Source of the DNA: a virus
Reading direction: 5' to 3' (one strand)
Virus record (IMG/VR): IMGVR_UViG_3300040801_001904
Span: 1 to 57,819 of that record
DNA: 57,819 nucleotides
How positions within the stretch are numbered: the first letter of the stretch is position 1; every line of letters begins with the position of its first letter. The notes under the pieces were generated by a model that worked only from the letters and a program-made list of their open reading frames with translations, was not told where the DNA came from and made no database searches. Below, piece after piece: positions 1 to 57,819 of this stretch. Position numbers and translations under genes: made by a program.

Positions 1-1350
1 ATAATATTCCACAGCATCCAAAGTGATGAATTCCTTAAAAAGATAAGGAATGTAGTTCCACTATCTATATTCAAAACAAAAGAGAAAGAATACTTAATAA
101 AGATAATATTCAATTACTTTGATGAATTCAAAGTAGCTCCAAAAGATAACTTCTATGATCTATTCAAGGATCTTGAAAAGAATATAGGTAATGAACTATA
201 TCAAAGATGCATAAGTCTTATTGCTGTACTTAAAGAAATAACAGGATCTAATCCAGAATACATTTTAAGAACACTTAGCACAGCAATCAGACACTTCAAA
301 CTGGAAGAAGCAAGTGTTGATTTTGCTTTGTTAATTAAAAGAGGAAAGTATGATGAAGCTAAAGCGTTGATATTAAAATCAATGAAAGAACCAACAATAG
401 AAGAACAATATTATGATTACTTTTCAGATCGTTCTTTCATTGAAGATAGAGTAAAAGAAAACAAATACAAAATGCTAACCAAAATCAAGAAGCTTGATAA
501 TTTAATAGGAGGGTTGAAAGAAAATTGGTTAGTAAATATATTAGGGGCTACAAAAGGTGGTAAAACGTGGTTCTTAATTGAAATGGCAGTTAATGCTGTT
601 CTGCAAGGCTTAAATGTATTGTTTATCTCCCTTGAAATGGGAAAAGAACAAATTGATGAAAGGTTCGATATGGTAATGGGTTTCATGACTTCAGAAAAGA
701 AATCAACTGAAGCTGAAATCATGCAGAAAGTAGGAAAGAAATGGAAATTGGTAAAAAGAAACGTAGATACAATTTATGAAGTGGATAAGGTTATAAAGAA
801 CAGGAATAAGATTAAGAAAACAACAGGAGGTAATCTAAAAATAGTAGCATCAAATAGAGGCAGGGTCAATTATCTTGACATTGATAGAATCCTTGATGAA
901 CTTGAAGAAACAAGTGGCTTTTTTGCCGATGTTATTGTTGTTGATTATCTTGGTATCATGAAAGAAACTCAAGACAAACAAAAGAAGAAAGAAAGAATTG
1001 GAGAAAACTGTCTTGGATTAAAAGAAATAGCAGGAAAGAAGAATGTCATTTGCATTACAGCTATGCAAGGAAACAGACAAGCAATGAAAGCATCCGTATT
1101 TCATTCCTACATGGTTGCAGATGACATTGATACAATATTTAATAGTGATCTGGTTCTTGCTATGTGTCAAACAGAAGCAGAAGAAAGCTTAAATCAATAT
1201 AGAATCTACGTAGCTAATTACAGACACGGAAAACAACATGGATCTGTTGGTATTATTCGTGATTTAACTATTGGACAGGTTGCTTTGGATACATTTAATA
1301 TTGAAACTGTTGAAGAAGAAGTAAAAGAGCAACCAGGAGTTGATTACTAA
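1..1350 (+). CDS. Replicative DNA helicase, DnaB-like (5' end outside window)
   Basis: The reading frame is open from base 1, so the gene begins before the window; 449 residues are visible. An alpha-helical N-terminal region of about 110 residues resembles a DnaB N-domain remnant. The RecA-like ATPase follows, with Walker A GATKGGKT at visible residues 182-189, Walker B VIVVDYLG near 310 and TAMQGNRQ in the sensor position where DnaB has a Gln-Asn-Arg motif. Near the C-terminus YRHGKQHGSVG sits where DnaB proteins carry the arginine-finger loop. The family unwinds DNA ahead of the replication fork as a hexamer. It lies 15 bp before an SF2 helicase and is followed by a primase, which fits a phage replication operon. 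A RecA/KaiC-like ATPase is the alternative, less likely given the neighbours. Confidence 0.85.
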   Translation: MIFHSIQSDEFLKKIRNVVPLSIFKTKEKEYLIKIIFNYFDEFKVAPKDNFYDLFKDLEKNIGNELYQRCISLIAVLKEITGSNPEYILRTLSTAIRHFKLEEASVDFALLIKRGKYDEAKALILKSMKEPTIEEQYYDYFSDRSFIEDRVKENKYKMLTKIKKLDNLIGGLKENWLVNILGATKGGKTWFLIEMAVNAVLQGLNVLFISLEMGKEQIDERFDMVMGFMTSEKKSTEAEIMQKVGKKWKLVKRNVDTIYEVDKVIKNRNKIKKTTGGNLKIVASNRGRVNYLDIDRILDELEETSGFFADVIVVDYLGIMKETQDKQKKKERIGENCLGLKEIAGKKNVICITAMQGNRQAMKASVFHSYMVADDIDTIFNSDLVLAMCQTEAEESLNQYRIYVANYRHGKQHGSVGIIRDLTIGQVALDTFNIETVEEEVKEQPGVDY

Positions 1351-1365
1351 ATTAGGAAGAAGAAT

Positions 1366-2775
1366 ATGTACGATAATATAGTAAGTATTAAACAAATTGA
1401 TGCTCAGTATTGTCTTGCTGAAAATCCAATAGCAAAAAAGATGGCAATTGAATCATTAAGCTATACTGGCAAGGTAATGATCTATGACAGATCAAGGGGA
1501 TACCCTGTTCTAAAGTTCATAAAAAAGACATTAGCAGAAACCCATAAAGATAAACGTACATACTTTTCTTCCGGTCTTTTAAACTACGTAATAGATTATT
1601 CAAATGAACATGAACATCCATGTGATGTTGAAATCGTTGATCCTTATACAATAAAGAAGAAGTTAATACCAAAACTACCAGGGATTGATTTTGAAACATT
1701 CCAAAAGAAGATGTTAAGAAGAATTGGAATTGATAAAAGAGGTATTCTGGTAGGTCCAACAGCAATGGGTAAATCAGTTGTATTGGGAGGGATAATTAAT
1801 AAACTAAATTGTCCTGAAACAATCATGATAGTACCAACCAGGACAATTCTTAATCAACTTCATGAAAGCTTTTGTAAATGGTTTGGAAAAGATAAAGTAG
1901 GATTCATTGGACAAGGAATAAATGATCAAAGACAAATAACTGTTTGTTTATTTCAATCCATTGATAAATATAAAGTAAATAAGAATCTAAAATTAGTTTG
2001 CATGGATGAAGTTCATCTAATCAACAACACCATTATAAACTTCCTTACCAAATGCAATCACGTTTATTACCGATATGGAGTTACCGCTACACCACAAAAA
2101 CAAGAATCCAATTTCGTCAAAGCAATGGAAATGATGGGCAGCTTTGGTCCCATTATATGTACCGTTGAAGACTTAGAAGCTGAAAAGAGAGTACTGCCGG
2201 TCAAGGTGAAACTGGTATCCTATTTTTGTAGTAATCCTATAGGATATTCATACCATGATTCATTGCGTAAAGATGTTCTTATGTCCAAAGTACGCAATAC
2301 AAAACTATTAAAAGCAGCAAAATCAGAAGCATTAGATAAAGGAAAAACCTGTTTGATTTTAATTGATGAAACCAAACAGGGAAATATAATGGTTGATATT
2401 GCCAAACAAATAAAGATGAAGGTAACATTTGTTCATGGCAAAATAGATAATGAAATAATAAAGAAAGTAATCAAGGATCTTAATGATAGAAGAATCAAAT
2501 GTGTAATAGCAACAAAGGTATTTGGAGTTGGAACAAATATACCAAATGTAGATTGTGTTGTAATGGGATCATCAAGAAAGTCTGAGATTGATACTCTACA
2601 GAAAGTAGGAAGAGGCAGGAGAAGAGTAGAAGGAAAAGACTATCTAACAGTAATTGATTCCATAGATAAGGTTACAGGATCAAAGAGATTCTATAATAAG
2701 TTTCAATCTCATTCCATTGAAAGAATAAACACATATGAGGAAAAGAAATGGGAAATAACCAAATTGACTTTCTAA
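1366..2775 (+). CDS. Superfamily 2 DNA helicase, UvsW-like
   Basis: This is a 469-residue DExH-box helicase. Motif I is GPTAMGKS at about residues 130-137, motif II is DEVH near 214, motif III is TATP near 241, and the C-terminal helicase half has VATKVFGVGTNIP and QKVGRGRRR (motifs V and VI, with the arginine fingers). The 110-residue N-terminal region before motif I matches the layout of T4 UvsW. UvsW-type enzymes remodel branched DNA, unwinding R-loops and recombination intermediates and restarting forks; that role is inferred from the family. The gene lies between the DnaB-like helicase and the primase and overlaps the primase by 28 bp, so the three are probably co-transcribed and translationally coupled. 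Confidence 0.88.
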   Translation: MYDNIVSIKQIDAQYCLAENPIAKKMAIESLSYTGKVMIYDRSRGYPVLKFIKKTLAETHKDKRTYFSSGLLNYVIDYSNEHEHPCDVEIVDPYTIKKKLIPKLPGIDFETFQKKMLRRIGIDKRGILVGPTAMGKSVVLGGIINKLNCPETIMIVPTRTILNQLHESFCKWFGKDKVGFIGQGINDQRQITVCLFQSIDKYKVNKNLKLVCMDEVHLINNTIINFLTKCNHVYYRYGVTATPQKQESNFVKAMEMMGSFGPIICTVEDLEAEKRVLPVKVKLVSYFCSNPIGYSYHDSLRKDVLMSKVRNTKLLKAAKSEALDKGKTCLILIDETKQGNIMVDIAKQIKMKVTFVHGKIDNEIIKKVIKDLNDRRIKCVIATKVFGVGTNIPNVDCVVMGSSRKSEIDTLQKVGRGRRRVEGKDYLTVIDSIDKVTGSKRFYNKFQSHSIERINTYEEKKWEITKLTF

Positions 2776-3743
2776 ATATGTATCAAGATCCAAGGTTGAT
2801 TAATGCAATTCAAAGCTGGAATCTATTCTCATTTCTTGACGATCACAATGTATCATATATAATGGAAGGAAAGAATATCGGCAACAACTTTATTGGAGTT
2901 GCGCCTTGTCCTGGTTGTGGAGATTCCAGATTCCATTTTGGAATACACAAGGATAAGAAGTTTGGAAGTTGTTTCATTTGCAAGTGTTATCTTAGTCCTT
3001 TAAAGCTGGTATCTTATTATGGTAGAATGTCATATTCAAATGCATTTGATTACTTCATCAAATATTCTGAATATGAAAAAGATGTTGAACAAAGAGTCCT
3101 TGAAATCATAAGAGGAAACAATGTTTATATAGAAAAAGAATATGTACCTGATCCAACAGATCCATTACCTCACGGTACAGTAGATATTAATATAAACATG
3201 ATAAGAAGAAACAGTCTATTAAGAGACTTTCTTAATAGAAGAAAGCTGAATCTATGGCATGTTAAAAGATATGATCTAAAACTCCTTAGAAATGAAATCG
3301 TTTGGCCTATATATCTTAGAAACAAAGTAGTATCATATCAAAAAAGACATCTGGTTTATAAAAGATACCACACACCAACAAATCTACAGCATTATATTTA
3401 CAATGAAGATCAAATTATACCAAACAAACCATTGATAATTGTAGAAGGATTTCTTGATTACACAAGAGTTGATTCTTTCGTAAGATGTTATTACAAAAAC
3501 AAAGCTTCTGTTACAACAGGAATGTTGAAATCAGTTTCAAATAGACAAATAGATAGAATCATAAAATGTAATCCATATTCTCTTATTGTAATATTTGACA
3601 ATGACTCCTGGTTTGACTATTGGAGATTGAAAAAGATAATGCCATTTGATGTTGACTTTGTAATTCTTCCTAAAGGTACTGATCCAAATGAACTGACATG
3701 GACACAATTAAAAGACGTATTCAATCAAATTAAAATAGGCTGA
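2748..3743 (+). CDS. DNA primase (zinc finger plus TOPRIM)
   Basis: The N-terminal zinc-binding domain is visible as CPGCGDSRFHFG followed by SCFICK at about residues 53-78 (two CxxC pairs). The TOPRIM catalytic domain follows, with the conserved Glu in LIIVEGFLDY near residue 233 and the metal-binding aspartates in IVIFDNDSW near 284. At 331 residues it is close in size to the primase half of T7 gp4; here the helicase half is the separate DnaB-like gene upstream. The product should lay down RNA primers for lagging-strand synthesis. Its start lies inside the end of the UvsW-like gene, after the purine-rich stretch GAGGAAAAG. Its stop codon is part of the left arm of the terminator hairpin that ends this operon. 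Confidence 0.88.
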   Translation: MGNNQIDFLNMYQDPRLINAIQSWNLFSFLDDHNVSYIMEGKNIGNNFIGVAPCPGCGDSRFHFGIHKDKKFGSCFICKCYLSPLKLVSYYGRMSYSNAFDYFIKYSEYEKDVEQRVLEIIRGNNVYIEKEYVPDPTDPLPHGTVDININMIRRNSLLRDFLNRRKLNLWHVKRYDLKLLRNEIVWPIYLRNKVVSYQKRHLVYKRYHTPTNLQHYIYNEDQIIPNKPLIIVEGFLDYTRVDSFVRCYYKNKASVTTGMLKSVSNRQIDRIIKCNPYSLIVIFDNDSWFDYWRLKKIMPFDVDFVILPKGTDPNELTWTQLKDVFNQIKIG

Positions 3744-3765
3744 ACAAAATATCATTCAGCCTATT
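3734..3765. terminator. Convergent (bidirectional) hairpin terminator
   Basis: An 11-bp perfect inverted repeat (AATAGGCTGAA at 3734-3744, TTCAGCCTATT at 3755-3765) with a 10-nt loop lies exactly where the rightward replication genes meet the leftward structural genes. On the minus strand the stem is followed by TTAATTTGATT, a weak U-rich tract. On the plus strand the tract is poor. The position supports termination from both sides. Confidence 0.7.
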
Positions 3766-3787
3766 CACAGTTTACTTATATGTAAAC

Positions 3788-4063
3788 CTACTTTTTCACA
3801 ATGCTACTTTCAAATGAAGGTTTTACAGCAGGACCAGGGGGTAAAAGTGTCTTCTTGCTCTTCTCAAGCTTATGTCCCAATCCCCAAGCTGTAAGGGAAG
3901 TACCCAATCCAAGAATAGTCTTGCCAGCAAAATCCATCCACATGAAAATGTCAGGATCTTGAATCATTTCTGACATGGAAGATAGAAATGCACCAACAGA
4001 AAGTAAAATAGCCCCTGTCTTTGTTTTCCATCCCTTCATTGGTTTAACTTCTTCTGTACTCAT
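3788..4063 (-). CDS. Small two-helix membrane protein, candidate holin
   Basis: This 91-residue protein has two predicted transmembrane helices, about residues 16-34 (GAILLSVGAFLSS core) and 44-63 (AGKTILGLGTSLTAWGLG), flanked by lysine-rich termini and ending in a charged tail. That size and topology suit a small phage holin, which would form membrane lesions to start lysis. No endolysin is recognisable next to it, so the role rests on topology and on its place as the last gene of the leftward late operon, just before the terminator. Its start overlaps the stop of the upstream glycosyltransferase by 4 bp (ATGA), indicating translational coupling. It could instead be another small phage membrane protein. 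Confidence 0.5.
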   Translation of the reverse strand: MSTEEVKPMKGWKTKTGAILLSVGAFLSSMSEMIQDPDIFMWMDFAGKTILGLGTSLTAWGLGHKLEKSKKTLLPPGPAVKPSFESSIVKK

Positions 4064-4908
4064 AGAATCTGTTTCTCCTTTTGTTTAAGAATCCTTGTAA
4101 TACTTCCTCTTTTATAAGTACCAACAGGAATAGTTTGAATATGCTTTGGTAAAAAATGATCATGTCTCTTTTGATTGGTCAATCCAATTACCCTTTCACA
4201 ACCAAGTAAAGCAGATGCCAAATAGATTGGTCCAGAATCAATTCCAATAAGGAATTTACACTTACCAACCTCTTCAATCATTCTTGCAAGATCCGGCTTT
4301 TCAAATCTCAATGAATTGGTTTTATTAAATATCGGTAAATTATCATTGCTTCCTCTATCTGTTAAAGAATACTCTTTAGCAAAATTAGGAACCATATGAA
4401 CTTCATATGGTTCATATCCTGCTTGAATAATCTCCTTCCAAATTACTTCAGCAACAGAATCAGGACAGAACTTGCAAAACATTCCAGTATGACCAAATAA
4501 ATGAACCCCTACTCGTTTAGAGAAAGGGTCCAGCCATTGATTTTTCATTCGAAAGGGGGTCCAGGTGAAGTCAGACATGCCCAACTCAAAAAAGGCACAC
4601 AAATAAGGTTTGGCTGACTCGTTGTGAAGCTCTATGGGGGGATTGGAATTGGAAGAATCTGGATAATGAATACGATATATATAATCAAATTGATTGCGTA
4701 TAAAAGATACAGTATCATCCAATGAAATGATGTTTGGAGAAATAAGATGAAACTGTCTTTTAGCACTTGAAGCAATTCTAACATTCACTTTTGTTTGTTT
4801 ACAAAACTCTCTATGAACAGGAAGAAAGTTAATCAAGTCGCCTAAACCATGTTCAAAGACGAACAAAGAGCCTCTATTGGCTTTTTTAACAGCATCAATT
4901 GGTTTCAT
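4060..4908 (-). CDS. Glycosyltransferase family 9 (heptosyltransferase-like), copy A
   Basis: The 282-residue product has two hallmarks of the GT-B fold GT9 family (ADP-heptose:LPS heptosyltransferases). The N-terminal loop is HGLGDLINFLPVHREF (residues 20-35). The nucleotide-sugar-binding half contains LIGIDSGPIYLASALLG, equivalent to the D-S-G-x-x-H/Y-x-A motif, here with Tyr where many members have His. At 282 residues it is somewhat short for the family (usually 300-350). It sits at the end of the tail-fibre gene block, 4 bp overlapped with the candidate holin. A second GT9 gene lies near 13-14 kb and a heptose kinase at the right edge, so a heptose-like donor is plausible. Donor and acceptor cannot be read from the sequence. 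The stretch around 4540-4640 is noticeably richer in G and C than its surroundings. Confidence 0.75.
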   Translation of the reverse strand: MKPIDAVKKANRGSLFVFEHGLGDLINFLPVHREFCKQTKVNVRIASSAKRQFHLISPNIISLDDTVSFIRNQFDYIYRIHYPDSSNSNPPIELHNESAKPYLCAFFELGMSDFTWTPFRMKNQWLDPFSKRVGVHLFGHTGMFCKFCPDSVAEVIWKEIIQAGYEPYEVHMVPNFAKEYSLTDRGSNDNLPIFNKTNSLRFEKPDLARMIEEVGKCKFLIGIDSGPIYLASALLGCERVIGLTNQKRHDHFLPKHIQTIPVGTYKRGSITRILKQKEKQIL

Positions 4909-4910
4909 AA

Positions 4911-5234
4911 TTAAGTTATAATAATTAAGATTGGTTGATTACTTGATGATGGAATATAATCTTCTAATACCACATAAGCAACAGCTTTTGAAATTCCAAC
5001 AGTTACTTCAGTTGACAGTACTGCATAAGCAACTGCCTTGGAAACATTAGCACCATCCATTGCAGACAGTACAGCATAAGCAACTGCCTTGGAAACGCTA
5101 ATTGGTCCTATTTCATCCAATACACCTTCAAGAGCTATTGGAGAACCATTTACCCAAGTAGAATAGTCACTTCCAACTGAACTATCTAATTTTAAAACAC
5201 TTCCATTAACCCAATTATCAAATGAATTATCCAT
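4911..5234 (-). CDS. Short-repeat tail-associated protein (SKAVAYAVL repeats)
   Basis: This 107-residue protein has two exact repeats of SKAVAYAVLS with a 17-residue period and a third variant (SKAVAYVVL), ending in a hydrophobic stretch. The N-terminal half has its own repeat (two copies of WVNGS). Similar short motifs of the type S/T-x-x-V-x-Y-V-L occur in small phage structural proteins next to fibre genes, and a second gene of this type lies at 10557-10754. It abuts the beta-helix gene (1-bp overlap). It is most likely a fibre-associated or virion protein; there is no recognisable enzyme motif. Ser-rich repeats next to a GT9 gene make it a conceivable glycosylation target, which is inference. 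Confidence 0.55.
   Translation of the reverse strand: MDNSFDNWVNGSVLKLDSSVGSDYSTWVNGSPIALEGVLDEIGPISVSKAVAYAVLSAMDGANVSKAVAYAVLSTEVTVGISKAVAYVVLEDYIPSSSNQPILIIIT
4963..5096 (-). repeat. 51-bp-period direct repeats
   Basis: A 32-nt segment recurs at 5014-5045 and 5065-5096 with one mismatch and a 51-bp period, and a more diverged third copy is centred near 4980. These encode the SKAVAYAVL repeats of the overlapping gene. Such a repeat can expand or contract by slippage or recombination. Confidence 0.8.
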
Positions 5235-6802
5235 TAAGCCACCCCAAAATCATCTATATAAACATTACCATCAGTTCCATTTACCTTAATATGTAATTCA
5301 AGAACCTCATCCAATAACAAATCAGCAGATGAAGCTACAATGGTATTCTGAACATAGGAAGTTGTAGGTGTCCAAGTAGTCCATCCAGTAATTCTCTTTC
5401 CTAACAAATAAATCGCTGCTTCTACAACACCATTAAAAGAAGCATCATCTTTTATATAAACACCAAGAGTAATATCACTTGCAATGGAACTTATCTTAGC
5501 CATACCAACTGTTTCTCTAATATAGTAATTGGCATCAGAAGGATCAAATTGCAAACAATAACCAGAACCTCCATTTGCTTCAGAACTATTCTTTAATATA
5601 GTACCAAAGGGTCCAATAGCTCTTGAATTATGTGCAGTATTATCATATCTTTGAACTCTTAAAAGCGGAATTGTATTAAATGCAGTAGTAAAATAAAAGT
5701 ATATATCTCCTAAAGTATTATTAGACATACTTAATTGACCAATACAAAATCTATCATGATTATTATATCTAATAACAATAGCATAATCTGCACAATTTTC
5801 AATTATAGCTTCACCAATAGATATACTTCCACTATCATCTAAAGTAAGACCATCATCAATACCATATTTTATATCTAATTTCCCAATTATACAATTACAA
5901 TAATTACCAAGCCACGCAGAAGAAGAAGAACCAGAACCATATATAATAAATTCATCAACTTCACAATTATGAGCAATATTAAAACAATAAAAACCATGGT
6001 AAGATAAACAAGAAATAACTGTTATCTTAGAAACATATAAAGTTCTTGAAGAAACTTGAATACCAGAATAAGAACCAGGATCAAGCTGTCCAACAACAAC
6101 TAATTCATTCATTTGAGAATTAGCTTCACTATTTTCAAATTGAATAGAGTTTCTTAGTGATGATAAACTATAAGCATCACCAGAATAACCAGTATAAATC
6201 TTAAAACCAAACATATATCTACAACAACCAAACTTTCTTATTTCAATATAATCTCTTGAAACTCCATGAAAACAAGTACCTTGACGATCTGCACCTGATT
6301 GCCAATACCAAGTAAAACCATCTTGAGTTTGTGTAGCTAAATCCCACCCACCAGTAACTTTTAATGGATTAGAAACACTTGAACCAGATGCATTCATTTG
6401 AATAGTATAATCGGTTGAAGATGCAAGATCTCCTGTATCAATTACACCAAGTTTATAAGATGTAACTGACTCAGAAGTACCATAATATTTGTAAGCAAGA
6501 GTTATTGTATCTGAAGTGATTGAAGCTATTTCATAATAATCCCAAACTTCAGTTCCCTTACCAACAAAGTCCTTTGCAGCTAATACACCTGTCAAATCAA
6601 CTGAAGTCGTAACTGTTAAAGAATCATTGGTCCAGGTTAAAGTTCCTGATAAAGCCGTTGGATCTGGTCCCTTAGCAAGTCTAACTTCATCCCCACCTGT
6701 TAAACCTGTTGATGCTTTATAAACTGTTTTATAAGGATTACCATAAGAACCATCACCAGAATCATCATCACCATTTAAAAAGTCAGCCCATACCGTTGTC
6801 AT
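5234..6802 (-). CDS. Tail spike/fibre protein with probable right-handed beta-helix
   Basis: This 522-residue protein opens with NGDDDSGDGSYGNPYKT (residues 10-26), the typical start of pectate-lyase-like beta-helix proteins. A long run of short beta-strand-like repeats with stacked Asn/Gly/Ser turns follows (for example GISIGEAIIENCADYAIVI type coils around residues 330-350), and a more globular C-terminal part ends VNGTDGNVYIDDFG. Phage proteins of this kind bind, and sometimes cleave, surface polysaccharide. No catalytic pair could be assigned. It is the distal member of a fibre cassette with the lectin-like gene at 6815-7807. An exported polysaccharide lyase is unlikely, since there is no signal peptide. 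Confidence 0.65.
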   Translation of the reverse strand: MTTVWADFLNGDDDSGDGSYGNPYKTVYKASTGLTGGDEVRLAKGPDPTALSGTLTWTNDSLTVTTSVDLTGVLAAKDFVGKGTEVWDYYEIASITSDTITLAYKYYGTSESVTSYKLGVIDTGDLASSTDYTIQMNASGSSVSNPLKVTGGWDLATQTQDGFTWYWQSGADRQGTCFHGVSRDYIEIRKFGCCRYMFGFKIYTGYSGDAYSLSSLRNSIQFENSEANSQMNELVVVGQLDPGSYSGIQVSSRTLYVSKITVISCLSYHGFYCFNIAHNCEVDEFIIYGSGSSSSAWLGNYCNCIIGKLDIKYGIDDGLTLDDSGSISIGEAIIENCADYAIVIRYNNHDRFCIGQLSMSNNTLGDIYFYFTTAFNTIPLLRVQRYDNTAHNSRAIGPFGTILKNSSEANGGSGYCLQFDPSDANYYIRETVGMAKISSIASDITLGVYIKDDASFNGVVEAAIYLLGKRITGWTTWTPTTSYVQNTIVASSADLLLDEVLELHIKVNGTDGNVYIDDFGVA

Positions 6803-6814
6803 TTATATAGTTCC

Positions 6815-7807
6815 TTATGCAGTAGATTTAGATCTAAAGGCAATCTGTAATGCTTCAATCTCAGCAGGAGTAAAACGATTTAAAGTCTCAGGGTTTTGAG
6901 TGTATAACTCTTCTATTGTTTCCCATGATCCTTCTAATTCATTTGTATCACCAAAATGAAGTGCTGAATTGGTTTTAATTCCCATTTGCATACCAATACC
7001 ACCCACACCATCGGATACTCTTGCAGTTACTTTAACAGCTTTACAAATGAAATCACCAGTAGGCATTCCAGTTAAATTAAACTGTGCATCTTCTTCAACT
7101 GTATCTGTATAAACTGTATCTGCATCTGATATTTCTACTTCATCAATAGAATCATAATCATTTTCCCATTGATTAACATCACCCGCAGCATTAGGAGCAA
7201 GAGTTTTAAGACTCATTAAACGAGTATCTTCATCGGCTACAATAATTTCAGAAATATAAGTACCCCAAGAAGCTAAGTTTATATATCCTAATTGAATCTG
7301 ATCAAATTCTGTAGTAGATCCTACCGTTATATCTCCAGAATAAGTTAATATTAAATTACCATCAATATAAAAATGCATAGAACCACTTAAACCATATGTT
7401 TCAACATGAATATCTACTGAGAATAAAGATAATGGTATAAGTCTTTCAAAACTATCAGAAACAAACCAAGTAACAGTCCCATCAGATGTTTTCTTACCTA
7501 TAGAAAAATAGTCTAAATCATTAAAACCAAAACCAATAGCATCACCAGTAACACTATTTCTAAGACCAAATGGAAAAGAATCAGTATCACAAGCACCTGA
7601 CTGATGCACCATATAACAATGAAACCATATATTATTACTCACAGGTGTAAACGTATTAGAAAGGTACAAACTTTTTCCAGCACCTATTCTCAATGAAGTA
7701 CGACTATAATTCACCCTACGATACGATTCACCAGAATACTGATCTATACTTCCAGCAGTATTTTCAATAAAATCTATATCCTCACCACCACACCATAATA
7801 CTGTCAT
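6815..7807 (-). CDS. Lectin-like (concanavalin-fold) tail protein, paralogue 1
   Basis: The 330-residue product has a jelly-roll, LamG-like first half. It starts with LWCGGEDIDF and contains strands such as MHFYIDGNLILTYSG, the usual short x-V-D-G-x-L hairpin of concanavalin-like domains. The C-terminal half starts with LAPNAAGDVNQWEND. That NA-x-GD-x-NQ-(F/W) linker is shared with the two genes at 9539-10543 and 10747-11772, so the three are a paralogous family. It probably forms part of the tail fibre or receptor-binding apparatus. Its start overlaps no gene, and its stop region lies 12 bp before the beta-helix gene. The assignment rests on fold pattern and context, not on catalytic residues. 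Confidence 0.6.
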   Translation of the reverse strand: MTVLWCGGEDIDFIENTAGSIDQYSGESYRRVNYSRTSLRIGAGKSLYLSNTFTPVSNNIWFHCYMVHQSGACDTDSFPFGLRNSVTGDAIGFGFNDLDYFSIGKKTSDGTVTWFVSDSFERLIPLSLFSVDIHVETYGLSGSMHFYIDGNLILTYSGDITVGSTTEFDQIQLGYINLASWGTYISEIIVADEDTRLMSLKTLAPNAAGDVNQWENDYDSIDEVEISDADTVYTDTVEEDAQFNLTGMPTGDFICKAVKVTARVSDGVGGIGMQMGIKTNSALHFGDTNELEGSWETIEELYTQNPETLNRFTPAEIEALQIAFRSKSTA

Positions 7808-8613
7808 AGCTTTATATCTCCATTTATCTTTATAAATTTACCCTTAGCTTCAATCATATTGAAATATGACTTACCACCAAATACAGATAAATCATGTTTC
7901 TCTATTTCATCACCATCATAATTAATAAAAACTAAATCTGTATTACAAACAAGCCAATAACCTCCGCGATTACAATCTTCAATTGCACAAGTCGGATTGT
8001 TTCCTACTTTAAATATATCATCACCACAATGAAATAAACTCTTTCCATTCTCAATAAAACATAAACGATGATTGGAATTAAAGAATAAACAAAGTGGATT
8101 ATCTATATCAGAATAAACTATTCTATCATTGCTTAAATCAATTATCTTTCTATTTAATTGAGAAGATAAAAACCAAGTACTTTTATAATTATACAATGAC
8201 TTTATCTTATAATCATTATGCTTATCTAATATATAATAAATATCATCCTTGAAATATTCCAAATTTACAGAATCAAAATCCATATAACAAATGGAATTGG
8301 TACTCTCCGAACTTGCATACAATTTACCAGGATAAATAGAAACAATATCACCAGTACTTTTCAAGTATTCACATTGAAAGATCTTTATATCATCAGAATG
8401 AAGATCAAAAATAACCATCTTATCATATGAATTATGATATTGAACACCAACACATAGATAATTTCCAGAATAGGTTATACCTGAAGTCTTAAAGAAACCT
8501 TTCAAACCTTTTACAGAAATCAAATCCCCTTTTCTATTATCCGTATTATAATTCAACAATACTGGCTTTTTACTGGATTTCCCCTTTAACAACAAAGTAA
8601 AAAGTAACTGCAC
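7804..8613 (-). CDS. Unrecognised protein, probable beta-propeller
   Basis: I do not recognise a named family with certainty. The 269 residues consist of five or six similar stretches of the pattern short strand, turn, strand: for example ITYSGNYLCVGVQY, IYPGKLYASSES, NYKSTWFLSSQL, NSNHRLCFIENG and NRGGYWLVCN. This spacing fits a beta-propeller built from aromatic-rich blades. There is no signal peptide; the N-terminus MQLLFTLLLKGK is mildly hydrophobic but too short to be one. It overlaps the lectin-like gene by 4 bp and directly adjoins the receiver-like gene, so the three are probably translated in step. A virion-associated carbohydrate-binding role is possible. Confidence 0.5.
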   Translation of the reverse strand: MQLLFTLLLKGKSSKKPVLLNYNTDNRKGDLISVKGLKGFFKTSGITYSGNYLCVGVQYHNSYDKMVIFDLHSDDIKIFQCEYLKSTGDIVSIYPGKLYASSESTNSICYMDFDSVNLEYFKDDIYYILDKHNDYKIKSLYNYKSTWFLSSQLNRKIIDLSNDRIVYSDIDNPLCLFFNSNHRLCFIENGKSLFHCGDDIFKVGNNPTCAIEDCNRGGYWLVCNTDLVFINYDGDEIEKHDLSVFGGKSYFNMIEAKGKFIKINGDIKL

Positions 8614-9159
8614 CTATTTCTCCTTTTTATATAACTCCCGCATCTTCTGTAACATTTCCCGGTCACGAATAACCGATTCCTTCCAGAAGTTTCTCAATCC
8701 ATCTATTGTATCAATTGTATGCATATTATAAATATGGGTAATCGTAAGCATCAAACTGACACGATGACCTATTTCTTTTGGATTAATTGGTTTCTCTATA
8801 TAATCATAAAGATCTTTGGAATATGTAGATGATAAATAATCCCAATCTTCATCTTTAATAGGTGGCTCAATGATAAAAAGAAATGGAATAATTCTTAATC
8901 TATTCTTTTGTTCTAAATATAACGTTCTTCCATCAAATCCATTCAAATCTACAGATACAATAAAAACATCTGCCTTTCTAAAATCAGAAGAATTCATTAG
9001 TTTACAAGGATCATTATATGCACGAATCACTAAATCAGGAATATGAACCAAACTATTCCTTATAACCAAATTTTCATCATCTGATTTAGTTACAGTAATT
9101 ATTAATTGTTTTTCACGTTTCAATTCAGTATTAACCATTTTAATCATCACCACCTTCAT
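8614..9159 (-). CDS. Response-regulator receiver-like domain protein
   Basis: The 181-residue product follows the receiver (CheY-like) fold pattern. IITVTKSDDENLVIRNSL (residues 20-37) carries the acidic pair D27/D28. ADVFIVSVDLNGFDG (63-77) matches the phosphoacceptor strand and loop, and LYDYIEKPINPKEIGHRV (117-134) carries the conserved K123-P124. In the simplest gap-free alignment the phosphoacceptor aspartate is replaced by S69, with D71 two residues on; the usual Thr/Ser at the end of strand 4 is Ile. It may therefore be a pseudo-receiver that binds a partner without phosphorylation. The C-terminus (about 140-181) is a charged helix, and no DNA-binding output domain is present. The first ATG lacks a clear ribosome site; ATG at 9138, after AAGGTGG, is an alternative. 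Its presence among tail genes is unusual. Confidence 0.6.
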   Translation of the reverse strand: MKVVMIKMVNTELKREKQLIITVTKSDDENLVIRNSLVHIPDLVIRAYNDPCKLMNSSDFRKADVFIVSVDLNGFDGRTLYLEQKNRLRIIPFLFIIEPPIKDEDWDYLSSTYSKDLYDYIEKPINPKEIGHRVSLMLTITHIYNMHTIDTIDGLRNFWKESVIRDREMLQKMRELYKKEK

Positions 9160-9170
9160 TGTTTATATTG

Positions 9171-9485
9171 TTATTTTGATACCAATATACCAACCAAACC
9201 TAAAATAATCGTACACAAAACCCCGATGACACCAAAAAGCTTAACAGCAAAACCATTATGTGATTTCTCAGTTGATTGAAACTCTTTAGTGATTTTCTCT
9301 CCAATAACTCTAACACAATCTACCAGGGAATTTAATAAAGTAATAGTTGTATCTTGCTTATCCATTAACTGTAGATTGGACTCTATCATATTCTTATATG
9401 TTTCCATGAATAATGATAAATCTTCTCTCGTAATTACACCTTCATCTTTATTCTTTAGGCTCCTATTATCACTTTGAATAGCCAT
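9171..9485 (-). CDS. C-tail-anchored small membrane protein
   Basis: The 104-residue protein has a hydrophilic helical body (residues 15-75, probably coiled coil) and a single C-terminal transmembrane segment at about 80-102 (VIGVLCTIILGLVGILVSK). This layout resembles small phage proteins that are sometimes annotated as hemolysin XhlA-like or holin-associated, but no specific motif proves it. It lies between the receiver-like gene and a lectin-like gene in the fibre block. A lysis or membrane-signalling role are both possible. The GGAATTAATTTA preceding the ATG is a weak ribosome site. Confidence 0.45.
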   Translation of the reverse strand: MAIQSDNRSLKNKDEGVITREDLSLFMETYKNMIESNLQLMDKQDTTITLLNSLVDCVRVIGEKITKEFQSTEKSHNGFAVKLFGVIGVLCTIILGLVGILVSK

Positions 9486-9538
9486 TAAATTAATTCCATA
9501 ATAATTAAGTAATTATAAAATAATACTTATTAATTCTA

Positions 9539-10543
9539 TTAAGCATTCAATGTAACTCCCCATTGAATTGCATTTAATTTAGCTACTGTCCATGAAGTAC
9601 CATCTGGACAATTAGCAAAGAAATCCATCATAGCATTTCCGTAAGAAGCATTATAATCAAGATTCAAATCCTTTAAAAAATGGTATCTTTCAACAGAATC
9701 TTGTTTACTCATATGCTGTAATGATCTTGCTACTCCTGATGTTTTTCTTGCAAGTGTAAACAAACTAATTCCCTTTATAGTATTACCATCTAAAGTTAAT
9801 GTTTGATAATTATAAAGATCTTTATCACCTACATTATTTGAATAAACATATGTAGTATCATCATCTATTACAGTTTCATCTACCATTGCATAATTATCAA
9901 CTCCGGTAGAAGGAATAAATTGATTTATATCTCCATCTGCATTGGGATATAAAACTTGGGAATATAATTCACCTTGAAAATCATCAGCTATATAAAGATT
10001 ATCTAATCTACATTCATAAGAATGATTAGATGAAAAATAAAGAAAAGTAATATCTCCCCCATCAGTATCCATATTAGTTAAGTTTATAATTAGTTTTCCA
10101 TTAACTTTAACTTGTATATAACCAGAAACAGCATCACTAAATAATTTCATTTCAATATGACAAGAAGATCCCTGTGGAACAGTATAACCTGAATGATGAA
10201 TTACAGTAGTACCTTGATATATCGAAAAACCATTAGATAATGTATATCTAAGTCTAAATGAAGTACTACCTACTAAGAAAACAAAGATCCAATCATAATA
10301 AACAGCACTCATCGTATAAATATTAGAATATATTTTAGTAAAATGTCCACCAGCAGATATTGTTTTTAATCCTGATGGAATAATTTTACCCCAAGCACCA
10401 TCACCACCAAGATCATATATACATTTACTATTATTATAACCACCAGTAGCACCAAAATTACCACCATAACCATCATCAAATAACTGATTAACATCATATA
10501 TGTCACTACAACCTTCAAATCCCGTAAAGAAATAAAGAGTCAT
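9539..10543 (-). CDS. Lectin-like (concanavalin-fold) tail protein, paralogue 2
   Basis: This 334-residue protein is closely related to the gene at 10747-11772. Both start with (T/A)LYFFTGFEGCS, both contain GYIQVKVNGK/S followed by a strand in LNLT, and both have SQVLYPNADGD-x-NQF and SGVARSLQHMSKQDSVER. The N-terminal half fits a LamG/concanavalin sandwich; the C-terminal half ends with the W-T-V-x-K-L-N-A-I-Q-W-G motif frequent in phage structural proteins. It is probably a receptor-binding or fibre-tip component. Identical DNA blocks shared with paralogue 3, including 45 nt at 9689-9733, point to recent duplication or ongoing gene conversion. Confidence 0.62.
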   Translation of the reverse strand: MTLYFFTGFEGCSDIYDVNQLFDDGYGGNFGATGGYNNSKCIYDLGGDGAWGKIIPSGLKTISAGGHFTKIYSNIYTMSAVYYDWIFVFLVGSTSFRLRYTLSNGFSIYQGTTVIHHSGYTVPQGSSCHIEMKLFSDAVSGYIQVKVNGKLIINLTNMDTDGGDITFLYFSSNHSYECRLDNLYIADDFQGELYSQVLYPNADGDINQFIPSTGVDNYAMVDETVIDDDTTYVYSNNVGDKDLYNYQTLTLDGNTIKGISLFTLARKTSGVARSLQHMSKQDSVERYHFLKDLNLDYNASYGNAMMDFFANCPDGTSWTVAKLNAIQWGVTLNA

Positions 10544-10556
10544 CTTTTAAATCCCT

Positions 10557-10754
10557 TTAAGTAATTATATAAGCAAAACTATTAGGATTAAGATTTATCA
10601 ATGCAACTTCAATATATTGAGAAGTTACATATGCTTCTGTTGTATCATTCAATAAAGCAACTTCAGCATTTTGTCTGGTTACATATGCTTCTGTTGTATC
10701 ATTCAATAAAGCAACTTCAGCATTTTGTCTGGTTACATATGCTTCATCAGCCAT
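10557..10754 (-). CDS. Short tandem-repeat tail-associated protein
   Basis: The 65-residue protein is almost wholly repeats. Two identical 18-residue units (EAYVTRQNAEVALLNDTT) and a third diverged unit (EAYVTSQYIEVALINLN) are followed by FAYIIT. It resembles the SKAVAYAVL-repeat gene at 4911-5234 in its V-x-x-x-x-x-V-A/V-L pattern and its hydrophobic end. It overlaps the start of its upstream neighbour's end by 8 bp and separates two paralogous lectin-like genes. It is probably a small virion or fibre-associated protein. No enzyme motif is visible. Confidence 0.5.
   Translation of the reverse strand: MADEAYVTRQNAEVALLNDTTEAYVTRQNAEVALLNDTTEAYVTSQYIEVALINLNPNSFAYIIT
10627..10745 (-). repeat. 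54-bp perfect tandem duplication
   Basis: The unit at 10627-10680 is repeated base for base at 10681-10734, followed by an 11-nt start of a third copy. Perfect identity over 54 bp in coding DNA implies a very recent slippage or duplication event. The unit encodes 18 residues in frame, so copy-number change would keep the protein readable. Confidence 0.92.
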
Positions 10755-11772
10755 TTAATATAAACCCCCATTGTATTGCATTTAACTTAGATACTGTCCA
10801 AGAGGTATCATCAGGACAAAGACCAAAAGTATCTATTAAAGCATATCCATGACCATCTATCCATTCAAGATTTAAACTTTTAGAATCATGATTACGTTCA
10901 ACAGAATCTTGTTTACTCATATGCTGTAATGATCTTGCTACACCAGAGGTCTTTCTTGCATATGTAACTAAAGTAACACCTTTTATAGTATTATTATTTA
11001 AAGTTAATGGTTGATAACCAAACAATTCTTTATCACCAACATTATTTGATTCAAGTATTGTAACATCATTATCAATTGAAGCTTCATCTACCATTGCATA
11101 ATTATCTACACCAGTAGAAGGGGTAAATTGATTTACATCTCCATCTGCATTGGGATATAAAACTTGAGAATACAATTCACCTTGAAAATCATCAGCTACA
11201 TATAAATTATCCATATAAAAAGAACTACCAGTACCACTTGAACACCACATTACTTTAGTAATATCTCCACCATCTGTATTTATACCTGTTAAATTTAATA
11301 CAACAGATCCATTAACTTTAACCTGTATATAACCAGTAGAAGCATTACTAAATAATTTACATTCAAAATGGTTAATAGAATTAGAATCATATAAATAACC
11401 TGTATTAAGAGAACTGCCAAGTAAAGTTGAATAAGTTCCTCTAAACGCTTTCCAACCTGTGGTATAGCATTGAACAAAAATAGGAGTACTTCCAGCAACT
11501 ATAAATCTAAAAGTATTTAAATAATAATAGTTTTCAGTTTGTTGATCCATATGTCTGTTATTTCGTTTATGAAAACCAGCACAAACTGTTTTTAAACCAG
11601 AAGGTAGATTTTTATCAACAGCAAATCCAGAATAACCTCCTAAACATTTTGAAGAATTATATCCATTAGAAGAATTGTAAATTATTGAAGTATGATGAGA
11701 ATCATCTAAAAGCTGATTTACCGACATACTATTACTACAACCTTCAAATCCCGTAAAGAAATATAAAGCCAT
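10747..11772 (-). CDS. Lectin-like (concanavalin-fold) tail protein, paralogue 3
   Basis: This 341-residue paralogue of 9539-10543 has the same start (LYFFTGFEGCSNS), the same VKVNGSVVLNLTG hairpin, the same ADDFQGELYSQVLYPNADGD linker and the same SGVARSLQHMSKQDSVER segment. Divergence is concentrated in the first 200 residues, the presumed ligand-binding sandwich, whereas the C-terminal half is strongly conserved. That pattern suits receptor-binding proteins under diversifying selection on a common attachment domain. A tail-fibre or tail-tip role is inferred from context. Confidence 0.62.
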   Translation of the reverse strand: MALYFFTGFEGCSNSMSVNQLLDDSHHTSIIYNSSNGYNSSKCLGGYSGFAVDKNLPSGLKTVCAGFHKRNNRHMDQQTENYYYLNTFRFIVAGSTPIFVQCYTTGWKAFRGTYSTLLGSSLNTGYLYDSNSINHFECKLFSNASTGYIQVKVNGSVVLNLTGINTDGGDITKVMWCSSGTGSSFYMDNLYVADDFQGELYSQVLYPNADGDVNQFTPSTGVDNYAMVDEASIDNDVTILESNNVGDKELFGYQPLTLNNNTIKGVTLVTYARKTSGVARSLQHMSKQDSVERNHDSKSLNLEWIDGHGYALIDTFGLCPDDTSWTVSKLNAIQWGFILNG

Positions 11773-11783
11773 ATTTTAAATCC

Positions 11784-12545
11784 TTATTTTCTTGTACCCT
11801 TAATTGTAATACCAACATCAGCCAAACTAACATCAGCAGAAGAAGGACCAGTTAGTTTAACAATATCACCACCAGAAAGAGTAGTTTTTGTATTAAATGT
11901 AAATGATCCTGTTGTTTGTCCTGAAGCAATTGTTGCAGAACCCACAGAAGAACCATTAACCAAAATGTTAAAAACAGCTTCCAATGCGGGTGCAGTTCCA
12001 CATTTAATATAACTATAAGGCAATCTCTTAGGTAATTCTATATTCTCACCACCAACAACAACATGAAACAAAAGAAGCTGTTCATCAGTAAGAGTCCCAG
12101 GAACACTTACACCAATTACATAAAGATTACTAAATTTAGAAGGAGTAACTTGTGGCTCTTCTTCATCAATTGTACCTTCCGATCCTGACCAATAAACAGA
12201 ACCAACAGGAACTTGAGTTGACAAATCCCAAATAGTCTGAGAAGCAACCAAAACACCAGAAGCATTATATGAGATATACCATTGACCTACCACATCATCA
12301 ATTATAACTGATTCTGCTTCTTCTTTTTCATAACGAACACCAAAAGCATAAAATACAAAGGATTCACTTACCGGAGTAATTGTAAATTCCCTTGTAGTAT
12401 CATTAAAAGCCAATGAACTTGCAGCAGGATCTACAAAACCTGTAGATTGATTAACTTCATTATAATAATTGGTAACATTGGTAATATTATTGGTAACTTC
12501 TTCCGTAATTGAACTACCACCAAATGGATTTAAACTTGTACCCAT
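11784..12545 (-). CDS. Phage structural protein with coiled-coil start, fibre-like
   Basis: The 253-residue protein starts with NPFGGSSITEEVTNNITNVTNYYNEV, a short Asn/Thr-rich trimeric coiled-coil-like stem. A middle part contains FNDTTREFTITP and SFVFYAFGVRYEKEE. The C-terminal beta domain ends GGDIVKLTGPSSADVSLADVGITIKGTR, a closing motif common in phage fibre and tail-attached proteins. The C-terminal about 75 residues look like a stand-alone beta-sandwich module. It is likely a fibre or appendage subunit; no enzyme residues are visible. Confidence 0.55.
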   Translation of the reverse strand: MGTSLNPFGGSSITEEVTNNITNVTNYYNEVNQSTGFVDPAASSLAFNDTTREFTITPVSESFVFYAFGVRYEKEEAESVIIDDVVGQWYISYNASGVLVASQTIWDLSTQVPVGSVYWSGSEGTIDEEEPQVTPSKFSNLYVIGVSVPGTLTDEQLLLFHVVVGGENIELPKRLPYSYIKCGTAPALEAVFNILVNGSSVGSATIASGQTTGSFTFNTKTTLSGGDIVKLTGPSSADVSLADVGITIKGTRK

Positions 12546-12577
12546 TATTATTATCCTTTTAAGTAGAATTTGATTAA

Positions 12578-13006
12578 TTACTTACGTTCTTCAATATAAA
12601 TAGTAGCTGCGGAAGGAAATACACAAATCAATTGATTAACATTTGAACCAACGCTAATCAAACGTTCAGTATTTGGATAAGATTTAAGCGGAGGAGTATT
12701 AGAAAGAGAACGAAGATAAATATCAACTATCACACCACTTGAATTAAATACAGAAATCGTTTTAGTATTTCTATTAATTGATACTGTTTGATTATTACCA
12801 ACACCAGTAGAAGTAACTTCATGTATTGCTGCTTGAAGAGGATTATAATAAGGTGCCTCACTTATCAAAGTTAAATCTGAATCAGTAAGAATATAAGTTG
12901 TCTCTAAAGTTTCACCAGAATTAATCGCAAAACTAATAGAAGTACCATTGGTATCTTTAACAGTCTCAGTAATTCTTTCTTCAGTATTGTTTTTATAAAC
13001 TGGCAT
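12578..13006 (-). CDS. Small beta-rich phage structural protein
   Basis: The 142 residues have no motif that I recognise as catalytic. The composition is beta-rich with many Thr, Ser and Asn (NTKTISVFNSSGVIVDIYLRS), typical of phage appendage proteins. It starts at ATG 13006 after the good ribosome site AAGGAGTATTAAAG. It is the first gene after an 85-bp gap holding a consensus-like minus-strand promoter, so a sub-operon running down through the lectin-like and receiver-like genes may begin here. Confidence 0.5.
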   Translation of the reverse strand: MPVYKNNTEERITETVKDTNGTSISFAINSGETLETTYILTDSDLTLISEAPYYNPLQAAIHEVTSTGVGNNQTVSINRNTKTISVFNSSGVIVDIYLRSLSNTPPLKSYPNTERLISVGSNVNQLICVFPSAATIYIEERK

Positions 13007-13053
13007 CTTTAATACTCCTTTTTAAATTGATTTAACTTCCCTAATTTACTTGC

Positions 13054-13082
13054 ATTTTAAGTCATTTTAGTACAATAATCAA
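13054..13082 (-). promoter_or_regulatory. Predicted sigma70-type promoter
   Basis: On the minus strand TTGATT (13082-13077) and TAAAAT (13059-13054) are separated by 17 bp, in one of the few larger gaps (85 bp) of the leftward operon. It would serve the gene starting at 13006. AT-rich DNA yields such matches by chance, so this is moderate evidence. Confidence 0.45.
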
Positions 13083-13091
13083 TTACAAAAT

Positions 13092-14003
13092 CTAACCACA
13101 GGAAGATTTCTTAAATGCTTGATATTGCATAACTATCTCAACAATGGATTCAGGAGTAATCATCATCATACATTTTGGGAATCTATTTTCAGCATCAATA
13201 GTAACACATTCAGCCAAGTTCTTCTTCCAACATCCCTCATATTTACAGCATTTTAATTGACCAATTGTATGTAAATAGAAATGACCATCATGTTGTTCCC
13301 AAGATGGTTCTTCTCTTCCTCCTGCAATTACAACACATGGCTTTTGAAATGCTGCTGCTAAATGCATTTGCAAAGACACAGGACCAATACAGCCATCTGA
13401 ATGATAAACCAATGCAAAGTAATCTCTTAAATTATTAGTCTTACCAACCAAACTGATTACATTACTTAAACGGGGATGAAGGTGATGGTCGTGTCCGGTT
13501 TGAACAATATCACAATGAAAATCAGAATTATCATTAAGAAGATTTACAACCTTTTGATATAAAAAAGGAGGATACTGCTTTAAAAGAATATCTAACTTAA
13601 TACCAGCATTTAAAACCCAATAAGGTTTCTTTAGACCAAATTTATCAAGGAACTTTCTTTTATTCTTCTCTAATTGAGTTAATTCTATATGAGGATATGA
13701 ATTGAGCTTTTTAATATTAAGGTTTAATTTCTCATTAAGAATATGAATAAAACAATCTGAAAAATGAAGTTTCTTTCTCCTTAATTTATGAAGATAACTA
13801 CCATAATCCAAATCAATAACTTTAATTTCTCTATTCTTGGGTAATTGACAAACATATTTGTTATTGAAAAACACTTCAGGATAACAACTAATTACATCTG
13901 TTTCAAACCAATTGGGATAACTCAAATGCAAATCACGAATAGCTACAGACAACATCAACAAATCACCTGGGCTTTGCATCTGCTTAAATATCAATTGATT
14001 CAT
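13092..14003 (-). CDS. Glycosyltransferase family 9 (heptosyltransferase-like), copy B
   Basis: The 303-residue product has the GT9 start motif SPGDLLMLSVAIRDLHLSYP and the late motif GPVSLQMHLAAAFQKPCVVIAGG, corresponding to the nucleotide-sugar site of ADP-heptose transferases. The C-terminal region is rich in cysteines (LKCCKYEGCW, then AECV and PKCM), a layout seen in GT9 enzymes that carry a metal-binding Cys cluster, including protein O-heptosyltransferases such as TibC; this is a resemblance, not proof. I chose ATG 14003 over the upstream GTG (14009) because GGAG lies 5 nt before it. It sits in the middle of the fibre cassette between a promoter-containing gap and two BNR-repeat collar proteins. 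An LPS-modifying or virion-protein-modifying role are both possible. Confidence 0.78.
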   Translation of the reverse strand: MNQLIFKQMQSPGDLLMLSVAIRDLHLSYPNWFETDVISCYPEVFFNNKYVCQLPKNREIKVIDLDYGSYLHKLRRKKLHFSDCFIHILNEKLNLNIKKLNSYPHIELTQLEKNKRKFLDKFGLKKPYWVLNAGIKLDILLKQYPPFLYQKVVNLLNDNSDFHCDIVQTGHDHHLHPRLSNVISLVGKTNNLRDYFALVYHSDGCIGPVSLQMHLAAAFQKPCVVIAGGREEPSWEQHDGHFYLHTIGQLKCCKYEGCWKKNLAECVTIDAENRFPKCMMMITPESIVEIVMQYQAFKKSSCG

Positions 14004-14005
14004 TA

Positions 14006-15199
14006 TCACTCCGCTACTTTTATGTAATTAAAAACACCCCCATGATCATCCACTATTACACTTGGTAATTGAAAATGTGTTGTTTTGTTATAAGTAACAC
14101 CTGTACTTCTTGCCATTGACCTTTCATTTCGTGGCATAGAAACAATATAACTATCACCAGAATTTACCATCAAAGCTCTTACATTACAAACACAATTAAC
14201 CTTAAAGTAATTCAAATTGGTCAATGATTTCCCAACTAATATACTACCAGTATAATTATTGGGAATAACATAATGCTCTCCTGTCCATATTGGTGTAGTA
14301 TTATCATAAATATAACTATAATATTGATTTAAAAATGGCTTTAAATGATATTCCCTCCAATCATCAGGATCTAAAAGAGTAGAACCTTCAAAAACCTTAA
14401 TACGATAAGCTTCATAACCCAACATAATCCATTTTGAATTTAAATATGCAAGGGTAGATATTTCTGGATTAAACATATTCAATAAAATGTCTTCTGTCCC
14501 TGATGACCAATTCTGACCATCAGTAGAAGAATATAGCTTATAAAATGGAGCAGAATAATCATATGCATACATCAAAAAACGAGTACCATCATTAGCTAAT
14601 CCACCAATATAACCACTTGAAAAAGGATAATTAACACCACTCCAAGTAATACCATCAGTAGAAAAAGCATATTGTGCAGACGATTGATACTCCTGCATTA
14701 AAACAAACTTGTTACTAAAATAAGATAAATGCTTCCAAGTAGTACTACTTGGTAATGTAGCAGAAGTCCAAGTTTGACCATCTGTTGAATAATAAGCAAG
14801 GGCAGAATTATATCTTGCAGTAACAAACCTTGTACCATTATTTGATAAACAATAATGATAATAAGTACCAGATGGTAAAGCAGCATAGGCATTCCAACTA
14901 ACACCATCATCGGTTGAAACCCAAACAGTTGTATTAAGACCAACAAGAACTATCATACTTCCCATTCTTGATATTGCATATTTAGCATAAGATTCAACCG
15001 ATTGATCAACATCAACAAATGTCCAATCCCTCCAAATTGCCGGATGCAATTCATCAACAATATCAACATAAGCAGGATAATCAGCTTTTAATAAAACATC
15101 TCCATTGCATTTCAACCAAGTTGAGTCGGGAGGTCCAACAGATCTTATAATTGTACCTACTGCAACTGAAGATCCTCCAACACTTAAAAGATTAGCCAT
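14006..15199 (-). CDS. Tail collar protein with BNR/sialidase-like propeller, copy 1
   Basis: The 397-residue product starts with a phage tail collar domain: VGTIIRSVGPPDSTWLKCNG followed by ADYPAYVDIVDELHP (about residues 14-52). The body has four or five repeats of the Asp-box kind (STDDGVSWNAY, STDGQTWTSA, STDGITWSGV, STDGQNWSSG) spaced 40-60 residues, typical of BNR/sialidase-type beta-propellers. The C-terminus (TTHFQLPSVIVDDHGGVFNYIKVAE) is the usual end of collar-domain fibre proteins, so the propeller appears to be inserted into a collar protein. It likely binds host glycans. I see no sialidase arginine triad that I could assign. It is paralogous with the next gene. Confidence 0.72.
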   Translation of the reverse strand: MANLLSVGGSSVAVGTIIRSVGPPDSTWLKCNGDVLLKADYPAYVDIVDELHPAIWRDWTFVDVDQSVESYAKYAISRMGSMIVLVGLNTTVWVSTDDGVSWNAYAALPSGTYYHYCLSNNGTRFVTARYNSALAYYSTDGQTWTSATLPSSTTWKHLSYFSNKFVLMQEYQSSAQYAFSTDGITWSGVNYPFSSGYIGGLANDGTRFLMYAYDYSAPFYKLYSSTDGQNWSSGTEDILLNMFNPEISTLAYLNSKWIMLGYEAYRIKVFEGSTLLDPDDWREYHLKPFLNQYYSYIYDNTTPIWTGEHYVIPNNYTGSILVGKSLTNLNYFKVNCVCNVRALMVNSGDSYIVSMPRNERSMARSTGVTYNKTTHFQLPSVIVDDHGGVFNYIKVAE

Positions 15200-15200
15200 G

Positions 15201-16352
15201 TTATTTTACCCTTATATAATTTCTAAGCTTTAAATAATGATTCTCTTTCTGATCATAATTAGCATAAGGTAATCTAAAATAAGTATTAGTATCATAATCA
15301 ACAGCATTCCATCTAAAAACAAATGGGGATTCACCTAACAAATAATAATAACCAGTTGAAGAATTATAAAGAATTGTATGCCAATTACCATTAGGAATAT
15401 TAATCCTATTCCAAGTTTTCAAATCAGATGAATAAAATGTTTCCGCACCAATTTCTCTAACTAAAAAATAGTAACTTCCTGCTTTTACCACTTTTGTTGA
15501 ATAAGCACTATATTCCCGATAACCATAATACAAATGTTGAATCTCCCAATTTATACCATCATCACCAGGAGATATAGCAACATAATCATCATAATTTGTA
15601 CTGCCACTACACATTACAAAAACATCATCTGTTGAATCATAAATGCAACTACCAATAAAAGGAGAAACACCAACATCATATGTTTTCCAATTAGCACCAT
15701 AATCAGTAGAAATACAATATTTACCATATGGATCAGAAAGAATGATTCTACTTGAATTTGCATCCATAGCCTGCGTACTTGAAAACGGAACTGTTAATGT
15801 AGTCCAATCAATTCCATTTGAAGAACGATAAAAAGTTGTACTATAATAGTTATTAATATAAAAATAAGTGCCATCACTCGCAACTTCTCTACCTCTAATT
15901 GTTGCTGGCAATGCTCTTTCTGTCCAATTAACTCCATCAGGAGAAGTAACATATAATGTATATGAAGTATTTGAATAAGGAACAGAAATAAATAAACCAA
16001 TTGTAGCATTATAAACAATACTCTCATAATGTCTGGATGCCGTAGTTAATGCTACTGAAGTCCAAGACTCACCATTAGATGAATATACCATCCTACTTCC
16101 ATAACAAGATCCAACATAATAAGTACCATCATAAGCAACATCATATATTTCTTCATCAACACCTGAATAAATTGACTTCCATTGATTAAAAATAGGATGA
16201 GGTCTATCCATCATATTAAACAAATCCGAATAATCAGCTTGAGCTAATAACTGTCCATCACACAATAACCAATTTTCGTTAGGAGGACCATTAGCTTCAA
16301 TAACTGATCCAATTGGATATAACTCAGAAACTTGAACAGGATGCAATAGCAT
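15201..16352 (-). CDS. Tail collar protein with BNR/sialidase-like propeller, copy 2
   Basis: This 383-residue paralogue of the gene at 14006-15199 has the collar start PIGSVIEANGPPNENWLLCDG with QADYSDLFNMMDRPHP. Asp-box-like repeats follow (YSSNGESWTSV, TSPDGVNWTER, RSSNGIDWTTL, STDYGANWKTY, SPGDDGINWEI, YSSDLKTWNRI). The C-terminal closure is YFRLPYANYDQKENHYLKLRNYIRV. The two copies have the same order of parts but clearly different propeller sequences, so they may bind different ligands. The gene ends 1 bp before copy 1 begins and is probably translated in tandem with it. Confidence 0.72.
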   Translation of the reverse strand: MLLHPVQVSELYPIGSVIEANGPPNENWLLCDGQLLAQADYSDLFNMMDRPHPIFNQWKSIYSGVDEEIYDVAYDGTYYVGSCYGSRMVYSSNGESWTSVALTTASRHYESIVYNATIGLFISVPYSNTSYTLYVTSPDGVNWTERALPATIRGREVASDGTYFYINNYYSTTFYRSSNGIDWTTLTVPFSSTQAMDANSSRIILSDPYGKYCISTDYGANWKTYDVGVSPFIGSCIYDSTDDVFVMCSGSTNYDDYVAISPGDDGINWEIQHLYYGYREYSAYSTKVVKAGSYYFLVREIGAETFYSSDLKTWNRINIPNGNWHTILYNSSTGYYYLLGESPFVFRWNAVDYDTNTYFRLPYANYDQKENHYLKLRNYIRVK

Positions 16353-16353
16353 T

Positions 16354-16812
16354 TTAAGTCACCCCAACATAAATTGATATATTATCAGATGCAGAAATCT
16401 CAGTAATATAGAACTTTATTGTAGCAGCACCAAAATCATTACTATAAACACAATTATCTCCCATATATCTTGAACCGTCCAATATACCGAGATTGCGAAT
16501 TGTAATTACATTTGAAAATCCAATCAAAGTGCTTGCAGAATCATAAAAAGCAATTCTATATTTAGCACTTGCACCCGTATCATTATATGTATTCTTGCAA
16601 ATGATATAAAATCTACCCTGAACATCAACAGCGGTCATAGTTGCCAAACCAGTTGCCGATGCTTGATCTACCTGTGGAGTTCCCGGTAAAGTAATTACAC
16701 CAGTACCCTCCAAAGCACGCTCAATTTGAACCGTCTGACTATTTATAGTACATTGAATAGTTGATACATTTTTGCCTGATCCTTCAGTTACCGCTATAAG
16801 TTGCTCAGACAT
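16354..16812 (-). CDS. Hypothetical phage structural protein
   Basis: The 152-residue protein is beta-rich with no recognised catalytic motif (FYIICKNTYNDTGASAKYRIAFYD and KFYITEISASDNISIYVGV are typical stretches). It lies between two groups of fibre genes, 1 bp after the collar protein's start on the minus strand. Virion association is inferred from context only. Confidence 0.45.
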   Translation of the reverse strand: MSEQLIAVTEGSGKNVSTIQCTINSQTVQIERALEGTGVITLPGTPQVDQASATGLATMTAVDVQGRFYIICKNTYNDTGASAKYRIAFYDSASTLIGFSNVITIRNLGILDGSRYMGDNCVYSNDFGAATIKFYITEISASDNISIYVGVT

Positions 16813-16827
16813 AAATCAGTCTCCTAA

Positions 16828-17334
16828 TTAAACATCCTGACTATTGATTACATATGTAACATTCAATTCTTCTGTAGCAACAAATGGTCTTGCTGTACTG
16901 AAACGAGTTGCACACCACATAATGCCAGTTCCACTTGAATTATCTCCCTTAGTACTCACATTAACAACATAAGCACCATAAAGAGTTGTATTTACACCCG
17001 TTGAAGCTGTAAATGTAACCTGTGCAGACAAAGACAAAGTAACAATTGATGCAGGACTCCATTGAGGTCTTGTCACTTCATCATAACTGGTAAATTCAGT
17101 TTGATCCGAATTGATTCCAGCATAATCCCAAGTAGAAACAGGAGTAGAATCCGTATTATACAAAGCAACATACCAATTGGAATATGTAGTACCTCCCATA
17201 AAATTAACATCAAGAGCATAATACAAACCCTCATCAACAACCAGATTATAAATAACCTCTTTCCACTTTAAAGAACCATCAGCACGTTTACATTCAAATA
17301 TCCACAAATTCCTTGCTAAACTATTCTTCTTCAT
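16828..17334 (-). CDS. Phage structural protein of the NLV-DEGL type
   Basis: The 168-residue protein has WKEVIYNLVVDEGLYYALDVNF followed by GGT and SNWYVALYNTD, a pattern I associate with a widespread family of small structural proteins in phages of Gram-negative bacteria. Its later part ends with a beta hairpin (ELNVTYVINSQDV). No enzyme motif is visible. It stands between the J-like and collar genes, where tail-fibre assembly or attachment proteins are expected. The gene's function is not established. Confidence 0.55.
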   Translation of the reverse strand: MKKNSLARNLWIFECKRADGSLKWKEVIYNLVVDEGLYYALDVNFMGGTTYSNWYVALYNTDSTPVSTWDYAGINSDQTEFTSYDEVTRPQWSPASIVTLSLSAQVTFTASTGVNTTLYGAYVVNVSTKGDNSSGTGIMWCATRFSTARPFVATEELNVTYVINSQDV

Positions 17335-17343
17335 CTTCTCTCC

Positions 17344-17592
17344 TTAAAAAGAATGAATTACATTCCAAGTACTGTTGTAATAAACCTTAATTTGATCATT
17401 ACCTGTATCCAACCATTTCATCCCATCCGTAGGAACAACATCTGGATAATTATCAACCGAACCAGGAGGATTTGAACCAGGAAATCCAAGTAAAGCCGCT
17501 TCAATAACATCCATATTCAAATTCAATTCTAAATCATAACGAAGTGTCTGATAAGGTGGTTTTGACAAATGAAATGCAGAAGTAAAAGCCAT
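17344..17592 (-). CDS. Small fibre-associated protein
   Basis: The 82 residues have the pattern GMKWLDTGNDQIKVYYNSTWNVI near the C-terminus, a short beta unit frequent in phage fibre N-terminal or trimerisation proteins (W-x-D-T-x-x-x-x-x-K-x-Y-x-x-x-W). The N-terminus is helical (LRYDLELNLNMDVIEAALLG). It adjoins the gene at 17595 with a 2-bp gap. It is likely a small tail-fibre component. Confidence 0.5.
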   Translation of the reverse strand: MAFTSAFHLSKPPYQTLRYDLELNLNMDVIEAALLGFPGSNPPGSVDNYPDVVPTDGMKWLDTGNDQIKVYYNSTWNVIHSF

Positions 17593-17594
17593 AA

Positions 17595-18398
17595 TTAACT
17601 CCCACTATAAACTCTTAAAGTATCAACAACAATGATTTTAGGAAATGAATAAAGCCCATTTGAATCCTTTACAAATACTTCAGCCTCCACTTCTGGTAGA
17701 AATACACCACCATTCAATGATTTATTATTTGCAATAGTTAATGTATATGTTGCATCTGCATCTGGATTATTGGTATCCACAATTGGAATACTTTGAACAA
17801 GTAATCTCTCACTAAATTCACCAACAGGATCAGAATTCAAATATCTATTAGAAGAAGCACCACCAACTCTCCAAATATGAATCTCAAATGCAGCTAAATT
17901 AGAGGCATCGCCATCACCATAAGAAACAATGCTTCCATATTCAGCAGCACCATATCCATAAGCTGGATATGAATTGGTTCTGGTTCTCCAAGTAAAGATA
18001 ATATCAAATTCCTGATAAATTTGATATGATGTTACTTCGTCAAAACCAATTGTCTCAAGACAATTTACATTATTAGTCAACTCTTGAGTAACTTCATCAT
18101 CAAAACCAATTGTATCATCACAATAAACAACTAAAGATTCATCACCACTATCATAAAAACCAATAGTTTCATAAATTTCATAATCATGAGACAAAATAGG
18201 ATATGATTCACCAAAACCTATTGTGTCAATGATAAATTCATTTATTCCTTCAGGAAATACAGAATAATACCCAACTGTTTCAAATAACTCAATTGAAGTA
18301 CTTACAACAGAAAGAGAATCACCAAAACCTATTGTATCATCACAATAGATTGTAGTAGGTTCTCCTCCACCTTCCAAAGTAAACTTTAATAGATGCAT
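17595..18398 (-). CDS. Repeat protein with (D/E)T(I/V)G(F/Y) units, tail-associated
   Basis: The 267-residue protein contains at least six copies of a D/E-T-I/V-G-F/Y motif in its first 130 residues (DDTIGFGDS, ETVGYYSV, DTIGFGES, ETIGFYDS, DDTIGFDDE, ETIGFDEV), spaced roughly 17-23 residues apart. A non-repeated beta domain ends DSNGLYSFPKIIVVDTLRVY. A single copy of the motif (DETIGNAL) also occurs inside the adjacent 1587-residue J-like protein, which suggests the two interact or share a module. It is placed directly after the J-like gene, with a 3-bp gap. The repeats look like an elongated beta stalk. The precise role is unknown. Confidence 0.55.
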   Translation of the reverse strand: MHLLKFTLEGGGEPTTIYCDDTIGFGDSLSVVSTSIELFETVGYYSVFPEGINEFIIDTIGFGESYPILSHDYEIYETIGFYDSGDESLVVYCDDTIGFDDEVTQELTNNVNCLETIGFDEVTSYQIYQEFDIIFTWRTRTNSYPAYGYGAAEYGSIVSYGDGDASNLAAFEIHIWRVGGASSNRYLNSDPVGEFSERLLVQSIPIVDTNNPDADATYTLTIANNKSLNGGVFLPEVEAEVFVKDSNGLYSFPKIIVVDTLRVYSGS

Positions 18399-18401
18399 TT
18401 A

Positions 18402-21400
18402 TTAAATATCCCTGTAATATCTTAACAGCGCAGGAGAATAAGGTCTTCCCATCGGGTATCTCAATTGTATTGTATATGATGGAGAACTAAAAGTCGCTGA
18501 AGGAGTATTCAAAATATTAGTGCCTACTGCTCTAATAGTTATTGTTGGAATATTGTATTCTATTTCAGATCCTTCAGTCTGTGACATTTCAGCAGTCAGA
18601 TCAATTGGAATACTATCCAATTGAAAATGAAATACATTTGACATATCAGCTAAAGTTATTAATGGATTTGTCCAATTATAACCGTCATCAGGGGCATCAG
18701 CAGCATATTGATACTCTGGAACTTCAATACCACGAATACATCCCATAAACCTATTATTAACAGTATCAATATAATTATAATAAATCAATTCCCCATTGAT
18801 CCAAATATAACCTGAAGCTGGAAACGTACCAATCATAGTTGTTGGATCATAAGGAATCTCTGTATATTGATAATCTCTTTCATTCAATGAATTAAATATA
18901 GTTCTCGTAGGTTCTAATGAAGAAGCTTCTTCCGTACCTGTCGAGCTATAATAAACACTTGCAGTTGAATTAACAGCAAGACCAGCATAAGTATAAGTGC
19001 TACCATTTACACTATAATAAATATTAGCACCAACCGTACTTGAATACTCTGGAATACTAAAAGCAACATAAACTCTATTATTTAAAACATCATAATATGC
19101 ATATAATCTATTAACTGGCTCAACTAAGTTTGTAAACGGTAAACGGGATGTTGCACCCCCACCACCACCCTGATAAACAGGAGCAGAATAATCATGATAA
19201 ACACTTGGAAGATATTCTTCACATTCAATTGTTACTTCAAATTCATCAGATTCTTCTTTTCTTATAATTCTAAATAACTTTCCAGTCCATCCTGTAACTG
19301 GATGAGTTATACCAATAATATCCCCAATACAAAAGTAGCATCCAAGAAAATCAGTTTCAAATTTACACATCCAATCTACAAATTGTTCATAATCAAGATA
19401 ACGTAATGCCATTCTTCCAGCTTGTGTAGCTCTTTTAATACCATGAAGCTCTATTTGTCTTAAAATAACCCTTTGATCTGCAATATCTTGTTTATAATTA
19501 TCATCTGCTTCAGCAACATCCATCTTATAATCCAACAACCTATTAATAAACTCAACTCTTACTCTATTTGATCTTTCTCTTTGTGGCTTTTTTGCATAAG
19601 TAAAAGAACCTTCTTTAATATTATCTTTACTTAAATGAATTTCATCATTTATTTGACCATATACAGAAATTGCAGACTCCAAAACAAGTCGATCTGAATA
19701 AGAATTCTCTACATCAAAAGTATAACTATTTATTCCTCTAACCAAAGTTCCCTGATCACCCTTCCAATAATCATCTGGATAATTACTAAGATCTAAAAAT
19801 ATAACCGTCCTGGGACTTTCATCTTCATACAATCCTTCTGAATTAACCGTTAAAACAAAACTCTGTTTATGTAACCCAAGATACCAAACAGCCGTTTCAT
19901 CAGGATTAGGTATTTTAACTATCGGCCATCTATATCCAGCTTTACATTGAGAAACAAAAATACCCTGACAAGTTGCCAAAACATCTCTAATCATTTCACC
20001 TAAAGGTTTCTTTTCAGAATAACAATTCGAAAACAAAAACCTTGGTTCTTTTATTGGTAACACCTTTCCCAAATAAACAACAACATCATCAATTACTTCA
20101 TCACAATAACCTTCAGGATCTATTACCCCATAACCTTCATAATTTAAACTGTTTTCAGTAAGTTTCGAAATACTATATAAAGCATTCCCAATAGTTTCAT
20201 CACAATAATTAGAAAACGCAGCACCATATTTAAATTCAGAATAGTATTTACAATTTATTATAGGATAAGAATATTCTCCCTTATCAACCCCCCAAAACTT
20301 ATTAACTTCACCAACACTACCCGTGGAATAAACCGGCCAGGAGAATCCATATTTATTAAGTTCATCAGGCATTTTATAAATCCAAACTTCATGAGAACCA
20401 CCAGCACCTTCTTCTCTTTGAACATTAAATAATAACTTCTCATCATAATCATAAATCTTTAAATTAGGAGATTCTCTATATGATCCAGAATTATACAAAA
20501 AGAAAGAAGAATAAAGTGGTCCAGTAATAAGATTTTGTCTAAACCACTTAATATTCCCTCTTGAATTTGCTTCACAATTCAATATACTTGATACTGGACC
20601 ATTCTCAGAACTTAAAACACTTCTCGTATCTGGAAAAATGCCTTGCTCTCCTAAATCAATTATATAATAACCTTTATTAGAATTGTCTATTTCATTTACT
20701 TCATAATAATTAAAGTAATTTCCTTCAATTGCAGAAAACTCTAAAACAAGAGCATACCATCTATATGAATAAAGACCAGTACGACTATCCCATGCTCTTA
20801 CCTTTACACAACCTCTATAACTCTTACCACAAGCATGTGAATTTGCAACATACTCAGGACTATGCGCCCATCTCGTATCACTTATAATATCCAAATCACT
20901 TTTATCAATTATTATATGATGATTCCAAGTAGTAACATATGGTTGAACAAATTGAAAAGAAACAGCTATTTGAGCGTCAGTAGCAGCAGAATTAATTTGA
21001 CATGCTTCAATTACACAAATCCTTTGTCTCCCGGTATATCCATAAACAGGGGGTTTCCATTCATACTTTTTACCTTTATATTCTCCTGTATTCTTATCAA
21101 ATTCTAATATTACATATTTTCCCCACCAACTACGATTCCAAATTCCTGTTTGTCCATATGTTTGTGGATAATTCATAATATTATAAAAAGAAGTTCCCCA
21201 AGGATTATCATTATCCATTCTTTCTTGAATATAATCAAGAAACCAAACATCTATCGGCCATTGCCAATAAAAACCAGGATCATCATAATCTGATGGTTGA
21301 GGATACGCCCGACCATCTGTAAAATTATCAAAACTAAACCAAATAATATCACCAGGAACAGGATCTTCAGGTAAAGGCGTAACCAAAGTAACAGAATTAC

Positions 21401-23165
21401 TATCATGTGAAGCTATTTGCCATCCCCATTTCATATAATTACCCTGTTCATGAGGATAAAACTGAACAGAATCATATTCATATTCAGCCCAATCATAAAG
21501 ATTAGGATCAAATGGTGACTGATAATTTGTAATGATTCTTTCTCTTGTACTTCCTTCACCAACAATAGACCATGATGCCTGTCTTTCTCGTACTCTTGTA
21601 AGATACAAATAATTACCAGTTACAGGAGGAATTGCATACCAACCGTCAACAATAATATATGTTGAAGTATGTTCTAAAACTCTATATCTTTCAGCAGCAT
21701 CAGTAGTACCAAAATTACGGAAATAAGCCCAAAAACCATTAGCACTATCAGGATCAATTAAATAACCATCTGGATAAAGATTAAAAGTATCAGAATAAAG
21801 TTTACATCTTCTATTTGGTAAATATTCTGCATCAGCAGTCAATTCAAAAGTTTCACCCCAAATAAAATAAGACTGCCTTTCTAAACCAAACAACAAAATA
21901 GAATCATTTGCAATCTCCATACTAAGCATTTTTACACTTGGAATAGAATTAGAATATGTACTTTCCCCTTGAATAATAACCGTTTCATCATATATAACAG
22001 AATGAACGGTATCATCAGATCTATCTATATAGAAAATATCATATTTCATAGAATACGGAGCATGGTGATGATCTAAATCATTTGCATAATCCCAATTCCT
22101 ACAATGAACAATATATAAATGATCAGGATTAGTATCTATATCCTGACGAGAAAAAGACTGACTATTATTATATCCTTTTGTTATATTATTATATGAGTAT
22201 TCATCTTCTACTAATTTAATATATGTATATTCATAAAAAAGCAACTTCCTTATAGAACATCTAACATAGTACCAAGGCTGACCCCTATTTTCAACACCAG
22301 TTGAATCCAACACTCCATAAAAATCATCAGCCAAACTATCTCTATAACAATGAGAATAATCATGAAAAGCATAATCAGGATTATTAAAACAAGAATATGG
22401 ATGATGTTTTGTAACACTTGATGATACTTCTGCTTTTAAATCCGGTTGTTGTTGTGGCATACCTGCAACAGCAACAGTATTTACATAATCTGTATCAAAG
22501 GAATTCTCAACAGCCATTGCAACTGATAAGGGAACTAACATAGCCCCCCACCAATACATAACAGAAACATCTTTAATTACAGGGAAGTTTTCTAATGTAT
22601 ATGTATTGTTCCAATCATAAAAGTTATATCTTAAATTAGTTATAGGAACCCAACCCAATTCATGCCAACCATATTCACCATGTAAAAAATCATCCATTCG
22701 CAACCAAAGCCAATGATGAAGAAAATCCAAATACACTCTATTAATGTAATAGATTCCAGTTATTTCATCAGCAAAGGTAGCAAAGAACTCATGATGAAGC
22801 CATTCAATATCTAAATCTTGACCTTGATCTTGCGCGGCCTGTTCATAATCATTTTCAATATCATTAAGAACTGGATTATTATAATGTCTTGGATCTACAA
22901 CTGCTGGAACATCATCATCAACCCAAATAGTATTGCCAGGACACATATCCGTTCCAATTAAAAAAGGAACTGGACTTGATTTTACTATAGTACTTGAAGG
23001 TGCGTGTTGTTCACTATCTCTTTTATGCTTCTTTGCATCCTTAGTATGAAACAAATAATTACCAATCGCCATACCAGCATACATACCGGCACTACCACCG
23101 TAAAAAGCACAAACGCCAGTAAGTACTCCCTGAGCAACATAATTTCCAGTTGGACCAAAATCCAT
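18402..23165 (-). CDS. Large J-like tail-tip (host specificity) protein
   Basis: The 1587-residue protein starts with a Gly/Ala-rich hydrophobic segment (residues 5-40) like its neighbour at 23175. From about residue 1040 it follows the same order of modules as that neighbour: GEMIRDVLATCQGI, then NIKEGSFTYAKKPQRERSNR, then VEFINR, FxxGDIIGITHP, and a late unit TFPASGYIWINGELI with NRFMGCIRG. These are features of lambda gpJ-type central tail-tip proteins. The two differ by a roughly 750-residue insertion rich in Tyr, Asn and Trp (about residues 100-1000) that exists only here and has no motif I recognise. The protein probably forms the tail tip and helps contact the receptor. Confidence 0.75.
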   Translation of the reverse strand: MDFGPTGNYVAQGVLTGVCAFYGGSAGMYAGMAIGNYLFHTKDAKKHKRDSEQHAPSSTIVKSSPVPFLIGTDMCPGNTIWVDDDVPAVVDPRHYNNPVLNDIENDYEQAAQDQGQDLDIEWLHHEFFATFADEITGIYYINRVYLDFLHHWLWLRMDDFLHGEYGWHELGWVPITNLRYNFYDWNNTYTLENFPVIKDVSVMYWWGAMLVPLSVAMAVENSFDTDYVNTVAVAGMPQQQPDLKAEVSSSVTKHHPYSCFNNPDYAFHDYSHCYRDSLADDFYGVLDSTGVENRGQPWYYVRCSIRKLLFYEYTYIKLVEDEYSYNNITKGYNNSQSFSRQDIDTNPDHLYIVHCRNWDYANDLDHHHAPYSMKYDIFYIDRSDDTVHSVIYDETVIIQGESTYSNSIPSVKMLSMEIANDSILLFGLERQSYFIWGETFELTADAEYLPNRRCKLYSDTFNLYPDGYLIDPDSANGFWAYFRNFGTTDAAERYRVLEHTSTYIIVDGWYAIPPVTGNYLYLTRVRERQASWSIVGEGSTRERIITNYQSPFDPNLYDWAEYEYDSVQFYPHEQGNYMKWGWQIASHDSNSVTLVTPLPEDPVPGDIIWFSFDNFTDGRAYPQPSDYDDPGFYWQWPIDVWFLDYIQERMDNDNPWGTSFYNIMNYPQTYGQTGIWNRSWWGKYVILEFDKNTGEYKGKKYEWKPPVYGYTGRQRICVIEACQINSAATDAQIAVSFQFVQPYVTTWNHHIIIDKSDLDIISDTRWAHSPEYVANSHACGKSYRGCVKVRAWDSRTGLYSYRWYALVLEFSAIEGNYFNYYEVNEIDNSNKGYYIIDLGEQGIFPDTRSVLSSENGPVSSILNCEANSRGNIKWFRQNLITGPLYSSFFLYNSGSYRESPNLKIYDYDEKLLFNVQREEGAGGSHEVWIYKMPDELNKYGFSWPVYSTGSVGEVNKFWGVDKGEYSYPIINCKYYSEFKYGAAFSNYCDETIGNALYSISKLTENSLNYEGYGVIDPEGYCDEVIDDVVVYLGKVLPIKEPRFLFSNCYSEKKPLGEMIRDVLATCQGIFVSQCKAGYRWPIVKIPNPDETAVWYLGLHKQSFVLTVNSEGLYEDESPRTVIFLDLSNYPDDYWKGDQGTLVRGINSYTFDVENSYSDRLVLESAISVYGQINDEIHLSKDNIKEGSFTYAKKPQRERSNRVRVEFINRLLDYKMDVAEADDNYKQDIADQRVILRQIELHGIKRATQAGRMALRYLDYEQFVDWMCKFETDFLGCYFCIGDIIGITHPVTGWTGKLFRIIRKEESDEFEVTIECEEYLPSVYHDYSAPVYQGGGGGATSRLPFTNLVEPVNRLYAYYDVLNNRVYVAFSIPEYSSTVGANIYYSVNGSTYTYAGLAVNSTASVYYSSTGTEEASSLEPTRTIFNSLNERDYQYTEIPYDPTTMIGTFPASGYIWINGELIYYNYIDTVNNRFMGCIRGIEVPEYQYAADAPDDGYNWTNPLITLADMSNVFHFQLDSIPIDLTAEMSQTEGSEIEYNIPTITIRAVGTNILNTPSATFSSPSYTIQLRYPMGRPYSPALLRYYRDI

Positions 23166-23174
23166 TTTAACCTC

Positions 23175-25436
23175 TTAAACAATTGTTAATGAAACTTCAG
23201 TCGCATCATCAAAATCAGAAACAATACCAGCAATATTTACAGAAACAATCTTTATATACCAAGTAACACCAACATCAGAATTATAAAAGTTAATACGAGG
23301 TAGAGTAGTTTGTTTTAAATGACAATATTCACCAGAAGCATGAGCGGTTGCATTTGTACCTCTGGTACAACCTTCAAATTCATTATTAACTTCATCAATT
23401 GATGTATATGTAATCAATTCATCTTCAATCCAAAATGATCCTGCATCTGGAAAAGTACCATATAAAGTTGCGCTACTAAATGGAATAGTTGTTTGAACAT
23501 CATCAATAGCACCAAGCAATTCAACAGAATATGTAGCTCTTGCAAATTGACCAACATTTACATATTCACCACTAACTCCACGTTTCAACCAAACCTGTGC
23601 GCCCATCCACCAAGCAGAATCAGGACGTTTAAAATTAACCCAAACAAAATCATTATCAATATCCTGAACAACATGGACCCTTTCAATATCATCTGGATAA
23701 GTATAAACATCATCACCAGGAGATGGTGAAGTTGTATTGAAAACCTGTAAAATATCATCTCCATAAATAAAACGACTATACTCAAGACAATTTAACTTAA
23801 TTTCATCATTACTTATCTCCTCCATTGAAACAATTCTAAACTCCTTTGCTTCCCAACCCAAAGTAGAATGTGAAACTCCAATTATATCTCCAACCTTAAA
23901 TAAATAACCAACTACATCAGTTACAAATTCACAATAATAAACAACGTAAGATGAAAAATCAGCAAACCATTTACACATTCGCATGGCTTGTGATTTACGT
24001 TTAACACCTTTCAATCTTATTTGCTTTTGATTGTATTCTCCTCTTGTATGATCTATATATACATCAGTATATGCTTCAGGCTGATCAACTTCAACAACAT
24101 CCCATATATAGTTATTCTTTAATACAGTAGATGGAGGAACAATTGCTTTTCTATTAATAAATTCAATTCTACATGAATTAATCCGTTCTGAACTTGGAGT
24201 TTTAGTCCAATTAAAAGAACCTTCTTTTATATTATCCTTTGTTAAACTAACCGTAATTCCACTATCGGGTGCTAAAGGAAGATCATCAACAAGATCCACA
24301 TAATTAGTTTCTTGTATATTAATCATTTCTGAATAAGTAACATCATCTATCTTAAAACTTAAATAAGCTCCTTCCCAAAAACCACTTGGTTCAGCAATTG
24401 TAGAACTAAAATAGATTCTATTTACAGTACATCCACCACCTGATGTAAGATCAACTGTATATTCATCACTAAAATAACCTGAAACATTCTCATTCTCATT
24501 TTCTATCTTTGCAAATAACAATCCCTGACTAAAAGCAATAATACCTCTACAAGTTTGAAGAATATCTTTTACAATATCATATCCCTTTACTCTTGAATCA
24601 AATTCATTTGAATATCTAAATCGAGGTTCTTGAACAGTAACACCATCTTGATCAATATATTCAACCAATTCATCACAATATGCAGAAGCAATATACCAAC
24701 TGGTATCTGGTGTATCTGGATCACCATCAAACATACTTGTTGGTATTTCCACACCATAACGAGTATTAGTTAAAAAGTCATATAAACAACGAATTGGATT
24801 TGCGTCTTCTTCACCTTCCTCTGTTAAAAACCCAATTACTTCAGCGGAAAAAGATGGAATTGTATTAAAATAACCACCATCAAAATAACCATTAACAACT
24901 GAATAAGCTGTATATTTAAAAGGAACAGCAGGATTAGCAGAACCAGCTAAATCATCATCAATATCTGCATTTACTGTTTGAGTTGCAGAACCATTGTATG
25001 AAACAACAGTAAAATACATATCATCATCACGTATATCCCAAATTGTTTTATCATCAATCCAATATCTTCTTGTATATCCTTGAACTTCCCCTTCACAATG
25101 AGCCATTGCAAATTCAACCCACATTTGAGCAGAATATGTAGAAGGGCTTTTTTTACCTCCTCCACTTTCTTCCATTGCTGTATCAATATCACCCATCCAA
25201 ACACAACCACCATAAAGTTTATTCTGACCATATGCAAGTGGAATAGGTGCATTATGAACATATGAATTTATACCCAAATCACCTGTTGGTGGTGGATCGG
25301 GAGCATCAGCAGGATCTAACCAACCACCAATTAAACCTCCCAAAGACATACCAATATAAAAACCAGCAGGACCAAAAAATGATCCTATAATTCCACCACC
25401 AATACTACCAACAAGCTGTCCTGTTGTCATTCCCAT
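23175..25436 (-). CDS. J-like tail-tip protein (core version)
   Basis: The 753-residue protein starts with a Gly-rich hydrophobic stretch (IGSFFGPAGFYIGMSLGGLIGG), followed by YVHNAPIPLAYGQNKLYGG, typical of lambda J-like/gpJ-type attachment proteins. Module marks include DIVKDILQTCRGII (about 290), NIKEGSFNWTKTPSSERINS (about 400), VEF-like IEFINRK, GDIIGVSH, and TFPDAGSFWIEDELITYTS with FEGCTRG near residue 665. It forms the tail-tip complex and DNA-exit region by analogy to gpJ. It lies downstream of the NlpC/P60 gene, overlapping it by 32 bp, matching the lambda K-I-J gene order. Together with its larger paralogue at 18402 it is a tandem J pair. Confidence 0.78.
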   Translation of the reverse strand: MGMTTGQLVGSIGGGIIGSFFGPAGFYIGMSLGGLIGGWLDPADAPDPPPTGDLGINSYVHNAPIPLAYGQNKLYGGCVWMGDIDTAMEESGGGKKSPSTYSAQMWVEFAMAHCEGEVQGYTRRYWIDDKTIWDIRDDDMYFTVVSYNGSATQTVNADIDDDLAGSANPAVPFKYTAYSVVNGYFDGGYFNTIPSFSAEVIGFLTEEGEEDANPIRCLYDFLTNTRYGVEIPTSMFDGDPDTPDTSWYIASAYCDELVEYIDQDGVTVQEPRFRYSNEFDSRVKGYDIVKDILQTCRGIIAFSQGLLFAKIENENENVSGYFSDEYTVDLTSGGGCTVNRIYFSSTIAEPSGFWEGAYLSFKIDDVTYSEMINIQETNYVDLVDDLPLAPDSGITVSLTKDNIKEGSFNWTKTPSSERINSCRIEFINRKAIVPPSTVLKNNYIWDVVEVDQPEAYTDVYIDHTRGEYNQKQIRLKGVKRKSQAMRMCKWFADFSSYVVYYCEFVTDVVGYLFKVGDIIGVSHSTLGWEAKEFRIVSMEEISNDEIKLNCLEYSRFIYGDDILQVFNTTSPSPGDDVYTYPDDIERVHVVQDIDNDFVWVNFKRPDSAWWMGAQVWLKRGVSGEYVNVGQFARATYSVELLGAIDDVQTTIPFSSATLYGTFPDAGSFWIEDELITYTSIDEVNNEFEGCTRGTNATAHASGEYCHLKQTTLPRINFYNSDVGVTWYIKIVSVNIAGIVSDFDDATEVSLTIV

Positions 25437-25893
25437 TATAGTTAATTTCCCTATGCATCATATAACCCGCAATTAACCTTTTATATCCCTGACTAAGACA
25501 CTCAATTGTAACCTTACTTGAACCCTTACCCAAAGTACTTTTAGCATGTATAAATTTATCATCATCCAAAAGAATACCACAATGATGAATTGGATACTTT
25601 CTACCCCAAATACGAAAAAGAACCAATCCACTTTGAACTGGTTCTTCACAAAGTTCAAACTTCCAAGTGTTAATAAGCCCTTCTACAAGTCTTTCTCCCT
25701 GATGCTTATCTCTCCACCATAAAGGATAATAATGAGAATCAACCCTTGGTAAATTCATTCCTGATCTTGTATGTGATAACCAAATAAGTCCTGAACAATC
25801 TAAACCAAGGGTTGTTCTTCCATAATGACAAAAAGGAATTCCAACTAACTTTTTAGCTTCAGTTATAATTCTACTTGATTCTATCATTATCAT
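25405..25893 (-). CDS. NlpC/P60 family cell-wall peptidase (tail tip, lambda K-like)
   Basis: The product (162 residues from ATG 25893; a TTG two codons upstream is possible) has GLDCSGLIW with the catalytic Cys, HHCGILLDDD with the catalytic His, and FIHA with a second His. That is the NlpC/P60 cysteine peptidase signature. In lambda-type phages the equivalent enzyme sits in the tail tip and cuts peptidoglycan cross-links during DNA entry. Two ATGs lie within 10 bp, and the start follows TTTGATAATG, overlapping the stop of the upstream gene, so translation is probably coupled. It lies between the BR0599-like minor tail gene and the J-like gene, as expected. Confidence 0.82.
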   Translation of the reverse strand: MIMIESSRIITEAKKLVGIPFCHYGRTTLGLDCSGLIWLSHTRSGMNLPRVDSHYYPLWWRDKHQGERLVEGLINTWKFELCEEPVQSGLVLFRIWGRKYPIHHCGILLDDDKFIHAKSTLGKGSSKVTIECLSQGYKRLIAGYMMHREINYNGNDNRTACW

Positions 25894-25895
25894 TA

Positions 25896-26741
25896 TCAAA
25901 TAATTGGTTGTTTAGGCACAGTCGGGAAACCTCCGTAATTAGCATAATTATCAAAGGTATTTTGACACGCATCTGGATTCTTTGCACAAAGTTTCTGAAC
26001 CTTAATGGAAGTTCCAGAAGGTACAGTATGACCAAATGAAACTCTTACAGTAACATCACCAGTTCCATTATATGCAATGGGTCTTACCTCTCCTATGTAA
26101 TCTCCACTTGTAATTTCAACATAACCAGGAAGAAAGTAATTAACTGCTTGACCATGTGCAATTGTAAACAAAGTTCCATTCGATTCAGCAGATATATTAC
26201 CAGTATATTGATAATCGCTTAAATCCAATTCACAAGTAGTTTGATGTGCAAAACGCCAATTACATCCTATCTGATAAATCCTTCTTGGGTATTCACGATC
26301 TAACATATACAATGGACGTACCGTAACTGTTACCCAATTTTCATCTCCTTTAGGAGCATCCATTTCACCCCAAAAAAGAAGAACAGAACCCAATACTGAA
26401 GTACCAGAAACAAATAGAAGATAAATCTTACACTCTCTACGTTCTAAATTTCCACCCAATACCCATTGTTTAAAAGATAAATCAGTATTATCTAAACCAA
26501 TATCCAATTCATTTAAAACAGTTCCATCTTCAGTTGTAATTGTGCCTCTTTTAATTGCCAAAGCGGTATAAGCACCTATATCCTGATTATTAGCAACATA
26601 TCTATAAGTGGCATCTCTAAGAATAAACTCATATCCAGTTAAAACAGTTTGAGCCTTCTTATAAAAATACGGAAGTAAACTGGAACTTACTGTTTTAGGC
26701 ATTACGTTAATTCCTCCAAGAACGTAATATTGAAATTCCAA
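25896..26741 (-). CDS. Minor tail protein, DUF2163/BR0599-like (lambda L equivalent)
   Basis: The 281-residue protein ends with KLCAKNPDACQNTFDNY followed by NYGGFPTVPKQP, the Cys-rich closure of the BR0599/DUF2163 family of phage minor tail proteins (C-x-x-x-x-D-x-C with a GGFP tail). The rest is beta-rich (LDIGLDNTDLSF, LLFWGEMD). Its neighbours, the NlpC/P60 gene and a lambda M-like gene, match the usual M-L-K order of the lambda tail tip. It likely connects the tape-measure end of the tail with the tip. Confidence 0.78.
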   Translation of the reverse strand: MEFQYYVLGGINVMPKTVSSSLLPYFYKKAQTVLTGYEFILRDATYRYVANNQDIGAYTALAIKRGTITTEDGTVLNELDIGLDNTDLSFKQWVLGGNLERRECKIYLLFVSGTSVLGSVLLFWGEMDAPKGDENWVTVTVRPLYMLDREYPRRIYQIGCNWRFAHQTTCELDLSDYQYTGNISAESNGTLFTIAHGQAVNYFLPGYVEITSGDYIGEVRPIAYNGTGDVTVRVSFGHTVPSGTSIKVQKLCAKNPDACQNTFDNYANYGGFPTVPKQPII

Positions 26742-27052
26742 ACATTTCCCAAACCATCAGGATTTTCATATTCAAATTCTTCATAAGTAACATAAAAAGT
26801 ATTACTACCAAAAAACGTAGGATTAACAATCCAATTGAAAGGAGTTAAACCACCTGTTTGACCATTATAATGCGCCAAAATTGCATCACGTTCTGTATTG
26901 TTTCTTCCACGAATTTCAACCGTCCATCTTCGTTGTGGTGCTGTTGATTTCAATCTTCGTTTAACACGCCAACCCTCCATTTTAGTTTGTAGAATATTAT
27001 ACTTAGGTTTTTCTGGTGTTAAACGATGTATCTCAAACGTAAAATCAGCCAT
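26702..27052 (-). CDS. Minor tail protein (lambda M-like position)
   Basis: The 116 residues are beta-rich with W-x-V-x-x-R-L repeats (GWRVKRRLKSTAPQRRWTVEI) and an aromatic C-terminal hairpin (VWNFNITFLEEL). In the family this protein binds between tape measure and tail tip. It follows the tape measure and overlaps the next gene by 40 bp. The identification rests on position and a general match to small minor tail proteins that begin with a short hydrophobic strand. Confidence 0.65.
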   Translation of the reverse strand: MADFTFEIHRLTPEKPKYNILQTKMEGWRVKRRLKSTAPQRRWTVEIRGRNNTERDAILAHYNGQTGGLTPFNWIVNPTFFGSNTFYVTYEEFEYENPDGLGNVWNFNITFLEELT

Positions 27053-27064
27053 TCTAACAACTCC

Positions 27065-30000
27065 TTACCATGATTGACGAATCATTCCACGGAGAGCTTT
27101 ATTGTTTTTCATTGATCTCAACATACCATTTTCAATTACCTTTTGATTCTTCATTATAAAATCAACACCTGTTTGAGTATCAATAGCATTTATATTAATT
27201 GGCATTGACATCGTTACAGATTGACCACTTCCATGAATTGGCATTTTCTTCCTGGGAATAACATCTTCAAATTCACCATATTTAGTCTTTTCACCAAATT
27301 CATAAATGCGTCCTGATTTAAGACCTCTACCAACAATATGCTCTGAAATTGTACCACCTTCAGCCATTCCAATTCCACCAAAGGCTGTACCACCAGCACC
27401 CATAAATGAACCACCACCTAATGCTGTAGAAGAACCAACAGCAGTACCAGCAGCAGTACCACCACCCCCACCAAACAATCCGGCTATCATCCCAAATATA
27501 CCACCAGTAGATCCAGTAGCAGAACCCGCAGCATTTGAAGTACCTGAACCAATTATAGCTGCTTTAATACCAAACAAAGCAGTTAGCATTTGTTGAAAAA
27601 GACTCTTAGATTGAGTAGAAGTATTATTGATTGCACCCTTAGTATCAGCACCCGTTTTATTCACAGATTCATTTGTTCTATTAAGAACTTCCTGAATTCC
27701 TGCAATTTGAGTAGCACCATCTACAACAACAACTGGAATTGGAGTACCAGATGCCAAAAATGTATCCATTATTGACATTTGACCTTCTTTACCAAATCCC
27801 ATCATCTCCTGAAGCTTTTGCACAGCAGAAGCTACATTAGAAGCAGCAGGAGCATTTGCTTTCTCTTCATCCTTTTTACCAAACATTCTTTGATATAAAG
27901 TCGGACTTCCTGGCTCACCCGTTCCTAATGAACTCATCAAAGGATTAATCAAACCTTGTTTTATTGAAGCTTTAAGAGTATCCCTTAAAATTGATTCCCA
28001 AAGTGATTTAATTGATTCTGCAAAGTTGTCAAAATCAAGAACCAAATCAGCCAATGAATCAGATAATCCATCAGCCCAATTCTGAGACATTTCATTTAAT
28101 TGAGTCCACAATGGATATTGTTTTCTAAAAAACTCCCGTTCAAATACTCTACTTGTTTCTCTTGCTTCTGCCTGTAAAAGACGAAAGTAATCTGCTGCTT
28201 CCTGGGTTTCCCACATACCTTTAAGTTTATTCCAAGATTCATCAATAGTTTTATCCATCTCCTTGCGAATATCCATCATTGATTTAGCATATTGGGCCTT
28301 TAAAGCTAAAAGATCACCCTTCTGACGTTCAAGAGGGCTAAAAGATCCTTGCATAAAAGATGCTTTTGCAGATTGAACATCTAAATATTTAGCTCTGTTT
28401 CTATAAGCTTGATTTACCTTTTCAACTTCAATACGTTCCTGTCTAATCTTCTCTATTTTCTCTGCTAACTTCAATTTCTCTGCATCTGATATATTAATAT
28501 TCTCTCTAAGAGTCTGTTGAACTTTATTAAACTCAAGATCAATCTTTTCAATTGCACTTAAAACTTCATGAGATGAAATAGTATTAATTAAATCATCAAT
28601 CTCTTTTTGAGTAGCTTCTGCATTTTGACGCATTCTACGATTAAAACCTTCTGCAAGAAGTTCTTGACCTCTTTGAGCTTCTTCCGCAGACAGGTTATAT
28701 TTCTCAATATAATTCTCAAGTGCTAATTGAGTTTCCTTCAACCATGTTTCAGTCTTTTCATTTCTGGTTTGTGGTCTATCAGCTATTTCAAGAAGAAACG
28801 TTTCCCATGTTTTCTTTTGATTAGCTAACATATCCTTTTGTTCTTCTTGCCATTTCTTCAAATTAGCACTAAGTTTTGCCTTTGCTGCAACATCAGCAGC
28901 ATCAGTTTCTTTCAATGCATTTTTATAATAATCAATTAAATCCTGAATCTTCTTACGTTGTTCAGGAGGATAGAAATTTGGATTAGTTGTAGCATCAGAA
29001 AACCGTCGTTCCGCATCTTCAAGTTGTTTCTGAAACTTCTTCCTTTTTTCATCATTTTCTCTAAGATCTTCAGAAGCTTCATATCTAAACTTAGCAGGAC
29101 CAGTTAAAGAATCCCGAGTAAACTGTCTGGTTTTATCTTTAAGTTGATCAAAATCACTTTCCATTTCTTTAATATCAAATGGAAGATTAACTACAAAATC
29201 ATCAAACTTAAAAGCTTCTTTAAGCATTTGCAATTCTTGTTTTAATATAGAAGCATGAAGTTGAAACTCTTGTGTATTCCTCCTCCAAATTCCAGGTGCT
29301 TCTTGATACTTATCATGAAGATCTTGAATCTTATGTTCAATATCTGTCATTGATTTTACATAATTGTTTCTCAATTCAAGGATTCTACCTCTTCGTTTCT
29401 CATAATCAGGCATAAAATCCTTTTGCATAAATGCAGCTTTTTTACCTTCCAATTCAAGTTGCTGCATCGTCATTCTTTGAAGTCGGGTGGTCTTTTCAAG
29501 CTCTAATCTTCTTTCTTTAGCAAGATATGCTAATTCTACTAATTGAAACTTTTGAATATCATTTAAATCAACACTTTCATTAATAGAATCATAAATATCT
29601 TTAAACTCATTTCCGATTCTTTCTACCGCAGTAACCGTTTCATAAGACCTAATCTTATTAACAAAATCATCATATTCTTTCTTAGTATCTTTAACATCCT
29701 GACTTAATCTATCATGATAACCTTCAGCTAATGCATCCCATGCTCTTTGTATTTCTTGTGCAGCATGAACATTAGTTTCTTTCAATTCATTTATCTTTTC
29801 AATTTGAAGCTGATACCACTTATCTGTTTTCTCTTTACGAGTCTCAGGTTTATTGGCAATTTCAATTAAGTAAGATTCCCATTGTTTCTTTGATTCCGCT
29901 AAAGCTTTTCTCTCTTTATCTTGAAGATCCTTAATAGCTTTATCTCTTTTAGCAGCAGCAGCTTCAGAAACCTTTTCAAGCATATGAAGAGCTTCAACAA

Positions 30001-33000
30001 AACCCCTCAAACGAAGTCTAAGTGGATCGCGTGGACCTACACCCACACCTAATGATTGAAGTGTATCCAATTTCTCTTGAATATACGCTATAGTCTCAGT
30101 CAATCGTTTCTTAACTTCTTCAAATCCTTCAGTATCAAGTTCAAATTCAAATTGAATCTTTTCAATTCCAGATAATGATTCCTCTTTAAACTTATTAAAC
30201 TTTGTAGTTAATTTATCCATATCCACACTAAGAGATTCCATTGAATATGGTAATTTAAAAAGATTCAATTCAGTTTGTTCTTTATCCTTATTTTTAAGAG
30301 TATCATAAGCATTTTGAATTGCTTGATCTGCTTCTTTCCAAATCTCAGGAATTTGACTTATTGAACCTACTACTTCTTTACCATTCTTATACAAATCAAG
30401 AACTGCTTTACCAAGTCCTGTTATACCTTGTTTAAGTAAAGTTGGACTTGCAGTAAGCACACCAAGTAAAATCTTACCAATATTTATTACAAGTTCAGAA
30501 ATACCTTCAAAAACTGTTCTCATCATCAAAACCATTGTAGTTCCAATTTGAAGAACAGTTCTAAAAACAGCTAAAGCTTTTATAATCCCTTCAAATGTAA
30601 TAGCAATTGATTTCATTACTCCAGATAGATTTTCAGCTTCTTCACTTGCACCACCAAATAGCTTTAAAAACATATCACCAGCAAGACTAAAAGTTGTAAA
30701 TAGAAATTCAATCATATCAACAACAGCCATAACTGTTGCTTTTATTGTTTCCATAGCCATACTAATTGACATGGCTACTTCTTTTCCTAATTGCGTTAAT
30801 GTTAATTTATCCGTTTCTTTAGAAATATAAGCCAAAGCATCAGCTAATTTCATTAATTGTTTTGCAGTATCAAGTAAAGTGCTTTCCGCACCAATACGCT
30901 GAAGATAACCCCAAATCACTTTCAATCTATTTACAACCGCAGAATACTCAGTTTCCATTCTACGGTTCATTTCATCAAATGGTTTTAATGCCGTTGCAAG
31001 GGCTTCAGCCATTTCAATACCCTCTTCTTTGGCATCCTTAATAACTTTCTGAATATCAACACCAACCATTTTGAACATCATTGCCAATTGGTCTGTAGCT
31101 CTTTGCCGACCAGCAATGATTGCATAAAGTTCCTGACGCATCTGCACACCAGCATTAGCCATACCTTCAGTTAATGCTTTAATTGCAGTACCAATTGTAG
31201 CAATATTCTGAACATCTTTATCTGTTTCAGGAATAAACCCTGCTTGTGCAAACGTCTTAGTCAACATCAACATATCCTCTAATGTGAGGATAGTTTTTGC
31301 TGCCGTCATTTCCAATTTCAACATCAAATCTCTTGCAAAGTTATATGCCTGTTCAAAGTTGGTTTTAATATCTCCAACCATTTGCATAGAAACAGATGCA
31401 GCAATTGACATTGCATCCGTTCTAAACTTCTGAATATTATTAAAAACAGCAAGAACAGTTCTTTGTACTGCCATAACTGCTCTTGAAACAAGATAAATAA
31501 CAGCAGCAACTTGCCATCTAAAATTACGAATCATTTCCCAAGATGAAGAAAGATATGTCTTTAAATTCTTTGCATGTAATTTCTCTTGATTTCTTTGAGC
31601 CTGGGTAGCATATACATTTAATCCTTGAATATGACTCTTCATTGCAGCAGCATAACCCTGCAATGTTTTTATTTGACTTTGAATACCAGGACCACCCAAA
31701 CCTCTTCTTTGAATCTGCTGAAGTTCCCTAATACTATTTTGAACATGCAATAATGTCTTTATATATTCTTCAGCCTGAGTTTTAAGATCTTTAAAACCCT
31801 TTTTAGTTTCATCAATAACTGATTGTTTTACAAATCTCTTCTGAGAAAGCTTAATAGCCTTATCAATTAAAATATCATATTGTTTTGCAATATCTTTAAA
31901 ACCCTTCTCTACATATTTATTATTATCAATGAAATTCCTTTTAATTTCATTTTGTGCTTTTGATGCAGCTTCTTTAATCTGATTAAAGTAACGATTAAAT
32001 TTAGGAGTTTCATAAATTGTATTTAATTCAGCTTTAAGACCCGATACTTTTGACTTTATCTTATTTATATGAGCATCAAGTAAAGATCTAAGCTTTGCAT
32101 TAGTTACAGTTGCTTTTTCCTGTTCAACTCTATTCTGTTCTTCAATTAAAGCTTTAATTCTATTATTAAGTTCAATTCGTTTCTTAACATAAGCGTTCCA
32201 CAAGGACTCAAGTTTCTTAACATTGTCCTGTGCTTCAAACATATTCTTAGACGTTATTGCGCCATTATTTTCTATTTCTCTTGATAATGCATTATATTCA
32301 TCTCTAAACTTCTTAATACCAGCAAAGTTAAAAGAAGCTTGTAAAACACTTTTCTTACCTAATGTATTCTGAATAATAGATTGTTCTTTTTTATACTGTG
32401 CAACAAATTGTTCGTATTTCTTTAATACAGCATCAATCTTTCTAATCTGATTACGTTCATCAACAAAACCTGTCTTCTGAAGTATTAAAGCTTGTTCTCT
32501 TAATTCTTTTAACTTCTTAACCTGTAAATCCAATGCGCCTGTAACTTTAGTACTCTTTTCAATATTAGATGCAATAGCTTCATGCATCCCTCTTCCGGTA
32601 TCTTGCGCTCTTTGTACCAGAAGATCCATCGACTTTTCAATATTTCTAAAAATACCCTGAGAAGTAAGTTTGGATTCACCAGAAATTGATTTCTTCATCT
32701 TTTGTGATAAAACATCAATTTCACCCTGAACAGATCTAACAGTAGTTCCAAACTTTCGAACTTCTTGCTCTAATTCAATATAACCCTTCTTAACAATATT
32801 CTGATCCTGTGCAGTCTTTTTTAACGCTTCATAAGTTGTAGTTTTTGTTTGTTTACTAATTGCATTATTAAAAGCAAATTGTGCAAGCTGTACCTTCTTT
32901 TCTGCTTCAGCCGTTAATCTACTTTGTTGACGCAATGCATCTTGCAAATTAGCATGTTGTTTTTTAACCTTATCAAAATGAGCTTGATAATTAAACAACT

Positions 33001-33700
33001 TCGATGCATCATCTTGTAAACCAAAGGTACTTTTAACCTTACTTAGTTCATTATTAAGACCTCTTACAGAACTACGAACACTCTCTAAAGCAGTTTCAGT
33101 TGTTTGAACATAAGCACCAGTAGCTTCCTGGGCCATTCTACCCAAACGTCTATTAAACTGATCAAATATCTTCTGGTTTTCTTTATCTAAATGCTGTTTT
33201 AATTCTTCAGCTTTTTGAGATAATTCAAGAATCTGTTTTTCTCTTAACTCTTCATTAGCCTTACCTTGAGCATCACCAAATTTATCACCCTTATAATGCT
33301 TTGCAGCTTCTTTAAGTTTACTTAATGCTTGTGCAGTCTTCTCAATCTCTTCTCTATATTCTTCCTGATTATCTTCTAACCTTCTAAATGTCTCTATATA
33401 AAGTTCATTGACTTTAATACCTTGAGAAGAAACCGACTTCATCAAGTTTATGTTTTTATCAAAAGAATTGGTAATTCCTTCAAGCGCACTTTTAGTCATA
33501 TGGCGCATACTTTTCGCAACTGATTGCCCCAATTGATTAAACGAATTGGAAACATTGCGAGATATAACGCCTGTTTTTATAACAAATCTTTGAAAGTTAT
33601 AAACTTCACTCTTTAAAATCTTCTCAAAGTTAGTTTCAAGTTCAAGTCTAATACTTTCTACAGTAGCACCTTTAGTACCACCAGTATCCTCAGAAGCCAT
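27065..33700 (-). CDS. Tail tape measure protein
   Basis: At 2211 residues this is the longest gene. It has long coiled-coil regions (residues 1-700 and 1150-1860). Hydrophobic helices lie near residues 720-760 (WQVAAVIYLVSRAVMAV) and between about 970 and 1110. A Gly-rich low-complexity C-terminus (about 2070-2130) is followed by AEGGTISEHIVGRGLKSGRI and YEFGEKTKYGEFEDVIPRKK, a typical lambda-like tape-measure ending. At roughly 0.15 nm per residue the protein predicts a tail of about 330 nm. Two related segments (about 1150-1500 and 1505-1860) are an internal duplication. It lies downstream of the G/GT chaperones and upstream of the minor tail genes. No lytic transglycosylase or lysozyme domain is visible. 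Confidence 0.93.
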   Translation of the reverse strand: MASEDTGGTKGATVESIRLELETNFEKILKSEVYNFQRFVIKTGVISRNVSNSFNQLGQSVAKSMRHMTKSALEGITNSFDKNINLMKSVSSQGIKVNELYIETFRRLEDNQEEYREEIEKTAQALSKLKEAAKHYKGDKFGDAQGKANEELREKQILELSQKAEELKQHLDKENQKIFDQFNRRLGRMAQEATGAYVQTTETALESVRSSVRGLNNELSKVKSTFGLQDDASKLFNYQAHFDKVKKQHANLQDALRQQSRLTAEAEKKVQLAQFAFNNAISKQTKTTTYEALKKTAQDQNIVKKGYIELEQEVRKFGTTVRSVQGEIDVLSQKMKKSISGESKLTSQGIFRNIEKSMDLLVQRAQDTGRGMHEAIASNIEKSTKVTGALDLQVKKLKELREQALILQKTGFVDERNQIRKIDAVLKKYEQFVAQYKKEQSIIQNTLGKKSVLQASFNFAGIKKFRDEYNALSREIENNGAITSKNMFEAQDNVKKLESLWNAYVKKRIELNNRIKALIEEQNRVEQEKATVTNAKLRSLLDAHINKIKSKVSGLKAELNTIYETPKFNRYFNQIKEAASKAQNEIKRNFIDNNKYVEKGFKDIAKQYDILIDKAIKLSQKRFVKQSVIDETKKGFKDLKTQAEEYIKTLLHVQNSIRELQQIQRRGLGGPGIQSQIKTLQGYAAAMKSHIQGLNVYATQAQRNQEKLHAKNLKTYLSSSWEMIRNFRWQVAAVIYLVSRAVMAVQRTVLAVFNNIQKFRTDAMSIAASVSMQMVGDIKTNFEQAYNFARDLMLKLEMTAAKTILTLEDMLMLTKTFAQAGFIPETDKDVQNIATIGTAIKALTEGMANAGVQMRQELYAIIAGRQRATDQLAMMFKMVGVDIQKVIKDAKEEGIEMAEALATALKPFDEMNRRMETEYSAVVNRLKVIWGYLQRIGAESTLLDTAKQLMKLADALAYISKETDKLTLTQLGKEVAMSISMAMETIKATVMAVVDMIEFLFTTFSLAGDMFLKLFGGASEEAENLSGVMKSIAITFEGIIKALAVFRTVLQIGTTMVLMMRTVFEGISELVINIGKILLGVLTASPTLLKQGITGLGKAVLDLYKNGKEVVGSISQIPEIWKEADQAIQNAYDTLKNKDKEQTELNLFKLPYSMESLSVDMDKLTTKFNKFKEESLSGIEKIQFEFELDTEGFEEVKKRLTETIAYIQEKLDTLQSLGVGVGPRDPLRLRLRGFVEALHMLEKVSEAAAAKRDKAIKDLQDKERKALAESKKQWESYLIEIANKPETRKEKTDKWYQLQIEKINELKETNVHAAQEIQRAWDALAEGYHDRLSQDVKDTKKEYDDFVNKIRSYETVTAVERIGNEFKDIYDSINESVDLNDIQKFQLVELAYLAKERRLELEKTTRLQRMTMQQLELEGKKAAFMQKDFMPDYEKRRGRILELRNNYVKSMTDIEHKIQDLHDKYQEAPGIWRRNTQEFQLHASILKQELQMLKEAFKFDDFVVNLPFDIKEMESDFDQLKDKTRQFTRDSLTGPAKFRYEASEDLRENDEKRKKFQKQLEDAERRFSDATTNPNFYPPEQRKKIQDLIDYYKNALKETDAADVAAKAKLSANLKKWQEEQKDMLANQKKTWETFLLEIADRPQTRNEKTETWLKETQLALENYIEKYNLSAEEAQRGQELLAEGFNRRMRQNAEATQKEIDDLINTISSHEVLSAIEKIDLEFNKVQQTLRENINISDAEKLKLAEKIEKIRQERIEVEKVNQAYRNRAKYLDVQSAKASFMQGSFSPLERQKGDLLALKAQYAKSMMDIRKEMDKTIDESWNKLKGMWETQEAADYFRLLQAEARETSRVFEREFFRKQYPLWTQLNEMSQNWADGLSDSLADLVLDFDNFAESIKSLWESILRDTLKASIKQGLINPLMSSLGTGEPGSPTLYQRMFGKKDEEKANAPAASNVASAVQKLQEMMGFGKEGQMSIMDTFLASGTPIPVVVVDGATQIAGIQEVLNRTNESVNKTGADTKGAINNTSTQSKSLFQQMLTALFGIKAAIIGSGTSNAAGSATGSTGGIFGMIAGLFGGGGGTAAGTAVGSSTALGGGSFMGAGGTAFGGIGMAEGGTISEHIVGRGLKSGRIYEFGEKTKYGEFEDVIPRKKMPIHGSGQSVTMSMPININAIDTQTGVDFIMKNQKVIENGMLRSMKNNKALRGMIRQSW

Positions 33701-33711
33701 CTTTTATTCCT

Positions 33712-34026
33712 TTACGCTTGTAACTTCATTAACTGTGACTTCCAATTAGGATCTTTATCCCAACTAACACCATTAGAAACACCACTTTTATTATTATGAA
33801 GTAAGGAAAGATGCTCTTTTTGTAACTGTTCCATCAATGGTTTAGCATCTGCAAAAGCTCTATTGCGATCATATAGATTTGTCATACGTGAAGCAATTGA
33901 TTCTATTTCAACAGCTTTCTTTAAAACCAAATACTGCTTTAAAGGCATCTGTTGTAATTCATAAAAACCAATTGCTCCACGTAAATAATGACAAATCTGA
34001 ACGTACTCCCTTACTTCATTTAGGAC
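33712..34026 (-). CDS. T domain of the tail assembly chaperone GT (reached by -1 frameshift)
   Basis: This frame has no need of its own start codon. After the A-AAA-AAG slip at 34032-34026 the ribosome continues from base 34026 with GTC CTA AAT GAA and stays open for 104 codons to 33712. The added domain contains LRGAIGFYELQQMPL and a helical stretch with AVEIESIASRM. The fused product would be about 232 residues, comparable with lambda gpGT (279). gpGT binds tape measure and tail tube protein during tail assembly. The ATG at 33948, in frame, could alternatively give a 78-residue protein, but the 24 upstream codons that are also open favour fusion. Confidence 0.82.
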   Translation of the reverse strand, partial: VLNEVREYVQICHYLRGAIGFYELQQMPLKQYLVLKKAVEIESIASRMTNLYDRNRAFADAKPLMEQLQKEHLSLLHNNKSGVSNGVSWDKDPNWKSQLMKLQA

Positions 34027-34409
34027 TTTTTTGAGGACTTATCCTCTTCCTCTTCTTCAATATTCGTGGACATCTGTTTACCAATTTCATTCATAATCTT
34101 ATTCTTAACCTTGACCGGCCAAGTATCCAATTCAGCAGGATCAATAGGTTCAAAACTACCGGATTCAGTTTTCTTAAACAAAGCACTACTCAAAAATTCA
34201 TCCTGCATAATAAAGTAACTTCCAGTATCACCAAGGCTATCAGGATCATTTAGATCTTTCTTTTGTTTCTCTAAATTCATAAACCGTGTATTGATCTGCA
34301 TCAGTTTTTCAATTTGAGATTTACTAAAGGCAGGAATACGATAAATGTTATCATTGTACTTAAAATCAAAAGGTTTAGCGTAATCAGTAAAATCAAGAAT
34401 GTTTTCCAT
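34020..34409 (-). CDS. Tail assembly chaperone G (lambda gpG-like)
   Basis: The 129-residue protein starts at ATG 34409 after GGGAG (a TTG two codons earlier is the alternative). It is helical, acidic at the end (EEEEEDKSSKKS) and located immediately upstream of the tape measure gene, the expected place of gpG. Its last codons, TCA AAA AAG TCC TAA, contain the slippery heptamer A-AAA-AAG, and continuing in the -1 frame creates gpGT. The acidic tail before the slip site is encoded by a purine-rich run that also acts as an SD-like stimulator. The sequence is not obviously similar to gpG, so the call rests on position, size and the frameshift. Confidence 0.8.
   Translation of the reverse strand: MENILDFTDYAKPFDFKYNDNIYRIPAFSKSQIEKLMQINTRFMNLEKQKKDLNDPDSLGDTGSYFIMQDEFLSSALFKKTESGSFEPIDPAELDTWPVKVKNKIMNEIGKQMSTNIEEEEEDKSSKKS
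34026..34032 (-). other. Programmed -1 frameshift slippery site A-AAA-AAG
   Basis: On the minus strand the heptamer A-AAA-AAG is in phase with the G reading frame (codons TCA AAA AAG). It is preceded by the SD-like run AGGAAGAGGA ending about 9 nt upstream, the same layout as Escherichia coli dnaX. The G stop codon TAA lies two codons downstream, and the -1 frame is open to 33712. A downstream stimulatory hairpin was not assessed. Confidence 0.88.
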
Positions 34410-34444
34410 TTTCAAATTCTCCCTTTTAACATTAATTAGTTAAA

Positions 34445-34792
34445 TCAATCATGAATAACAGATTTCTCCAACGTGAATGGAATATTAGCCGATTTATCAA
34501 TATCCGATGCACTAAAAACACACTTCAATTCACTCATATAAGTTCCCGTATTAATCCCTGCTGTTTCTATTGCACTAACATTAATCTTTACATAACCATC
34601 TGCTACATCAGTCTTATCAAAATCTATATCCTCCTTTTCTAAAATGTAATCAGAATCTTCCCTTTGCCTTTTTACACCCCATTTGAAAGATGGTGCCGGA
34701 TCAAGCGCAGACATATCCAAAGCAACTCCATTTCTCTTAATTAGAAACGCAATTGTTTTGGATTCACCTTTTTTCATTGTTATGCTTGACAT
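34445..34792 (-). CDS. Hypothetical structural protein with immunoglobulin-like pattern
   Basis: The 115 residues begin MSSITMKKGESKTIAFLIKRNG and continue as alternating beta strands (KINVSAIETAGINTGTYMSELKCVF), like small phage proteins that measure or cap beta-rich fibres (BppU-type N-domains). GGAG lies 8 nt before the ATG, and the start overlaps the end of the preceding gene by 13 bp. It lies between a large structural protein and gpG. A virion role is inferred from context. Confidence 0.5.
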   Translation of the reverse strand: MSSITMKKGESKTIAFLIKRNGVALDMSALDPAPSFKWGVKRQREDSDYILEKEDIDFDKTDVADGYVKINVSAIETAGINTGTYMSELKCVFSASDIDKSANIPFTLEKSVIHD

Positions 34793-35076
34793 GGATTTAT
34801 CTCCACTTCAATTTCATTTGATTCCACGAATACATCAATTGTTAATTCATCTGCTGTAATCTCATCATCTTCCTTCATTTCAACTTCAACCAAAATATCA
34901 TCATATGTTTCAATATCAACTATTTCAGTAATTACATCTGCATTGACTTCAATTACATCCATTTCAGTTTCTATTTCAAATACGGAACCTGCATATTTAG
35001 TAACAATAGTTGTACCACCACTTCCAGTACCAGTAAAATCAGGAAGTATCCCTTTTGTAGCTAATCCTAAACTCAT
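34780..35076 (-). CDS. Small acidic beta-repeat protein
   Basis: I placed the start at ATG 35076. It overlaps the stop of the upstream gene as ATGA and has AGGTGG 7 nt upstream, whereas ATG 35103 lies inside the neighbour without a clear ribosome site. The 98-residue product is built from alternating acidic/hydrophobic residues (IETEMDVIEVNADVITEIVDIE, in about 8-residue steps), suggesting stacked beta strands. Its net charge is strongly negative. It could be a spacer or binding subunit of the neighbouring structural proteins. No known motif is seen. Confidence 0.5.
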   Translation of the reverse strand: MSLGLATKGILPDFTGTGSGGTTIVTKYAGSVFEIETEMDVIEVNADVITEIVDIETYDDILVEVEMKEDDEITADELTIDVFVESNEIEVEINPCQA

Positions 35077-36470
35077 ACCTTCACCACCTGATAAGAGGTA
35101 CATTGACCCTCAGACCACGTTGCAGCTACTTGATATGTTGCCATTAAGCTATTTAATGCACTATCATAATATGTTCTTATTCTGGCACTCGTCATTAATT
35201 TAGCACCATTGTATTCCTGATAGGTTTGATTATCCATAACGAAGTTTTCCTGCAACAAACCCAACATTCGTGGCATCGTTTGAAGCATCTGGTAATAATC
35301 ACCACCAATTGTACCAGGAGTCTGACGATCAGCGGTAGGCTCATCCCAAACCTTTGTTGTAATAACATCGGGATTGATTAAATAATGAATATCAACATTG
35401 GCATTTTCACCACTATTATCTATTACCTGACCCACCCCCCTGATTACTATTTCCCCCGCTGTTACCGTGTTGTCCAGAATCACCACCCCTGAATTCAGGT
35501 CGATGCTTATCTGGTTTGTCGGGCTTGTGAGGTTTCTTATTCCTACTGCCCCGTTGTAGTTTCTCATAATCAAGTCCTGGCCCGAACCTCCCATGTCGAT
35601 GTAAGGGATGCTGGTTTGGCTTGCTGAACCACTCCAACAATCTATAAATTGAGCCATGTTGGACCCGCCTAAGACTATAACTCCTTCTTCCAATAAGCAT
35701 TGTTCTACAATCCCATAGATATAAGACAAATCGCTAATTATACATCCTTTTACTTTACAATTACCATCCAAAACACCTGTTACTTTTGCATCATAAAATT
35801 CACAACCGGCAACTGAAGCATCAGTATCAATTTCAAGTTCGGATTTAGATTGTGATTCACCAATAAAGGTGAAATCATCAAAATCATTTGCATTATCAAT
35901 TACAGCATCACCTTTTACATAGAAAACAGTAAATCCACGTTCTTGAGCAATTAATAAAGCATCATTGAAATTATTAACAGGTTGTTGTGCAGTTCCTATA
36001 GGATAAACAGTACCAGAATAAGAAGAAGTAACATCAACCGAAACACCACCATTAAACGATGCATATTCTATTTCAGCCAATTGTTGGATTGTAGAATCAA
36101 CGAGAGAAGAAACTTGCTGCATAATACGAACGGTATAACTACCATCGGGATCAAGGAATAGATCAGAACCATCTTCTGAATAAAGGTTTCCATTAACAGT
36201 TAAACGATGACTTGCATTATATGGCTTTATTTTCCAATCAGATGCTAAAAAGAAAGTACTTCCCAATTCTTTAGAGCCAGGAAGTGGATTACCACCAACG
36301 GCAGAAATAGGAAATCGAAACTTCCTTAAATTCTCATTAGCAACCCAATCCTCCTTTCCATCGCTATATAAATCTGTTTTAACATCTATGAAAATATCAC
36401 CATTAACATCGGGAGCTAAAGTGATATTTATTATCTTGTTTATTTCATCAAATTCGACCTTTTCTCCCAT
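35073..36470 (-). CDS. Large structural protein with LYS-KE-W-RFPI N-module and beta-helix body
   Basis: The 465-residue protein has an N-terminal segment (residues 34-55) with LYSxxKExW, then five residues, then LxKxRFPI, the same spacing as in the 624-residue gene at 36828. The middle (about 130-330) has short solenoid-like repeats (CEFYDAKVTGVLDGNCKVKG, CIISDLSYIYGIVEQC), suggesting a parallel beta-helix. The last 90 residues contain helices with LQTMPRMLGLLQENFV, perhaps an attachment domain. A patch at 35430-35690 is much richer in G and C than its surroundings, and the frame stays open through it. A head- or tail-decoration role is inferred. Confidence 0.5.
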   Translation of the reverse strand: MGEKVEFDEINKIINITLAPDVNGDIFIDVKTDLYSDGKEDWVANENLRKFRFPISAVGGNPLPGSKELGSTFFLASDWKIKPYNASHRLTVNGNLYSEDGSDLFLDPDGSYTVRIMQQVSSLVDSTIQQLAEIEYASFNGGVSVDVTSSYSGTVYPIGTAQQPVNNFNDALLIAQERGFTVFYVKGDAVIDNANDFDDFTFIGESQSKSELEIDTDASVAGCEFYDAKVTGVLDGNCKVKGCIISDLSYIYGIVEQCLLEEGVIVLGGSNMAQFIDCWSGSASQTSIPYIDMGGSGQDLIMRNYNGAVGIRNLTSPTNQISIDLNSGVVILDNTVTAGEIVIRGVGQVIDNSGENANVDIHYLINPDVITTKVWDEPTADRQTPGTIGGDYYQMLQTMPRMLGLLQENFVMDNQTYQEYNGAKLMTSARIRTYYDSALNSLMATYQVAATWSEGQCTSYQVVKV

Positions 36471-36751
36471 TCTTCAGCCCCCACTACCTCTCCTTCTGGT
36501 GTAATAACCGGAACTACCTTTCTTAATTGATCATGCCAATCTTCAACAAGTGGTCGGCTTATTGAAATGACTCTCCAAGGATCTTTCTCATCTATATACC
36601 AAGTCTCTTTATAATTAATCCATCCTCTAAACTTGGGTTGATTTTCAAAAGACTCTTTAAATCCATCAGGAAGTATTAAATGATGATTTCTATTTAATTC
36701 CACTTCAGATTTCAACAATGCCAAAAAACGCTTAATCTTCTTTACGTCCAA
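36440..36751 (-). CDS. Hypothetical protein
   Basis: No family is recognised. The 103 residues are charged and largely helical at the N-terminus (VKKIKRFLALLKSEVELNRN), with a Trp-rich middle (FRGWINYKETWYIDEKDPWRV). It ends inside the start of the next gene (31-bp overlap), so it is probably co-translated with it. It lies between two large structural genes and directly after a terminator-like hairpin. Confidence 0.45.
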   Translation of the reverse strand: MDVKKIKRFLALLKSEVELNRNHHLILPDGFKESFENQPKFRGWINYKETWYIDEKDPWRVISISRPLVEDWHDQLRKVVPVITPEGEVVGAEEWEKRSNLMK

Positions 36752-36772
36752 TTAAGTATCCTTTATATTGTT

Positions 36773-36816
36773 ACTATATGCCTGATTCCCGATAAATTGG
36801 AAATCAGGCATATAGT
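36773..36816 (-). terminator. 15-bp inverted repeat, terminator-like
   Basis: ACTATATGCCTGATT at 36773-36787 pairs perfectly with AATCAGGCATATAGT at 36802-36816 across a 14-nt loop. It lies just after the stop of the 624-residue structural gene on the minus strand. The tract beyond the stem is AT-rich but not a U run, so termination may be partial or Rho-dependent, or the hairpin may protect the RNA end. Confidence 0.5.
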
Positions 36817-36827
36817 TATTAAATCAA

Positions 36828-38702
36828 TTAAGCAGGATTCTCGTAGTTCAACTCATCAACAGCATTGATCGGAATATTCTGTCCAGTTGCTTTCTGAATT
36901 GTATATGATGCCAAAACATATTGTGCGCCATCATAGGCAATTGCCACAACATAAACAGGAGCAGTTGAATCGGGCGATCTTCCACCCTGATTATTATTCG
37001 TATAATCAAAGTCCCAAGAAATTGATGCTGATGTAATCTGACCATCAATATCAGTTCCAGCATTATTATCAACAATCACGGCACCAGGAGATTCAAATGG
37101 ATTCTCAAGAACAGTACATGCTTCAGCAGATGCCGTAGCAGGAGCAGTACCATCTACTTTTGTTGCCGTAACTGTATTGGATGACGGTGATCCAGTAATA
37201 CTCCACAATCCATTGTTTTCAGTTTCAGTTACAAAACCACTGATTTTTACGTAATCACCACTCTGCAAATGATCCAATTTTCCAACATCACCAGACCAAT
37301 CCAAAGTAGCATTGTTACCGGATGCACCCGTAATTGCAAGTGACACACTCGTTGAAGTGATATATTGAAAATACATCGTGTAACGAGTTTCACCATCAGG
37401 CTGATCCACAAAGTTCTGAGAGAAGTTCAAATTACCAGCAGCGGTATAGGGATAAACTCTGTTGGTTGACAAAACAGGTTTATCTTCAGAATCAAGACCA
37501 CCACCATCAACTGTTACATCCCAAAACACCATATCGTTTTTATCATTATTATCAAAATTGTCGATAAAAACGCCCGGTTGAGTATGAAGTGTGCTACCAA
37601 CGAAGTATGTAAACGGTAATGCTACGTTACCATAAACAGTTCCATAAGTATCACCATTTACATCATCATTAATATCTGTTGCTTGACGAAGTTTATATTG
37701 CGTCCAAGAATGAATTTCCTGCAATCTGGCACTAAAACTATTGGTAGTATCCTGAACATCCAAAACACGATTGAATGCGTAATAAACAGTACCAATCTGA
37801 CGCTCACCAGGATAAGCTTCCCAGGTAGCAGTACCACCAAATGATCCATAAGCACCACCAGGAGTAACAACCGTACCAGCACCCGTACATCTTGCCCATC
37901 GACCCACACCATCTTGCACAACATCATCTACAGAATAAGACTGTGCAGCAGCGGTTGTAAAACCATTACCAACGATATAATCAATCGTAAGTTCAGAATA
38001 CTTTACACCGGAAACGGAACCAGCATCAGTAGTCCCAATTACGGTATCATCATCAATTGCGTTAAGATCGGAAGCATTTGCAAGAGGAAGACGATAAGCC
38101 TGATAGGTAAGTGCAGCAAGACCCTGTTCCGTTAAGAGGTTATAGGATGCATAGGTCTTTTGCATTTCACGGAGAAACGCTTTAAAGTATCCAGTATTAT
38201 CGGGAGTACCCCCCGTACCTTTAATCTGGACATTTTCATTCAATTCACCAGTTTTATCAAAAGTACTTGTACTCTGATCAAAACCAGCTACGTTCGCATA
38301 ATATGCCAAGTCATTATCAGAATCATCCATTGAACCAAGAGAGATGATACATGCATTTTCACGACCATCAACTTCCTGAAAACCAGCATCACGAATCAAG
38401 TCTCTTGTTTGATCATCAGCCGGACCCCAACCGTTGATCCACACAAAGGAAGCTTCATAAATCATCTGGATTGGAAAACGATGTTTGTTTAAACTATTGT
38501 CTGTTTTCCAAATCTCTTTACATTTTGAATAAAGACACTTTCCTGAAATACCAGAAGTAGCACCAGGAGCATCATCCGACAAAGTTCCCTGTGCAAGCAA
38601 TTGAATCGTTTTAGCTCCGGTTTGAATTTCCATTTCATCGGAACCACCAGCCGTTGAATCGACAACATAACTAATGTCATCAGGATCTACTATTTTTGCC
38701 AT
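36828..38702 (-). CDS. Large virion structural protein (LYS-KE-W-RFPI N-module)
   Basis: The 624-residue protein has an N-terminal segment with LYSxxKExW and LxKxRFPI at residues 57-78, the same spaced motif as the gene at 35073. The bulk is beta-rich with several Gly/Asp-Asn-rich turns and a C-terminal part resembling a carbohydrate-binding or Ig-like domain (SISWDFDYTNNNQGGRSP). It has no enzyme motif that I can identify. It is followed by a hairpin and preceded by another large beta-rich gene (38719). Its relatively GC-rich base composition suggests good expression. Its role is probably tail- or head-attached decoration; the exact place is unknown. Confidence 0.6.
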   Translation of the reverse strand: MAKIVDPDDISYVVDSTAGGSDEMEIQTGAKTIQLLAQGTLSDDAPGATSGISGKCLYSKCKEIWKTDNSLNKHRFPIQMIYEASFVWINGWGPADDQTRDLIRDAGFQEVDGRENACIISLGSMDDSDNDLAYYANVAGFDQSTSTFDKTGELNENVQIKGTGGTPDNTGYFKAFLREMQKTYASYNLLTEQGLAALTYQAYRLPLANASDLNAIDDDTVIGTTDAGSVSGVKYSELTIDYIVGNGFTTAAAQSYSVDDVVQDGVGRWARCTGAGTVVTPGGAYGSFGGTATWEAYPGERQIGTVYYAFNRVLDVQDTTNSFSARLQEIHSWTQYKLRQATDINDDVNGDTYGTVYGNVALPFTYFVGSTLHTQPGVFIDNFDNNDKNDMVFWDVTVDGGGLDSEDKPVLSTNRVYPYTAAGNLNFSQNFVDQPDGETRYTMYFQYITSTSVSLAITGASGNNATLDWSGDVGKLDHLQSGDYVKISGFVTETENNGLWSITGSPSSNTVTATKVDGTAPATASAEACTVLENPFESPGAVIVDNNAGTDIDGQITSASISWDFDYTNNNQGGRSPDSTAPVYVVAIAYDGAQYVLASYTIQKATGQNIPINAVDELNYENPA

Positions 38703-38718
38703 TTATAAAACTCCTTTA

Positions 38719-40302
38719 CTAAGTAGGATTGTAATAATTCTCATCTTCAAACATTGCTACTTTAATAGATGAATTTGAACTTGGTAATGTTAAACCATAT
38801 TGGTTTGAAATATCCGGCTTATAAGAAGGATGATGAATTAAAATATCTACTGAAGCCCCTCCTGAATGTGAATAGGTTGCTTGGTATTTACCATCACCAT
38901 CTGAAGTTGTTGCATTCTCAACGTTAAACAACACAGTTGTTGTTCCTGCGGTGACAATGGTTACTTCAGTATTTTGTTCCAAACCAGTTATAGTAAATGA
39001 ATAATTAGCAACAAGAGTTGTACTTGCACCAGTACCATTACGTACTGATATATTTGAAACCCCACTTCCTCCATCTATATTAATGGTTACTGCACCACCA
39101 GAATCATTATAAATAACTTCATTACCTGTAGTTCCATCTGATGTTGCATAACCAGTTACAACTAAATTAGTTAATGTATAAGAATTACCAGCACAGGCAG
39201 CAGTTAATTGAATTGCATGATTACTTCCATCTGAAATAAACTCACAATTAGAAACTACATCTGGATCATTAACCAATAAAGAAACAGCAGCAATTGATCT
39301 GGTAAACAAACAACCATCAAAATAAGCACCACCCTGAGTTACTTGACCACACCGACGAAACGTAGAATCAATAATCGTACTATTTGATTGAAATACAAAG
39401 GTGGACATATCTGTAAAAGTACATCCATCCAAATTAACATCTGCATTATCAACTACTGTTAATGATCCTGGTGAAGTAGTACCAATAGATAAGAAAGAGA
39501 TATTTGTCCAATCCACTCTTGAACTTGCATTATTAATCTCAATAGCATTAAAAGATGAAGAAACCTTTAATGGATCAGCAATATTTACGTTTTTATTTGA
39601 ATCCCTGAAATCAACAGCATTTGAAGAAGTACCAAGAGTCATTAAACCTTGAAAAAGATAACCACCAGCAATCGCTTGTACTAATCCCCATCTATTTGCT
39701 TGAGCATCATTTACAGCCGCAAATCCAGAAAAAGTACAATAACCATTACCAACATCACCATATTCAAAAATGGATTTAGCTCTACCATAACGTAAAGCAT
39801 CAAATCCCATTGGGTTGCCTTTTGAAACATTCCCTGTTTGATAATCAGCAACACCAAAGTATTGTTTTGTAGTAGTAGGAGAACCAGCCGTAAAATCTAC
39901 AGTAATAGTAGGATCAACCGGAATACATTGCCAACCACCATATTGATATGTATCACTACCCAAAACAGACCAAGCATAAAAGGCATTTAAAGCACTACCA
40001 ATACAAAGACGAATACCACCCTCTGCTAAAGTACCTAATGCATTAGGACATTGGTTATAAACCCATGCCATAAATACATCACCACTATTAAATGTAATTC
40101 CACTACCGTTATTATATAAATAACAACCAACACCTGATTTCAAAGTAACAGAAATACAATAAGATCCCTGAATAAAGTAATCTGTGTCAGCAGTATAACC
40201 AGTACCAGAAGTCCAACCTGAAGCTGATGCTTCTGATATATTAGTTGTAGATTCACAAAGAGTTAAATCATTTAAATCCGTGGTATAAGATGGGGCAGTC
40301 AT
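38719..40302 (-). CDS. Large lectin-like/beta-helix virion protein
   Basis: The 527-residue product starts with a concanavalin-like half (CESTTNISEASASGW, then TDYFIQGSYCISVTL, and YNQCPNALGTLAEGGIRL, about residues 10-130). It continues with a solenoid-like region of short strand-turn units (about 260-410; for example LDGCTFTDMSTFVFQSNSTI). It ends with a small Ig-like domain (about 420-490). The combination resembles phage adhesins that form stems capped by glycan-binding domains. It overlaps the following YkgJ-like gene by 4 bp. Its function as a surface adhesin is inference from fold pattern and neighbours. Confidence 0.55.
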   Translation of the reverse strand: MTAPSYTTDLNDLTLCESTTNISEASASGWTSGTGYTADTDYFIQGSYCISVTLKSGVGCYLYNNGSGITFNSGDVFMAWVYNQCPNALGTLAEGGIRLCIGSALNAFYAWSVLGSDTYQYGGWQCIPVDPTITVDFTAGSPTTTKQYFGVADYQTGNVSKGNPMGFDALRYGRAKSIFEYGDVGNGYCTFSGFAAVNDAQANRWGLVQAIAGGYLFQGLMTLGTSSNAVDFRDSNKNVNIADPLKVSSSFNAIEINNASSRVDWTNISFLSIGTTSPGSLTVVDNADVNLDGCTFTDMSTFVFQSNSTIIDSTFRRCGQVTQGGAYFDGCLFTRSIAAVSLLVNDPDVVSNCEFISDGSNHAIQLTAACAGNSYTLTNLVVTGYATSDGTTGNEVIYNDSGGAVTINIDGGSGVSNISVRNGTGASTTLVANYSFTITGLEQNTEVTIVTAGTTTVLFNVENATTSDGDGKYQATYSHSGGASVDILIHHPSYKPDISNQYGLTLPSSNSSIKVAMFEDENYYNPT

Positions 40303-40733
40303 TTACATTTTCCCATTTTTATCCAATTAACAACATTTGACAAACTAACATTATTTGGTAAATGAAATACATTTGGATTATTTCTACCAGTATAAACAAC
40401 TACTGGATGACCAGCTTCAACACACTTGTTAAATAGAATCTTTATCTCTTTATTATTTAATGCATCAGGTTTATTAGGATCTAAATATGCAAGGAATATG
40501 TTATGTTCATAAATCTCAATTAAAACACCACATATATCGGGCCTTAAATACAAAGGCATACTCTTTTCATGCCACCAAAGACAACCAAAGGATCTACAAA
40601 TCTCTTTTCTTTCAGAATATATCCCACAACCCTCATTGATAATACAATTCTTACAATATAATTCAGAAGGAGAATCATAATCAGGAACATTCATAAAATA
40701 ACAACATAAGGTACAATTACCACATTCCCGCAT
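40299..40733 (-). CDS. Zinc/iron-chelating YkgJ-like protein
   Basis: The 144-residue protein has the Cys pattern of the YkgJ/UPF0153 family: C4, C7, C10, C11 (CGNCTLCC), C27 and C30 (YCKNC), C36 (GCGIY) and C46/C51 (ICRSFGC). These residues probably bind Zn2+ or an Fe-S cluster. Family members are small cytoplasmic proteins of unknown substrate. The gene sits among large structural genes and overlaps one by 4 bp. It may help mature a virion protein or act in the infected cell; the sequence does not decide. Confidence 0.72.
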   Translation of the reverse strand: MRECGNCTLCCYFMNVPDYDSPSELYCKNCIINEGCGIYSERKEICRSFGCLWWHEKSMPLYLRPDICGVLIEIYEHNIFLAYLDPNKPDALNNKEIKILFNKCVEAGHPVVVYTGRNNPNVFHLPNNVSLSNVVNWIKMGKCK

Positions 40734-40753
40734 ATTTACTTCTTTCTATAAAA

Positions 40754-40786
40754 GGGAGATTCCTACAACAATAATAGGAATCTCCC
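40754..40786 (-). terminator. Rho-independent terminator after tail tube gene
   Basis: A perfect 12-bp stem (GGGAGATTCCTA at 40754-40765, TAGGAATCTCCC at 40775-40786) with a 9-nt loop is followed on the minus strand by TTTTAT. It is placed 31 bp beyond the stop of the tail tube gene, so it would cut transcription after that highly expressed gene and lower expression of the downstream fibre-like genes. Confidence 0.85.
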
Positions 40787-40817
40787 TGCAATTTAAACTA
40801 ATACATTATAAAACTAA

Positions 40818-41330
40818 TTAGCTGGAACTAAAGCCACCAATACGGAACAACTGATCACCAGAAGTACGAGTATCGTCAATCAGGCCCACAAACCGACATG
40901 CGTAAACACGCTGATTATCAGTTGTGTAAGCAATTTCAATTGCACCACCAACGTTCGGAGCAGCATTGTAGATCTGGATAATTTCAGAACCATCAATCGG
41001 CTCAAGAACCAGTTCACCAGTATCAACCAATTCACCAACGGGCTTACCAAAAGTAAGATAGGTGGTTTGATCGGTAGCAGAAGCAAACAGAATCTTGAGG
41101 TTAGCAAACGTAGCTTCAGTCATATTAACGGTAACTTCAAGAACCAGACCAGCATCAAGAACCCGAACAGGAGTTTCACCATACTGATCTGATTTCAATT
41201 CATAAGTGTTCTGAGTAACGGACATACTAACACCACCATAAGTATGACCAACATGAACACCCTTGAAATACACATACGCAGGACCGATAGAAATGTTATT
41301 TGAATTAAAAGAAGTTGCGTAAACACCCAT
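40818..41330 (-). CDS. Major tail (tube) protein
   Basis: The 170-residue protein is beta-rich with the pattern seen in phage tail tube proteins. The early strand FNSNNISIGPAYVYFKGVHVGH starts a curved sandwich, and LVLEVTVNMTEATFANLKILF has the strand-helix arrangement of tube proteins. Its size is near that of short siphovirus tube proteins. The coding sequence is richer in G and C than its neighbours and is followed by a terminator, both suggestive of strong, separate expression. It follows the tail-completion genes and a zinc-ribbon gene and precedes the remaining tail genes. Confidence 0.75.
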   Translation of the reverse strand: MGVYATSFNSNNISIGPAYVYFKGVHVGHTYGGVSMSVTQNTYELKSDQYGETPVRVLDAGLVLEVTVNMTEATFANLKILFASATDQTTYLTFGKPVGELVDTGELVLEPIDGSEIIQIYNAAPNVGGAIEIAYTTDNQRVYACRFVGLIDDTRTSGDQLFRIGGFSSS

Positions 41331-41346
41331 GATATATTCTCCTTAA

Positions 41347-41604
41347 TTAGATAGTCGTTATTGTATTACAATTCTTGCATTTAATATGAACTTTACCATT
41401 TTGCTTATAATTTCTATCTACGTATCCAATAATAAAACTACAAGTTTCCCCTGGCTTTTTCCATAAGGGTCTGCCACATTTAGAACAGTACCCTTCTTTT
41501 GCAGTTCCATTATTTTCGTCTTCCTTACAGAAATCACAAGCTTTGATTTTTCCCTGACAAACCACACGGATCATAGAGTAAATAAACGGTTTCGAATCCA
41601 TCAA
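41347..41604 (-). CDS. Zinc-ribbon protein (Com-like)
   Basis: The 85-residue protein contains two CxxC pairs at C23/C26 and C40/C43 (ACDFC and YCSKC), plus C76/C79 in VHIKCKNCNTITTI. That C-terminal motif closely resembles Mu Com-type zinc ribbons, which end in I-K-C-x-x-C-x-x-I-x-x-I. Mu Com is a translational activator; whether this one binds RNA is unknown. It is encoded between the tail-completion and tail tube genes, 16 bp from the latter, so a role in tube-gene expression is a reasonable but untested idea. Confidence 0.6.
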   Translation of the reverse strand: MMDSKPFIYSMIRVVCQGKIKACDFCKEDENNGTAKEGYCSKCGRPLWKKPGETCSFIIGYVDRNYKQNGKVHIKCKNCNTITTI

Positions 41605-42050
41605 GTAGTCCTTCGTCTAACAACCACATTAAATGTAAACAGAACGTTTTTAGACAAAATTGGATAAGTAGGGCTACCTTCCATCATTCCATCGGCAACA
41701 CTACTCAATTCTATCCATTTGGCTATCCAATTAGTCGATGTTAAAGAAGTCTGATCAAATAAGGCAATCAATCTTTCAGTACATTGTCTGAGTTTTAATT
41801 GACTTACTGACAGAATTCTAAAAAAGTACTTTATATTTGGCATTTGAGATGGAAAAGACCAATTAGTTTCTCGTCCTTCCATATAATTTCGATATATAAT
41901 TGCAACTTCTTGCAGATTTAATATATATTCAATATCAAGAGCAGGATACCATGCATAAATTCTATCATCCAATGAGTTAATACCCATCAATGAAATCATG
42001 GTTGCATCAGTCTTTATTTTATTCACAACTAAAGCATCTAATTCAAGCAT
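41601..42050 (-). CDS. Tail completion/terminator protein
   Basis: The 149-residue protein has an alpha-beta pattern like phage tail terminators (N-terminal helix LDALVVNKIKTD, strands VAIIYRNYMEGRE and ILSVSQLKLRQC). Proteins of this position cap the tail tube and join it to the head. It lies between the HK97 gp10-like gene and the zinc-ribbon gene, overlapping the latter by 4 bp. The assignment relies on gene order more than on motif. Confidence 0.55.
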   Translation of the reverse strand: MLELDALVVNKIKTDATMISLMGINSLDDRIYAWYPALDIEYILNLQEVAIIYRNYMEGRETNWSFPSQMPNIKYFFRILSVSQLKLRQCTERLIALFDQTSLTSTNWIAKWIELSSVADGMMEGSPTYPILSKNVLFTFNVVVRRRTT

Positions 42051-42059
42051 GATATAACC

Positions 42060-42749
42060 TTACGTAAAATAGACTTTAAAAACAATTGCCTTTCTCACAT
42101 AAACTCTTCCTGTTGATTTATTCAACGATCTTCTAATATTCTTACGAATCCTCTTTCTTAAATCTTCACGGATTTCATCCATACATCTTTCAAGAAAAGG
42201 ACGAGGAGCCATATACTGTGTACCTTCAGCCAAATACTTAGCATATGTCCCAACAGGAGTTGTAAAACCTCCTTCTGAATTCATATAAATGGTGTGTTTT
42301 GAAGGTGAATAAAAAGCAGACTCAAGTTCAGTTCCAGCATCACTAAATTCACCTTCTTCTTTTAATACACCTATTCTAAAATATCCATCAGAATGAATTT
42401 CATAACTAATAGAAGCGGCCAAAGTACCCGTTAATTTGGCAGGCATTTCATTTTCAGCAGAAGCGGTATGAGGATCATATTCTTCATGAGGAGTACGGTT
42501 TTTAAAATCACCTGTCGTATATTCAAAAATCCTATAAGTACGTCCAGAAGGTGTATTTGAAGACAGAATATCAACGATACGTTTTCTTGCCCAATTTGCT
42601 GCTTCTTCTAATACAATAGGAACATCTTTTTCCAATTGATCCAAAATAGGAATCAATATTTCATTAGTTATCCTTCTACCTATCTTTGAATAAAAGGTAG
42701 CTTTAACTAAACGAACTTTCTGTTCCCTTATATCCTGTATTATTGCCAT
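42060..42749 (-). CDS. Tail completion protein, HK97 gp10-like
   Basis: The 229-residue protein has a Lys/Arg/Glu-rich N-terminal helix region and the family-typical motif AKYLAEGTQYMAPRPFLERC (about 168-187), seen as A-x-Y-x-E-x-G-T-x-x-x-x-x-R-P-F in HK97 gp10-type proteins, followed by a basic helix. In this family the protein sits between the head-tail adaptor and the tail. It lies in the usual order between the head-closure gene and the tail terminator. Confidence 0.75.
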   Translation of the reverse strand: MAIIQDIREQKVRLVKATFYSKIGRRITNEILIPILDQLEKDVPIVLEEAANWARKRIVDILSSNTPSGRTYRIFEYTTGDFKNRTPHEEYDPHTASAENEMPAKLTGTLAASISYEIHSDGYFRIGVLKEEGEFSDAGTELESAFYSPSKHTIYMNSEGGFTTPVGTYAKYLAEGTQYMAPRPFLERCMDEIREDLRKRIRKNIRRSLNKSTGRVYVRKAIVFKVYFT

Positions 42750-43094
42750 TTAGGTTTCCTGCAAACCAAACATAACTTCCAAATGATGCACACGACTTCC
42801 GCTTGCAAATGTATAATTAGTAGGTCTTGCATATAAAGTTAAATCTTGCCAAACTACACGATCACCTTTTCTAATATCAACGTTGTTTTTAAAGAACCCC
42901 ACATAATCATTTCCAGCAATTTGACTATTTGGAGTCTGACTGAAATATGCAGATGTAACAAACATATAATCAATTCTGCAAGGAACATCCGTATATAATG
43001 TTTCCCATGTATTTACAGTATGACCATATGTGTTTTTAGTTGTGGTTTTCCTTTGAATATCACATTTCTGTGTAAGAAGAGAATTAAAAGTCAT
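42750..43094 (-). CDS. Head-tail joining (head closure) protein
   Basis: The 114-residue protein has an N-terminal LTQKCDIQRKT followed by TYGHTVNTWETL, which fits the phage head-tail joining protein family (beta-rich, about 100-120 residues). The C-terminal part YARPTNYTFASGSRVHHLEVMF completes the small beta barrel. In HK97-type phages this protein closes the portal channel after packaging. It overlaps the upstream connector gene by 4 bp (ATGA). Confidence 0.75.
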   Translation of the reverse strand: MTFNSLLTQKCDIQRKTTTKNTYGHTVNTWETLYTDVPCRIDYMFVTSAYFSQTPNSQIAGNDYVGFFKNNVDIRKGDRVVWQDLTLYARPTNYTFASGSRVHHLEVMFGLQET

Positions 43095-43747
43095 CCTATC
43101 ACTTCCCTTCTATATTTCGAAAGATCAGCAAATACATTAGGAGATAACCCTTGTAATTGAGTCAATAATGTAGTTGCAATCGTTTTATAACTATATTGAC
43201 CAATTGTTTCAGATTGATATGTCATATTCTGTGGAGCATTAACAAAGTCTTTTAAAGTCATAAAACACAAATACTTTAAATGAGACATCTCCATTGAATT
43301 ATCAGCATATCCACCTATCCATTTAACCCTTACATTTTGCGAATAAGGATAATCAAAACCATATGAATAAAAAAGCTTCCCACTTCGATTATAAAGCAAA
43401 TAACCATCATCTGCCATATAACTATTATTCGTAGAAAGAGCTACTTCAATTCCACTTACTTCAAAATATGAAACTTCAGAAACAGGATAGGTCGGAAACC
43501 AAAAGATGTTCTTGGGAGGAGCATCAAAAATGCAATATTCAGGAACGTAGTAAATATTAGCTTCAGCATCTTCATCATCACTTACATAAGTATAGCTTCT
43601 TTGTTTTAAATTACGATTACAAAACTTCTCAAAAGATGATGAAACTGCATTAATACAATTTTCGATATAATCAGGATCTAAACTTTCATCCTGCCACATT
43701 TGGTTAAAATAAGTTACATCAATCAATGCATTTGCATTTAATGCCAT
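43091..43747 (-). CDS. Head-tail connector protein, gp6-like
   Basis: The 218-residue protein has an N-terminal helical half (IDVTYFNQMW and CINAVSSSFEKFC). Its middle pattern of aromatic strands (VPEYCIFDAPPKNIFWFPTYP) and C-terminal helices (YLCFMTLKDFVNAPQN) agree with the gp6-like connector family, which attaches to the portal ring. It directly precedes head closure on the minus strand and follows the capsid genes, as expected for the first connector ring. Confidence 0.72.
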   Translation of the reverse strand: MALNANALIDVTYFNQMWQDESLDPDYIENCINAVSSSFEKFCNRNLKQRSYTYVSDDEDAEANIYYVPEYCIFDAPPKNIFWFPTYPVSEVSYFEVSGIEVALSTNNSYMADDGYLLYNRSGKLFYSYGFDYPYSQNVRVKWIGGYADNSMEMSHLKYLCFMTLKDFVNAPQNMTYQSETIGQYSYKTIATTLLTQLQGLSPNVFADLSKYRREVIG

Positions 43748-43763
43748 TTCCTATACTCCTGTA

Positions 43764-44042
43764 CTACTTTATCTGTGAAAATAAAGTATCATTAGCACCA
43801 GGATATTCTCCATTAGGAACTACTTTAGTATTTGAAAACAGCTTTTCTTCAGGAGGACTCCAAACCATCTTATCTTCATTTGGATGATTCACTTTCTTAT
43901 TAAAACCATCGACTACTTTAGGTTTCTCAAATGAAACAGCTAAACCTTTATTAATGTATCTTGCAGCTTGAGTGTCCGTCATATCAACAACAACACCACC
44001 AAATGTCCTAATTAAAGACACATCCAACAATTTGACTTTCAT
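43764..44042 (-). CDS. Small hypothetical protein between capsid and connector genes
   Basis: The 92-residue protein begins with a short beta segment (MKVKLLDVSLIRTFGGVVVDM), a helix (TDTQAARYINKGLAVSF) and a disordered Asn/Pro-rich end. It is the first gene after a strong terminator that follows the capsid genes. Small proteins in this slot are often head-tail-related, but no specific motif is recognised. Confidence 0.5.
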   Translation of the reverse strand: MKVKLLDVSLIRTFGGVVVDMTDTQAARYINKGLAVSFEKPKVVDGFNKKVNHPNEDKMVWSPPEEKLFSNTKVVPNGEYPGANDTLFSQIK

Positions 44043-44071
44043 TTTATCACCATATTAACAAGTATTAAAAA

Positions 44072-44099
44072 AGGGGTACAAACCGGAATTTGTACCCCT
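44072..44099 (-). terminator. Rho-independent terminator after capsid genes
   Basis: An 11-bp stem (AGGGGTACAAA at 44072-44082, TTTGTACCCCT at 44089-44099) with a 6-nt loop is followed on the minus strand by six Ts. It is a classical terminator shape placed about 50 bp past the decoration gene and in front of the connector genes. It would separate abundant capsid transcripts from low-copy connector genes. Confidence 0.9.
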
Positions 44100-44149
44100 C
44101 CTTATTACATTCTCCCGGCTTTAATTCATTTAGCCGAAATCAATATATG

Positions 44150-44605
44150 TTACGAAATCGTGCCACCTACTTTACCAACACGACCAGTTCCATAAGTGGG
44201 AGTAAGTGTCGTACCCTGCTGAGTGACCGGACGGCGCTGATTCTCAAACGTCATATAAAGAGCAGACCAAACAACAGCGTCCGTACCAACAGTAACATTC
44301 AAACGAATATAACGATTGGGATCAAAAACCTCACAAAGATAAAGACCCGCTTCATCAATCTGATCAAGAGTCAGAAAATCCGCATCCCAAGTAGATTGAT
44401 CAACGGAATCCTGAACGATAATATCAAGGGTGCCACCAGTACCAACAGAACCAACATCCAGAATCAGAAGAACACGATTGGGAAGCTGATTTGCGGTCCA
44501 AAGATCAATACCATTATCACTGGGAGCATTCGCAGCAGCACCGGCAGCATCCGAAACAGCTTGCTGAAAGTAACCAAACTTGTAATTATTCAGAATGTCA
44601 AACAT
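44150..44605 (-). CDS. Probable capsid decoration protein
   Basis: The 151-residue protein is encoded directly after the major capsid gene, with a strong ribosome site (GGAGGAAATACA before the ATG) and before a strong terminator. Its beta-rich body (RVLLILDVGSVGTGGTLDIIVQDS, with aromatic strands ALYMTFENQRRP) has no enzyme motif. Its G+C-rich codons suggest high expression. Position and expression signals favour a surface decoration or head-stabilising protein. The alternative is a head-vertex protein. Confidence 0.6.
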   Translation of the reverse strand: MFDILNNYKFGYFQQAVSDAAGAAANAPSDNGIDLWTANQLPNRVLLILDVGSVGTGGTLDIIVQDSVDQSTWDADFLTLDQIDEAGLYLCEVFDPNRYIRLNVTVGTDAVVWSALYMTFENQRRPVTQQGTTLTPTYGTGRVGKVGGTIS

Positions 44606-44634
44606 TGTATTTCCTCCGTTAAATATAAGTATTC

Positions 44635-44673
44635 AATTAAAGATTCATTCTATTATTTAATGAATCTTTAATT
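44635..44673 (-). promoter_or_regulatory. 15-bp hairpin overlapping the capsid stop codon
   Basis: AATTAAAGATTCATT (44635-44649) pairs perfectly with AATGAATCTTTAATT (44659-44673) over a 9-nt loop. It overlaps the stop of the major capsid gene and lies before the strong ribosome site of the decoration gene. No U-run follows on the minus strand, so a stabilising 3' stem-loop or partial attenuator is more likely than a full terminator. Confidence 0.55.
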
Positions 44674-45913
44674 AAGAAACATCAGTCAAAACGACAAACG
44701 CTTGCGGAACTGCTGCTTGACCATCAATACGACCGGAACAACGAAGAGCGGTACGATTATGACGGAAACGATAATGCCGGGAAGAATCCATAGCGAAATC
44801 TTGACGGAAACCAATATAATACTGCTGCCAAGCACCCAGGATCAAATCGCCGGTATTTCCAAGTGCGGGAATTTTACCATCGGCAAGATAAGCGGGACGA
44901 CCAAGAATGGTCATATCATAGCCATCCTTGAGATTAGCGTAATTCTCCTGCAAAACAAGTTCATTAGAAGTACTGGAAACCGTTTGACCACGAAGACTTG
45001 CACGACCAGATTTCGTAAGGAACCAAACACAAGAACTATCAAACATGGAAGGAAGACGCGCTTCCATATTAAGACAGTCTTTGAATTCAATTACACTTGC
45101 AGTCTGACGATTAACGGTAAGAACTTTCGGGTCATTAATAATGCCCAAAGGTTTCTTTCCACCTGTACCCTGAATGAATTCCTTATCGGTGTACCAATAC
45201 CAAGCAGAACGGAAAATACGAGTCAGATAGTTCATGAGATTAAGAACGGAATCATCCAGAAGAGTATTGGTAAGTTCCGTGTATCCAGCAAGCTCATGAA
45301 CGATCATTTCAATCAAACCGAATTCAGGCTGAGTCTCCTGCTTCTCCCCACCTTCCTCAGTCCACTCAAAAGAAACCCCGGCAAAATGATCAAACGTTTC
45401 GCTTTGCACATCAGGATCTTGAGCAAGTTTGGGGAAAGAAAGCTTCTCACCCGCCATCGGCCAAACAGTTGCGCGTTGCCAAACCAAAGTGTCTTCAGCA
45501 TCGTACATAATCATTAAAGCACGAAACTCTTCAGGAACGGTATAACCACCATCATCATCAACAGTTTCCGAAAGCAGTTTGGACACATTACCCGTTTTCA
45601 AATACTTTGCAAAATCGGTAGCCCATGTTTTTACATCATCAGAAACAATCACCCAAGGATTCTGTTTATTACGCAGATTGATAACGGAACCCTGCTTGGT
45701 TGACATCATTCCATCGCTGATACCAACATTGGGCATATAACGAATAATAGATTGAGCATTGGCTTTATTGAAGGGAGTCTGAACATCATTTTGAAGGTCT
45801 TTGATCATGTCGGAAATGACAGATTTTACCATGCTGCTAAAATCATCAGATCCCATAACATCATTCACTTGCCCCTTGAGCATTTCAATCAATTCTTCTT
45901 TAGTCAGTTTCAT
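44672..45913 (-). CDS. Major capsid protein (HK97 fold)
   Basis: The 413-residue protein has an N-terminal alpha-helical region of about 100 residues (MLKGQVNDVMGSDDFSSMVK) comparable with the HK97 delta scaffold domain. The HK97-type shell follows: GGYTVPEEFRALMIMYDAED with E-loop region, then LAGYTELTNTLLDDS, FIQGTGGKKPLGII and ILGRPAYLAD, the order of P- and A-domain motifs in the family. The coding region is clearly richer in G+C than most genes here, as expected for the most expressed gene. It follows the prohead protease in the usual order. Proteolytic maturation after about residue 100 is plausible. Confidence 0.92.
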   Translation of the reverse strand: MKLTKEELIEMLKGQVNDVMGSDDFSSMVKSVISDMIKDLQNDVQTPFNKANAQSIIRYMPNVGISDGMMSTKQGSVINLRNKQNPWVIVSDDVKTWATDFAKYLKTGNVSKLLSETVDDDGGYTVPEEFRALMIMYDAEDTLVWQRATVWPMAGEKLSFPKLAQDPDVQSETFDHFAGVSFEWTEEGGEKQETQPEFGLIEMIVHELAGYTELTNTLLDDSVLNLMNYLTRIFRSAWYWYTDKEFIQGTGGKKPLGIINDPKVLTVNRQTASVIEFKDCLNMEARLPSMFDSSCVWFLTKSGRASLRGQTVSSTSNELVLQENYANLKDGYDMTILGRPAYLADGKIPALGNTGDLILGAWQQYYIGFRQDFAMDSSRHYRFRHNRTALRCSGRIDGQAAVPQAFVVLTDVS

Positions 45914-45948
45914 CTTTAGTATTACCTCTCAATTAAAATGATAATATA

Positions 45949-47601
45949 TTAGTCGATTTTACCGGAAGCGGCTTTTAAAGCCTCCTTCAAATTACATTTC
46001 ATTTTCTCCAATAAACTGTCATTAGTAACCTTCTTAAAATCATCAGATGATTTAATCAAAAGTTCATCATCAATTTCAATTTGATCATCTGAATTGGTTT
46101 TTTCATTAATACCAGGGGAATTGATAATCAATGATTCATCCAATTCAATAATCTCTTCGTTTGGTGATTCAGAACTTTTAACTTCATCATCATTCAATTG
46201 ATCGCTATTATCGGAGATTTCGCTTACATTTGCAACCATTTTTTCATTACAAAGTGTGTCAATAGCCTTTTTCAATTCCAACACTTCTTCTTTTAGTAAA
46301 GAAATCGGATCTTTACCCTTATTGTCAATAAATTCCTGAGCCGTCTTGAACTCCTTGTTCGAAGCAATTACAGAAGTGTTTTGGTCAAGTACTTTTCCGT
46401 CAAAATCCTTAATGATTGTAACAACTTCAATGAAACTTTTCACCGGAAAAGTGATAGCATCTTGTACTTCTTCCACACTATCCAAATTTGAATTATCTTC
46501 CAAAGGCTCAGATTTTTCATCACCCTTATTTGATATTTCATCTTTGATTCCATCGGTAGATCCTTTATCATCCGTTGCGCCATCACCAATTTCTTTAACA
46601 TCATCAGAGTTTTCAGACCCACTATCAGAAATAGAATCCGAAACTTTATCTTCCGTATCTTTAATTTCAATTGATAAATCAGTTTCACTAAGGTCAATCG
46701 GACTTTTAAACTCCTTGATGCTATCTTCTGTTTCCAATGAAGAAAGAGAAAACATATCCGAATCCGTAAACTTAATATCAATGTATTTAGTTTTCCATTT
46801 CTTATTCGCATTTTGACTTATCCATTCATTAACCGTTTTATCACTAAAAAGTTCAGGGTCAAATAGATAAGCTACAGGATCACTAATTTCTTCATTATCC
46901 AAAAGAGAAACAGCTTTTATTCCAACCACACCTTTTTCAATATCTACCTTTTTAGGATCGGTATAAACTGCAATATCAGTAACAGGATAAAAAAGACCAG
47001 CTTTTGTCTTTGCAAATACTTCAGGATAACCCATTTGAATTAGATTATTGGGCTTTTCAACCCCTGCATAACTCAAACGGGTAGATGCATGAGGATTTGC
47101 CGGAACCGCAACAGCCGAAATCTCCAAAAGTTCCTGTTCTGTAAATTCACGACCACCCCACCAAGGATCATCTTCATTTCTGTAATTGAATTTGATTCCC
47201 TGAAAACCAACTGAAAAAGATGTAAGAAATCCATTCTTATATTTATTAAAAACCTTCATGGATTCTTCATCATCCTGATCAAACTTAGGTTTAAAAAGAA
47301 GACGAGAACCTTTCTTATCGGTTTTATCAACCCAAGTCTTCAATGACTTTGCAATAGGAATACCATAGTAATTATGTGACCAAGGAACAACTGGATTCTT
47401 ATTAAAATTCGCCAGCTTCCAACCATCCTGACGAACAATGTCTTTATCTCTATCTTCATGTTCAGTAGAAGCAACTGCAATAAAAGACTTCTCTTTTTCA
47501 TCCAATTGCTCAATCTTTATTTCAATATTATCTGCTGCAAATACCGGATTACCATCCTTCTTGATCTGTAAACCTTTTCTGGAACGAAGTTCATAAGCCA
47601 T
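45949..47601 (-). CDS. Prohead serine protease (S78-like) with long acidic C-terminal extension
   Basis: The first about 185 residues form a prohead protease: His76 in VVPWSHNYYG, Ser130 in FLTSFSVGF and Glu160 in LLEISAVAVPANP, the family's catalytic pattern. The remaining about 365 residues are acidic and Ser/Asp/Glu-rich (SDSGSENSDDVKEIGD and similar), with low complexity. Such protease-scaffold fusions occur in HK97-like phages; the tail may act as a scaffold that is later cut away. It is encoded between portal and capsid genes. Family proteases are normally near 200-250 residues, so the extension is unusual. Confidence 0.85.
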   Translation of the reverse strand: MAYELRSRKGLQIKKDGNPVFAADNIEIKIEQLDEKEKSFIAVASTEHEDRDKDIVRQDGWKLANFNKNPVVPWSHNYYGIPIAKSLKTWVDKTDKKGSRLLFKPKFDQDDEESMKVFNKYKNGFLTSFSVGFQGIKFNYRNEDDPWWGGREFTEQELLEISAVAVPANPHASTRLSYAGVEKPNNLIQMGYPEVFAKTKAGLFYPVTDIAVYTDPKKVDIEKGVVGIKAVSLLDNEEISDPVAYLFDPELFSDKTVNEWISQNANKKWKTKYIDIKFTDSDMFSLSSLETEDSIKEFKSPIDLSETDLSIEIKDTEDKVSDSISDSGSENSDDVKEIGDGATDDKGSTDGIKDEISNKGDEKSEPLEDNSNLDSVEEVQDAITFPVKSFIEVVTIIKDFDGKVLDQNTSVIASNKEFKTAQEFIDNKGKDPISLLKEEVLELKKAIDTLCNEKMVANVSEISDNSDQLNDDEVKSSESPNEEIIELDESLIINSPGINEKTNSDDQIEIDDELLIKSSDDFKKVTNDSLLEKMKCNLKEALKAASGKID

Positions 47602-47617
47602 TTCAATTACTCCTTAA

Positions 47618-49543
47618 TTATTGTTTATCGGTAATAGTACAATCACAACTGAACGAAAGGATTTCACCTGGAAATCGGATTTTAGTTACACCAATTTCAA
47701 AAGAATCAAATGTAGTTATTTCCTTGATTCTTCCCTTATGACCACATTCATTACTATTAACAACCCATTCAATTTCTAACGCTTTATTCGTCAACATTAA
47801 CCATTTTGTATAATTGATACTGGACTTCAAAAGTGCATTGATTATTTTCGAAAGTCTTGGATTAGAATTGAATTGCTCCTCAAAATAAACACTCCAATCA
47901 ATTTCTTTATACTTTGGATTCTTCAACAGAGTTTTAGTATATTCAGATGATGTTTTCTCAGCAATGTTTATAATCCAATCATTTGCATCAATATCAAATG
48001 TTTTTGAATCATAATAATCAAACAAAACATCAATTGTTGCCATAATACATTCAACCAAAACAATATTCAATTGCTTCTCAAAGTTATCAATAGTTACATT
48101 CTTCAATGAATTGAAAATCATTTCATTCCAAAGTTCCCTACTCTTAAAAATCAAGGAATGAAACTCTTTTAGAGATTTAACCTGTTTTGTTTCTTGTGGA
48201 ATTAAAGCTCTACCATCTGTTGGGTTATCATCCCGATCATCCGTTCCATCAGGATTGACATGAGGCTCTTCATCGCTACGATCACGATCAGTATCATTTG
48301 GTTTTGAATTGGCTATATTGCTTTGAGTTACCTTTTTCAAATCATCAAGATAAATGAAGTTCTGTGGAATAATAACACGATCACCGCCTTTAATGGGACC
48401 AAGCTTGTGTACTCTTTCACGGTATTCATTAATTGTAAGTGTAGGAACTCCACAATATGCTTTTGCTTCCTGTAATTCTATTTGCCTGTCTCTTGGAATT
48501 GGATTCTGATGTTTAATTGATAAACGTTCATCATATGTAGAACAAACACCCTCAGTCATTTCTTCATCCCAAAGCACAAGCCTTGGATGAATAGATTCTC
48601 TATTAAATGAAATATCCGAATAAACACTTCCAGCCCTATTTGTGTCTGTAGAACCTAATTTACTGGAAGGAACACGATAACAAGCCAGAATCTTATCTTT
48701 GGACCAACCAGCAAGATTCAAAAACTCAAAATCACGATTGGTGTATTTTAAAGGAACTGGTTTTAATCCTGAATCAAGAACAGCAACATCATGAAATCGG
48801 CCTTTGTATTTCTCAAGCCATCTTTCCTTTAATTCATTTGCTTTTTCCTGATCCAATTGAACTTCAGTTGTTAATGCAAAATCAATTCTTGCACTATTCT
48901 TAAAGAAATCCCGTTCATAAACTTCTACGTAAGTATCAATATCGGATGCATAAGCTTGAGCCTGAATAGGACTCATACCAGAGTAAATATCTGAAGGATG
49001 AGGATAATTAATTACAATCAATTCACTAATATCAAAATCAATCCATTTACCTTCATTACCAGATTTAAACACATATTTTACACTTGGAGAAGTAAGTGTA
49101 CCTCCAACTTCAACCTTCATAAAGTCATTCATATTCAAAGGCCAAAGTTCCCAAACCTGACCTAATCTATTCCTGGCTTTATAAATACAAGACATACCAC
49201 AAAGATCCAATTGAATTTGACAAAAGTTCTTAATAAAACGATATGTCATCAAATCGTTTGGATGTCTAAATGGCTTTGTAAATACCTTATAACCCTTATT
49301 TTTGGTGCTTAATTCTTCATCTGTTTCGATGTTGTAAAAGCTGTATGGCAAAGATGCAATTCTATCAGAAATCAAAGAAACACAAGAATAAACCCAGGAC
49401 TTATATTGATTCATTTGTTCTCTTGGATTTGTTCTTAATGCTACTGCGCTTGCCCCTCCTTTCTCGCTGTTAAGAATAGCCATCAATTGCGACCATGTTT
49501 TTCTTTCACTATTCCAACTAATATTTAACGGACCAATTTGCAT
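47618..49543 (-). CDS. Portal protein, HK97 type
   Basis: The 641-residue protein has the HK97-type portal pattern. YKSWVYSCVSLISDRIASLP lies near the N-terminus. Around residues 155-230 come the VINYPHPSDIYSGMSPIQAQ and ASDIDTYVEVYERDFFKNSA segments, followed by the portal stem/clip region IPRDRQIELQEAKAYCGVPT. The last 220 residues begin with an Asp/Pro-rich linker (DRDRSDEEPHVNPDGTDDRD), giving an appended domain longer than in HK97 (about 424 residues). A strong ribosome site (GGGGGAG 9 nt upstream) precedes the ATG. The dodecameric ring would be the vertex for packaging. Confidence 0.9.
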   Translation of the reverse strand: MQIGPLNISWNSERKTWSQLMAILNSEKGGASAVALRTNPREQMNQYKSWVYSCVSLISDRIASLPYSFYNIETDEELSTKNKGYKVFTKPFRHPNDLMTYRFIKNFCQIQLDLCGMSCIYKARNRLGQVWELWPLNMNDFMKVEVGGTLTSPSVKYVFKSGNEGKWIDFDISELIVINYPHPSDIYSGMSPIQAQAYASDIDTYVEVYERDFFKNSARIDFALTTEVQLDQEKANELKERWLEKYKGRFHDVAVLDSGLKPVPLKYTNRDFEFLNLAGWSKDKILACYRVPSSKLGSTDTNRAGSVYSDISFNRESIHPRLVLWDEEMTEGVCSTYDERLSIKHQNPIPRDRQIELQEAKAYCGVPTLTINEYRERVHKLGPIKGGDRVIIPQNFIYLDDLKKVTQSNIANSKPNDTDRDRSDEEPHVNPDGTDDRDDNPTDGRALIPQETKQVKSLKEFHSLIFKSRELWNEMIFNSLKNVTIDNFEKQLNIVLVECIMATIDVLFDYYDSKTFDIDANDWIINIAEKTSSEYTKTLLKNPKYKEIDWSVYFEEQFNSNPRLSKIINALLKSSINYTKWLMLTNKALEIEWVVNSNECGHKGRIKEITTFDSFEIGVTKIRFPGEILSFSCDCTITDKQ

Positions 49544-49566
49544 TTCACAAGACTCCCCCTTGTTAT

Positions 49567-49601
49567 GAGTTAAATGTTAAACACAATGTTTATTTTAACT
49601 C
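49567..49601 (-). promoter_or_regulatory. Imperfect hairpin between homing endonuclease and portal genes
   Basis: GAGTTAAA (49567-49574) pairs with TTTAACTC (49594-49601), with extra inner pairing possible. It touches the stop of the HNH gene and precedes the portal ribosome site. No U run follows on the minus strand. It may isolate the intruding endonuclease gene from its neighbour or be incidental. Confidence 0.4.
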
Positions 49602-50170
49602 TATTTTTGGATAGTTTTAAGTTTAAACCTTAAACCTTGTCTATCCTGGTATTGAAAATTGATATAGGCATATTCATCAAAATGCTTCAAAGCAAGACGA
49701 TCATATGCAATTGCAGCTTCAAGTTCAGTAGCAAAGCTTTTATAATAGCGTTTTCTATTAATAGTAATAACCATTTTATAGTAAATACTTATATTCTTTT
49801 TTCCATTATACTTAATAATTCTTACACCCTTATAATTAGATGCAGTTTTTTGTAAGCATTTTCTGGAATTCCAATTATTCTGAGTAGGTGTAACTATTCT
49901 CAAATTCTTTCTACGATTATCAAGTCCATTATGATTTCTGTGATCAACATAAACATCATCAGATACATTCATTATTAAACGAGACATTCTAATATAATGA
50001 GCCTTATTTTCAGATCGTAAACCATATCGTTGTCTTCTACTTACATAATAATGAATTCTACCACTATTTCTTTCATGTTTTTCAACACACCATTTCCATT
50101 GATTTAGATAATCAAAATCTTCATCATCAACAAGTGCAAACTGATTTTGAGTAAGAGGTATCTTTTTCAT
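49601..50170 (-). CDS. HNH homing endonuclease with AP2 DNA-binding domain
   Basis: The 189-residue protein has an HNH motif (VDHRNHNGLDNRRKNLRI, residues 75-92) followed by an AP2-like domain at about 110-171 (SNYKGVRI, then KSFATELEAAIAYDRLA). This is the architecture of free-standing phage homing endonucleases of the HNH-AP2 type. It cuts and converts sites in related phages that lack the gene, by family knowledge. It sits between terminase large subunit and portal, a common insertion point, and is spaced by only 18 and 57 bp from the two. No remnants of an intron were seen. Confidence 0.88.
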   Translation of the reverse strand: MKKIPLTQNQFALVDDEDFDYLNQWKWCVEKHERNSGRIHYYVSRRQRYGLRSENKAHYIRMSRLIMNVSDDVYVDHRNHNGLDNRRKNLRIVTPTQNNWNSRKCLQKTASNYKGVRIIKYNGKKNISIYYKMVITINRKRYYKSFATELEAAIAYDRLALKHFDEYAYINFQYQDRQGLRFKLKTIQK

Positions 50171-50188
50171 AATAATATCAGATAGTTA

Positions 50189-51736
50189 TCACCATATGTT
50201 TGGACCATCTGCACCACGTAAGAATTTAACAGCACCGGCTCGACAAAACCACAAACTCATTACTATGTCTGTAGTTTCATAAAATGGATGATTTGAGAAT
50301 TCATAAAATAACTTGATCCAGGCGTTATTTATATCCTCTTCACCAAGTTGTGGTTCATGATCAAAACAAAACATCCATTCCTGATTATCAAATTCCTTTT
50401 CAATTGAAGGTAAACCATGCAATGGATCTGCTTTATTCTTGCCTGTCAAAAACCCTTCAATCTTAATTCCATACTTCTTGTATTTCTCTTGACCCAACAT
50501 TGATTCAAGCATATCCACAAGGGATTCCTGAACACCATTGTTTTCTGCCATGAACAAATCAACACCATACTTACGAAAATACTTGATCATATAAAAAGGA
50601 AGATCTTGTGCGCCTCTTAACATTTGAATTTCAAGAGGTACTTTCATTCCTGTCTTTTTATGAACAGCAATAACGGATAAAACAGTACCAGGACGTTTCA
50701 AACCAGCAAAGTCAATTCCACCAATAAAAAGCCAATTTCTCTCATCGTCAATTATCTGTTCCGGCTTGATTCCAAAGTGACAACATTTACGGAAAGAAGG
50801 AAATGTCTTATCAGAATCGGTATATGGAATTAATCTATAACCACGATCAAAGTCTCTTTGTCCTAATTCCTTCAGTTTTATGTTTAAATCGTTCTTATTG
50901 AATAATGACCAAACTGGTAACTTCTTCTTACGTCCAAATGAATCATTGTATATCAAATAATCCAATGTTTCAGATACCGCAATACTCATCCAAGACCAAA
51001 TGGGGTTTCTTTGAATAACAGAGGCAAGATCGTTCTCATGCCATTTATTCATCATAACCATTACTTGGGAATCCTGGGGAATCAAACGAGTGAGCCAGAT
51101 GTTTTTAAAGACATCTTCTATCTTCTGGCGCGTGGTGGGTTCAAGTACTGCGGTTTTAAGATCCTGGGGATCATCAAATACAATCAAATTTGCACGACCA
51201 CCAATTGCCGTTGAAAGAACACCATAAGCTTCAACAGTTCCATCTTTTGACATTGCAGATCGTTTAATGATAAATCGTTGAGATCCCCAAATAGCTGTAG
51301 GAAGAATATGTGGAGCTATACGATGAAAATCATCATCTTTTGTTATGTAATCACGTATAGCTCTACAACGTTTTACCGCTTCTGTTTCAGAAACATGAAC
51401 TATTTTACAAAGCAGATTTGGGTTCTTTGCCATTTCATGCATAACCCATCCGGTACACATCTGTTCGGTCTTGCCGTGTCCAAATGCTCCAAGGATAAGA
51501 AACTTAGTATATCCTTTTGATTGTGCATAACGAACAAAGCGATGCATGATATTATGTACTGCTTCATTTGTTACATTCTTACCTCTTGAATCTTTCAAGA
51601 ACTTCTGAGTAAATGTTTCTGACTTCTTTAAAACCAAATCTTCTTGATTAACTTCAATACCATCAAGAAGGTTAATGATATTTCCATTAAGAAACGTTTG
51701 TAAATCTCTATCTATGGCTGATGATCTGGAACGCAT
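50189..51736 (-). CDS. terL: Terminase large subunit (packaging ATPase-nuclease)
   Basis: The 515-residue protein has Walker A GAFGHGKT (residues 83-90), Walker B LIVFDDP (184-190), the coupling motif MMNKWHEND (near 235) and a C-terminal RNase H-like nuclease with FIGGIDFAG (near 330) carrying the first catalytic aspartate. Its size and order are typical of phage TerL. It pumps DNA into the prohead and cuts concatemers. It is separated from the upstream small-subunit gene by 6 bp. The stretch 51040-51200 is locally richer in G+C. Confidence 0.93.
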   Translation of the reverse strand: MRSRSSAIDRDLQTFLNGNIINLLDGIEVNQEDLVLKKSETFTQKFLKDSRGKNVTNEAVHNIMHRFVRYAQSKGYTKFLILGAFGHGKTEQMCTGWVMHEMAKNPNLLCKIVHVSETEAVKRCRAIRDYITKDDDFHRIAPHILPTAIWGSQRFIIKRSAMSKDGTVEAYGVLSTAIGGRANLIVFDDPQDLKTAVLEPTTRQKIEDVFKNIWLTRLIPQDSQVMVMMNKWHENDLASVIQRNPIWSWMSIAVSETLDYLIYNDSFGRKKKLPVWSLFNKNDLNIKLKELGQRDFDRGYRLIPYTDSDKTFPSFRKCCHFGIKPEQIIDDERNWLFIGGIDFAGLKRPGTVLSVIAVHKKTGMKVPLEIQMLRGAQDLPFYMIKYFRKYGVDLFMAENNGVQESLVDMLESMLGQEKYKKYGIKIEGFLTGKNKADPLHGLPSIEKEFDNQEWMFCFDHEPQLGEEDINNAWIKLFYEFSNHPFYETTDIVMSLWFCRAGAVKFLRGADGPNIW

Positions 51737-51742
51737 AAAATA

Positions 51743-52288
51743 TTAACCTATTGCAATTGCCTTATTGTCATTTGGTGAACCAAACGATATTTCCTGCATT
51801 TCAGATTCCAAATTGATACTGCGTAGCTTTTGCATTATCATTTGACGAACATTGGGATCAAGATCATTGATAACACCCAAAATGATCTTCTGAAATGAAA
51901 GTAGTTTCACTTCATATTCATGTTTGATCGTATCTTTCTTTCCATATCTATCGGGAAATTTACGTTCAAGCATCCATGCCGAAGCTTGCCATTGACCAGA
52001 AGATCCAGCCAGATTGATATTCTGCAAATGACCCATTTCACATTCAGAAGAACAATACGCAATGAAATCCTCAAATTCAGGATCAGATCGTAATACTCCC
52101 AATTGATAATCGGTAATCTTACAGAGTTTGGCAGCTTCCTTAATATCCATTCCCTGCTGCAAATAAGTCGATAATTTCACTTTCAAAGCAAATGCCATAC
52201 ACTTATGGTTTACAGTTTTACATTTGTCTTCTGTTTTATGCTTCCCTGATTTAAACTTCTTCAATTTATCCTTCAAATTAGTTGCCAT
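51743..52288 (-). CDS. terS: Terminase small subunit (DNA recognition)
   Basis: The 181-residue protein has a basic N-terminus, a helix-turn-helix-like region (GMDIKEAAKLCKITDYQLGVLRS, residues about 62-84) and the segment WQASAWMLERKFPDRYGKK, a feature I associate with small terminase subunits that bind packaging sites. It is the first gene of the 48-kb leftward operon, with the ribosome site AGAGGAAG. By family knowledge it forms a ring and recruits TerL. The motif-based call is supported by its position next to TerL. Confidence 0.72.
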   Translation of the reverse strand: MATNLKDKLKKFKSGKHKTEDKCKTVNHKCMAFALKVKLSTYLQQGMDIKEAAKLCKITDYQLGVLRSDPEFEDFIAYCSSECEMGHLQNINLAGSSGQWQASAWMLERKFPDRYGKKDTIKHEYEVKLLSFQKIILGVINDLDPNVRQMIMQKLRSINLESEMQEISFGSPNDNKAIAIG

Positions 52289-52303
52289 AGTGCTTCCTCT
52301 TAT

Positions 52304-52333
52304 GTTATAATTCCAAGATTACGGTCTTTACAA
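52304..52333 (-). promoter_or_regulatory. Predicted late promoter for the leftward operon
   Basis: On the minus strand TTGTAA (52333-52328) and TATAAC (52309-52304) are 18 bp apart, 16 bp upstream of the terS ATG. A perfect TATAAT also reads on the plus strand at 52306-52311, and TTTACA at 52327-52332 could serve the rightward gene, so the 80-bp region may hold divergent promoters. Late phage promoters often diverge from consensus, so this remains tentative. Confidence 0.45.
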
Positions 52334-52402
52334 AATAAGTACTTCTATTTTAAAGTAAAACAGTATTAAATGTCAATAAAGAACTACAATGGAGAAAAAC
52401 AA

Positions 52403-52816
52403 ATGGAAACAAGAGGTAGATTGAAAAAGGAGAAAAGATTCAATCAAGACCCGAAAATATCCAATTTTCTTAGGAATTTCCAACAGAAGCTTATAATGGG
52501 AATGATCCTCAATTATGATTCCAAAACTCCCAAGGTCAGATTGAAAGACGAGCTTCTTCTGACTTGCAGGGTCGATCAGGAATTATATGTCAAAATCCAA
52601 GAGACAGCTAAGAAAATCACTGGTGATTATATAGCGATGGAAGATCTTATAATGCACCTATTAACATACTTTTGTTATATATATAACGATGATGCACCAA
52701 AATGCATTTTACCGTATGAACACAAATATCCCGGCAAAAGGAAAAGAAAGCTGTGGTTGTTTCAGAGAAGATTCGAGAGGTTTTACTCAAACAGGGTGAG
52801 GAATTTCAAGGAATGA
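52403..52816 (+). CDS. Small basic protein, unrecognised
   Basis: The start was set at ATG 52403 because GGAG lies 8 nt upstream at 52391-52394; an earlier ATG (52370) has no ribosome site. The 137-residue product is very basic with helices (KISNFLRNFQQKLIMGMIL, ELLLTCRVDQELYVKIQETA) and a Lys/Arg-rich C-terminus (KYPGKRKRKLWLFQRRFERF). It has no motif I recognise. It lies first in the rightward module beside the divergent control region, so a regulatory DNA- or RNA-binding role is a possibility, but this is inference. Confidence 0.5.
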   Translation: METRGRLKKEKRFNQDPKISNFLRNFQQKLIMGMILNYDSKTPKVRLKDELLLTCRVDQELYVKIQETAKKITGDYIAMEDLIMHLLTYFCYIYNDDAPKCILPYEHKYPGKRKRKLWLFQRRFERFYSNRVRNFKE

Positions 52817-52844
52817 TATATAAAATCGGGGATTTATAAATATC

Positions 52845-52873
52845 TTGACTTGAACAAAGTTATCGCTTAAACT
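52845..52873 (+). promoter_or_regulatory. Predicted sigma70-type promoter before the replication-initiator-like gene
   Basis: TTGACT (52845-52850) and TAAACT (52868-52873) are separated by exactly 17 bp. A start point near 52880 would put the terminator hairpin at 52908-52953 about 30 nt into the transcript. The spacing and both hexamers are good matches to consensus, in a 283-bp gap with no recognised gene. Confidence 0.6.
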
Positions 52874-52902
52874 ACAAGGCATATTGAAACCAAGGGGATC
52901 AA

Positions 52903-53025
52903 ATGGCGAAGGGGATTCTCCTGGGAAGCTTACAGGAAAATCCCCTTCTTTTTGGGAGAATGGAGGGATGGATTGGGGCAACCAATCTGGAGGATTTAAC
53001 CCTCAATGCCAACTCCCAAAGTTGA
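52903..53025 (+). CDS. Possible 40-residue leader peptide
   Basis: ATG at 52903 follows AAGGGG and opens a 40-codon frame (MAKGILLGSLQENPLLFGRM...), ending at TGA 53025. It spans the terminator hairpin, so ribosomes translating it could open the hairpin and let RNA polymerase proceed. It has no homologue I recognise and could be chance. Confidence 0.28.
   Translation: MAKGILLGSLQENPLLFGRMEGWIGATNLEDLTLNANSQS
52908..52953 (+). terminator. Intrinsic terminator/attenuator in the leader
   Basis: GAAGGGGATT (52908-52917) pairs with AATCCCCTTC (52939-52948). Within it, TCCTG (52919-52923) pairs with CAGGA (52933-52937). Five Ts follow at 52949-52953. A short transcript of about 75 nt would result from the promoter at 52845. 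The next gene starts 150 bp further on. This gives transcription attenuation or a small RNA as the likely purpose. The rest of the 283-bp gap (52954-53099) contains two copies of CCCTCAATGC and nothing else recognisable. Confidence 0.75.
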
Positions 53026-53099
53026 CCCCGACGAAAGGATCAACCTAAAACAAATAACGCCCTCAATGCAGTTCCGAGGCTAACAAGGAAGGGTTATTT

Positions 53100-55613
53100 A
53101 TGAAAGAGATATTAGAATATAACCGCACCGCATGTCAAGAAGAATTTGACGACCAGCCTGGATTTTATTCCCTCAATCGCCAATTCATTCAGGAATGTTC
53201 TGAATTTGTTTGCAATATTAATGATTTGGAAGATTCTCCCTGGAAGAACAAAGATATAGTCCAATGGATCAGGGGGGATTTGAAATGTCAGATTGGACAC
53301 ATCGAAGTAAAACTACTGAAGTTCCTGCAACAAGAATACTTCCTAAAAGACTCTCCGTGTTTCTGTAAGCACAAATACATTGCAGAAAGATTAGAAACAG
53401 GAATCTCTTCTATCAATGCTGCCATAAACAGTTTGGACAAAAAGGGATTCTTAATCAAAATCTCATGGATTTATAAAGGAAGACGCATGAACACCATGCT
53501 GCTTCCTCAGATTCCAGCCCTTGTGGATCTCATCGACCAAAAGAACTATGATAACAAAGAATATAGAAAGATCTACAACAAATTCCGTAAGTTATTTACT
53601 CGTAATAGTGTTGCAATAAACAAGAAAAGGGAACAAAGGGAGTCTGAAAATATAGAACATACAAAAACAACCAATAAGTTATTGAAAACACAGCAAGTAA
53701 AAAACCCATTACTTAGATACTCTAATATACTATATATTAATACACTATTTAATAATAACTTGGTTACTATAAATACTGTATTGATTAACAGTAGTATCTT
53801 TATTTGTAGACAAATAGCAACTTTGGGAAAAAGCCCCAAAGTTGCCTCTTGTTCTGATAATACTTCTTCTTCAAAAACCACTACGATTGATAATCATAAA
53901 GTAGATACACATATTGATTCCAATGAAGATGTGGTTATTAACAAGGGGCTTGATTCTAACCAAACATATCCTCGTTTTGGATCTAAAGAAGCTTTTGTTG
54001 ATATTAAGGAGCTTAATTTAAACAAGGAGCTTGATTCTAATCAACCAGATCCATGCTTTGGTTATAAAGAAGCTTTGGTTATAAACAAGGAGCTTGATCT
54101 GAACAAGGAGCTTGATTCTAATCAATCAGATATTGAAGAGTTTGATTATGTACCTCCTCGCAAATATAAGCGTAAAAATAGAACTGAAGATTATAGATGG
54201 CTCAATGATAAAGAATTAAATGCTTGGATGTATCAGTTGAATAAGGAGAGTACAACACAGTTTACATATCATCAAAAGGTTGAGTTTCTAAAGCAACAAA
54301 AGGAAGAAGAACAAAGGTTGATAGATGAGAGGAATCAAAAGATAATCAAGAATAAGCCTGTCGCAGTAATTGATTATCCTTCAATTCCTGATCATGAAAA
54401 TAGGTTTAAGACTATTCTTAATCAAGAGCGGAATCTAATTGATGAATTATTGGCCGATAATCTTCTAAATGAGGTTAAGAGTAGTATTATGCTTGATAGA
54501 CATCTTCTAAAACGCAAAATACGCAATGAACGCTTCATGCAAAAAGACATGGTTAAGCGTTTGGCTGATAATGATTATGATTTTGATAAAATCCCTGTAT
54601 ATGATCAAAATTGCTTCAATGATTATATTTCATGCTTTCATAGCATTGATATGAAAATCCATTTCAAAATTCCATCAGATCCAGAAAGAAGAAAGAAAAC
54701 TTATCATAATTATGCCATCAATGTTCGTCGTTGTCTTCTCAGGTTAATATCAACCGGCAATGAAATTGAATGGGATTATGCAGACAAGGTTATTGAGTAT
54801 TGGAACAAATTGCCAATCAGTTCAGGAGGGCTTCAAAAGGTTCGGATAGGGTCGAAGGATAGCAAGGCATATATAAACGCCGCCATCGTCATCTCCGATT
54901 GCCTCATTCATGGTGCAAACCGGAACCTGAATACCATGTTCAAGGCAATGGACCGATTGGTAACTGCTGAAGAATGGAAAAAGCCTCCTTTCAATTGGAT
55001 AAACAATAAACCCACCATTGACCGATTCTTCATGATCAATGAAAAGAACAAACTGATACAAACCTATTTTGGAAATGATATTGATTTTGAGAAATTCATT
55101 TACGCAAAGAAATACAAGAAGAAGAATCTGAAACGTTTGGAAGTCGGATATGAAAAGTTCACAGAATTATATGTTAATCAATTCTATGGTAACAACATAG
55201 AAAAAGGCAAAGAAGTTTGTTATCGCTTTGAACATATGATCAAGAATTGGCTTGAAGAAAAGATTGAAGATATAAAGAATACGTGCCATAAATCAGGACA
55301 GATGAAAAGAAAGCTTTACAATTATAGTCTTATCACAGATCGTCAAAATGAATATGGTAACATCCCTCCTTTACTTCAGAGATTCTTTTATTACATTAAC
55401 AGAAAATACCAAGGTTCAATAACCTTTGTGGATATGTTTACCGATAAGACCTGGAATGATTTCATTATAAACCATATGCAGATAGAAGTCGGATTGACCG
55501 ATTTTTGGGAGCCGATCCGAATCAAGAGAAACGGCAATGGTAAAGGGGGAAAGGAAATAAACCATGTTACAGCACGAAGCACCCGATATACAAGAATTCC
55601 TGCGATTGCCTGA
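53100..55613 (+). CDS. Large winged-helix protein, candidate replication initiator
   Basis: The 837-residue protein has a likely winged helix-turn-helix at about residues 64-135 (CKHKYIAERLETGISSINAA, then KKGFLIKISWIYKGRR), like the DNA-binding half of phage replication initiators such as lambda O. A low-complexity linker (about 190-345) has 27-residue repeats (NKELDSNQ units). The rest is a large alpha-helical region (RRCLLRLISTGNEIEWDYAD, WINNKPTIDRFFMIN) that I could not assign. A ribosome site (AAGGAAGGG) precedes the ATG. The gene follows an attenuator-like terminator. Its C-terminal domain is of unknown function; another replication or DNA-binding role is possible. Confidence 0.55.
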   Translation: MKEILEYNRTACQEEFDDQPGFYSLNRQFIQECSEFVCNINDLEDSPWKNKDIVQWIRGDLKCQIGHIEVKLLKFLQQEYFLKDSPCFCKHKYIAERLETGISSINAAINSLDKKGFLIKISWIYKGRRMNTMLLPQIPALVDLIDQKNYDNKEYRKIYNKFRKLFTRNSVAINKKREQRESENIEHTKTTNKLLKTQQVKNPLLRYSNILYINTLFNNNLVTINTVLINSSIFICRQIATLGKSPKVASCSDNTSSSKTTTIDNHKVDTHIDSNEDVVINKGLDSNQTYPRFGSKEAFVDIKELNLNKELDSNQPDPCFGYKEALVINKELDLNKELDSNQSDIEEFDYVPPRKYKRKNRTEDYRWLNDKELNAWMYQLNKESTTQFTYHQKVEFLKQQKEEEQRLIDERNQKIIKNKPVAVIDYPSIPDHENRFKTILNQERNLIDELLADNLLNEVKSSIMLDRHLLKRKIRNERFMQKDMVKRLADNDYDFDKIPVYDQNCFNDYISCFHSIDMKIHFKIPSDPERRKKTYHNYAINVRRCLLRLISTGNEIEWDYADKVIEYWNKLPISSGGLQKVRIGSKDSKAYINAAIVISDCLIHGANRNLNTMFKAMDRLVTAEEWKKPPFNWINNKPTIDRFFMINEKNKLIQTYFGNDIDFEKFIYAKKYKKKNLKRLEVGYEKFTELYVNQFYGNNIEKGKEVCYRFEHMIKNWLEEKIEDIKNTCHKSGQMKRKLYNYSLITDRQNEYGNIPPLLQRFFYYINRKYQGSITFVDMFTDKTWNDFIINHMQIEVGLTDFWEPIRIKRNGNGKGGKEINHVTARSTRYTRIPAIA
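53690..54121 (+). other. Candidate replication origin inside the initiator-like gene
   Basis: An AT-rich segment (53690-53816) is followed by an 11-bp hairpin (GCAACTTTGGG at 53817-53827, CCCAAAGTTGC at 53835-53845). Then come five 20-nt direct repeats with consensus AACAAGGAGCTTGATTCTAA at 53940, 54003, 54021, 54084 and 54102. Copies 2/3 and 4/5 are 18 bp apart, and the unit at 53940, 54021 and 54102 has an 81-bp period. The lambda origin has the same plan (iterons of 18 bp plus AT-rich DNA inside gene O). The origin role is inference; the repeats also encode the protein linker. Confidence 0.42.
53940..54121 (+). repeat. 81-bp tandem repeat with 18-bp sub-repeats
   Basis: About 2.3 copies of an 81-bp unit (27 codons) start at 53940, 54021 and 54102. 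Each later unit is preceded by a second copy of the same 18-20 nt element. In protein the units read NKGLDSNQ, NKELDSNQ and NKELDSNQ with intervening YPRFGSKEA/DPCFGYKEA. The unit length is a multiple of three, so copy changes remain in frame. Confidence 0.85.
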
Positions 55614-56196
55614 TTGGAGAAAGATTGAACTGAAATTAACCCAAAGCAAATTCAATAACTATCCAGTACAGACAATTGAACAGGAAAGTACCAGAAGAGA
55701 TGCTGTCTTGCAAATATGTGCATATTTTGCTATGGTGAATTTTGATGAATTTGTTGATACATTGCATCAAAACACATTCGATGGCATTTGGCCGCTTGCA
55801 ATGGAATTGTTTATTACACCACGATTGTTGGATCAAGGAGTGACCCCTTACAAACAATTGCTTGCTTTTGGTAAATGTTATTGCTGTGAGCATTTCAAAG
55901 GATACAACAATACGTATCAGCCCGTACTTGGTAAAAAGAACATAATTCCTCTCTACGGGGTTTGCTCAAAAACCAGAATTAAGAAAAAGTACTCAAGGAT
56001 TTTATCAAGGGTCAGACCGGACCAAAGGTGCGTTTCATGGAATCCAATGAGGATTTACCAGCAAGCCATAAACGCCAGGATTAAAAACCTGTTTGATGAA
56101 AAGTACACAGATTACAGTTATAACGATTATCTGATGGATCTTAAAACAATCGACATTTGGGATTTCTTCCAAAACAGATACAAATTAAAGAGCTAA
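55564..56196 (+). CDS. Hypothetical protein with Cys cluster
   Basis: The gene starts 50 bp inside the end of the large winged-helix gene, suggesting translational coupling. The 210-residue product is helical, with a Cys-rich turn (GKCYCCEHFKGY, then VCSK, about residues 103-135) that may bind metal, and a basic stretch (SKTRIKKKYSRILSRVRPDQ). No known family is recognised. A DNA- or RNA-binding accessory to the preceding protein is a reasonable guess only. Confidence 0.5.
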   Translation: MLQHEAPDIQEFLRLPDWRKIELKLTQSKFNNYPVQTIEQESTRRDAVLQICAYFAMVNFDEFVDTLHQNTFDGIWPLAMELFITPRLLDQGVTPYKQLLAFGKCYCCEHFKGYNNTYQPVLGKKNIIPLYGVCSKTRIKKKYSRILSRVRPDQRCVSWNPMRIYQQAINARIKNLFDEKYTDYSYNDYLMDLKTIDIWDFFQNRYKLKS

Positions 56197-56203
56197 TATT
56201 ATT

Positions 56204-56632
56204 ATGAAAACGTTAAAGAAGGTTAAATTGAAAACCAAAAACCCTTCAAAGAATCTGGACAAGCCGGTTATCTATTCAAGCGGATTCTGCATCACCGATA
56301 ACAAAAACTTTGCCCTATTCAACGTCCCTATCAACTTTTTAGTTGACAAGGGGATCACAGATGTATTAAGTTTCAAATTAAGTGAAGATGATCTTTGGAT
56401 GCTAATTGACAGAAGCAAAAGCATTAGGCCAAGCAAAGGGACAGCTAAAGTTGCTTTCGGGGTTTTCGGTTTGGTTGATCGTGAACACTTTGATATGCTG
56501 ACGAGCATCAACCCCAATTGTCAATTCTATCCTGTTACAGAATGGTTTGGAACAGCGTCCAATAGATTATTAGTCGGGCTACCGGATAAAGAGGGAAAGC
56601 CCATTGGTGTTCTAAAAACAATCGTTGAATAG
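56204..56632 (+). CDS. Hypothetical small protein
   Basis: The 142-residue product has an N-terminal basic tail (KTLKKVKLKTKNPSKNLDKP) and then an alternating strand-helix pattern (VLSFKLSEDDLWMLIDRSKS, KVAFGVFGLVDREHFDML). I recognise no motif. It lies 7 bp after the Cys-cluster gene and 11 bp before the H1-like gene, so it belongs to the same operon. Confidence 0.45.
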   Translation: MKTLKKVKLKTKNPSKNLDKPVIYSSGFCITDNKNFALFNVPINFLVDKGITDVLSFKLSEDDLWMLIDRSKSIRPSKGTAKVAFGVFGLVDREHFDMLTSINPNCQFYPVTEWFGTASNRLLVGLPDKEGKPIGVLKTIVE

Positions 56633-56643
56633 GAGAAAAGAAA

Positions 56644-57006
56644 ATGGGACTCAAGAAACTGGCTAAGACTATTGGCAAGAAAAAGACTGTGGCTAAGGGT
56701 AAAACTGCTGCCAAGGGAAAAACGACTGCTGCTAAAAAGGGTGCTGCAAAGAAACCTGAAAAGCGTAAGAAGGCAATTGGGTTTGAAATTGATGCCGAAT
56801 ACAAAACAGCAATCGAAGAGTCTTTTGAAGCCCTTCAGGAGCATTTTGAAGCTGTCACCGATCCCCTTGGAACTTTCCTTGAAGGAATCAAAAAGGATGC
56901 TGCTATTGCGCGTGGGCATCTGATGGAACTTATCAAGGAAGCCAAAACTCTTCGTGGTCATATTCAGGACGCTAAGACGAATCTTACTCCCATTTATAAG
57001 GAGTAA
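56644..57006 (+). CDS. Histone H1-like/nucleoid-associated protein
   Basis: The 120-residue protein has a Lys/Ala-rich N-terminal tail (residues 4-46, with GKKKTVAKGKTAAKGKTTAA and a KKGAAKKPEKRKK stretch) resembling bacterial and eukaryotic H1 tails (AAKK/PKK repeats). A helical acidic-basic domain follows (FEALQEHFEAVTDPL, AKTLRGHIQDAKTNL). Such tails bind DNA non-specifically. It could compact phage or host DNA, or act as a transcription-modulating protein. The gene has a good ribosome site (AGGAGAAAAGAAA) and is the last one before the strong terminator. The G+C is higher in the tail because of the Ala/Gly codons. Confidence 0.6.
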   Translation: MGLKKLAKTIGKKKTVAKGKTAAKGKTTAAKKGAAKKPEKRKKAIGFEIDAEYKTAIEESFEALQEHFEAVTDPLGTFLEGIKKDAAIARGHLMELIKEAKTLRGHIQDAKTNLTPIYKE

Positions 57007-57052
57007 TATTTCATACCCCTTATAAACATCCGATTTTCTGGATGATTATGAT

Positions 57053-57084
57053 AAAAGCCCCTCTCACAAGGAGGGGTTTTTTTT
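57053..57084 (+). terminator. Strong rho-independent terminator
   Basis: CCCCTC (57058-57063) pairs with GAGGGG (57071-57076), and flanking As (57053-57056) pair with the first of eight Ts at 57077-57084. It ends the rightward operon that runs from 52403. It is the clearest intrinsic terminator on the plus strand. Confidence 0.92.
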
Positions 57085-57087
57085 GTA

Positions 57088-57116
57088 TTGATTTAACTTG
57101 GATTAATCTTTATAAT
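57088..57116 (+). promoter_or_regulatory. Strong sigma70-type promoter for the heptose kinase gene
   Basis: TTGATT (57088-57093) and TATAAT (57111-57116) are 17 bp apart, starting 4 bp beyond the terminator. A transcript start near 57123 would leave an untranslated leader of about 49 nt before ATG 57172. The promoter's near-consensus shape suggests early, host-sigma-dependent expression separate from the neighbouring operon. Confidence 0.72.
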
Positions 57117-57171
57117 ACGTCCTGTTTGTGTGATTCTATTCAATTAAAACACTAATAAAGGACGATAATCA

Positions 57172-57819
57172 ATGTTTACATTACCGAATTACAATCTTCT
57201 CAACGTTGCTGTAATAGGTGATGTTCTTTTGGATGTTTATTACGATTGTAAAATAGAAAGAATATCTCCAGAAGCACCCGTTTTAATCGCCAAAACCAAT
57301 TGCAATCAGAAAAAGATGGCATTAGGTGGTGCTGCCAATGTTGCCAACAATTGTGCTGGATTAAAAGCAAATGTGGATCTTTATGGTATTGTTGGTTACG
57401 ATAAAACCGCAGTTGAAATGAAACAATTATGTGATGCCAAAAACATCAAAGCTCATTTCTATGCTTCAGAAAACGTTTCCACTATTCACAAGGTACGTTA
57501 CAAGAAAGATCATAATCAGGTAATAAGAATCGACTTTGAAGGAGATAAAAGACCGTATAAAGTAGATGCAAGACTCTATTACAAACTGCAAGATGATTTC
57601 TTTGATAACGTTGAAAAATACCATCTGGTTATTCTATCAGATTACAATAAAGGTACGTTGAAAGAATACTTATGTCAAAATATAATCAATAAATGCAATG
57701 CTTATAATATTCCCATATTTGTTGATCCAAAAGGTGTTTCATGGGGTAAATATGATCGGGCTACCTGTTTAACTCCAAATCTCAGAGAGTTTCAGCAAAT
57801 GGTTTCTGAGGATATTACC
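57172..57819 (+). CDS. hldE: D-beta-D-heptose 7-phosphate kinase (HldE N-terminal domain), 3' end outside window
   Basis: The first 216 residues are visible. The PfkB-family sugar kinase pattern is clear: VAVIGDVLLDVYYDCKIERI with ISPEAPVL; GGAANVANN; VRYKKDHNQVIRIDFEG; ILSDYNKGTLK; VDPKG and LTPNLREF. These match the N-terminal kinase domain of HldE/RfaE, which phosphorylates D-glycero-D-manno-heptose 7-phosphate at C1 on the way to ADP-heptose. The gene is cut by the window edge, so it is not known whether the C-terminal nucleotidyltransferase domain is present. In bacteria this is a core LPS pathway; finding it in a phage with two GT9 genes is notable. Ribosome site: AAAGGACGATAATCA. Confidence 0.85.
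   Translation, partial: MFTLPNYNLLNVAVIGDVLLDVYYDCKIERISPEAPVLIAKTNCNQKKMALGGAANVANNCAGLKANVDLYGIVGYDKTAVEMKQLCDAKNIKAHFYASENVSTIHKVRYKKDHNQVIRIDFEGDKRPYKVDARLYYKLQDDFFDNVEKYHLVILSDYNKGTLKEYLCQNIINKCNAYNIPIFVDPKGVSWGKYDRATCLTPNLREFQQMVSEDIT

Follow-up and report, generated by a model that had tools for sequence, protein, structure and literature searches.

A candidate replication-initiation site in the linker DNA of an initiator-like gene from an uncultivated phage group

The DNA considered here, termed the window, is the whole stretch analysed, the 57,819 bases of IMG/VR record IMGVR_UViG_3300040801_001904, classed as linear. Its replication-initiator-like gene (Table 1) encodes a product of three parts, an N-terminal winged-helix region, a long disordered linker and an all-helical C-terminal domain, and it is the linker DNA, with its AT-rich tract, hairpins and repeats (the module), that is of main concern. 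The terminase, portal and head genes of the window are divergent from this gene, with those for the small and large terminase subunits about 1-3 kb from the module and one other gene between. The left end of the window encodes a primase and two helicases, one of them DnaB-like. Judged by eye, a 189-aa ORF between portal and terminase (49601-50170, minus strand) has the look of an HNH-type homing endonuclease, and an ORF at the right end (about 57217-57819, plus strand) resembles a sugar-kinase (RfaE/HldE-like) protein, as do ORFs near the initiator-like gene in two relatives (L009, 4249-5298; L077, 1874-2935). Elsewhere, TRF reports a 54-bp tandem repeat at 10624-10764 whose initial 2.3 copies are perfect, and a sub-threshold Rfam match to MIR390, on the opposite strand at 55275-55390, was taken as chance.

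Table 1. Features of the initiator-like gene and its linker DNA, in window coordinates
Feature	Position	Strand	Basis
Replication-initiator-like gene, 837 aa	53100..55613	+	ORF; syntenic homologues beside terminase in ~16 loci
Winged-helix DNA-binding region, ~aa 46-137	53235..53510	+	Family alignments; HTH_36
AT-rich tract, candidate DNA-unwinding element	53705..53765		Low GC; same position in relatives
Hairpin 1, TATTTGTAGACAAATA, smaller	53801..53816		Hairpin scan; relatives have a hairpin at this position
Hairpin 2, 11-bp stem, GCAACTTTGGG/CCCAAAGTTGC, loop AAAAAGC	53817..53845		Hairpin scan; relatives have a second hairpin here
Window-specific insert, ~200 codons (~600 bp)	53865..54473	+	Alignment gaps in all homologues; boundaries approximate
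81-bp tandem array with five in-frame 18-nt units	53940..54131	+	TRF and repeat search
Seven quasi-palindromic NAAG-RRG-CTTN' sites, candidate initiator sites	53941..54115		Complementary flanks; shuffle test
All-helical C-terminal domain, with candidate internal start	54489..55610	+	SD and ATG; structure model

The protein of the window has weak family matches only, its own match to HTH_36 being at E 0.1 with the best in the family at 9.9e-8. Across the 21 family rows, Pfam matches are to HTH_36 (11), DnaD_N (8) and, weakly, Phage_rep_O (3); for the last of these (PF04492) the family best is E 0.001, and the window protein is not among the matches at E <= 1. Family members also match replication-initiation families in PHROG. 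In a structure model of the L006 homologue (mean pLDDT 74), the winged-helix region is predicted with confidence, the linker spanning the module is disordered and the C-terminal domain is entirely helical. A fold search with the whole protein gave no match at E <= 0.001; replisome organizers and lambda O types are among the weak hits in a viral fold library, and the N-domain on its own leads to MarR-type regulators. An initiator-type winged-helix domain is accordingly encoded upstream of the candidate site within the same gene. The C-terminal domain of the window has no PDB fold match at E <= 0.001, and since it matches no solved fold, a part for it in helicase loading is a guess.

Searching with the protein directly in IMG/VR, GTDB genomes and INPHARED found nothing, and among the known phages of INPHARED no sequence match was found. 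Relatives were obtained via terminase scans followed by tblastn inside the loci. Syntenic homologues come from L004, L006, L009, L010, L012/L013, L017, L018, L025, L026, L039, L045, L046, L050/L051, L052, L053, L060, L063 and L077, plus fragments, and, because some of these loci are near-duplicates, amount to about 16 distinct ones. The nearest to the window is L039, with 34% identity over its two matched stretches, and a scan with the window/L039 alignment revealed no relative closer than it. The gene is split in L026, L046 and L053, where one ORF encodes the N-terminal part and another the C-terminal part. The contig of L077 (JAHWGK010000034.1) was binned in a Thermoplasmata MAG, which may mean a misbinned phage contig or may be a clue to the host. 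In the record that includes L026 (G002), a single open frame of 888 aa at C1:25127-27361 aligns to the DnaB-like helicase query as two segments, and the insert of roughly 400 codons between query residues 80 and 79 is a possible intein.

The AT-rich tract of the window includes the 50 nt of lowest GC in the linker (53708-53757, 14% GC) and codes for (N)ILYINTLFNNN, the piece of the linker best conserved against L039. The hairpin with the 11-bp stem was described in the first-pass annotation and is indeed present, the surrounding region (53790-53860) having a DNA folding z of -4.9. The AT tract and the hairpins are the parts of the window judged homologous to the module of the relatives. In these, DNA at the same place in the linker follows a pattern, with exceptions, in which short repeats (direct, inverted or both) precede an AT tract and the tract is followed in most cases by two hairpins. 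L006, L009, L018 and L010 are examples of relatives whose repeats come just before the AT tract. (For L004, L010, L046 and L053, the AT tract was taken from the displayed sequence since the segment of lowest GC in the scan was located 5' of the repeats.) With a stem of at least 6, a hairpin scan found both hairpins in most relatives, one in L017, L050/L052 and L063, and none in L025 and L039, both of which can be folded by eye into longer hairpins with interruptions. The first hairpin of the relatives usually has a TTC or TAC triloop with C-G closure, and the loop of the second is often A-rich. In many (e.g. L026, L046, L050, L053 and L009) the first loop is C-TTC-G, which on the bottom strand is C-GAA-G, an unusually stable DNA mini-hairpin motif; a literature search for this motif found no phage-origin paper.

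Repeat sequence agrees within each phage and differs between phages. The repeat unit of L006, L009, L018 and L050 combines AAA(C/T)GG with a variable part; each linker contains it twice in direct orientation and once inverted, at distances of 21 and 24 bp. With the inverted copy included, identity of the variable part in these four is 92% within a phage vs 46% between phages, and the residues that the repeats encode differ from phage to phage. Longer arrays of AAACGG-type sites are present in L010, L017, L077 and L004, and an inverted pair flanks a G-run in L053, L046 and L045. Four copies occur in L063, in more than one reading frame, and four in L025, in two frames (both by eye on displayed translations); L039 has an inverted pair only. 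Among the fused relatives, all but L039 have more direct 10-mer matches than synonymously recoded versions of their protein (P 0.001-0.05), and most have more inverted ones. With the split genes, for which the null is a plain base shuffle, only inverted matches exceed it. There, in L026, L046 and L053, the AT tract and hairpins are intergenic, the repeat pair being only partly so: the pair of L053 is contained in the final part of the first ORF, and that of L045 spans the stop codon. Within-phage agreement, use of several frames, the synonymous shuffles and the split genes all point to conservation of the repeats at the DNA level in the relatives; for the window, the corresponding indications are mixed.

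The window's own repeats were what first drew attention. Five units of 18-20 nt in an 81-bp tandem array, adjacent to an AT-rich tract and bound by the encoded protein as iterons of a lambda-like origin, had been proposed in the first-pass annotation. The array was recovered by TRF (81-bp x 2.4, score 256, 83% matches) and by a second repeat search, which gave the same 81-bp copies at 78-87%, so that the counts and coordinates, and the location inside the linker of the gene, hold. AAGGAGCTTGAT, allowing at most one mismatch, occurs 7 times in the window vs about 0 expected, with 5 of the 7 inside the array. The claimed adjacency fails, as about 180 bp and two hairpins separate the end of the AT tract from the first repeat. 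The array is in an insert between the hairpins and the C-terminal domain, which relatives lack, and so is downstream of the hairpins whereas the repeats of the relatives are upstream of the AT tract, which tells against the proposed iterons. Looking for hidden repeats 5' of the AT tract in the window yielded weak matches only, none resembling the repeats of the relatives. AAGGAG within the repeats was considered as a set of Shine-Dalgarno sites and rejected, there being no in-frame start at the usual spacing downstream. Little weight attaches to the 18-bp length match to lambda iterons.

A rival explanation that comes close to an even chance, falling slightly short of it, is that the 81-bp repeats are a coding tandem duplication and nothing else, the real cis element being the AT tract, the hairpins and some unrecognised site. 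All five short units (starting at 53940, 54003, 54021, 54084 and 54102) are in a single reading frame, as befits a 27-codon in-frame duplication, and the insert is missing in relatives and misplaced with respect to the AT tract. Between two 81-bp copies, dN is 0.18 and dS 0.70 (27 codons), with the result that synonymous sites look freer, as in a coding repeat. Such freedom had been named in advance as a sign against the origin proposal. The five 15-nt cores, however, have zero synonymous changes. A further point against mere duplication is that seven NAAG-RRG-CTTN' dyads describe the array better than the 18-nt units do. The dyad centres (53947, 53990, 54010, 54028, 54071, 54091 and 54109) are spaced 43/20/18/43/20/18, two of the seven are read in another frame, and seven is more than synonymous shuffles provide (P = 0.0002). 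Of ten AAGRRGCTT sites in the whole window, 7 are within the array. The first flanking bases are complementary in all seven array dyads vs 15 of 41 AAGNNNCTT sites elsewhere, evidence that is suggestive only, because the array copies duplicate one another and just about three flank types (C-G, T-A and A-T) are independent. The dyad structure and the out-of-frame copies are a hint of DNA-level function, and for this iteron-like array the choice between putative initiator sites and coding duplication is about even.

A different type of signal is present at the start of the C-terminal domain. After removal of near-duplicates, 11 of 13 fused homologues have there an in-frame ATG preceded by a Shine-Dalgarno match of at least 5 nt; of 106 in-frame ATGs elsewhere inside the genes, only 3 have such a match (Fisher P = 3e-11, a value overstated since the sequences are related and the candidate starts were chosen after the alignment had been seen). 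Better support for the candidate start is that the internal starts correspond to the beginnings of the C-terminal ORFs in L026, L046 and L053. The ATG of the window (54489) is a weak instance, with GAGGT 13 nt upstream. The combination suggests that a C-terminal protein is separately made.

GC skew had been put forward as a check on the location of an origin. The cumulative minimum is no more than about 2 kb from the gene in three relatives, G001 (107,962 bp with a 144-bp terminal repeat), G005 and G002, yet it follows gene strand. G001 and G002 are the longest two of the records, and both have terminal repeats. Skew at third positions at first appeared to track the replication arm, but in a regression on fourfold sites none of the three genomes showed an effect of arm, and two (G001 and G005) showed one of strand. 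Gene orientation therefore suffices for the skew, which is not independent evidence for an origin, and this line was dropped.

Taken together, the product is probably an initiator of the lambda O / SPP1 gp38 type whose linker DNA doubles as a cis-acting initiation site, the likeness to these proteins being the best reading and not proof of membership. That part of the initial proposal which placed an origin in the gene is favored by the linker module of the relatives and the initiator-like N-domain; the part that cast the noted repeats as its binding sites suffers from their not being at the relatives' position. That the module is an operator or other regulatory element, serving autoregulation or hairpin control of the C-terminal protein, and not an origin, is unlikely, even though the repeats resemble sites for winged-helix regulators, the fold search with the N-domain leads to MarR-type regulators and the hairpins are just 5' of the internal start. 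The site is in the middle of a gene and not at a promoter, an operator has no need of an AT tract in the same order, the family matches name replication initiators, and iterons next to AT-rich DNA in an initiator gene reproduce the arrangement of known phage origins (PMC7466680, PMC6316719). Proximity to the genes for both terminase subunits raises the thought of a packaging (pac) or partition site, which is very improbable: the gene that hosts the module has an initiator-type DNA-binding domain, another gene separates the module from terminase, and nothing in the data links it to packaging.

If the module is an initiation site, the winged-helix domain would bind the repeats and the AT tract next to them would melt, with the C-terminal domain, both fused and as a separate product, perhaps helping to load the DnaB-type helicase of the phage. 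The hairpins may serve, as single-stranded or extruded DNA, in loading or priming. In the window, a new dyad array would have arisen downstream and may have taken over as binding sites. A more elaborate version, possible but on balance doubtful, has the origin as the seam joining a DNA-binding protein (N-terminal) to a helical one (C-terminal), which some phages encode in two genes and others in one; where they are one, the frame would have been kept open across the module with the conserved internal start still yielding the C-terminal protein alone. The sites would drift in concert within a phage, and in the window they would have given way to a new dyad array on the opposite flank of the AT tract.

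Were the initiation-site reading true, an uncultivated group of phages of about 110 kb would carry origins inside their initiator genes, and comparison among them would reveal joint change of initiator and DNA sites, fission or fusion of a gene about its origin and, possibly, turnover of binding sites. They would provide a natural series for coevolution of an initiator and its site while that site must also encode protein.

Parallels with characterized systems are partial. The origin of phage lambda is mid-gene O and has four 18-bp iterons, which are imperfect inverted repeats, joined to a 38-bp AT-rich sequence (PMC3349717, PMC7466680). Shared with it are a site in the middle of the initiator gene and an N-terminal DNA-binding part followed by a C-terminal interaction part. 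However, the window protein lacks a confident Phage_rep_O match, the C-terminal domain here is much larger, the AT tract is followed by two hairpins and an internal start, the phage has its own DnaB-like helicase, and in the window the repeats are downstream of the AT tract and not joined to it. For a single rep gene with two in-frame Rep products there is a counterpart in plasmid pIGRK, for which antagonistic function is reported (PMC6854812); the plasmid is unrelated, and antagonism is not implied for the phage gene. With SPP1, oriL is inside gene 38 and has direct repeats and an AT-rich unwinding element, and another origin, oriR, is about 13 kbp from it (PMC6316719), whereas a partial search of the relatives' genomes, each with its own repeat, found no second repeat cluster. 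Repeats and an AT-rich element within an initiator gene, in a phage that encodes its own DnaB-family helicase, are nevertheless common to SPP1 (PMC6316719) and the phages considered here.
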